Positions 1-39,915 of a DNA stretch of 39,915 bases are shown here, piece by piece. Positions within the stretch are counted from its first letter, which is position 1; the number at the start of each line of letters is the position of its first letter. The notes beneath the pieces were generated by a model. The model had not been told where the DNA came from. It did not search any database and saw nothing but the letters and a program-made list of their open reading frames with translations. This DNA is from Sulfurimonas sp. (GTDB lineage Bacteria; Campylobacterota; Campylobacteria; Campylobacterales; Sulfurimonadaceae): NCBI GenBank assembly GCA_027060825.1, contig JALSWC010000202.1, positions 1 to 39,915 of the forward strand, written 5' to 3'. The translations under genes and the position numbers were made by a program.

Positions 1-593
1 CACTTGCAACCTATATGATAGAAGGACAAGGGACAAAAACATACAATGTTTGTAAAAAAATGATGTACTCAAACCCTGAACTACTTCATAAAATCCTTAG
101 AAAAGTAACAGAAGTCATAAAACTTTACATGGAAAAACAGATTCAAGCAGGAATAGATGTTGTACAGATTTTTGATTCATGGGCATCAGCAATTGAACCA
201 GGCAAATATGATGAATTTTCTTGGAAATATATGGTAGAGATTGCTGAATATTTGAAAGAAAAATATCCTCATGTCCCTATTATCATATTTCCTAAAGGGG
301 TACCTGCATTTTTAGATAAAGTATATGGAAACTTTGATGTATTTGGTGTAGATTGGTCAACACCTATGTCATTTGCAAAAGAGCATCTTGGAGACAAATA
401 TGTTCTTCAAGGAAATATGGAACCATGCCGTCTCTACTCTAAAGAGGCAACTACAAAATGTGTAGAAGCAATTCAAGAGACTATGCAAGGAAAACGCCAT
501 ATCTTCAATTTAGGTCATGGGATTCTCCCTGATGTACCAGTAGAAAATGCAAAACATTTCATCAATGAGTGTCATAGAGTAAGTGGAAAATAA
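1..593 (+). CDS. hemE: Uroporphyrinogen decarboxylase, C-terminal part (truncated by window start)
   Basis: Frame is open from the window edge (..[14 protein letters not shown]..). Motifs [42 protein letters not shown] and [19 protein letters not shown] match HemE. Confidence 0.93.
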
Positions 594-1527
594 CATCATA
601 TTTGGACCTATAAACTCACGCCGTTTTGGCATGAGTCTGGGCATAGACCTCTCCCCTGCGTTTAAACAGTGTAATTTTGACTGTCTTTACTGCGAACTTG
701 CACCAAGTGCTACAGTTGCAAAACAAAAAGAGAGTGTAAGCGTAGAGACAATCATACAAGAACTTACAAAACACCTCCATGATAAAATAGATGCCATTAC
801 ACTCACTGCAAATGGTGAACCAACACTCTACCCTTATCTCAATGACCTCATAGATGCTATAGACAAAATCAAAGGCAATACTGCAACGCTTATTTTAACA
901 AATAGTGCTACTTTAGTAGATGATGATGTTTTTCATACGCTGTTAAAACTTGATGAAGTAAAACTCTCCCTTGATGCAGTCTCAAATGAAATCTTTCACA
1001 AAATAGATAGACCACATAAGAGTATAAATATAGAAAATATTGTGCAAAAAGTAAAAGAGTTCTCTCATCTTTATAAAGGAAAGCTCTACATTGAAATCCT
1101 TTTTGTACATGGTTTAAATGACACAAAAGAGGAAATATCAAAACTAAATACAGCCCTTAAAAATATAAATGCACAAAGAGTGGACATCGGTACAATCGAT
1201 AGACCTCCTGCTTACCCTGTTGAAGGTGTGAGTTACAAAGAACTCCATAATATAGCTCTTATGTTCGATAAGGAACTTCCAATACACATAGCTTCACGCA
1301 TACATGCTGAACCAAACAATAGCTACCACACAAAAGAAGAGATACTCAACACTCTCGATAAACGCCCACTTACAATGGAAGATATAAATCTACTTTTTGA
1401 TGAAAAAAGTAAGCAAAATCTTCAAGAGTTACTTGCATCAAACGAAGTAATCATAAATAGAGTAGGAAATTTAGAATTTTATATACCAAAAAATAATCTC
1501 AAAAGAAAACGGATTAAGTTACAATAG
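583..1527 (+). CDS. Radical SAM protein
   Basis: [10 protein letters not shown] is a Cx3Cx2C cluster motif, with [12 protein letters not shown] and KLSLDAV downstream. Overlaps the hemE end by 11 bp. Confidence 0.85.
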
Positions 1528-1577
1528 ATTTTTTTGTAATACAATAAGTACCGTGTATTGAATTTCAAAAATTATAA

Positions 1578-1601
1578 ACCCCTATTTTATAGGATAGGGG
1601 T
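1578..1601. repeat. Perfect 8-bp inverted repeat (ACCCCTAT-N8-ATAGGGGT)
   Basis: Read directly from sequence, in the intergenic region between the radical SAM gene and the YafQ-type toxin. Confidence 0.7.
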
Positions 1602-1642
1602 CAGACTGAATGGTTACAAAAGCATATAGTCATTAATACTTT

Positions 1643-1918
1643 TTACTCAAATAAATCTGAGTGCGAACCAATATCAACAAGTTTTAAAACATTTTCATCA
1701 AGCATATAGACTAATAGTAAATTAGGTTTAATGTGACACTCTCTAAAGTCTTGCATATCCCCTTTGAGTTGGTGGTCTTTGTATTTACTAGCTAACTCCT
1801 TGGCACATAACAGATTGTAAACAATATCAATATATGCTAAATCCTCACTATCTGTAAGTTTTTGCTTTTTGTAGCTTCTTTTAAATTGATTAGTTTTAAA
1901 TAGAGTGTATTTAATCAT
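1643..1918 (-). CDS. Type II toxin, YafQ/RelE-ParE family
   Basis: 91 aa; KTNQFKRSYKK start, YKDHQLKGDMQDFRECHIKPNLLLVY and LVDIGSHSDLF are YafQ-type. Overlaps the upstream antitoxin. Confidence 0.85.
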   Translation of the reverse strand: MIKYTLFKTNQFKRSYKKQKLTDSEDLAYIDIVYNLLCAKELASKYKDHQLKGDMQDFRECHIKPNLLLVYMLDENVLKLVDIGSHSDLFE

Positions 1919-2171
1919 CAGACTTTAAATCTTCCATCATCTCATCTATATTATTATGTATCGTGCCTTGATTGCTTCTTGCTTCATCCATAGCTGTTTG
2001 AAGTTGTGCTGATGGTACTTTTAGATCAAAGGGGATACTCTTTGTAGCTACCACTTTTTTAAGAAATATATTGATAGCCTGAGAGGTAGTTAGTCCAATC
2101 TCTTTAAAGATATGTTCTGCATCATATTTTAAAGTTTCATCTACTCTTGCTCTTACTGTTGCGTTTAACAT
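1911..2171 (-). CDS. Type II antitoxin, RelB/DinJ family
   Basis: ATVRARVDETLKYDAEHIFKEIGLTTSQAINIFLKKVV is the DinJ/RelB ribbon-helix-helix pattern. Overlaps the toxin by 8 bp. Confidence 0.88.
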   Translation of the reverse strand: MLNATVRARVDETLKYDAEHIFKEIGLTTSQAINIFLKKVVATKSIPFDLKVPSAQLQTAMDEARSNQGTIHNNIDEMMEDLKSDD

Positions 2172-2355
2172 TTTACACTCCTAAATAAGTTATATTAAGA
2201 ATTGTAGCATATTATGGCTACAATTTAAATAAATCCAAAATATTATTTATGAATCCAGAAAAATCAAACAACATTTTAGAAATGATTACCAATAGATTAC
2301 CAAAGAAAAGTTATATGTAAATTAAGTGTCGTATTTTAGGGGTTTATAGAAGTTA

Positions 2356-2430
<75 letters not shown>

Positions 2431-2449
2431 ATGTAAAAGTTCTCTTTGA

Positions 2450-2526
2450 TGGTGTCAGAGGGGGGACTTGAACCCCCGACCCCCGGCTTATGAGACCAGT
2501 GCTCTAACCAGCTGAGCTACCCTGAC
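2450..2526 (-). tRNA. tRNA-Met (CAT), CCA encoded
   Basis: Reverse complement GTCAGGGTAGCTCAGCTGGTTAGAGCACTGGTCTCATAAGCCGGGGGTCGGGGGTTCAAGTCCCCCCTCTGACACCA; CTCATAA anticodon loop, GGTTCAAGTCC T-arm. Confidence 0.93.
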
Positions 2527-2662
2527 ATCTTTTAAGAGGGTGGAATTATACATATATAAAGCTTTATTTTTACTAAAATAGCCAAAGTTTTTACAAATTT
2601 ATGTTTATTAAAATAGTTTATAAAAAAAGGTAAGATTAGTTTAGTCAAAGTGGCTAAAGTTA

Positions 2663-2691
2663 TTGACATCTTTACTTTTTTTCTGTATTAT
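2663..2691 (+). promoter_or_regulatory. Sigma70-type promoter for groESL (TTGACA-N17-TATTAT)
   Basis: Exact -35 consensus and near-consensus -10 with 17-bp spacing, 38 bp upstream of the groES ATG. Confidence 0.75.
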
Positions 2692-2728
2692 TCACTCCAT
2701 AAATTAATAATATTTGCAAGGAGATAGA

Positions 2729-2989
2729 ATGAATTTTACACCTTTAGGAAAAAGAGTATTAGTCAAACGCGTTGAAGAGACAAATACTACGAGTTCAGGA
2801 ATTATTATTCCAGATAATGCAAAAGAGAAACCTTCTCGTGCTACAGTTGTAGCAGTTAGTTCAGAAGTTACTGAAGTAAAAGATGGCGATGAAGTGCTTT
2901 TTGGAAAATACTCAGGAAATGAAGTTGCACTTAATGGTGAAACTTATATAGTATTAGATACTGATGATGTTTTTGGAATCATAGCGTAA
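2729..2989 (+). CDS. groES: Co-chaperonin GroES
   Basis: [35 protein letters not shown]. The ATG at 2729 is preceded by AAGGAG, so the ORF-track TTG start at 2714 is probably too early. Confidence 0.97.
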
Positions 2990-3018
2990 TAAAATAGATA
3001 TAAATTAGGAGAATAAAT

Positions 3019-4662
3019 ATGGCAAAAGAGATAATTTTTTCAGATAATGCTAGAAATCAATTGGCACGCGGAGTTGAAAAACTTACAGATGCAGTAAAAG
3101 TAACAATGGGACCTCGTGGTCGTAATGTACTCATCCAAAAAAGTTACGGTGCACCTGTCATTACAAAAGATGGTGTTTCTGTTGCTCGTGAAGTAGAATT
3201 AAAAGATAAACTTGAAGATATGGGTGCACAACTTGTAAAAGAAGTGGCATCAAATACGGCTGATGAAGCAGGTGACGGTACTACAACAGCAACTGTTCTT
3301 GCAAATGCAATCTTTAGTGAAGGTCTTAGAAATATTACAGCAGGGGCAAATCCTGTTGAAGTAAAACGAGGTATGGACAAAGCATGTGAGATTATACAAG
3401 CAAATCTAAAATCTGCTTCTAAAGCAATTAAAGATAAAAATGAGATAGCACAAGTGGCAACTATTTCTGCAAACTCTGATGCTGAAATTGGTAATATGAT
3501 AGCAGAAGCGATGGAAAAAGTTGGTCAAGACGGTGTTATTACTGTTGAAGAGGCAAAAGGTATTGCTGATGAGCTTGATGTCGTTGAAGGGATGCAATTT
3601 GACCGTGGATATTTGAGTCCATACTTCATTACAAATACAGAAAAAATGACTGCTGAAATTGAAAATCCTTGGATTCTTTTAGTAGATAGTAAAATCAACT
3701 CTCTCAAAGATTTACTTCCAGTTTTAGAGCAAGTACAAAAGACAAATCGTCCATTGCTTATCATTGCTGAAGATGTTGAGGGTGAAGCACTTTCTACTCT
3801 TGTTGTAAACAAACTCCGTGGTGTGCTTAACATTTCTGCTGTAAAAGCTCCAGGGTTTGGTGACAGAAGAAAAGCAATGCTTCAAGACATCGCAATTTTA
3901 ACTGCGGGTACTGTTATATCTGAAGAGACAGGACACACACTCGAAGCAGCTGAAATAGCTATGCTCGGACAAGCTTCTCGTGTAGTAATCGACAAAGACA
4001 ACACTGTTATTGTAAACGGTGCAGGAACTGAAGATACAGTTAAAGCAAGAATTTCTGAAATCAAAACACAGATAGAAGCAACTTCAAGTGAATATGACAA
4101 AGAAAAACTTCAAGAGCGTCTTGCAAAACTTAGTGGTGGTGTAGCTGTCATTAAAGTTGGTGCTGCGACTGAAACTGAAATGAAAGAGAAAAAAGACCGT
4201 GTTGATGATGCACTTTCTGCGACAAAAGCCGCTGTTGAAGAGGGAATTGTCATCGGTGGTGGAGCTGCACTTGTTCGTGCTGCTGCAAAAGTTACTACTG
4301 ATGATTTAGAAGGTGACCAAAAAATCGGTGCTGAAATAATTCTTCGCGCTGTAAAAGCACCTGTAAAACAGATAGCAGAAAACGCAGGATTTGACACAGG
4401 TGTGGTAGTAAATGCAATAGAAAATGCAACAAGTGAGACTATTGGTTTTGATGCTGCAACTGGTGAATATGTGGATATGTTTGAAGCAGGCATCATTGAC
4501 CCACTCAAAGTTGAGCGTGTTGCACTTACAAATGCAACATCAGTTTCAAGCCTACTCCTTACAACTGAAGCTGCAATCTATGAAATACCAAAAGAAGAAA
4601 CTACCGCACCAGACATGGGTGGAATGCCTCCACAAATGGGTGGAATGCCAGGTATGATGTGA
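3019..4662 (+). CDS. groEL: Chaperonin GroEL
   Basis: [46 protein letters not shown] through the [14 protein letters not shown] tail. Confidence 0.99.
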
Positions 4663-4672
4663 GACCCGTAAA

Positions 4673-4698
4673 AAAAACGAGAATTTCTTCTCGTTTTT
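4673..4698 (+). terminator. Rho-independent terminator after groEL
   Basis: AAAAACGAGAA-TTTC-TTCTCGTTTTT, 11-bp stem ending in a T run. Confidence 0.85.
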
Positions 4699-4803
4699 AG
4701 GGTCGGAACCGCAGACATTGTCCGAAGGACTGTCGAGGACTCTACCTTTTTAGGGTCGGAACCGTAAGTGATGCACGAAGCACCACTGAGGACTCTACCT
4801 TTT
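4698..4803. repeat. Tandem duplication of a 53-bp hairpin element (4698-4750 and 4751-4803)
   Basis: Both units begin TAGGGTCGGAACCG and end GAGGACTCTACCTTTT. The central hairpins diverge but preserve outer pairing. Confidence 0.9.
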
Positions 4804-4874
4804 CTAAAAGAAAGCAGATTAAAAAAGTGAGTAATAGAAATGAACAACTTAAAATTATTAAGAATTTTACTTAA

Positions 4875-5120
4875 ATGAAGATTGAAAATCCTTTTGAATC
4901 TGGACATATAAAAAATTATATTTTATTATATGTAAGTGTTATTGTTATTGTAGTGCTATTTTTTCTAGCAACTACCCTCTTTGACAATGACCAAAAACAG
5001 ATAGAAAAAAAATCTTTTGATGTCAATACTACTCTTATAAAAGAGCAGAAGAAAATAGAGTTAGAAAAACAAAAAGAGAGAACAAAACCGCGCTTTAAGC
5101 TTTTAAATAAAGCTTATTAA
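4875..5120 (+). CDS. Small hypothetical membrane protein (one TM helix plus charged C-terminus)
   Basis: 81 aa; TM YILLYVSVIVIVVLFFLATTLF followed by a K/E-rich segment. No family recognised. Confidence 0.55.
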   Translation: MKIENPFESGHIKNYILLYVSVIVIVVLFFLATTLFDNDQKQIEKKSFDVNTTLIKEQKKIELEKQKERTKPRFKLLNKAY

Positions 5121-5125
5121 ATAGA

Positions 5126-5521
5126 CTATTTTTTGGTTACAATGTAAAGTTGTTCATGTCCAAGTTTTTTCAAAATATCCATAACATTTACAAAGTCTTG
5201 AAATTTTGACTCTTTGTCACTTTTCAGGACAACTGTTTGGTTCTTTGAAATAGTTGCAAGTTTTGCTTCGAGTTGTTTTAGATTTACTCTATTCTTATCA
5301 AAGAAAAACTCTCCTTTTGCATTTACATAGACAGTAACCTCTTTTTTTGTATCTTGCTTATCTGATGCCTTGGCATGAGGAAGATTTACAGGAATAACAC
5401 CTTGCTTAATAAAAGTCGCAGTTGTCAAGACCATTACAAGTAAAACAAGCATAATATCAATAAAAGGAATGACATTTATCTGATCAAAACGCTTAAAATT
5501 TTTTCGTTTACATTTTGACAT
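5126..5521 (-). CDS. exbD: ExbD/TolR family biopolymer transport protein
   Basis: FDQINVIPFIDIMLVLLVMVLTTATFIKQGVIPVNLPHAKAS. Confidence 0.92.
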   Translation of the reverse strand: MSKCKRKNFKRFDQINVIPFIDIMLVLLVMVLTTATFIKQGVIPVNLPHAKASDKQDTKKEVTVYVNAKGEFFFDKNRVNLKQLEAKLATISKNQTVVLKSDKESKFQDFVNVMDILKKLGHEQLYIVTKK

Positions 5522-5967
5522 TACTTGCTCTCATGTGCCACATCAAATTTTGTAAGAATACGCTCAACTTTACGAAGAGCAATAGTATAAGCAACAATGG
5601 CTGGCATGGCAACAATCAAGCCCATTGCCGTTGCTTTAAGCGCGAGTGCCAAACCAATCATCACTTTTTTTGTATCTATGGAACCAATATCACCCAAAGT
5701 ATAAAATGTAATCATAATTCCAACAACAGTTCCAAGTAAGCCAACATAAGGTGCATTTGTACCAATTGCAGAAATAACGGTAATGTTATCAGTCAAATCA
5801 AGTTCCAAGTTATCCCGATGGTCATAATCTTCAATGCGAACACTTTTATAAAACATCATTCTCTCTATAAAGAGCCAAAGTGTCACAATACTCATAAGTA
5901 TCAAAGTTCCCATTACACCATAATCGAGTGCATTTTCTGCATACGCTAAAAATCCGTTCATCTGCAT
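5521..5967 (-). CDS. exbB: ExbB/TolQ family (short MotA/TolQ/ExbB proton channel)
   Basis: AIGTNAPYVGLLGTVVGIMITFYTLG and IGLALALKATAMGLIVAMPAIVAYT. Confidence 0.92.
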   Translation of the reverse strand: MQMNGFLAYAENALDYGVMGTLILMSIVTLWLFIERMMFYKSVRIEDYDHRDNLELDLTDNITVISAIGTNAPYVGLLGTVVGIMITFYTLGDIGSIDTKKVMIGLALALKATAMGLIVAMPAIVAYTIALRKVERILTKFDVAHESK

Positions 5968-5975
5968 TATAAATC

Positions 5976-6830
5976 CTATTTTAATTTTAGTTTAACTTTT
6001 GTTCCAACATTTTTAGATGATTCAAAATTCAACTCAATCTTATTTTTATCACAAAATCTTTTCACAAGGCTAAGTCCTATACCAAACCCCTGCATATCTC
6101 TGTTTGTCTGGTAATATTTATCAAAGATATGGACAAGTTCTACCTCATCCATTCCTATTCCGTAATCTTCAATACAAAGCAAACCATCTTTCAAGCGAAT
6201 ATCAATATCTTTTGAATTGTTTGAGTATTTTACACCATTATCAATTAAGTTGTCAATAACTTTACTCAATCCCGTTTTATCTCCCAAAATTTCTAAGCTC
6301 TCTAGATCCAAATGAAATTCTATATGTGGATAAAGCTTTTTCAAAAATTCTACTCTTAACTTTAAGAGTTCCTCTACATGAAAGAGTTCTCGAACATCTT
6401 GTTCACTCTGAATCTTTATAAGATAATCAAGCTCATTATATCGCTCTTTTAGCATATTACAAGCATTATTTATACGACTAATGCGTTTAAGCGTTTTAGC
6501 ATCTTCAATATTTTTAGCGAGCATCTGTGTATTTATTGTAATGGTACTAATGGGAAGATTTAGCTCATGTAATGTCTCTTTTGAGAGAAGTTGTAGATGT
6601 CCTACATAATCAGCAAGAGGATCAACTGCCAATTTAGCAATAAAAACAGCCGAAAGAGTAACAACACAAAGAACAATAAATGCAAAAAGCACAATATTTT
6701 CAATTTTTAAAATAGCAATAAAATAATAGACAAGAGAGACAAAGCCAATAACAGTTAGCAGATAATATACGAAAATATTTATGCGTAGATTACGGAACAA
6801 GCTTATATCCAAACCCACGAATATTTTCAA
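5976..6830 (-). CDS. Sensor histidine kinase without an obvious periplasmic sensor domain
   Basis: LLSKETLHELNLPISTI (H-box), LIDNGVKYSN (N-box), IEDYGIGMD (G1) and GFGIGLSLVKRFC (G2). Confidence 0.9.
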   Translation of the reverse strand: MKIFVGLDISLFRNLRINIFVYYLLTVIGFVSLVYYFIAILKIENIVLFAFIVLCVVTLSAVFIAKLAVDPLADYVGHLQLLSKETLHELNLPISTITINTQMLAKNIEDAKTLKRISRINNACNMLKERYNELDYLIKIQSEQDVRELFHVEELLKLRVEFLKKLYPHIEFHLDLESLEILGDKTGLSKVIDNLIDNGVKYSNNSKDIDIRLKDGLLCIEDYGIGMDEVELVHIFDKYYQTNRDMQGFGIGLSLVKRFCDKNKIELNFESSKNVGTKVKLKLK

Positions 6831-7449
6831 AATTTACAGCAGGCAAAAGCTGTTTAAGTCTATTTATATAGACACGAATTGCACCATCACTCCCTCCTCT
6901 ATCTGCACTACTCCACAACTCATCATAAATAAGTTCTTTAGGTACAGGAGTGTTTGCATAATCCATCAACAAAACAAGTAACTCATACTCTTTTTTTGAA
7001 AGCTCTAACGCTACACCCTCATAAAGTACAGACTGATGCACCTTATCATGACATAACAGACCTATACACTCCACCTGCTTTCTTTTTGTTCTTTTGAGTA
7101 AGGCAGATAAACGCAGTAAAAATTCAGTAGTATCAAAAGGTTTGGTAATGAAGTCATCAGCACCACTTAAAAAGCCTTGTTGTAGCATCTCTTTGTCACT
7201 ATGTGATGTTAAAAAAATAGCAGGGGTTTCATCCTCTGCTTGACGCAAATCTCCCAAAAGGGAAACTCCGTCAATAAGAGGAACATTTATATCAAGCAAG
7301 TAGAGATCAAATTTCTCTTTGTAGGTGGCATCAAGTGCATCTTGCCCATTTGGAAAATGAGAGACTATATAGCCCTCATCTTCGAGCAAATCAACGATTG
7401 TCTCAGCAAAAAGAGCATTATCTTCTAAAAAAAGTATTTTAATCGACAC
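6790..7449 (-). CDS. OmpR/PhoB-family response regulator
   Basis: REC domain ([44 protein letters not shown]) plus winged helix ([37 protein letters not shown]). Confidence 0.94.
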
Positions 7450-8446
7450 TCTCTATAGCCCAGCCAATAGTTTCACCAGCATACATAGGGACAACACCCG
7501 AATAGTTTTGAGGAACAACAAAAGGTCGTTTTTCTAATGTCACTTCTTTAAATTCAGGACAAATACCATATATATTTTGTGCATTATCACTTACAAACGC
7601 CTGTAGATTATCGAGCTTATCAAATTGCTCAAAGATTTCTGTTAAAAGCTGTAAAGAGATAGGTGCAGTAAAGACACCAGCAGCACAACCACAAGACTCT
7701 TTTTTATGTTGTGGATGTGGTGCAGAGTCAGAACCAAACATCACTTTTGGATGGGCTTCAAGCGCTACGCTTAAGAGTGCATCTAAATCCTCTGGTCGTT
7801 TTGCTATAGGTTTACAAAAGTGGTGTGGCATCATCATGCCACCAATAACATCATCAAGCGTTAAAAGTAGATGATGTACAGTAATAGTCGCATAAAGATT
7901 TGGATATTTATCTAGCATCTCTACTGCTGCTTTTGTTGTAATGTGTTCCATAACAATTTTCAGATTAGGAAAGTTTTGTGCTAAAAGTTCATAAATACTC
8001 ATAAACTCAGCCTCTCTATCCATCACAAAACCATCAGTTTCACCATGCACACAAAGAGGAATTTCCAAATCACTCATAGCCTCTAAAGTAGTTCGCATCT
8101 CTTCAATATCGAATGATTCAACGCCCCCTTCAGAGTTTGTTGTAATTCCAGCTGGATAGAGTTTTATAGCTGTAATTTCATCTACAACGCTCTCCAAAAA
8201 TGCTTTATCGTAGTTTTTATAAAAAAGCGTCATAAATGGTTCAAAGTAGTCATTTGGTACAGCAGATATAATTCTATCTTTATAAGATTGTACAGCAGCA
8301 AGAGTATCTACAGGAGGTACAAGATTTGGCATTATAAGTGCCCCACTATAAGTAAACGCAGTAAGTGGTGCGACATTCTCTAGCATCACCCCATCACGAA
8401 GATGTAAGTGCATATCTAGTGGCATCAAAAGTGTATGAGTTTTCAT
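7439..8446 (-). CDS. pyrC: Dihydroorotase
   Basis: [48 protein letters not shown]. Confidence 0.95.
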
Positions 8447-8492
8447 TAAAAATTCCTTATTTATTCTATATTCTAATTATAGCGAATTAGCA

Positions 8493-8834
8493 CTAAATAG
8501 CCCATAAGTATAAATCAGCAAAAGAGATAAACATCCCAATTATTGCTAAGCTTTGAAAAAGATGACTAATTTTAATAAAAGGCTTACCATCTATAAAAAC
8601 ACCAAGTTGTACAGCAGAAACAATAAGAGCTGCCACAATAAAAAAGATATAACTCACTATAAGAAAAATATACCAAGTTTCATGCATAAAACCATACACT
8701 ATTAATACACCAATAGCAAAAGCTACTATAGAGTTTAAAATCCAAACATTTACATTAGATTTTTCCTCTTTGTTATAAACACGCGCAATTTTAAAGTATA
8801 AAAAAGCCAAAAAAAGTGCCGAATAAAAGACCAT
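8493..8834 (-). CDS. Hypothetical multi-pass membrane protein
   Basis: 113 aa with about four hydrophobic segments. No family recognised. Confidence 0.6.
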   Translation of the reverse strand: MVFYSALFLAFLYFKIARVYNKEEKSNVNVWILNSIVAFAIGVLIVYGFMHETWYIFLIVSYIFFIVAALIVSAVQLGVFIDGKPFIKISHLFQSLAIIGMFISFADLYLWAI

Positions 8835-8891
8835 AGAACATTCCTAAAATTAAATTTTAGGAATTGTATCTATAATAATATTAAGTGCTTA

Positions 8892-9584
8892 TTATATTGA
8901 AATCTCTCTATTTTCAATAACCTTAGCTTTAGGTGAAGCAATAGAAAGAATAACCTCTTTTTGAACAGAAGCAGGGAGTTTTCCCTTCGATACCATATCT
9001 AAAATTTTATGTATTCTTCTCTCTTCAAACTCTTTTTCTCTTAAATCCCTATCATGCACAAATTGAGCTTCTTGTAGCTCTCTTTGTAAATCTCTATTTT
9101 TTTTAGCATTCAAATAGAGTAAAATTAAAGCAATAATCAAGAAAACAACAATAGCTATCACAATATAAACAGTATATTGTAAAGTCTCTTTTTTAGTACT
9201 TATTTCAAGTTGTGAAGTTTTTATTCTTGTAATAGAGTCTGATTTTGCTATTTCTTGTTGTGCTTGTGCCTGTACTTTTGCTATGTGCATTTGACTATTC
9301 GATCGGATTTTTGCTATTTTTATTTTTGTATCTGCTTCAATTTGTGATACTTTAACTTTATCCTTATCATTTACTTTCTTTTTCTCTTTACTTTTTTTAT
9401 TTTCACTCTTACTCTCATTTTCCCTCTTATTATCATAAACATATGCCATAGAATTAGGATTGACTTTTGTAGTATCTACCCCTAAAAGAGAAACACTTTT
9501 ATTTCCACTCTGTTCATCACAAGCACTAAACGCAACTATAATAAATAAAAAACTAAATATATATAAAGATTTCATCAAAACCAT
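8892..9584 (-). CDS. Hypothetical protein with N-terminal signal/lipobox-like segment, charged coiled-coil region and internal TM helix
   Basis: MKSLYIFSFLFIIVAFSAC, then a K/E-rich repeat-like stretch (IKIAKIRSNSQMHIAKVQAQAQQEIAKSDS), TM YTVYIVIAIVVFLIIALILLYL and a cytosol-like tail. Confidence 0.6.
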   Translation of the reverse strand: MVLMKSLYIFSFLFIIVAFSACDEQSGNKSVSLLGVDTTKVNPNSMAYVYDNKRENESKSENKKSKEKKKVNDKDKVKVSQIEADTKIKIAKIRSNSQMHIAKVQAQAQQEIAKSDSITRIKTSQLEISTKKETLQYTVYIVIAIVVFLIIALILLYLNAKKNRDLQRELQEAQFVHDRDLREKEFEERRIHKILDMVSKGKLPASVQKEVILSIASPKAKVIENREISI

Positions 9585-9590
9585 TTCCTT

Positions 9591-10949
9591 TTAAAGAGAT
9601 TCTTTTGCCATTTGTATAAGGCTATTTACTGCATCTTCATAGTGCTTTGCATCTTCTGCATCCGTTGATTCAAAACGAGTTACCAAAACAGGAGTAGTAT
9701 TACTTGCACGAACAAGCCCCCACCCTTTTTCAAAATTAATACGCACACCATCTACAAAAATCATATCTTTTATAGTAGGAAAATCAGCAGGAGGATTTTG
9801 TAAAAGCTCTTTAACTCTCTCTATAATTTTAAATTTTTGTGCCTCTGTAGTTTCTACTTTTATCTCTTCGGTTGAGAAAACCTGTGGTAGTTTTGCAAGT
9901 TCAGCATCAAGGTCTATTCCCTTATAAATCAGCTCTAACATTCTAAATGTAGCATAAATAGCATCGTCATATCCAAAATAACGATTTTTAAAAAAGACAT
10001 GCCCACTCACTTCACATGCTAAATCAGCATCAATCTCTTTCATTTTCACTTTCAAATTTGAGTGTCCAGTTTTATACATTACAGCTCTCGCCCCTCGGCG
10101 TTCAAGCTCATCATACATCACTTGAGAACATTTCACCTCTCCAACAACAGTAGGCTTGTCCATATTCATACTATATAGAAGAGCCATCATATCGCCCTTG
10201 ATGTTGTTTTTATGGGTAAGTACTGCAATTCTATCGGCATCTCCATCGTATGCAAAAGCAATATCTCCCTCTTCTTCTAAAAGAACTTTTACATCTGCAA
10301 GATTTTTTTCCACAGAAGGGTCTGGATGATGGTTTGGAAATGTTCCATCAGGATCAACATAAATCCCTTTTGTATGGAGTTCTAATTTTTTAAAGATTTC
10401 AGGAAGAACAACTCCCGCAACCCCATTACCACAATCATAGACAATCTTTGTCGGCATTGCTTTTAAATGTTGAAATTCATTAACAATAAAATCAATATAT
10501 CTACTATTTGCATTTATTTCTGTTACATCACGCTCCACTATATTCGGCATATTCATGGCTTCACATTCAGCCCCAAGTGCATAAATATCTTCTCCAAAAA
10601 ATGGTGCTTTATCTACAGTAATTTTAAAGCCATTATACTCACTAGGATTATGTGAGCCTGTAATCATAACAGAAGCCGATGGCGTAATCCCATTCCATTC
10701 TTGATAGTTTGTAAAATAGTTTACAGGAGTAGGAACAAGTCCCATACCAAGCACTTTTTTTCCACCTGCATTGAGACCTGCAACTAAATATTCAAATAAA
10801 ATAGGTGAATGTGAACGCGCATCATAACCAACAGATACATACTCCCCAGATATTTTAGAAGCTAAAGCATAGCCAATTTTTGTTACACTCTCTTTGTTTA
10901 ACTCTCTTTCAAAAATTCCTCTTATATCATATTCTCTATAAATACTCAC
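9591..10949 (-). CDS. Phosphomannomutase/phosphoglucomutase
   Basis: SVMITGSHNPSEYNGFK catalytic serine loop, AFAYDGDADRIAV, CEVSGHVFFK, VRASNTTPVLVTRFE. Confidence 0.94.
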   Translation of the reverse strand: MSIYREYDIRGIFERELNKESVTKIGYALASKISGEYVSVGYDARSHSPILFEYLVAGLNAGGKKVLGMGLVPTPVNYFTNYQEWNGITPSASVMITGSHNPSEYNGFKITVDKAPFFGEDIYALGAECEAMNMPNIVERDVTEINANSRYIDFIVNEFQHLKAMPTKIVYDCGNGVAGVVLPEIFKKLELHTKGIYVDPDGTFPNHHPDPSVEKNLADVKVLLEEEGDIAFAYDGDADRIAVLTHKNNIKGDMMALLYSMNMDKPTVVGEVKCSQVMYDELERRGARAVMYKTGHSNLKVKMKEIDADLACEVSGHVFFKNRYFGYDDAIYATFRMLELIYKGIDLDAELAKLPQVFSTEEIKVETTEAQKFKIIERVKELLQNPPADFPTIKDMIFVDGVRINFEKGWGLVRASNTTPVLVTRFESTDAEDAKHYEDAVNSLIQMAKESL

Positions 10950-11085
10950 TATTGCAACCTTTATATTTTAATAAGGTAATTTTACACAACATTTTGTTTA
11001 TTTTAGCTTTTATACTCTTTTTCATATTTTATATAAACATAAAATTACTCATTTAAAAAGAATTTACATAAAAAGTGTATAAATG

Positions 11086-11114
11086 TTGGATATTAGAAAT
11101 TATTCTGATATACT
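11086..11114 (+). promoter_or_regulatory. Candidate promoter for the cold-shock gene (TTGGAT-N17-TATACT)
   Basis: Spacing of 17 bp and a TATACT -10; predicts a 5' UTR of roughly 110 nt. Confidence 0.5.
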
Positions 11115-11233
11115 GCTGCTTAGTGAAAGATGAGGTGTGAATTCATCTTTAGTGTGCGATATGCTCTATAAGCGTTACGACCCCCTAAAGACTCTCCCAA
11201 TATTTTGACACAAATTATACAAAAGGCTAGACA

Positions 11234-11452
11234 ATGGCAGAATTAATGGACGGATCAGTTAAATGGTTCAATGATGAAAAAGGTTATGGTTTTATTCAAC
11301 AAGATAATGGTGGAAAAGATGTATTTGTACATTTCCGTCAAGTAAATAATCCAAATGGTGGTAGAGTTTCTTTAGCAGAAGGTCAAAGAGTAACATTCGA
11401 AGTTGGTGAAGGTCAAAAAGGCCCACAAGCTGAAAATGTAACTCCTCTTTAG
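11234..11452 (+). CDS. Cold-shock protein, CspA family
   Basis: [28 protein letters not shown] with RNP1/RNP2 motifs; 72 aa. Confidence 0.96.
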
Positions 11453-11470
11453 TAGTTACTCCACACTTTT

Positions 11471-11503
11471 TATATAGGCTTCTTGCCTATATAACTTTTT
11501 TTT
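11471..11503 (+). terminator. Rho-independent terminator after the cold-shock gene
   Basis: TATATAGGC-TTCTT-GCCTATATA (9-bp perfect stem) followed by AACTTTTTTTT. Confidence 0.88.
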
Positions 11504-11509
11504 AAATCT

Positions 11510-12529
11510 TTAACTTTTCAAAACTCTCAAACACTCATTTGCAATCTCTAACTCTTCATCAGTTTCAATAACAAATGCTTTTATATTTTTAATAATTTTA
11601 TTATCCATCACTCGCTCTCTTATATATTTAGAATGCTCCCCTATTCCACCACTAAAAACAATAGCATCAACATCTTCAAGTAAAATCATATATGCACCAA
11701 TGTACTTTTGAATGCGTCGCACCATAATATCAATAGCAAGTTTTGATTTTTCATCTCTTGCGTTTAAAATAGTGCGAACATCACTCTCCCCACATAAACC
11801 AAAAAGACCTGATTTTTTATTGAGCATTGTATCTACTTCCTCATAACTATACTCAAGTTCTCTCTCCAAATAGGTCACAATGGCAGGGTCAATATCTCCA
11901 CTTCGTGTTCCCATAACAAGCCCTTCAAGAGGAGTAAATCCCATAGAGGTATCAATACTTTTTCCATTTTTTATGGCACAAACAGAGGCACCATTTCCTA
12001 AATGAAGCGTAATTATATTTGTCTTCTCTGGTGCTTTAGCAAGTTTTTTTGCTGTCGCTTTTAACAAATAAGAGTGAGAAGTTCCATGAAATCCATAACG
12101 GCGTATCTGCTCTTTTTCATACAACTCATACGGCAAAGCATAAAGATATGCCTCCTTTTTTAGAGAAGAATGAAAAGCAGTATCAAAAACTGCTATTTGT
12201 GGAATATAAGAAAATTTCTCTTTTATCTCTTTTATTCCTGCTAAATTTGCTCCATTATGCAAAGGAGCTAAAGGAATAAGTGCTTCAATAGCCTCCATAA
12301 CTACCTTATCAATCACAACAGGTTCTACAAACTTCTCTCCACCATGCACCACCCTATGCCCAATCACATCCACTTTAGAAAAATCCACATCAAGTTTTTC
12401 TATCTTTTGTGCAATTGTATCGCCAGATTTAAACTCCAAAAGTTGTTCATGCAAAACTTTAGCACTTGGCATCTCAAAAAGTTTAAATTTCAGTGTGGAA
12501 CTTCCACTATTTATAACGGCAACTCTCAT
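11510..12529 (-). CDS. ackA: Acetate kinase
   Basis: MRVAVINSGSSTLKFKLF, HRVVHGGEKF, FDTAFHSSL, GFHGTSHSY, NIITLHLGNGAS, GIGEHS. Start at 12529 with ATGA overlap to pta. Confidence 0.97.
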   Translation of the reverse strand: MRVAVINSGSSTLKFKLFEMPSAKVLHEQLLEFKSGDTIAQKIEKLDVDFSKVDVIGHRVVHGGEKFVEPVVIDKVVMEAIEALIPLAPLHNGANLAGIKEIKEKFSYIPQIAVFDTAFHSSLKKEAYLYALPYELYEKEQIRRYGFHGTSHSYLLKATAKKLAKAPEKTNIITLHLGNGASVCAIKNGKSIDTSMGFTPLEGLVMGTRSGDIDPAIVTYLERELEYSYEEVDTMLNKKSGLFGLCGESDVRTILNARDEKSKLAIDIMVRRIQKYIGAYMILLEDVDAIVFSGGIGEHSKYIRERVMDNKIIKNIKAFVIETDEELEIANECLRVLKS

Positions 12530-14595
12530 TTTACTTCTCCTGCTTGAATAGCTGTAATGGCAATAGTATTTACAATATCTTCCACCAAACAACCACGGCT
12601 TAAATCATTTACAGGCTTTTTTAATCCCTGTAAAATAGGTCCAATGGCAATGGCTCCACTTGAGCGTTGCACGGCTTTGTAGGTATTATTTCCCGTGTTT
12701 AAATCAGGAAATACAAAAACGGTTGCATGACCTGCCACTTGAGAGTTTGGAAGTTTTATTTTTGCTACTTTTTCATCAATGGCTGCATCATACTGAATAG
12801 GTCCCTCTACTAAAATATCTGCATTTTTTGCTTTAACTATTTGTGTTGCTTTTCTTACTTTATCCACATCACTTCCATGCCCACTCTCCCCAGTAGAATA
12901 AGAGAGCATTGCCACACGAGGAGTAATGCCAAACATCTCTGCACTCCGTGCTGAAGCCATAGCAATTTGTGCAAGTTCTTTTGCATCAGGGTCTTGAATA
13001 ATGGCACAATCTCCATAAACAAGCACTTTTGTATCTAAACACATAAAAAATATACTTGAGACTATGTCATAATCGGGCTTTGTTTTTATGATTTGAAGAG
13101 CTGGTCGTATAGTATCTGCTGTGGGATGAATAGCACCACTTACCATAGCATCGGCATAGCCTAATTGCACCATCATAGTTGCAAAGTAGTTAAAGTGTGT
13201 CATAGCATCTTTCGCTGCACTTTTACTCAAACCTTTTGAGCGTCTCATTTCATAAAAACTCTCTACAAACTCATCCATAAATGGGGAGGTACAAGGATTT
13301 ATAACTGTTGCTTTTGAGAGGTCAAGCCCTAAACGCAAATAATTTGCTCGTATCTCCTCCTCTTCTCCTAACAAAATAATCTCTGCCACTCTTCTATGTA
13401 ATACTATCTCAACTGCTCTCAAAATCCGTTCATCTTGTGCCTCTGGAAGCACCACTCTTTTTAGATTTTCACTAGCCATCTCAAAGAGTTTGTACTGAAA
13501 CATTAAGGGAGTCATAACATCACTCTCTTGGCTCTTTATTCTCTGCTCTATAAAGTCAAGATTGACGCTCTCTCGAAAAAGCCCCATGGCTAAAGCAATT
13601 TTACGCGTAGAATTAAGTCGAATTCGTCCATGAACATTCATCAGTTTTTGTGCCGTCTCATAAGTATCACCACTTACACTCAAAATAGGAATACCAAAAC
13701 CACTTAGTCCGTTTATAAGTTTTTGAATATTTGGATGTGCCTCCATAGAAAAAGGGAATACTATTGCTGAAATATTTGCATAATTTTTTGAGTACAAAGA
13801 AGCAAAAAGCCCAAGTATAATTTCAGAACGGTCAGCAGGAACGACAATAAGGTCATCCTCTTCAATTTTATCTAAAAAATTATCAAGAGAGAGTGCTGCT
13901 ATTTTTATGGAACGAATGGTTCTTGTATGGTCATTCTCTCTAAGAAAAAGAGGCTTTGCATCAAGAGTTTCCATCACATCCTGAACAGTTGAGAGACTTA
14001 ACTCTGTAACTTCATTAAGATAAAAGATTGGCTCTTTGTTGAGGCGATTTTTTAGTGTCTCTTGCGTTTCATGATTTGCCCGATTTACAAAAGTTGCAAA
14101 ATGGCTACACCCCTGCATCTCTTTTTTATCTATAAGAATATTTTCATACACCTCTTTTGCACTTTTATCTTTTGCCAAAATAATATTTATATAAGATGCA
14201 CCAAAATTTTGTGCAAGTTTGAGATTTATATCAAAATGAATAGTGTTAAAAAATGAGAGGCGAATTCCTTCACAAAGTACAAAATCATACTCTTTTTCAA
14301 GTTTTTTAAATTGCTCTAAAAGTTCACTAATAAGTGCATCTACCCTATTCTCAGCAAGCATACTCTCAACATAGGCAACATCAACACCATAAGCATCTTC
14401 ATAATCCATATCTAATTTATAATGCTCAAGCATAAATAATATATCATTGTCTTGTATATTTTTATTAAAAATAACAGGACGAAAGAAAGCCACTCGTGGT
14501 AAGTTTTGCTTTAAAACTTCCATCATACCCATCGATACAAAAAGAGAACCAGCATTCAACTCTTTTGCCGAAATATAAAGAGAATTTATTTTCAT
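12526..14595 (-). CDS. pta: Phosphate acetyltransferase (long form with N-terminal domain)
   Basis: C-terminal VVLPEAQDERILRAVEIV, MVSGAIHPTADTIRPALQIIKT, ILVEGPIQYDAAID, VFVFPDLNTGNNTYKAVQRSSGA; 689 aa. Confidence 0.96.
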   Translation of the reverse strand: MKINSLYISAKELNAGSLFVSMGMMEVLKQNLPRVAFFRPVIFNKNIQDNDILFMLEHYKLDMDYEDAYGVDVAYVESMLAENRVDALISELLEQFKKLEKEYDFVLCEGIRLSFFNTIHFDINLKLAQNFGASYINIILAKDKSAKEVYENILIDKKEMQGCSHFATFVNRANHETQETLKNRLNKEPIFYLNEVTELSLSTVQDVMETLDAKPLFLRENDHTRTIRSIKIAALSLDNFLDKIEEDDLIVVPADRSEIILGLFASLYSKNYANISAIVFPFSMEAHPNIQKLINGLSGFGIPILSVSGDTYETAQKLMNVHGRIRLNSTRKIALAMGLFRESVNLDFIEQRIKSQESDVMTPLMFQYKLFEMASENLKRVVLPEAQDERILRAVEIVLHRRVAEIILLGEEEEIRANYLRLGLDLSKATVINPCTSPFMDEFVESFYEMRRSKGLSKSAAKDAMTHFNYFATMMVQLGYADAMVSGAIHPTADTIRPALQIIKTKPDYDIVSSIFFMCLDTKVLVYGDCAIIQDPDAKELAQIAMASARSAEMFGITPRVAMLSYSTGESGHGSDVDKVRKATQIVKAKNADILVEGPIQYDAAIDEKVAKIKLPNSQVAGHATVFVFPDLNTGNNTYKAVQRSSGAIAIGPILQGLKKPVNDLSRGCLVEDIVNTIAITAIQAGEVK

Positions 14596-14657
14596 TCATT
14601 TTACCTTTAGACTTTATGTATAATTCTATCAAAAAATTGATTTATGGAGCGATACTT

Positions 14658-15002
14658 ATGTCACCAAAAGAGTTAATGATAAGCCGATATGAGGCATTTG
14701 CAAGAAAAGATTGGAATTATTTAGCCAAAACAGCTACAAATCAGAGTGTAAAAGAATTAGAATTAATGCCAGAAATAGAGTGGCTAAAACTTGAAGTAAT
14801 TTATGCAGATGGCTCACAAGTAGAGTTTAAGGCTTATTATCGTGATGCAAATGGTCTTGGAGTCTTACATGAAAAAAGCAATTTTATACAAGAAAATGGC
14901 AGTTGGAAATATAAAGATGGCGAACTCTTTACGACAAAAATAGAGCGTAATGAGAGTTGTCCATGTGGAAGTGGAAAAAAATTTAAAAAGTGTTGTATTT
15001 AA
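14658..15002 (+). CDS. YchJ-like SEC-C motif protein
   Basis: From the ATG at 14658: MSPKELMISRYEAFARKDWNYLAKTA... ending NESCPCGSGKKFKKCC (SEC-C zinc motif). Confidence 0.82.
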   Translation: MSPKELMISRYEAFARKDWNYLAKTATNQSVKELELMPEIEWLKLEVIYADGSQVEFKAYYRDANGLGVLHEKSNFIQENGSWKYKDGELFTTKIERNESCPCGSGKKFKKCCI

Positions 15003-16171
15003 AGATTATATACCTTTTTATAAATTGCCATTCTTCTTCTCACATTTTTTAAGTAGTACTTTGGTTCATCAAAACGCAAATTATTGAGGAGATATTCATA
15101 AACTTCCTCTGGTGTTAATTTATTAATTTTTGGTGCTGCCTTTGTCATATTATATTTTCCAGTAAATGCCCATGCAATATTTCCAGCCCCTGTATTATAA
15201 GCAGCAATTGCACAGTACAATCTACTTATAGGATTTTTAACTTTTCTTAAATAGCTAAAATAAAGTATATGTAAGTAAGTACTTCCCATCTCGATATTAT
15301 GCTTACTATTGTACAAATATGTAACTGTTGGCATCCCTTTTCTTCTATACAAAAATCTATAAGCATCACGACCTGCAGATGTTGGAACAATCTGCATTAA
15401 ACCATAAGCAGGTATGCGTGATTTAGCAAAAGGATTAAAATCACTCTCTGTTTGCATAATTGCAAACAATAATTCTGCAGGTAATTGAAATCTTTGTGAA
15501 TTGTGAGCAACTTCATCTTTAAATACTATGGAGCGTTTATACTTAGAGTATTTCGGAAGCTGTACAACAATTTTATATACCTTTTCTTTATTGTTTTTCG
15601 CTTTATTTACCCTAAGCTTATGCTCTTTTAAAACATTTTGTACATATTTTTGTAGACTTTTTCTTGTAGGCTTCTTCTTAAATAAAAGTTCACTTAAAAT
15701 AGGTTGAGGATCAACTCTCGTATTTTGACCACCTATCTCTTTTGATATTTTAGCAACATTTTTCTGTAAGGCATCTATTTTGACAACTTCTTGCGTATTT
15801 ACACTTGCTACATACGCTATACGCTTTGCTAATTTTTGTATTGCATCTTTCTTATTTTTAGCAATAACTGCTACACTATAATTCTCTTTTGCAAAATTCA
15901 CCGTAGAACGACTCTGTTTATCATTCGAATAACTTACCCACACTTTTTTTGTTGATAATTCGGGGTGTTTCCAATATTTATTTAACTCATCTTTATATGA
16001 CTGATACTCTTTATTTAATGCTTTTTTATAAGCATTAAAAGCATTCATTTGAGACTGCTTCATCTGCTCAAATTCAGCCTTCTCTTTTGCAATTCCAGCC
16101 TGAATATCCGAAGATTCATTTGCAGATGCAAAAGTAGATAATAAGAGTGTTATAATAATAAAAAATTTCAT
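14999..16171 (-). CDS. Lytic murein transglycosylase, MltC-like
   Basis: C-terminal SLT fold: LLFAIMQTESDFNPFAKSRIPAYGLMQIVPTSAGRDAY and AIAAYNTGAGN. The long N-terminal region resembles the MltC N-domain. Confidence 0.88.
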   Translation of the reverse strand: MKFFIIITLLLSTFASANESSDIQAGIAKEKAEFEQMKQSQMNAFNAYKKALNKEYQSYKDELNKYWKHPELSTKKVWVSYSNDKQSRSTVNFAKENYSVAVIAKNKKDAIQKLAKRIAYVASVNTQEVVKIDALQKNVAKISKEIGGQNTRVDPQPILSELLFKKKPTRKSLQKYVQNVLKEHKLRVNKAKNNKEKVYKIVVQLPKYSKYKRSIVFKDEVAHNSQRFQLPAELLFAIMQTESDFNPFAKSRIPAYGLMQIVPTSAGRDAYRFLYRRKGMPTVTYLYNSKHNIEMGSTYLHILYFSYLRKVKNPISRLYCAIAAYNTGAGNIAWAFTGKYNMTKAAPKINKLTPEEVYEYLLNNLRFDEPKYYLKNVRRRMAIYKKVYNL

Positions 16172-16195
16172 GATGCATCCTAAAATAAGTTCAAT

Positions 16196-16612
16196 TTATT
16201 TGTTTAAAACCATCCAAACATAGAGTTGCCCAGACATTTTATCTTCCCATACATCTTCAATATGAGCATTTAGCATAGTTTTAGACCTGTAAGTTCCCTC
16301 TGTTTTCATATTTAAAGAAGCTCTGCCATTTGCAAAGTTATCCCTTTTTTTCATAGAAACCGTTACTTGAACGCCATTTTCTAAACTTAACTCATCCAGG
16401 GCACGGCTAATGGCAAGTTTTCTTTGTGTAGATGGCTTCTGATCGTATGTTTGACCAGCTATACCAACTGCACCTCTTTTTCCATCTATATTTGGGTTCA
16501 TAATCCATTTTGGTTTCATTCCTATGCCAGAAGGAGCAGTGTTAGGAGCTGGAGTACAAGCTACAAAAAATAGTAATCCAAATACACTAACACATTTGAA
16601 GAATCGTTTCAT
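16196..16612 (-). CDS. LPP20-family lipoprotein
   Basis: Lipobox LLFFVAC; PKWIMNPNIDGKRGAVGIAGQ, RKLAISRALDELS and YVWMVLNK. Confidence 0.75.
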   Translation of the reverse strand: MKRFFKCVSVFGLLFFVACTPAPNTAPSGIGMKPKWIMNPNIDGKRGAVGIAGQTYDQKPSTQRKLAISRALDELSLENGVQVTVSMKKRDNFANGRASLNMKTEGTYRSKTMLNAHIEDVWEDKMSGQLYVWMVLNK

Positions 16613-17193
16613 TAATCAGTTGGAAATTCTGCATCCAATGACTTAAGAGCCTGTTTAGATTGAAATTGTTGCCATAATGCTTTATTGTTTTTAAAACTTG
16701 TTTTTACAGAATTTTTTACTGCACCATTTACAGCTTTATTTGGTACAGAAACAAGAAGATAAAGTGTTCCTGATGGTGCTGTCCAGCTATTAACTGCTTT
16801 TGATCCAGATAAGTTCACTTTTGCAATTTGTTTTGTAACTGATGTTGCAACTTTATCTACAGTTTCACTATCTGCCACACCAGTAGTACGAGTAAAAGCT
16901 TCTACTTTATCTTTAACTTGTGTTTGGATCTGTTGTGCTAAGTCTGAACGGCCATTTGCAAGAGCAATTCTTCTCATCATACCCATTCCAGCTGCACTTT
17001 TTTGTGCTATACCGAGACCAGCATACCCATTTTCAACAAATGGAGTACATGTCCATTTTGGAGCAAGTACATTTTCTTGCTTACAACGAAAATCAGGCTC
17101 TGCTTTTTTTTCTGGTTTAGGTGTTGACCCACAGCCAACAAATAGAGTAGCTATTGCTACAAGTGTTGATACTGAAATTATACTCTTTTTCAT
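16612..17193 (-). CDS. LPP20-family lipoprotein
   Basis: Lipobox ATLFVGC; GYAGLGIAQKSAAGMGMMRRIALANGRSDLAQQIQ and TLYLLVSVP. Confidence 0.78.
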   Translation of the reverse strand: MKKSIISVSTLVAIATLFVGCGSTPKPEKKAEPDFRCKQENVLAPKWTCTPFVENGYAGLGIAQKSAAGMGMMRRIALANGRSDLAQQIQTQVKDKVEAFTRTTGVADSETVDKVATSVTKQIAKVNLSGSKAVNSWTAPSGTLYLLVSVPNKAVNGAVKNSVKTSFKNNKALWQQFQSKQALKSLDAEFPTD

Positions 17194-17228
17194 TTATTTT
17201 CCTTAATTTAAAATTATTATATTGTAAT

Positions 17229-17612
17229 CTATTTTTCTTTTAAAATTACTGAAAAATTGGAAATATATTCTCCAAACCTCTCATTCAAAAATACAACCCT
17301 CTCACATGCTCCCATTCGTGCATAATCATTCAAATATTCAAGCATCATTTTTGCATAACCTTGCGAGCGATATTGTTTATCTGTAACAACTTCATAAATG
17401 CAAAGATGGCGTTTATAAGAAAGATTTGTACTTATATTTACACCTGCATAACACACCAATTCACCCTGCTCGAATATACCTACCATTGTATAATTACTTC
17501 GCATCTCATACACAAGATCTTCAAACTCTTTATACTCTAGTTCTGTATATAACTGCGAAACCACTTCCCATGCCATTTGTAACTCTTTTAAATCTAATTC
17601 TCTTATTTGCAT
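17229..17612 (-). CDS. GNAT-family N-acetyltransferase
   Basis: LCIYEVVTDKQYRSQGYAKMMLEYLNDYAR is the acetyl-CoA binding motif A. Confidence 0.85.
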   Translation of the reverse strand: MQIRELDLKELQMAWEVVSQLYTELEYKEFEDLVYEMRSNYTMVGIFEQGELVCYAGVNISTNLSYKRHLCIYEVVTDKQYRSQGYAKMMLEYLNDYARMGACERVVFLNERFGEYISNFSVILKEK

Positions 17613-17693
17613 ACGCTATTTTACAATAATTTTACTGCCTCTTTAGTATAAATTAGATATAATTGCGAAAAACTACAACTAGGCAAAAACAAT

Positions 17694-19301
17694 ATGGTAA
17701 CAGTACAAAATTTAACTATGCGTTATGGAAATAGAGTATTATTTCAAGAGATAAACCTCAAACTTGACCGTCATAAAAGATATGGTCTTATCGGTGCAAA
17801 TGGTGCAGGTAAAACAACTTTTTTAAAAATTCTTTCTGGTCAAATAAATGAACATGAGGGAGAGATAATCATCCCTAAACAAAATAAAGTCGGTGTTTTA
17901 GGACAAAATCAATATGCTTTTGAAGATTACACTATTATGGATGCTGTTTTATATGGGAACAAGCGTCTCTATGATGCCATCAAAGAAAAAGAAGAGATTT
18001 ATATGACGGGTGATTTTGAAGATGATGCAGTCAATAACCGTCTTGCAGAGCTTGAAACTATCTGTGTAGAAGAAGACCCTACTTATGAGTATGATGTAAA
18101 CATTGCAAAAATTCTTGAAAATGTGGGAATTCCTGATGAACAACATAATGAACTTATGAGTACGCTTGACTCTGCTGACAAATTCAAAGTGCTTCTTGCA
18201 CAAGTTCTTTATCCAAAACCTGATGTTCTCTTTCTCGATGAACCTACCAATAACCAAGATATAGAGACAATTACATGGCTTGAAAACGAGCTACAAAGAC
18301 ATCAGGGAGCAATGGTTGTCATCTCTCATGATAGACACTTTTTAAACTCTGTTGTTACAAATATTCTTGATGTTGATTACCAAAAAATCCGTGAATTTAC
18401 TGGAAATTACGATGACTGGTACATTGCTGCAAATGTTATGGCAAAACAGATGGAACTTGACAATGCTAAAAAACAAAAAGAGAAAGAGCAACTTGAAGCC
18501 TTTGTTCGCCGTTTTAGTGCAAATGCTTCAAAAGCAAAACAAGCAACTTCAAGACAAAAACAACTTGACAAACTCCAAATAGATGAGATAAAACCATCTT
18601 CACGCCGTGACCCTTCCATTGTTTTTAAAGCAAAACGCGCTATGGGTGATGAAGCTTTAAATGTTGAGCATATCTGCCACTCTTATGGTGACAATGAAGT
18701 GTTAAAAGATGTAAATTTCAAAGTTAATCCTGGTGAAAAAATTGCCATTATTGGTGCAAATGGTGTTGGTAAATCAACACTTGTAAAAATATTAATGGAA
18801 GAGATAAAACCGAGCTGTGGTGGAAAAGTTACATGGGGAGCTACTATTGAAAACTCCTATTTTCCACAAGATACGGCAGATATCATCGAAGGAGATGGAA
18901 CACTTTATGATTGGCTCCGTGCTTATGACCCTAAACGAGAAATTGCTGAAATAAGAAACTGTCTTGGTCGTATGCTTTTTAATGGTGAACAGCAAGAAAA
19001 ATCAGTTGTAAGTATTTCAGGTGGAGAAAAACACCGTATGATGCTAAGTAAAATGATGCTTGAGGGTGGAAACTTTTTAGTGCTTGATGAACCTACCAAC
19101 CACCTTGACCTTGAGGCTATTGTTGCACTTGGTGAAGGGCTCCGTGAATTTAGTGGAAATGTTATTTGTGTCTCTCATGACCGTGAGCTACTTGATGCTT
19201 TTGCTACTCGTATTATTGAGTTACATGAAGACCATACTTACATTGATTTTCCTGGTTCTTATGAAGAATTTGCAGCAGATAGAGCAGCAGGAAAGATTTA
19301 A
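17694..19301 (+). CDS. ABC-F family ATPase (YbiT-like)
   Basis: Two ABC domains (GANGAGKTTFL; GANGVGKSTLV), DEPTNNQD/DEPTNHLD and a charged inter-domain linker. No TM region. Confidence 0.95.
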   Translation: MVTVQNLTMRYGNRVLFQEINLKLDRHKRYGLIGANGAGKTTFLKILSGQINEHEGEIIIPKQNKVGVLGQNQYAFEDYTIMDAVLYGNKRLYDAIKEKEEIYMTGDFEDDAVNNRLAELETICVEEDPTYEYDVNIAKILENVGIPDEQHNELMSTLDSADKFKVLLAQVLYPKPDVLFLDEPTNNQDIETITWLENELQRHQGAMVVISHDRHFLNSVVTNILDVDYQKIREFTGNYDDWYIAANVMAKQMELDNAKKQKEKEQLEAFVRRFSANASKAKQATSRQKQLDKLQIDEIKPSSRRDPSIVFKAKRAMGDEALNVEHICHSYGDNEVLKDVNFKVNPGEKIAIIGANGVGKSTLVKILMEEIKPSCGGKVTWGATIENSYFPQDTADIIEGDGTLYDWLRAYDPKREIAEIRNCLGRMLFNGEQQEKSVVSISGGEKHRMMLSKMMLEGGNFLVLDEPTNHLDLEAIVALGEGLREFSGNVICVSHDRELLDAFATRIIELHEDHTYIDFPGSYEEFAADRAAGKI

Positions 19302-19303
19302 TC

Positions 19304-20152
19304 ATGAATGATTATAAAGAGTATTTAGGGCTTGGAATTGCTGGAAATTTTGCTTTGCATTTAGCTCAGGCTGGTGAACTTGAAGATTTTAAAGATGTCA
19401 TTACTGAAGATGAAACAGCACCTAAAGGCATCTTTGCTTTTTACCTTCCCTGCAACAAGCAAAATAAGAGTGAGCGTCCTCGTGAAATACTCTCTATATT
19501 TCCACTCTCTTGTGACACTTTAGAACTTCCAAACAAAGCAAAAAATATTCAAGCAGAACCTGAAGTGGCACTTCTATGTGAACTCACTTATGAAAAAGAT
19601 AAGCTCATTTTCATCACACCACAATATTTTGGTGCATATAATGATGCTTCTATTCGTGTAGCTGGAGCAGAAAAAATCAGTGATAAAAAGAACTGGGGTA
19701 AAAATAGTAAAGGTTTAGCAAAAGAGCTATTGCCTCTTGATATTTTTGAAGATGGTGGCACAATGGAGAGTTACTCCATTTGTAGTTATCTACGCCGTGA
19801 TAATGAGTTAAAGGCTTATGGTGAGAATGTAGAGCTAAAAGGCTACAGTTACTTCAATCAAAAACTGCTTGATTGGATTATTAATCAAATTAATACTCAA
19901 AATGATTTTGGACCACTTGAAGATATTAAAGCCTACATAAAAGCGTGTAATAATCCTAAAAATCTCATCATAAGTATTGGTGCAACAAGATATACTCCTT
20001 ATGGGGGGAGTACCTTTTTACAAACTGGTGATGAAGTGCTTGTTGTTGTTTATAATCACAATAAATATAAACTCCAAGAGATTGAAAAGGCTTTACAAAC
20101 AAAAGCGTATAAACAGCCTGCCATGAGTGTATTGGCACAAAAAGTTATCTAA
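19304..20152 (+). CDS. DUF5718-type protein, possible fumarylacetoacetate-hydrolase-like fold
   Basis: KEYLGLGIAGNFALHLAQAGE; AEPEVALLCEL; ISIGATRYTPYGGSTFLQTGDEVLVVV. Family name is from memory. Confidence 0.65.
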   Translation: MNDYKEYLGLGIAGNFALHLAQAGELEDFKDVITEDETAPKGIFAFYLPCNKQNKSERPREILSIFPLSCDTLELPNKAKNIQAEPEVALLCELTYEKDKLIFITPQYFGAYNDASIRVAGAEKISDKKNWGKNSKGLAKELLPLDIFEDGGTMESYSICSYLRRDNELKAYGENVELKGYSYFNQKLLDWIINQINTQNDFGPLEDIKAYIKACNNPKNLIISIGATRYTPYGGSTFLQTGDEVLVVVYNHNKYKLQEIEKALQTKAYKQPAMSVLAQKVI

Positions 20153-20491
20153 ATGGCTAGAGGCAAAAAACTTGATCTTTTTATTGGTGCTGATATAAAA
20201 GATGAGTGGGCAGAGGTTCAAACACCCAAAAAAGCTAAAATATCTTCAACAGTAGAGGAACCCTCAAAACATTTTCTCGTCTTTAAAAGAGAGAAACGAA
20301 GAGGCAAAGTTGTTACACTTGTGGGAGAGTTTCACCTTAAAAAAGAAGATGCAAACGCAGTGCTTAAACGCCTCAAAAAAAAGCTTGGCTGTGGTGGAAG
20401 TTACAAAGAAAACTGGATGGAATTTCAAGGAGAGATGCAGGAAAAACTGCGTGATTTACTTCTAAAAGAAAATTTTCGTTTTAAGAAATAG
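20153..20491 (+). CDS. SUI1/eIF1 (YciH-like) translation factor homologue
   Basis: FKREKRRGKVVTLVGEF...LKRLKKKLGCGGSYKENWMEFQGEMQEKLRDLLLKENF matches the SUI1 core. Confidence 0.88.
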   Translation: MARGKKLDLFIGADIKDEWAEVQTPKKAKISSTVEEPSKHFLVFKREKRRGKVVTLVGEFHLKKEDANAVLKRLKKKLGCGGSYKENWMEFQGEMQEKLRDLLLKENFRFKK

Positions 20492-20505
20492 AGAGATGAG
20501 AAAAT

Positions 20506-20937
20506 ATGCAAGCAAAAACAATTAAAACAGAACAATATTTAACAACTAATAAGATAGCAAAACACCTAGAAAAGGTAGAGTATATTATTATGGCTGCTCC
20601 TGCACCAGAGCATTTCAAAGAGACACCGATTCACTTTACTATTTTTCTAAATACAGATGAGCAACTTCCAAAAGATATTCAAGAAGCTATTTTAGAGAAG
20701 TTTTTACATGAAAATAGCATTTCAAAACCAGCAGAGCTAATGAGTCAGCTTATGCCTGTTGGATTTGCCATTAGTAAAGAGCAAGATACCCCAATGCCTA
20801 TGCTTTTAATAAAGCCAGAAGATCAAAAAAGCATTCCCTACACGGTTATGTATGTCATGGATTTTTTAGCAGATTCTACTGCATTTGATGAAGCAAAAAA
20901 GAAGAGCCTTACAGGTTGGAGTTACTCTTACGAGTAA
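20506..20937 (+). CDS. Hypothetical protein
   Basis: 143 aa, 14 bp after the SUI1 gene, RBS-like GAGATGAG upstream. No family recognised. Confidence 0.65.
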   Translation: MQAKTIKTEQYLTTNKIAKHLEKVEYIIMAAPAPEHFKETPIHFTIFLNTDEQLPKDIQEAILEKFLHENSISKPAELMSQLMPVGFAISKEQDTPMPMLLIKPEDQKSIPYTVMYVMDFLADSTAFDEAKKKSLTGWSYSYE

Positions 20938-22195
20938 TATCCTCTATCTCTTTAACAATTTGCTCAGATAAATTTTCATATCCCTCTTTTGTTACTAAAA
21001 TATCATCTTCAATTCTAATCCCAATACCACGGTATTTTTTAGGAACACTTTTATCATCTGCATCGAGATAAATTCCTGGTTCTATTGTAAGAACCATTCC
21101 CTCTTTTAGTGGAATTTCTTTCCCATTTTTATCTTTATATGGACAAGCATCATGCACATCTAAACCCATCCAATGACCTATGCCATGAGGATAATATTTT
21201 TTATGTGCTTTTGCATCTAAAAGCTCTTGAAAGTTTCCATGTAAAATTCCTAACTCTACCATTCCCTGACAAAGTAATTCTTCTGATTTTCTCTGTAATT
21301 TACTACGCAAAACTTTTGGTCGTATCATTTTAATAATAGCCTTATTGACGCGTAAAACAAGTTCATAAAGTTCTGTTTGAGCATCATTAAAGACTCCACT
21401 TACAGGAATTGTACGAGTAATATCACTTGCATAGTAGTTATATTCACATCCAGCATCTATTAAAATAAGGCTCTTCTTTTTTAAAACTTTATCATTTGAG
21501 ATATAGTGAAGCGTATTGGCTCCATTGCCAGAAGCAACGATAGAGGTATAAGCATCACTATATGCCCCATTTTTCTTAAAAATATACTCTATTTCAGCTT
21601 GAAGTTGGTACTCATAAGTAAGTTTACTACTCACTTGCATAGCACGATGATGTGCCTCTTTTGTGATGTTTATTGCCTTTTTTATAAGCTCTATCTCTGG
21701 CTTTGACTTTATTAAACGCAACTCACTAATGAGAGGAGCAAAATTATAAAAGCATTCGACACTTTTTAACTCCGATTTCAACGATGCTAATCGCTCTTGG
21801 CTCTCCTCAAAATCATAATAAAAAGAGTCTATACCTGCACTCAATTCACTCATTTTTTCTTTAAGTTGAGTAAATTCAAAAACATCATCAAAATTAAAAA
21901 TCTCTTTTGCTTTTTCGACTCCAAGCCTTTTCCCTGTCCATAACTCCATTTGAGGCTCTTTTTTTGCCACAAAAAAGTACTCTTTTATGGACTCCTTTGT
22001 TTTAACAATAAGCAAGGCCGAATTATCTTCTTTAAAACCACTTAAATAGTAAAAGTTGCTATTTTGTCTATAAGGAAACTCCGTATCATGAGAACGGGTT
22101 TTTTGTGTAGCACTTAAAAGAAGAGCCATAGAATTAATTTGCAAACTCTTTGCCAACTCTTTTCTGCGTTTTATATATTCTTTTTGACTAATCAT
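20909..22195 (-). CDS. Xaa-Pro aminopeptidase (aminopeptidase P, M24B)
   Basis: LILIDAGCEYNYYASDITRTIPVSG, YYPHGIGHWMGLDVHD, LTIEPGIYLD, GIGIRIEDDILVT. Likely start MISQKEY at 22195. Confidence 0.94.
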   Translation of the reverse strand: MISQKEYIKRRKELAKSLQINSMALLLSATQKTRSHDTEFPYRQNSNFYYLSGFKEDNSALLIVKTKESIKEYFFVAKKEPQMELWTGKRLGVEKAKEIFNFDDVFEFTQLKEKMSELSAGIDSFYYDFEESQERLASLKSELKSVECFYNFAPLISELRLIKSKPEIELIKKAINITKEAHHRAMQVSSKLTYEYQLQAEIEYIFKKNGAYSDAYTSIVASGNGANTLHYISNDKVLKKKSLILIDAGCEYNYYASDITRTIPVSGVFNDAQTELYELVLRVNKAIIKMIRPKVLRSKLQRKSEELLCQGMVELGILHGNFQELLDAKAHKKYYPHGIGHWMGLDVHDACPYKDKNGKEIPLKEGMVLTIEPGIYLDADDKSVPKKYRGIGIRIEDDILVTKEGYENLSEQIVKEIEDITRKSNSNL

Positions 22196-22791
22196 TGAGC
22201 AACCTTTGCTATCCATACAGAAGCATCACTTAGAACCTCTTTTAATGCAACAGAGAGTGCTTTTACCCCACCTACTGCGTTTAAAGAACTTGCATCTACT
22301 TTTGAAGAAAAAGTTTTACTTGCTACTATTGTATGTTTTTTGCTATTTACAAGTGTAAAAGTTATAGACGCTACAACATAAGATTTTTTATTATCCTCTT
22401 CAAAATACTGCGTAAAATCATTTAATCTTGTCTCTAAAATAAAATCACTCTCTACCTTAGAACTTGGTAGTTGCACAAAACCAAAGAGTTTCGTTTGTGC
22501 TAGCATTTGCATCACCTCTTTATGCACAAATTTTTGTGGTGATTCTGCCCATTCTGAAGAAGCATACGCAAATTTTTTCATACCATTTTCTACATAAAAC
22601 ATACTACGAGAGTGTAAATCATCTCCAGCATATACACTAGCAACTTTTACTATTTTTTTTCTATATTTACTTGTTTTAGCCTGTGCTACTGAAACTTTTG
22701 GAGTTACAATATACTCTTGTAAGGCTGGGCTAGGAGAGCTACATGCTCCAAATAAGAGTGGCAATGCCACTATTAAAACTTTACTTTTCAC
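22192..22791 (-). CDS. ABC-type transport auxiliary lipoprotein (PqiC-like)
   Basis: Lipobox LLFGAC; downstream of the MCE protein; SSKVESDFILETRLNDFTQYFEEDNKKSYVVASITFTLV. Confidence 0.75.
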   Translation of the reverse strand: MKSKVLIVALPLLFGACSSPSPALQEYIVTPKVSVAQAKTSKYRKKIVKVASVYAGDDLHSRSMFYVENGMKKFAYASSEWAESPQKFVHKEVMQMLAQTKLFGFVQLPSSKVESDFILETRLNDFTQYFEEDNKKSYVVASITFTLVNSKKHTIVASKTFSSKVDASSLNAVGGVKALSVALKEVLSDASVWIAKVAQ

Positions 22792-23743
22792 CAGGTCCCC
22801 TTTTTACTTTTGTCTTTTTAAATAAAATATCACTTGGACTGCGTTTATACTCACGAAGCAATTCATTAAACTCTATCATTGTTGATTGCATTTGTAAAAG
22901 GCTTGTATTGAGTGTTGGAACAAGATTAATGGAAACATCTTTCATATTTTTTTGAACATTAGAAAAAGAGAGTGCCATATTATCCATTGTTACGCCCATA
23001 GTCTTATAACTATTTTCAATAGATGCAAAAGAGTTACTCATTTTATTTTCCCATAAAATACTATTGCTAATAAAACCATCTACTTTTGGAGTAATTTGTA
23101 TTAATTCTGCACTAAAAAGTGCTAAATTATCAATACTTTTTTGTATTTTATTTATGGTTTTTTCATTTAACAACATATCAACATGCTCTAAAACAGTTGC
23201 TGTATTTTTAAGTATTTTACGCACTTCATCACGATTTGACTCATCTAAAAATGTATTTGTTTTTTCAAGAGTATTAGAGAGTTGTTCAGAGAGTCCTCCC
23301 AAAGATTTTTCAACATCTTTAAAAAGAGAGGGAACAGATTTAATTACTGGGTATTTTTCTCCTTTTTTACGCTTCAAAAGAGGAGCAGAATTTGCACCCA
23401 AACTAAGATTTACATAAGTAAGCCCTGTTATTCCCTGTGATGTTAATTTAGCAACAGTAGTCTCTTTAATAGGTGTTGTCTTTAAAATATCGACCGTTGC
23501 TTCAACCTGTTCTATATTTGATGGATTAATACGCAACTTTATAACTTTTCCTACATGGATACCTCTGTATTTAACAGGAGCATTAAGATTTAATCCAGCA
23601 ACTGATTCATTAAAATAGATAGTGTATTTTTTCATTTCATCTTTTGATGATGGCTTTAAAAGCCAGTAAGTAAAACCTAACATCATCACAAAACCAACTA
23701 AAACTAAAAATCCTATTAAGGTGTAATTTACTTTATTGTTCAT
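22781..23743 (-). CDS. mlaD: MCE/MlaD family substrate-binding protein
   Basis: N-terminal TM then YTIYFNESVAGLNLNAPVKYRGIHVGKVIKLRINPSN and SQGITGLTYVNLSLG. Confidence 0.9.
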   Translation of the reverse strand: MNNKVNYTLIGFLVLVGFVMMLGFTYWLLKPSSKDEMKKYTIYFNESVAGLNLNAPVKYRGIHVGKVIKLRINPSNIEQVEATVDILKTTPIKETTVAKLTSQGITGLTYVNLSLGANSAPLLKRKKGEKYPVIKSVPSLFKDVEKSLGGLSEQLSNTLEKTNTFLDESNRDEVRKILKNTATVLEHVDMLLNEKTINKIQKSIDNLALFSAELIQITPKVDGFISNSILWENKMSNSFASIENSYKTMGVTMDNMALSFSNVQKNMKDVSINLVPTLNTSLLQMQSTMIEFNELLREYKRSPSDILFKKTKVKRGPGEK

Positions 23744-24474
23744 AGTTTCTCTCTAAAAAAAGTTTGTACAAATTCACTTTTTACGGATGCAATATCATCT
23801 AAAGTACCCTCATAAGCAATTTTTTTATTATCTATTATAGCTACTCTATCCAAAGTATCATATATGGAACTTAAATCGTGCGTTACCATAACGACAGTAA
23901 GTCCAAGCATCGCACGAAGTTTTAAAATAAGTGCATCAAATTCTCTCGCAGAGATAGGGTCAAGCCCACTTGTAGGCTCATCTAAAAAGAGGAGTTTTGG
24001 ATCCATCGCTAATGCACGCGCTAAGCCTGCCTTTTTTCTCATTCCACCACTTATTTCTGAGGGGTAAAGATATGCATCACTCTGTTTCAAACCTACAATA
24101 CTTAATTTAAACGCAACAATTTCATCTATCATCTTTTTAGATAATCTCGTATATTCTACCAAAGGGAGTGCAATATTTTCAGCAAGCGTAAGAGAAGAAA
24201 ACAACGCACCAAATTGAAAAAGTACACCCCATTGTCTGCGAAGATTTTGAGCATCCTTTCGTCGTATATTTGCAACATCCTTTCCTAAAATTTTTATTTT
24301 TCCACTTCTGATTTTTTGTAACATTACCATTTCACGAAGAAGTGTCGTTTTTCCGCATCCACTAGGTCCTAAAAGCCCATAGATTTCACCTTTTTTAATT
24401 GTAAAATTAAGTCCATCGTGAATTATTCTATTGCCAAACGCAGTCACTACATTTTCAACCTTTATCATCTGCAT
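23740..24474 (-). CDS. mlaF: Mla-type ABC transporter ATP-binding protein
   Basis: LLGPSGCGKTTLLREMV, EISGGMRKKAGLARALAMDPKLLFLDEPTSGLDPISA. Confidence 0.93.
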   Translation of the reverse strand: MQMIKVENVVTAFGNRIIHDGLNFTIKKGEIYGLLGPSGCGKTTLLREMVMLQKIRSGKIKILGKDVANIRRKDAQNLRRQWGVLFQFGALFSSLTLAENIALPLVEYTRLSKKMIDEIVAFKLSIVGLKQSDAYLYPSEISGGMRKKAGLARALAMDPKLLFLDEPTSGLDPISAREFDALILKLRAMLGLTVVMVTHDLSSIYDTLDRVAIIDNKKIAYEGTLDDIASVKSEFVQTFFREKL

Positions 24475-25587
24475 TTATATCCCTAAATTTGTAAAAGCTA
24501 TGGAAAAAATTGCATCACATACTATTACTGCAAAAATAGCTTCAACAACACTTTTAGTTGTATTAAAACCTATACTTTGTGTATCATCTTTTACCATTAA
24601 ACCTCTATAAATACCAATAGAAGCAATTAAAAATGCAAAAAATGGTCCTTTCACAATACCTACAAAAAAGTGCTTTGCAGCAACTACCTGAGAAAATCTT
24701 TCTATAAAAAGTTCTGGAGAGATAGATAAATCTACATTTGCAACTATCATACCACCAATCATAGCCATAATATCAGCCACAAAAATCAGAATTGGCATCA
24801 TAATAATTAAAGCAATTATACGAGGTAGCACTAAAAATGCAAAAGGTTCAAATCCCATAGTCTTCATAGCATCAAGTTCTTGCGTAATTTTCATAGCACC
24901 TATTTGAGAAGCAAAAGCAGAGCCACTCCGTCCTGCAATGACAATAGCCGTAATTACAGGAGCTAATTCTCTAAAAATAGAGATACCAAGCATATCTACA
25001 ATGTAAATATTTGCTCCATAAATTTTTAATTGATACGCAGATTGATAGGCTATAACAAGCCCTATAAGAAAACTTGTAAGAGCTACAATAGGCAAAGCTT
25101 TTATGGCACTCTCATTTATTTCAAAAGCAATCTCTTTATATCTTATATTTTTAAACGAAGTTAAATAGCGTAAATTAGAGGCAAAGAGTTGTCCAAAAAA
25201 TGATATAAACGCAGTAAGACCATCATAATAATCATAAAAAATCTTGCCTATCTTTTGTAAAAAAGAGAGTTTTTTTGGTTTTACATTTTCATTATAATGC
25301 AACATGTTTTCTTGCACTAATTCTAAAGTGCTAAGGAGCTTTTCATCATAACAGACTAAATTCACTTTTTTAGAAGCAAACTTCTTTTGAATATTATAAA
25401 TAAAAATAGCGACCGTCGTATCTATTTCAACTACATTTGAAAGATCAATAGTAATGTTTTTTATGCTATTTGTTTGTACTTTGGCAAGTTTTTTTTCATA
25501 CTTTGGTACTTCATAGAGATTCACCTTCCCCTCAAATTTGAGAAGAAGATTTACATCACTACACTCGATGCTAAAAACTTTTTTCAT
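24475..25587 (-). CDS. mlaE: MlaE-family permease with N-terminal STAS domain
   Basis: N-terminal NITIDLSNVVEIDTTVAIFIYNIQKKF (STAS-like); C-terminal FRELAPVITAIVIAGRSGSAFASQIGAMKITQELDAMKTMG. Confidence 0.92.
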   Translation of the reverse strand: MKKVFSIECSDVNLLLKFEGKVNLYEVPKYEKKLAKVQTNSIKNITIDLSNVVEIDTTVAIFIYNIQKKFASKKVNLVCYDEKLLSTLELVQENMLHYNENVKPKKLSFLQKIGKIFYDYYDGLTAFISFFGQLFASNLRYLTSFKNIRYKEIAFEINESAIKALPIVALTSFLIGLVIAYQSAYQLKIYGANIYIVDMLGISIFRELAPVITAIVIAGRSGSAFASQIGAMKITQELDAMKTMGFEPFAFLVLPRIIALIIMMPILIFVADIMAMIGGMIVANVDLSISPELFIERFSQVVAAKHFFVGIVKGPFFAFLIASIGIYRGLMVKDDTQSIGFNTTKSVVEAIFAVIVCDAIFSIAFTNLGI

Positions 25588-25595
25588 ACATCTAC

Positions 25596-26090
25596 TTAAA
25601 AAGTTCTCTCTAAAAGTTTATTTACTTTAAGAATAGTAATAATTTTATCAGCCTGTTTTCCAACACCTTCAATAATACTATCATCACCACCTACTGCATC
25701 AGGGGCTGCTCCAATATTCTCTTTTTTAAGTCTAATAGCCATTGTAAGTCTATCAATCACAAACCCTGCAACATCATCACCATGACGCAACACAACAAAA
25801 CGAGTATCTTCTCCCTGATTTTTTGGTGTAAGACCAAACTTTGTTCTTAAATCAAGAAGAGGAATAACTGCACCACGAAGATTAAAAACACCTAAAATGT
25901 AATTAGGAACTTGTGGCACACGCGTCCAAGCAAAAGGTTTAATAATTTCTTGAATAGCTAAAATAGGCACTGCATACTCTTCATCGCCTATCATAAAACC
26001 GACGAGTTGCACCACATCATCAAGTTGTTCAACCACACCATTTTTTTGTTCACTTTGCTTATCAATAATCTGTTTTAATTTATCACCCAT
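25596..26090 (-). CDS. cheW: Chemotaxis coupling protein CheW
   Basis: VGFMIGDEEYAVPILAIQEIIKPFAWTRVPQVPNYILGVFNLRGAVIPLLDLRTKF. Confidence 0.95.
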   Translation of the reverse strand: MGDKLKQIIDKQSEQKNGVVEQLDDVVQLVGFMIGDEEYAVPILAIQEIIKPFAWTRVPQVPNYILGVFNLRGAVIPLLDLRTKFGLTPKNQGEDTRFVVLRHGDDVAGFVIDRLTMAIRLKKENIGAAPDAVGGDDSIIEGVGKQADKIITILKVNKLLERTF

Positions 26091-28492
26091 TATAAAAACT
26101 CCGCTTTAAAATTCACATTTCTTTGTACTACGCTCGCTAAGTAATCTGCTGAATATGGTTTTGTAATATACTCTACCATTCCAGATTCAACGCCACGCAT
26201 TCTGTCTGATTTACTTGTCCTTGATGTTACTGCAATAAGAGGTAAATTTTTGTATCTATTGTATTTTTTTATCTCTGTTGCTAAAGTATAGCCATCCATT
26301 CTCGGCATCTCAATATCTACAAGCATTGCATCAAAATTATAGTCACCTGATTTTAAAATATTTAAGGCTTCTTGACCATCAGCTGCTTCTACTAGCGTTA
26401 TGCCCATAGGCTCAAGTGCTTTACGCATAATCGTTCTATCTGTTTTAGAATCATCAACTATCATCACAGTATAATCACTAGCCTTCGTTTTTTCTTTAAC
26501 TGCTGAACTGCCTTCTGTAGAACTATTTAATGCACTATTTTTTACATCTTTTGCCATATTCATTAAAGCAGCTACATCCACAATAAGAGTGACACCACCA
26601 TCACCACGAATTGTAGCACCAGCAACGCCTTCTATACCTTTAAGATAATCACCAAGAGATTTAATAACAATCTCCTCTTGCCCAACAAGTGTATCAACAA
26701 TTAGTCCAAGTTTACTTGTTCCTAATCCTAAAACAACAACATAAGCATGCTCACTTGCATCCAAGATGCGTTCAACTTCAAAAATATCGCCAATATGTAC
26801 CAAAGAGAGAACATCATCACGAAGTCTCATAACACTTTTACCTTCTACTGTGTATATTTCATCTTTAGAAATTCGTACAGTCTCAAGTACAGAAGCTAAA
26901 GGAATAGCATAATGTTCCTCTTGCACACCAACTAAAAGTGCTTGAATAATGGCAAGCGTAAGAGGAATTTTCAACTTAATCGTTGTCCCAACATTTACCA
27001 CACTTTCAATATCTATCATTCCATTAAGTTTTTCAATGTTTGTTTTCACAACATCCATTCCAACGCCACGACCAGAAACGCTTGTTACTGCCGCTGCTGT
27101 TGAAAATCCTGGTCTAAAGATAAGAGTAAATGCCTCTTTATCACTCATATTATCCATCTCTTTTTCAGTAATAATACCTTTTTCAAAAGATTTCTCTTTG
27201 AGCATTTGAGGATCAAGCCCTTTACCATCATCATCAATTTGTATGACGATTTGATTTCCTTCATTGTAGGCTTTTAGACTAATCGTTCCACCTTCTGGTT
27301 TCCCTTTTGCCGTTCTCTCTTCAGGCGTTTCAATTCCATGGTCACATGAATTACGAATAATATGCACAAGAGGGTCGCCAATCTCTTCAACCAATGATTT
27401 GTCAAGTTCTGTATCTTCACCAGCTAATACAAGCTCAATTTTTTTATTGAGTTCACGAGATAAATCACGAATCATTCTTGGAAATTTATTGAATACTTTT
27501 CCAATTGGAAGCATTCTCGTTTTCATAACGGCAATCTGTAAATCTGTAGTGACAAGAGAGACAATAGAGACAACTTGCGTAAGCTCTTCTAAAAACTCTT
27601 CACCCTCATACCGTTCTTCTACATCTTCATTGATTTTCATCAGTCTATTTTTAGCAAGAACAAGCTCACCAATAAGGTTCATAAGATGGTCAAGTCTCTT
27701 CACATCTACACGAATAGTCTGCTCAACTGCCGCAGGAGTTCGCTTTGTAGGTGCTGCGGCTTTAGCACTCTCTTTATTAGCAGATTTCTGTTCTTTTTTT
27801 ACAGGAGCTGGAACTTTTTTAGCTACTACTTTTTCCTCTTTTTTCTCTACTTTTGGTTCTTCTTCTTTTTTCTCTTCATCTTCTACTTCTGGCATAGTTG
27901 GGACAGCTTCACCTGCAGCAATTTTTGCATCTCTTTTTGCTTTATCTTCAGACTGTCGTTGTGCTAAAAGTCGTTCTATCTCTGCTTCAACCTCATCAGG
28001 ATCCATATTATCATAATCTGGTTCCTCTTCTTCAGCAGGTGCCTCTTCAACAACACTCTCTGGTTCAGATTTTTCTTCTGGTTCTACAGTAGCATCAGAA
28101 GGAGCCTCTCCATTACTTATTTTATCAAGTCGTGCCACACATGCTGAAACATCAATGCCTTCATCTGCACTCGTATCACGAATTGTCTCTAAAAGTGCTT
28201 TCATAAGGTCAATGGATTCTAAAATAACATCCATAATATCAGGAGTAATTATCAAATCACCGTGTCTTGCTTTGTTCAATACATCTTCCATATGGTGTGT
28301 AAGATGTGTTAATACATCAAAATTTAAAAATGATGAAGCACCCTTTACCGTATGTGCTACACGAAAAATTCCGTTAAGCAGTTCCAAATCTTCAGGATTT
28401 GATTCTAATTCTACCAAATCTTCATCTAATTTTTCTACAAGTTCAAATGATTCAACTAAAAAATCTTGTAATATTTCTTGAAATTCATCCAT
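26090..28492 (-). CDS. cheA: Chemotaxis histidine kinase CheA with C-terminal receiver domain
   Basis: Hpt RVAHTVKGASSFLNF, dimer/ATPase HIIRNSCDHGIETPEER and VSGRGVGMDVV, CheW-like domain, C-terminal REC (VMIVDDSKTDRTIM, MLVDIEMPRMDGY, KPYSADYL). Confidence 0.97.
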   Translation of the reverse strand: MDEFQEILQDFLVESFELVEKLDEDLVELESNPEDLELLNGIFRVAHTVKGASSFLNFDVLTHLTHHMEDVLNKARHGDLIITPDIMDVILESIDLMKALLETIRDTSADEGIDVSACVARLDKISNGEAPSDATVEPEEKSEPESVVEEAPAEEEEPDYDNMDPDEVEAEIERLLAQRQSEDKAKRDAKIAAGEAVPTMPEVEDEEKKEEEPKVEKKEEKVVAKKVPAPVKKEQKSANKESAKAAAPTKRTPAAVEQTIRVDVKRLDHLMNLIGELVLAKNRLMKINEDVEERYEGEEFLEELTQVVSIVSLVTTDLQIAVMKTRMLPIGKVFNKFPRMIRDLSRELNKKIELVLAGEDTELDKSLVEEIGDPLVHIIRNSCDHGIETPEERTAKGKPEGGTISLKAYNEGNQIVIQIDDDGKGLDPQMLKEKSFEKGIITEKEMDNMSDKEAFTLIFRPGFSTAAAVTSVSGRGVGMDVVKTNIEKLNGMIDIESVVNVGTTIKLKIPLTLAIIQALLVGVQEEHYAIPLASVLETVRISKDEIYTVEGKSVMRLRDDVLSLVHIGDIFEVERILDASEHAYVVVLGLGTSKLGLIVDTLVGQEEIVIKSLGDYLKGIEGVAGATIRGDGGVTLIVDVAALMNMAKDVKNSALNSSTEGSSAVKEKTKASDYTVMIVDDSKTDRTIMRKALEPMGITLVEAADGQEALNILKSGDYNFDAMLVDIEMPRMDGYTLATEIKKYNRYKNLPLIAVTSRTSKSDRMRGVESGMVEYITKPYSADYLASVVQRNVNFKAEFL

Positions 28493-28502
28493 ATTTATAC
28501 TC

Positions 28503-29444
28503 CTATTTTTTTATATGTGCATTCACTACACGAGATACTTCATCATAAAATGAACTTGCCTGGAACTTAACTAAATAAGCCTCTCCACCTGCTTTTTCAC
28601 CTCTTTCTTCACTAAAACTATCACTAATTGAAGAGTTAAAAACTATTGGAATGGTAGAAAACCTCTCATCTTCTTTTACTTTTGCAGCAAAGTGAAAACC
28701 ATCCATTTTTGGCATCTCAACATCTGAAATAATAATTTTAAGTTTATGTGAAAGTTCCTCTCCATAAGTCTCATACAAATCATCAAGTTTAGAAAGTCCC
28801 TCTACCCCATCCATAGCTTCAACAACATGAAATCCCATCTTTTGCAAAGCATCTTTTACAATTTTTCGAGCTGTTGTACTATCATCAAGAACCATAGCCA
28901 AACCATTAAAAGTCTCTATTTTATCTGGTTCATTATCTGTTTCAGGTTCATACAAACCTAACTCCTGAACAACACTCTCAAGGTCAAGAATAAGGAGTAC
29001 ATTGTCACCTTCTATCTTTGTGACTCCTGTAATTTTACTACTGTCCATACCTGCAGAACTATTCATAAAAGAAGCTGGTTCTATATCCCCCCAGCTAATT
29101 CTTCTAATTCTTTTTGCTTCATGCACCACAAAACCAATAAGAACATTATTAAATTCTGTAATGATAATGCATGAACTTTCACGCACACTCTCTGGAGTTT
29201 TTATTCCCATCCATTTGGCAAGGTTTACAACAGGAATAACCACTTCACGAAGATCAAAAATTCCCTCTATAAAATCTGGTGTTCCTGGAAGTTCTGTTAA
29301 ATGAGGAATTTTAATAATCTCTCTAACCTTAGAGACATTCACTCCATATATACCTTCATATACAGCATCATCTTCTTGTTTAAATATACGAAAATCGACC
29401 AGTTCCATCTCATTAGAACCAACTTTTAATGATTTATCATCCAT
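28503..29444 (-). CDS. cheV: CheV (CheW-like plus receiver)
   Basis: CheW domain IIKIPHLTELPGTPDFIEGIFDLREVVIPVVNLAKW plus REC AMVLDDSTTARKIV / IISDVEMPKMDGF. Confidence 0.94.
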   Translation of the reverse strand: MDDKSLKVGSNEMELVDFRIFKQEDDAVYEGIYGVNVSKVREIIKIPHLTELPGTPDFIEGIFDLREVVIPVVNLAKWMGIKTPESVRESSCIIITEFNNVLIGFVVHEAKRIRRISWGDIEPASFMNSSAGMDSSKITGVTKIEGDNVLLILDLESVVQELGLYEPETDNEPDKIETFNGLAMVLDDSTTARKIVKDALQKMGFHVVEAMDGVEGLSKLDDLYETYGEELSHKLKIIISDVEMPKMDGFHFAAKVKEDERFSTIPIVFNSSISDSFSEERGEKAGGEAYLVKFQASSFYDEVSRVVNAHIKK

Positions 29445-29446
29445 AA

Positions 29447-30187
29447 CTATTTTCCCCTTGAAAATTTCTGTTCTATTAAAACAGTATTACTATTTGAGTA
29501 TTTTATAATAAAATATCTTTGATTGCATGCAAAAGCTGCTAAATTTATATATTTAAAGCCATCTACTTCAAAAGAAATATTTTGATGAAAATGCCCTTCA
29601 ATAAAAAAATCACAATCAAATCTGCCCCTAAGACGCTTTTTTATAAACCCACAAAAGCCTGTAAATGTATTGCAATCATCTTTTTTTCCCAAATGCCCTT
29701 CTACATTTTTTAAAATAGCATGATTAAAAAATATATCAATATATTTCAAAATAAAAAGGTTAAAAGGATTACGAATAAACGCAGTGTATGCCTTATAAAA
29801 GCTATCCCCATCAAAATCGCCATGTGCCAAATAGATTGTTTTGTCTTGTAGCATTGCTTTGATAGGTTGGTTTTGAATAGGTACAACTATAACTTCTGGA
29901 AAGAGTTTTACAAGATTAAAATCATGATTTCCCTCAAGATATATCACTTCTATCTCTTGTGAGATAGTATTCAAAAGCGAAAGCATCTCTTGATTGTCTT
30001 TGTAAGTATAATCAATACCTCCAAAAAGAGCATCAAAGATATCCCCCATCAAAATAAGCTGTGTTGGTAGAAGAGTTTTAGAGTGAATCGCTTTTATAAA
30101 ATCAAGAAGCTCCTCTCTTCGGTGAGAGTAATGCGCATCAGAGACAACAAATGCCCCCTCTTTAAGCATTAAAGCATTATGGGACAT
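29447..30187 (-). CDS. Metallophosphoesterase, UDP-2,3-diacylglucosamine hydrolase (LpxH)-like
   Basis: VVSDAHYSHRREEL, LMGDIFDALFG, YLEGNHDF, LAHGDFDGDS, FFIEGHFHQN. Confidence 0.85.
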   Translation of the reverse strand: MSHNALMLKEGAFVVSDAHYSHRREELLDFIKAIHSKTLLPTQLILMGDIFDALFGGIDYTYKDNQEMLSLLNTISQEIEVIYLEGNHDFNLVKLFPEVIVVPIQNQPIKAMLQDKTIYLAHGDFDGDSFYKAYTAFIRNPFNLFILKYIDIFFNHAILKNVEGHLGKKDDCNTFTGFCGFIKKRLRGRFDCDFFIEGHFHQNISFEVDGFKYINLAAFACNQRYFIIKYSNSNTVLIEQKFSRGK

Positions 30188-31193
30188 AGGCTATATTTGG
30201 AATTGCCATATTTTCATCAAGTCCCATCATAATATTTGCATTTACAAGGGCTTGGGAGGACGCTCCACGCATAAGGTTATCAATAGCAGAAGAGATAAAA
30301 AGCATATTACCCTTGCGTTTAACATAGATGTCACAGAAGTTTGTTCCAGCAACATTTTTCATATTTACTGGCACTTCACTCACTCGAATACCCTGCTCAT
30401 CTTTGTAAAATTCTTTAAGTAATGCCACGGCATCAAATTCAGATTCTACTTGAATATAGATAGAGCTTAACATCCCACGAGTAATAGGCACTAAATGTGG
30501 CACAAAATGCACCTCATCAAACGAAACGCCTACTTTTTGAGCGATTTCAGGAGCATGACGGTGTCCAAGAGGATTATACGCAAATAAATTATCGTTTACA
30601 TTTACAAAATGTGTCACTTCGCTTAATTTTTTTCCTGCCCCACTTACACCTGTTTTTGCATCAATGATAATGGGTGTATTTGCTACTCGTTTTTTCAAAA
30701 ATGGGAGTAATCCTAAAATGGCAGAGGTAGGAAAACATCCTGGATTTGCTACAAGCTTCGCACTTTTAAGTGCTTCACGGTTGAGTTCAGGCAAACCATA
30801 AACAACATGAGAGAGATTTTCTTTGTCCGTATGAGGACAATAAAACTCCTCATATATATCTAAAGGCAGACGATAATCAGCAGACAAATCAACTACTTTC
30901 ACCCCATTTGCAATAAGTGGCTTTACATATGCCATGGCAGTTTTATGTGGCAGAGCTAAAAATACAAGCTCACAACATTGAGAAATTTCTGCAATATCTG
31001 CTTTTTTCACGGTATCTTCACAAACACCATTTAAAGAAGGATGCAATTTATTTATAGTCGAACCACCCTCAGAGTTTGCAATATAAACTAAATCAAAAAT
31101 AGGATGCTTCACAAGCATTTTTACAAGTTCAAGTCCTGTATAGCCTGTTGCTCCAACAATTCCAACGCCTATTTTTTGCATCTTATTACTCAT
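30177..31193 (-). CDS. argC: N-acetyl-gamma-glutamyl-phosphate reductase
   Basis: VGIVGATGYTGLELVKML, LVANPGCFPTSAILGLLP, KTGVSGAGKK, AYNPLGHRHAPEI. Confidence 0.96.
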   Translation of the reverse strand: MSNKMQKIGVGIVGATGYTGLELVKMLVKHPIFDLVYIANSEGGSTINKLHPSLNGVCEDTVKKADIAEISQCCELVFLALPHKTAMAYVKPLIANGVKVVDLSADYRLPLDIYEEFYCPHTDKENLSHVVYGLPELNREALKSAKLVANPGCFPTSAILGLLPFLKKRVANTPIIIDAKTGVSGAGKKLSEVTHFVNVNDNLFAYNPLGHRHAPEIAQKVGVSFDEVHFVPHLVPITRGMLSSIYIQVESEFDAVALLKEFYKDEQGIRVSEVPVNMKNVAGTNFCDIYVKRKGNMLFISSAIDNLMRGASSQALVNANIMMGLDENMAIPNIAYVP

Positions 31194-31195
31194 AA

Positions 31196-31693
31196 CTATT
31201 TTGTCTCAAATACTATTTCTTGGTATTTCACTTCATCAATCTCAAACTCTTTTTCTCCACCAGGAAGACGAAATTTTACTTCATCACCCTCCTCTTTTCC
31301 AAGCAACTGTTTTGAAAGAGGTGAATTAAACGAGATAAGCCCTATATCTGGATTTGATTCAGAACCACCTACTATAGTATATGTCACTTGCTCATCTGTA
31401 TCAAGATTTGTCATTACAACAGTTGAGCCAAAGCTCACTTTTGCGTGTTCGAGTTGACTTGGATCTACTATTTGAGATTGTCCTAATATCTCTTGAAGTT
31501 CTGCTAAACGGTTGTCAATATTTTTTTGCATCTCTTTTGCAGCATGGTATTCAGCATTTTCTTTTAAATCCCCATGTTCAAGTGCCTCTTCAATAGCTTT
31601 TACAACGCCAGGTCGTTTTACTTCTTTTAAATCTTTTACTTCAGCTTGAAGCTTTTCATAGCCAAAGAGTGTCATTGGTTCAATTTTTTGCAT
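31196..31693 (-). CDS. greA: Transcription elongation factor GreA
   Basis: MTLFGYEKLQAEVKDLKEVKRPGVVKAIEEALEHGDLKENAEYHAAKE. Confidence 0.96.
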   Translation of the reverse strand: MQKIEPMTLFGYEKLQAEVKDLKEVKRPGVVKAIEEALEHGDLKENAEYHAAKEMQKNIDNRLAELQEILGQSQIVDPSQLEHAKVSFGSTVVMTNLDTDEQVTYTIVGGSESNPDIGLISFNSPLSKQLLGKEEGDEVKFRLPGGEKEFEIDEVKYQEIVFETK

Positions 31694-31737
31694 ATTTATT
31701 CTCTTTTATATTTATTTTTTAAATTATAGCGAAAATT

Positions 31738-32013
31738 TTAACTTACTTTTTCAAGTTTTGACAAATCAAAACAAATTGTCTCATTTTTACATACTATTTT
31801 TATTAAACATGCTGATTTAGAAATTTTCACTGCGTTTAGCACATCTTCTAAAAGCACTATATACGACTGCGTTTGTGGGTCGTATGCTTGTAGCTTTTCA
31901 TCTTGCACTATAAACAACCTTCCCCCACCACAACCATCACCGATAATGCCTTCACATACTAAATCATCTTCTACATTAAAACCATGAATCATCAAGACAA
32001 TCATCCTTTGCAT
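31738..32013 (-). CDS. Hypothetical protein
   Basis: 91 aa; VCEGIIGDGCGGGRLFIVQDEKLQAYDPQTQSY. No family recognised. Confidence 0.6.
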   Translation of the reverse strand: MQRMIVLMIHGFNVEDDLVCEGIIGDGCGGGRLFIVQDEKLQAYDPQTQSYIVLLEDVLNAVKISKSACLIKIVCKNETICFDLSKLEKVS

Positions 32014-32359
32014 CTTTTAGAAAATCTTTATAATCACTCGAATTTGTATCTATCTTTTTATACTCTTCATAAGTGTAATTTTTAAAAGTTGTATCATCAA
32101 GACATTTACAAAGTTTTGTGGAATTTTCATCGCCCGTGCAGTGTGAGAGCATTTCACTCTTTTGTTTTTCATTCCACCCTGTATAAGAGATATAGTAAGG
32201 GTAAAGTACCCATATAGCAAATCCAATAGTTAAGACAATATTGATGATATACTCATTTTTCTTTGTTTGACGGTATCTTCTTACATCATAAATCAATGCC
32301 ACTATAAAAACAATTTGTAAGCTTATATTAAACCAATCGCTATCTAAAAATTCAAACAC
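31976..32359 (-). CDS. Hypothetical membrane protein
   Basis: 127 aa, two hydrophobic segments followed by a short Cys-containing acidic tail. Confidence 0.65.
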   Translation of the reverse strand: MFEFLDSDWFNISLQIVFIVALIYDVRRYRQTKKNEYIINIVLTIGFAIWVLYPYYISYTGWNEKQKSEMLSHCTGDENSTKLCKCLDDTTFKNYTYEEYKKIDTNSSDYKDFLKDAKDDCLDDSWF

Positions 32360-33014
32360 TACTCTTCTTCCTTATCTCTTTTATTGCCTCTGCACACATG
32401 GTAAGCCCAAACGAAGCAGTCACGCCCACAAAACTCCCATTCTCTTTTGTAACGACCTCTTCAGAAGAAAAAATCACCTTATACTTCTTTTTAAATCCTC
32501 GTTTTTTTAACTCATATCGAATTTTTGAACCAAATTTATCACCATAACTTTTCCAAATGTCATCTACTAAAATCTTTGTTGGGTCAATCCGTTTTGCACT
32601 TCCAAAAGAGGAGATAAGCTTTTTGTAACACTTCTGAGCAAGTGCAAGCTTTGCATTTCTATCATCTATGGCATCAAGCACCAAATCATAAGGCTCAAAA
32701 TCAAACGCTCTCACCCACTCTTCATCTATGCGTCTGTTTATAATCTCAACTTCAGGGTAATGTTTTTGAAGTGCCTCAACTTTTATCTCATTTTCATGCA
32801 GTTCTGAGTATATTTGACGATTTTGATTGGAAGCATCATAACTATCAAAATCAACAATAGTAATATTTTTCACACCACTTCGATAGAGGCATTCCAAACA
32901 AAATCCACCTACCCCACCAACACCAAGAAGAATAATTTTAGCATCTTCAAGCTTTTTAAAATCCTCTTGCAAAAGTAATTTTATACGGCTATATTTTGAC
33001 ATTTTTAGAGCCAA
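32352..33014 (-). CDS. tcdA: ThiF/E1-like adenylating enzyme, tRNA threonylcarbamoyladenosine dehydratase-like
   Basis: KIILLGVGGVGGFCLECLYRSGVKNITIVDFDSYDASNQNRQ, DLVLDAIDDRNAKLALAQ. Confidence 0.87.
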   Translation of the reverse strand: MALKMSKYSRIKLLLQEDFKKLEDAKIILLGVGGVGGFCLECLYRSGVKNITIVDFDSYDASNQNRQIYSELHENEIKVEALQKHYPEVEIINRRIDEEWVRAFDFEPYDLVLDAIDDRNAKLALAQKCYKKLISSFGSAKRIDPTKILVDDIWKSYGDKFGSKIRYELKKRGFKKKYKVIFSSEEVVTKENGSFVGVTASFGLTMCAEAIKEIRKKSSV

Positions 33015-33787
33015 TCCTCTAACTTTTTCATACTTTTGTAAGCACTTAAATCAAGCATAATTGGTGTAATTGAGATATATCCATCACGAATAGCCTCATA
33101 ATCACTCATACCAGAGTTACCACTTCGTGCTTTAAAATTAAGAGGATGTAAGCCTAACCAATAATGCGCTTCACCACGAGGATTACGATGAATTTCAGAA
33201 TCATTTGCATAAATACGATAGCCAGCATAGGTGATTTTCATCTGTGCATTTGTCATTTCTGGAGGAATATTTATATTTAGAAACTCTCTATCACCTAAAG
33301 GAAAATCATCTTTTCGTATTTTTGTTACTATTTTTTTAATAGTATCACATGCTAAAGAAAAATCCCCATTTGCCTTTGTAAAATCCATTACCTGTGAAAT
33401 TGCAATAGCAGGAACACCATGCAAAACAGCTTCCATAGCACCTGCAGCCGTACCACTATAGGTAATATCTTCGCCCATATTTGAGCCACGATTGATGCCA
33501 CTCACCACTAAATCAGGCTTTTCATCTTGAAATATTGTACTCAAAGAGAGATAAACACAATCCGAGGGCGTACCATCTTCAAGTTTAAAAAAGTTCTCTT
33601 GCAAACCAACAAAACGCAGTGGCTTGGTCAAAGTCAAAGAGTGTCCACATGCTGATTTTTCATTTGCAGGGGCAACAACAACTACTGAAACATCTTCAAG
33701 TTCACAGAGTGCTTTGTGCAACTCTTGTAAACCTTTTGCATCATATCCATCATCATTCGTAATTAAAATTTTATATCTGTTTTTCAT
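33005..33787 (-). CDS. surE: 5'/3'-nucleotidase SurE
   Basis: KILITNDDGYDAKGLQEL, VVAPANEKSACGHSLTL, DLVVSGINRGSNMGEDITYSGTAAGAMEA. Confidence 0.96.
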   Translation of the reverse strand: MKNRYKILITNDDGYDAKGLQELHKALCELEDVSVVVVAPANEKSACGHSLTLTKPLRFVGLQENFFKLEDGTPSDCVYLSLSTIFQDEKPDLVVSGINRGSNMGEDITYSGTAAGAMEAVLHGVPAIAISQVMDFTKANGDFSLACDTIKKIVTKIRKDDFPLGDREFLNINIPPEMTNAQMKITYAGYRIYANDSEIHRNPRGEAHYWLGLHPLNFKARSGNSGMSDYEAIRDGYISITPIMLDLSAYKSMKKLEDWL

Positions 33788-33830
33788 AGCAGTATTTTAA
33801 CACATTTATTATGAATGTTGTACTTGCAAT

Positions 33831-35342
33831 TTAAAACAGATAGTTTAATTCAAAACGGTATTCGTTATATGAATCTTTGTCTATACTGCCGACACGCCTG
33901 TCTGCATTCACTAAACCAATACGCACTTTTGCATACAAACCATTTTTAAAGTTTTCGCGCAAATCTATTTGTACAACATTACTATCAGCTTGCACACCTG
34001 CTACTTGTTTTGCTGCATCAAAGTTTTGCATAGCATAACGAAGCATCGCACTAAATCCTGTTATTAGCTCTGCTTTATCAAAATCATAATTTGCTTCAAT
34101 ATCCCATGTCTTTGTATTTGCATACCAGTTGTATTGCCCCATAGCACGAGTATATCCACCTGTAGGAAATCCACGCCATGGTGCTACAATATCTGCTGCA
34201 TCTGCAACAGCAGAGTAGCCTACTTTTGCTTTTAGTGGACCTTTTTTGAGTACCAAACGCGCCATCCATATTGAACTGTTTAGCGAATTTGCATCTTTAT
34301 ACCCAAGTAAAGCCCCCCTTTTTCCAGCCAATTTTCCCTTTAAAGAAGCACCCCCAATTTTACCTCCACCATTGTCAAACTGTTGCATATATCTAGCACC
34401 AGGAGTAAGTGAGTACCCACTTCCCAAATCTATTTTATAGTTGAGTTCACCCGTCAATGACGAGATAACATCAGGAACAGCACCATAAGTTACATTTACT
34501 TTTAAATTTTTAAGAGATTTATTTTGTGCGTCAACAATAATAAGTTCATGATGTACATCTTTGCCTGCAGCTTTAAAATTTGCATAGCTTAAACCTTTAT
34601 GTACGGCAGAATCATCATTATTTCCCCACGACTCTCCTGCAGAATTTTTAAAAGTAAGTACATCATGAAAAGTGGTATGGTCACGCAATTTTTGTGCAGT
34701 AAAGTATGCAACTCTTATGCGTGTATTTGCCAACTCTTTTGTCTGAAATGTATAACCTTCAAAAGTATTTGGAATCATCTTTGTATCATTTGATTTTGTT
34801 AAAAAACTCTCAAATATTTGACGCCCAACTCTAAGTTGTGTTTTTGAATATTTATACTCAATATTTGCCTGTGCGAGTACAGCATACGACCATGCTCCAC
34901 CATTTGCAACCTGATAACGACTAATGGTATCTTTCCCTGCCTTTAAATATTTCACATCAGAAGCATCTTCTCTCAAGCATGAAAAGGGGCTACTTGTATA
35001 GTAGAGTCCAGCCTTCGCACTTAAACCTCTATAAAAGGCAGTTTGATAGATCATACTTCCACCTAAACCAAGAGCCTTATTATCTTTTGTTTTTGTTGTT
35101 TCATTCTTCCAGTCCCAAATAAAGTCATTTGCTCGTAAACGGCCGTAGAAAATCCCTTTTTTAAAAGCATCTTCAATAGTATCAGCAGATTTCGGCTTAA
35201 TGTTTATTTTCACCATCATATTGTTTTTTAGTTCACGCTTCGGTTTATTTTCACTAGCATTCGCCACCATTGACAATGCACATATTAATACCCCAACAGC
35301 ACTTAATTTTAATAATTGCATTTTATTCCCTTTTACCTTCAT
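33831..35342 (-). CDS. Outer-membrane porin, OprD-like
   Basis: Signal peptide, then GIFYGRLRANDFIWDWKNE, LGGSMIYQTAFYRGLSAKAGLYYTSSP, TQLRVGRQIFESFLTKSNDTKMIPNTFEGY, C-terminal YRFELNYLF. Confidence 0.85.
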   Translation of the reverse strand: MKVKGNKMQLLKLSAVGVLICALSMVANASENKPKRELKNNMMVKINIKPKSADTIEDAFKKGIFYGRLRANDFIWDWKNETTKTKDNKALGLGGSMIYQTAFYRGLSAKAGLYYTSSPFSCLREDASDVKYLKAGKDTISRYQVANGGAWSYAVLAQANIEYKYSKTQLRVGRQIFESFLTKSNDTKMIPNTFEGYTFQTKELANTRIRVAYFTAQKLRDHTTFHDVLTFKNSAGESWGNNDDSAVHKGLSYANFKAAGKDVHHELIIVDAQNKSLKNLKVNVTYGAVPDVISSLTGELNYKIDLGSGYSLTPGARYMQQFDNGGGKIGGASLKGKLAGKRGALLGYKDANSLNSSIWMARLVLKKGPLKAKVGYSAVADAADIVAPWRGFPTGGYTRAMGQYNWYANTKTWDIEANYDFDKAELITGFSAMLRYAMQNFDAAKQVAGVQADSNVVQIDLRENFKNGLYAKVRIGLVNADRRVGSIDKDSYNEYRFELNYLF

Positions 35343-35420
35343 AACTTTTATTTATTATATTAATTGTTCGCTTAAAGTAGCTATTTTACAAGCATAATTG
35401 CTAGTAAAAAATTCCTAAGC

Positions 35421-35450
35421 TTGACATTCGCTGTAAAGTTATTGTAAAAT
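35421..35450 (+). promoter_or_regulatory. Candidate promoter for rho (TTGACA-N18-TAAAAT)
   Basis: Exact -35, 18-bp spacer; predicts a leader of roughly 75-80 nt. Confidence 0.5.
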
Positions 35451-35534
35451 TTCACATACAAATAGATATATACTCAAAAATATATTTTAATCTTTCCTGC
35501 AACAAAATCCAAAAAAGTTAAGGCAGTTACTACT

Positions 35535-36902
35535 ATGAGCGAAAGCACTTCATCTACACAACAAGCTAAGAAAGTCCAAAAAAATCCAAAAAATAATAAC
35601 AACAGAAAAAATAACAATTCAAGAACACATACACCTGTAAAAGGTTCTAGTGTTGAAGAACTCCGTACAAAAAGTATTGGTGATCTTGTTGATATGGCAA
35701 CAAAACTTGGTGTTGAACATCCAAATGAGCTTAAACGCCAAGATGTTATTTTTGAAATTTTAAAAGCACAAACGGCACAGGGTGGGTTTATCCTCTTTAG
35801 TGGTATTTTAGAAATTATGCAAGATGGCTATGGTTTTATCCGTTCTATTGACCAAAGTTTCAATGAAAGTATTAATGATGCCTATGTCTCAAATACACAA
35901 ATAAAACGCTTTGCACTTAGAAATGGAGATGTAGTAACTGGGCAAGTAAGACCTCCTAAAGATCAAGAGCGATACTATGCACTTATTAAGATAGAAGCAG
36001 TAAATTCCCTCCCACCAGAAGAGAGTAAAAAAAGACCACTTTTTGAAAACTTAACACCACTTTATCCAACAGAACAATTCAAACTTGAGTACCGAGAAAA
36101 AGGGCTAACTGGTCGGATGATGGACCTTTTTTGCCCTATTGGAAAGGGACAGCGTGGACTTATTGTTGCACCACCAAGAAGTGGTAAAACAGAACTTTTA
36201 AAAGAAATTGCACATGGAATTACAAAAAACCATCCTGAAGTTGATTTAATGGTTCTCCTTGTTGATGAACGCCCTGAAGAGGTTACAGATATGGAGCGTT
36301 CAGTAAAAGGTGAGGTTTACAGTTCAACTTTTGATATGCCTGCAAAAAACCATGTAAAAGTGGCAGAGATGGTTATTGAAAAAGCAAAACGCCGTGTTGA
36401 GCTTGGTCGTGATGTTGTCATTTTACTTGACTCTATTACTCGTCTTGCTCGTGCCTACAACACCGTGACTCCATCAAGTGGTAAAGTGCTTTCAGGTGGT
36501 GTTGATGCAAATGCCCTTCACCGTCCTAAGCGTTTCTTTGGTGCTGCTCGTAATATTGAAAATGGTGGTAGTTTAACCATCATTGCAACGGCACTTGTAG
36601 ATACTGGAAGCCGTATGGATGAAGTTATCTTTGAAGAGTTCAAAGGTACAGGAAATATGGAAGTGGTACTTGATAGAAAAATTGCAGAGAGACGCATATT
36701 CCCTGCCATTGACATTCTAAAATCTGGTACTCGTAAAGATGAACTTCTTATCGGTCCTGAAATATTACAAAAAGTATTTATTTTACGCCAAATGCTCCAC
36801 AAACAAGATAATGAGGTAGAAGCACTTAAATTTATCTACAATACAATGGGCAAAAAAGCGACAAACGAAGAGTTTCTTTTAAGTATGAACGCAGACAAAT
36901 AA
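35535..36902 (+). CDS. rho: Transcription termination factor Rho
   Basis: [122 protein letters not shown]. Confidence 0.98.
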
Positions 36903-36905
36903 ATC

Positions 36906-37652
36906 GTGAAAGTTGGCGTATTTGATAGTGGCATAGGAGGATTAAGTGTTGTTAAATCCTTACTTGCACACAAACTCTTTGAAGAGATTATTTACTTCGG
37001 AGATACTGCTCGTGTCCCTTATGGAAGTAAAGACAAAAACACCATAATTCGCTATGGAATTGAAGCCGTAGAATTTTTCAAAAACTTCGACATTGACCTT
37101 ATTATTGTTGCTTGTAACACAGTGAGTGCGTATGCACTTACTGAGATGAGGGAGAGTGCATCTTGTCCTATTGTTGGTGTTGTAGAAGCAGGCGTTCTTG
37201 CAACAGCAAACGCAGTTACTCAAAAATCATCAAATATTTTTATTATAGGCACAAAAGCTACAATCAACTCAAAAGCCTATGAAAATAGACTCAAGGCACT
37301 TGGGTTTCATAAACTTCAAGCAAAAGCCACTCCTCTTTTTGTACCACTTGTTGAAGAGGAGATATTTGAGGGAGCTATTTTAAATGCAACTTTAGAACAT
37401 TATTTTAAAGATGTAAAAATTCCTGATGCTCTCATTCTTGGATGTACCCATTTTCCACTTATTGAGAAGCAAATACGAGACTATTTTAAAGAAAAAACAA
37501 TGCTTATTCACTCTGGCAATGCTATTGTAGAGTATTTGAAAAAGGAATTTCATCTTGAAGAGAAGTATGAAGATACTAAGCTCAAGTTTTTTGCCTCAGA
37601 AAATCCAGAAGCACTTAGAAAAACTGCACAAAGGTGGCTTTATGAAAGATAA
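36906..37652 (+). CDS. murI: Glutamate racemase
   Basis: GTG start; VGVFDSGIGGLSVVKSLL, YFGDTARVPYGSK, VACNTVSAYAL, ALILGCTHFPLI. Confidence 0.96.
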   Translation: MKVGVFDSGIGGLSVVKSLLAHKLFEEIIYFGDTARVPYGSKDKNTIIRYGIEAVEFFKNFDIDLIIVACNTVSAYALTEMRESASCPIVGVVEAGVLATANAVTQKSSNIFIIGTKATINSKAYENRLKALGFHKLQAKATPLFVPLVEEEIFEGAILNATLEHYFKDVKIPDALILGCTHFPLIEKQIRDYFKEKTMLIHSGNAIVEYLKKEFHLEEKYEDTKLKFFASENPEALRKTAQRWLYER

Positions 37653-38901
37653 AAAAAGTAAAAAAAACATTGCAATTTTTGGGTATGCAAAGACAACAAA
37701 AGCAGTTGCAACGCATTTACAAAACTGTACCTTTTATGATGATAAATGCGAAAAAGAGTATAAAGATGCAGGCAACACCATTAAGCCCTCTTCTACTTTT
37801 AAGAGTGATACTTACGATTTTGAAATCACTTCACCAGGAATTGCACCCTCAAATCCACTTATAAAAAAAGCTACAAATCTCATAAGTGAATATGATATTT
37901 TCAAAGATACTAAACCTTTTAAAATATGGATAAGTGGGACAAACGGAAAGACTACTACAACGCAGATGATGACACATCTTCTTGCAAGTAGAGGTGCAGT
38001 TGCAGGTGGAAATATAGGTACTCCATTAGGATTACTCAATCAAAATAAAGATATTTGGATACTTGAGACAAGCTCATTTACTATGCACTACACCACACAA
38101 GCAAAACCAAATATTTATGTTTTACTTCCTCTAAGCCCTGACCATTTGAGTTGGCATGGAAGTATGAAGGCGTATGAAGAAGCCAAACTCAAACCACTCG
38201 CTATGATGCAAGCAGATGATATTGCCATTATTCCTAAAAAATATGCTAACATAAGCACAAAAGCACAAATCATCACTTATGAAAGTGAGTCTGATTTAGC
38301 AAACCATTTTGACATTGATATGCAAAAAGTAAAGTTTCAAGGAGCATTTTTACTCGATGCACTCTTAGCCATGGCAGTAGAAAAATTACTATTTGAAAAA
38401 ATAGATTATACAAAAATAAATAGTTTTAAACTTGACCCACATCGGCAAGAAGAGCTTTATGATGCACAAGGCAGGCTCTGGGTAAATGATACAAAAGCAA
38501 CAAATCTGGATGCAACTATTGCTGCCGTTAAACGCTATAAAGAAAATTTTATTCACCTTATTTTAGGTGGCGATGACAAAGGCGTAGATTTACATGAACT
38601 TTTTGAATTTTTATCTCCGATGCAACTCAAAATATATGCTATCGGTTCCAATAAAGAGAGACTTATTGCACTTGCAAAAGAGTACAACATTACACATCAA
38701 AAATGTAACAATCTACTAAATGCAGTCGATGCCATAGATAAAGCACTCAAAAAAGATGAAGTAGCCCTACTCTCTCCTGCGGCTGCAAGTTTGGATGAGT
38801 TTGACTCTTACGCACAAAGAGGTAATATATTTAAAACTTCTGTAAAAACTCTTTACTACTCATCAGCACTATTTCATCAGAAACAAACTTCTTATCATTA
38901 G
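37642..38901 (+). CDS. murD: UDP-N-acetylmuramoyl-L-alanine--D-glutamate ligase
   Basis: WISGTNGKTTTTQMM, ILETSSFTMHYT, LPLSPDHLSWHGS, LDPHRQE, VNDTKATNLDATIAAV, LLSPAAASLDEFDSYAQRG. Start MKDKKSKKN at 37642. Confidence 0.95.
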   Translation: MKDKKSKKNIAIFGYAKTTKAVATHLQNCTFYDDKCEKEYKDAGNTIKPSSTFKSDTYDFEITSPGIAPSNPLIKKATNLISEYDIFKDTKPFKIWISGTNGKTTTTQMMTHLLASRGAVAGGNIGTPLGLLNQNKDIWILETSSFTMHYTTQAKPNIYVLLPLSPDHLSWHGSMKAYEEAKLKPLAMMQADDIAIIPKKYANISTKAQIITYESESDLANHFDIDMQKVKFQGAFLLDALLAMAVEKLLFEKIDYTKINSFKLDPHRQEELYDAQGRLWVNDTKATNLDATIAAVKRYKENFIHLILGGDDKGVDLHELFEFLSPMQLKIYAIGSNKERLIALAKEYNITHQKCNNLLNAVDAIDKALKKDEVALLSPAAASLDEFDSYAQRGNIFKTSVKTLYYSSALFHQKQTSYH

Positions 38902-39259
38902 ATAATATTAAATCACAAGAAGCTTTTTTAGCAATGACATACTGAATAGTATCCTCTAAATCAGTGAATTTTTTATTTTTCTTCATAAGCTTACAACTCT
39001 CTTCTATCTCCAAGTTTGCAAATTCAACAACACTACAGAGTTCGTTCACATCAAAGATAGAGTCTAAGGCATCTATCTTCCCTTTTTTTGAAAGAACATA
39101 ATACAAAGTCGTAATAATATCGCAAGAGGTAAAAAGTTCTACATCAGTTTCTTGTAAAAATAGAGAGATTATTTCTGAACTCTCTTTGTGAAAAGCTCTT
39201 TTCTCATCATATATATCAAGAATAATATTTGCATCTAAAAAAACTTTTTTATAGTTCAC
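38831..39259 (-). CDS. PIN-domain toxin (VapC-like)
   Basis: KVFLDANIILDIYDEKR, LFTSCDIITTLYYVL, FTDLEDTIQYVIAKKASCDLILSNDKKFV. GTG at 39259 is a more plausible start than 39295. Confidence 0.82.
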   Translation of the reverse strand: MNYKKVFLDANIILDIYDEKRAFHKESSEIISLFLQETDVELFTSCDIITTLYYVLSKKGKIDALDSIFDVNELCSVVEFANLEIEESCKLMKKNKKFTDLEDTIQYVIAKKASCDLILSNDKKFVSDEIVLMSSKEFLQKF

Positions 39260-39488
39260 GACTAGCCTTGATGGATTGAATAGAAGTATCGCCAAGCAGA
39301 CCTGTTGCAGAACCTTTTAATCGGTTAAATGCTTGGATTCGTTTTTTTGCTTTTATCTGCTTGTAGCGATTTTCAATCATCTCTTGTACCAAAGCAGTCA
39401 TTGACTGTTTTGTATCTTTGGCTAGTTCTTCAAGATACATAGAAATCTGTTTGTCAAACACAAAATTTTTTCTTACTGTTGCTCCCAT
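39249..39488 (-). CDS. Cognate antitoxin, probable ribbon-helix-helix type
   Basis: RKNFVFDKQISMYLEELAKDTKQSMTALVQEMIENRYKQI, immediately upstream of and overlapping the PIN gene. Confidence 0.75.
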   Translation of the reverse strand: MGATVRKNFVFDKQISMYLEELAKDTKQSMTALVQEMIENRYKQIKAKKRIQAFNRLKGSATGLLGDTSIQSIKASREL

Positions 39489-39677
39489 ATGTTATCCTTT
39501 TTATGTATATTTTATTATGTATTAATTTTACCATATTTATACACTATTATCAAATCTTTATTTTTTTGAGGGGTATTTTTAACTATTACTATGCTTAAGT
39601 TTGGTTTAGGATAGTAATAATAATATTTTAACGCATAAAATGCTAAAATTACTACAATAAAACAAGGGAGACGACAC

Positions 39678-39915
39678 TTGCAAGAAGCACATGAAGTATT
39701 GGCTAGAAAATACCGCCCGACTAATTTTGATGAACTCATTGGGCAAGAGACCATAGCACAAACACTCTCTTTAGCACTTGATGCAAATAGGCTCTCTCAT
39801 GCCTACCTTTTTTCAGGACTTCGAGGAAGTGGAAAAACCTCTACTGCTCGTATTTTTGCAAAGGCACTCATCTGTGAAGAGGGGGTAAGCCACTTACCTT
39901 GCGATAAATGTTCTA
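39678..39915 (+). CDS. dnaX: DNA polymerase III subunit gamma/tau, N-terminal part (truncated by window end)
   Basis: TTG start behind an AGGGAG RBS: LQEAHEVLARKYRPTNFDELIGQETIAQTLSLALDANRLSHAYLFSGLRGSGKTSTARIFAKAL; frame open to the edge. Confidence 0.92.
   Translation, partial: MQEAHEVLARKYRPTNFDELIGQETIAQTLSLALDANRLSHAYLFSGLRGSGKTSTARIFAKALICEEGVSHLPCDKCS

Follow-up and report, generated by a model that had tools for sequence, protein, structure and literature searches.

The window (the whole stretch of 39,915 nucleotides of contig JALSWC010000202.1, from a Sulfurimonas sp., that was analysed) probably contains, behind groEL, one complete and one partial copy of a non-coding, non-autonomous repeat of about 83 nt which is dispersed among the Campylobacterales. 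Directly supported by the comparisons described here are the shared anatomy of the copies, the covariation of their helices, their presence at many unrelated loci, their overlap with stop codons and the turnover of the arrays that they form.

The groEL reading frame (3019-4662, plus strand) ends in TGA at 4660-4662 and is followed by two head-to-tail direct repeats of 53 bp (4698-4750 and 4751-4803; spacing 53), whose overall identity is 75%, the ends being constant and the middle diverged: unit 1 carries GACA..TGTC (4714-4717/4731-4734) where unit 2 carries AGTG..CACT (4767-4770/4784-4787), and the CGAAG apex is common to both. The tandem units, the compensatory stem changes and the shared apex had been recognised in a first-pass annotation of this DNA and are borne out; the boundaries given there have to be redrawn (see Table 1), since the element starts not at 4698 and includes the terminator-like hairpin, beginning at the groEL stop codon itself, and the outer stem proposed as AGGGTC/GACTCT is replaced by the pairing of GGGTC with an upstream GACCC, an arm of 5 bp which is 96.4% paired over 33 loci and shows double changes at 5/5 pairs. 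The partial copy consists of CTTTTTAGGGTC, corresponding to the last bases of hairpin 1, followed by a diverged second copy of hairpin 2 (4758-4794). The apical stem of the latter reads GCAC/GCAC and is decayed, which is why unit 2, whose inner stem had been interpreted as a minus-strand wobble helix, pairs only by wobble on that strand; in the nearest named relative, a Sulfurimonas MAG (L007), the fourth repeat (GGAACCGCAAGTGATGTGCGAAGCACCACTGAGGACT) is unit 2 with the intact apical stem GTGC/GCAC, and the first repeat has the same 37-nt core as unit 1. Units 1 and 2 are two old subtypes and not one unit diverging after duplication.

Table 1. Features of the element behind groEL, in window coordinates.
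Feature	Position	Strand	Basis
Complete copy of the element, both hairpins, 83 nt	4659..4741	+	Match to model R2, 99.9 bits (one of the 33 training rows of R2)
TGA: groEL stop codon and conserved left end of the element (RTGA)	4660..4662	+	groEL reading frame
5' outer arm GACCC	4663..4667	+	Pairs with 4700-4704
GTAAAA, counterpart of the conserved GTWAAR joint	4668..4673	+	Column conservation
Hairpin 1, AAAACGAGAA-TTTC-TTCTCGTTTT, terminator-like	4674..4697	+	Covariation, 10/10 pairs doubly changed
3' outer arm GGGTC	4700..4704	+	Pairs with 4663-4667
Hairpin 2 copy 1, GGAACCGCA-[GACA]-TT-[GTCC]-GAA-[GGAC][TGTC]-GAGGACT	4705..4741	+	R1, 60.3 bits (training member of R1)
Second, partial copy	about 4746..4794	+	Direct repeat; R1, 54.1 bits; R2 match 4749-4794

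Hairpin 1 is flanked by an A-tract on one side and a T-tract on the other, and combines a 10-bp stem, kept by covariation, with T5 at 4694-4698; it may act as a terminator. A consensus terminator scan did not call it, the stem having too few G-C pairs. Directly downstream of the element lies a reading frame of 81 aa (4875-5120, plus strand) with no Pfam match; its start is conserved 3' of groEL in relatives (L055, L340, L344), and it is probably a real small gene. Elsewhere in the window, at 1643-2171 on the minus strand, Pfam identifies a gene pair composed of a YafQ-like toxin and a RelB-like antitoxin.

Folding of the single sequences is not decisive, unit 1 being not beyond chance (z -0.92) and unit 2 modestly so (z -2.15 on the plus and -2.55 on the minus strand), so that the claim of a conserved structure rests on comparative evidence. 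First copies aligned from five families of the order yield the composite consensus RTGA - N5 - GTWAAR - hairpin 1 - TAG - N5' - GGAACC-RNA - hairpin 2 - GARGRCT, and the matching relatives give for hairpin 2 GGAACCRYA-stem1-WT-stem2-GAA-stem2'-stem1'-GAGGACT, with a conserved WT bulge and an apex that is usually GAA. In the relatives, the 5' arm of the terminator-like hairpin begins immediately after the TGA, and the first copy of hairpin 2 follows directly 3' of its 3' arm. Among the unpaired positions the TGA (33/33 aligned copies), the T of GTW, the TA, GGAACC/GAAACC, the T of the bulge and GARGRCT are invariant or nearly so.

The suggestion of the first-pass annotation that this is a structured element is right, and its covariation is strong. 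Both sides change in six out of ten pairs of hairpin 2 alone (12 sequences) and in 21 of the 22 pairs of the composite; in the training alignment of 33 sequences 95.3% of the cells pair, falling below 48% when the partner is slid by 1-3 columns, and the covariation score of the composite is 0.61, whereas shuffles score 0.19 and slid controls no more than 0.105. Without prompting, RNAalifold recovers the arm, hairpin 1 and stem 1; in 99 distinct non-training copies, whose alignment was fitted to the plus-strand model, the share of pairs kept is 94.0% for the arm, 99.1% for hairpin 1 and 94.9% for hairpin 2. The transcribed strand, formerly described as ambiguous, leans towards plus: over the pooled helices of the same 99 copies G.U outnumbers A.C by 38 to 20 (p = 0.012), a mild preference which does not settle the matter, as the rows are not independent and a plus-strand model lies behind the alignment. 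Covariation alone, moreover, does not distinguish RNA hairpins from DNA hairpins.

None of the outcomes that the first-pass annotation named as refuting it was encountered, in that relatives hold many further copies, the stems covary and Rfam offers no match; a relationship to REP elements may still hold. Of 136 genomes of the window's genus, 43 have hairpin 2 according to model R1 (1-5 matches each), as do 23 of 300 genomes of the order, including other families. The composite model R2 has matches in 16 of 41 relatives and, at E <= 1e-5, in 87 of 398 genomes and 37 of 68 genera of a sample of the phylum, all of them belonging to the window's own order. Up to 12 copies per genome were found with R2 in the phylum sample, such counts being lower bounds, with 11 candidates scored per genome; two hairpin-2 copies are present in the window's own genome. 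The order-wide consensus gave no match in phage and plasmid collections, and exact-pattern matches in Streptomyces, Micromonospora, Nocardia and a deltaproteobacterium are presumed to be due to chance. At the gathering score Rfam reports only two tRNAs in the window and nothing for the element, and lax scans of the groEL locus and of ten related loci returned chance-level matches only, consistent with the earlier statement that no named riboswitch or ribozyme is recognisable here. Integron attC and hammerhead-like readings were dropped, their defining boxes being absent as a set, and a CRISPR-like reading of the 53-bp units is out, the variable middle being a covarying hairpin.

The left end of the element is closely associated with the ends of genes. 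Among the 82 copies with enough flank, 52 have a frame of at least 60 codons ending within -12..+20 of the left end, which holds for 7.1% of points placed at random in these loci; in 41/82 copies the frame is stopped by the TGA of the element itself, and the codon preceding the stop is ATG in 25 and TGG in 6 out of 40. Within the genus, groEL stops at TGA in 10/10 genes with a clear element (type A) and in 0/49 genes without it (41 TAA, 8 called TAG), a comparison restricted to clear type A and 'none' genes. The ten element-bearing genes may go back to one ancestral insertion and so do not count as ten independent events. Behind groEL there are also sister forms of hairpin 2, namely type B (GCACCARA..GGCGGAG.CC; L016, L024, L082, L088, L090) and type C (GAATCAA..GCGAAGGACC; L091, L098, L100); they share the AT bulge and are found mostly behind a TAA stop.

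At the groEL locus itself the number of units changes among close relatives: G146 (groEL identity 93%) has hairpin 1 and half of hairpin 2 only, the window has one full copy and one hairpin 2, and G203 (97%) has at least three. Several arrays (L057, L058, L061, L076, L100) have as their last unit one that breaks off close to the hairpin 2 apex. In the complete genome G211, a repeat of 19 to 125 bp ends exactly at the left end of the element and recurs rightward; the longest of these stretches includes part of an earlier element copy (L297), and for this reason they are taken to be tandem duplications with one end at the element. In the same genome truncated copies of a tRNA 3' end, of the start of a peroxiredoxin-like gene and of an rRNA leader motif stop exactly at the left end of the element, the intact version lying to the right (L209, L210, L211, L212, L215-L217). 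First copies of arrays, where seen, read ...TCGGAACC (L057 (1649), L058 (1580), L061 (1501), L066, L015), whereas in several separate lineages the later copies, where hairpin 1 is retained, read ...CCCAACC; a single apparent first copy, at L166, has CC.

The range of sites occupied is wide. Upstream of hisF the element lies right at parS GTTTCACGTGAAAC in several species, and does so once more in a different family (L312); upstream of dnaA it lies beside TTATTCACA, a DnaA-box-like motif; it is also found between tRNA-Asn genes and beside tRNA fragments, in or adjoining CRISPR repeats (L145, L187, L200) and, at L304, in frame inside an open frame. Two copies lie between genes of operons which, from their sequence, we take to be grpE-dnaK (L270) and rpsG-fusA (L224). 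Presence and absence differ among related species at both groEL and hisF, the hisF site being empty in G232, G053, G117 and the window's own genome (L106, L107, L108, L115). The 5' arm often includes host sequence, of which the 3' arm is the complement; examples are the AAC of parS, the stop region of nusG (L221) and that of a fabG-like gene (L214). Possible reasons are template switching by which hairpins become perfect, selection favouring a longer stem of the terminator, and target recognition through pairing. Simple insertion of a fixed sequence does not account for the part of the 5' arm that looks native at parS and near dnaA. Larger structures were also observed: in G389 and G466 (L317-L330) the element lies within a repeat of ~200 bp with inverted ends GGTTTCACTCGAT..ATCGAGTGAAACC, present in several copies per genome, and within and beside CRISPR arrays of G223 (L187, L200, L225) it extends rightward into a longer tail, rich in hairpins and shared by these copies (TTTTTCAAT..CCTGCCAGG..), which may represent an extended form of the element.

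As to how the copies reached these sites, we infer that the element arrived as a non-autonomous mobile element. Insertion would split a stop codon between T and RA, chiefly behind an ATG codon, and the element's own GA would rebuild the stop as TGA; hairpin 1 would then serve as the 3' end of the host transcript, so that the insertion might be harmless or even useful, and the second unit would have arisen through local tandem duplication. Because the hairpin is bulged, a single-strand hairpin route, by analogy with REP elements and IS200/IS605, is a natural candidate for the movement. The copies examined for a clean insertion flanked by a consistent target duplication yielded none: in 20 copies of G418, G359 and G369 flanking repeats were no stronger than in shuffled controls, and G211 alone had direct repeats that touch the left end, tandem duplication (L297) being likelier there than an ordinary target duplication. 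A more specific proposal, which we consider doubtful and advance tentatively, is that of a class of elements that insert into stop codons (chiefly between ATGT and RA), rebuild the stop with their GA, bring their own terminator hairpin and at each site acquire a 3' arm complementary to the 5' flank; if true, this acquired complementarity would imply either targeting by base pairing or an insertion mechanism that copies the hairpin.

Different explanations of the same observations have to be weighed against that of a dispersed mobile element. The copies might represent a functional RNA, i.e. a conserved 3' module of terminator and bulged hairpin that protects or regulates the preceding mRNA, or else a small RNA or protein sponge, retained by selection wherever it is of use; the covariation of all the helices around joints, bulge and apex that stay, the excess of G.U on the plus strand, the apparently high expression of many hosts (presumably groEL, the dnaK operon, rpsG, nusG, fabG and rRNA leaders, as judged from sequence) and the two copies between operon genes all speak for it. 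We nevertheless judge it unlikely, given that no copy is detected in most genomes of the genus, that there are further copies located in CRISPR repeats, next to tRNA fragments and within a frame, that none was found in trans to a promoter, and that the covariation fits DNA hairpins equally well; the stand-alone small RNA or aptamer once suggested for the 53-bp units gains no support from the analysis. Very improbable, at the other extreme, is that nothing mobile is involved, and that ordinary terminators are alike by descent and multiplied in tandem through replication slippage: the arrays clearly vary through tandem duplication, and groEL genes of several genera and families have the element behind them (L143, L271), but most groEL genes of the genus are without it, and one and the same 83-nt composite, its invariant joints unchanged, recurs at unrelated genes, tRNAs, parS and CRISPR repeats.

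The nearest known kind is that of the REP/BIME/REPIN sequences moved by the single-strand transposase TnpA-REP (RAYT), which are likewise small structured repeats in gene ends, with an imperfect hairpin carrying a conserved bulge and with copies clustered in small arrays. REPs can supply stop codons to flanking ORFs, according to two sources (PMC3733652, PMC8266576), the former of which names TAG stop codons and also reports GTAG and CGTC repeats in Sulfurovum NBC37-1; in the literature searched, no description of the present element in Campylobacterota was found, although the GTAG family of Sulfurovum may correspond to it. Y1-domain genes occur in 27 of 60 relatives, and the conserved WT bulge may correspond to the bulge needed for TnpA-REP cleavage. 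That the element is a true REP family moved by a RAYT is, all the same, improbable. In contrast to REPs, it is a two-hairpin composite, the first hairpin being terminator-like and the left end being TGA; where a REP has GTAG or another tetranucleotide directly before a palindrome of 20-50 nt, the stem of hairpin 2 is preceded by GGAACC-RNA (alignment A4), and the conserved TAG is found ~14 nt further upstream, at the base of hairpin 1; and, instead of hundreds of copies per genome, there are two in its own genome and up to 12 elsewhere, as a lower bound. Nor was a single-copy transposase gene flanked by the repeats found in the scanned Y1 loci: neither R1 nor R2 has a match in the roughly 1.5 kb on either side of the Y1 genes examined. 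Of 20 genomes selected because they carry the element, 9 lack a hit to the Y1 transposase (PF01797), including four single-contig ones, so that several element-bearing complete genomes are without it. Neither a transposase nor any other mover could be linked to the element, and a Y1 transposase in that role is unsupported, its presence not tracking that of the element. Of the REP-like palindromic element put forward in the first-pass annotation, what stands, by analogy, is a hairpin dispersed in gene ends that would work as a REP-type element does; that it is a REP, with tag, copy number and linked transposase, does not stand on the sequences compared, the GTAG family of Sulfurovum NBC37-1 entering the comparison by description only.

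Other families of small repeats resemble the element in part. Rickettsia palindromic elements, as described in PMC3733652, are small palindromic repeats, some of them in frame in coding sequence, and L304 is a case of this kind; most copies of the element, however, sit exactly on a stop codon, and sequence and architecture differ, as far as the description of the Rickettsia elements allows them to be set apart. MITEs and non-autonomous elements derived from IS200/IS605 are non-coding, hairpin-bearing and dispersed as well, and the copies of G389 and G466 lie inside a larger repeat with inverted ends; the 83-nt element itself shows neither terminal inverted repeats nor a consistent short target duplication, and no parental element was found for it. 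Group IIC introns associate with intrinsic terminators at the ends of genes, whereas the element brings a terminator-like hairpin of its own.

If the reading of a dispersed, non-autonomous element is right, many Campylobacterales harbour an apparently uncatalogued sequence that redefines the ends of genes, supplying both stop codon and terminator; the differences in groEL stop codons among relatives and the fast-changing arrays behind groEL and other genes would come from it, the annotation of gene ends and of operons would be affected (as at the grpE/dnaK and rpsG/fusA copies), and the testable question would be raised of how a DNA element lands precisely on stop codons.
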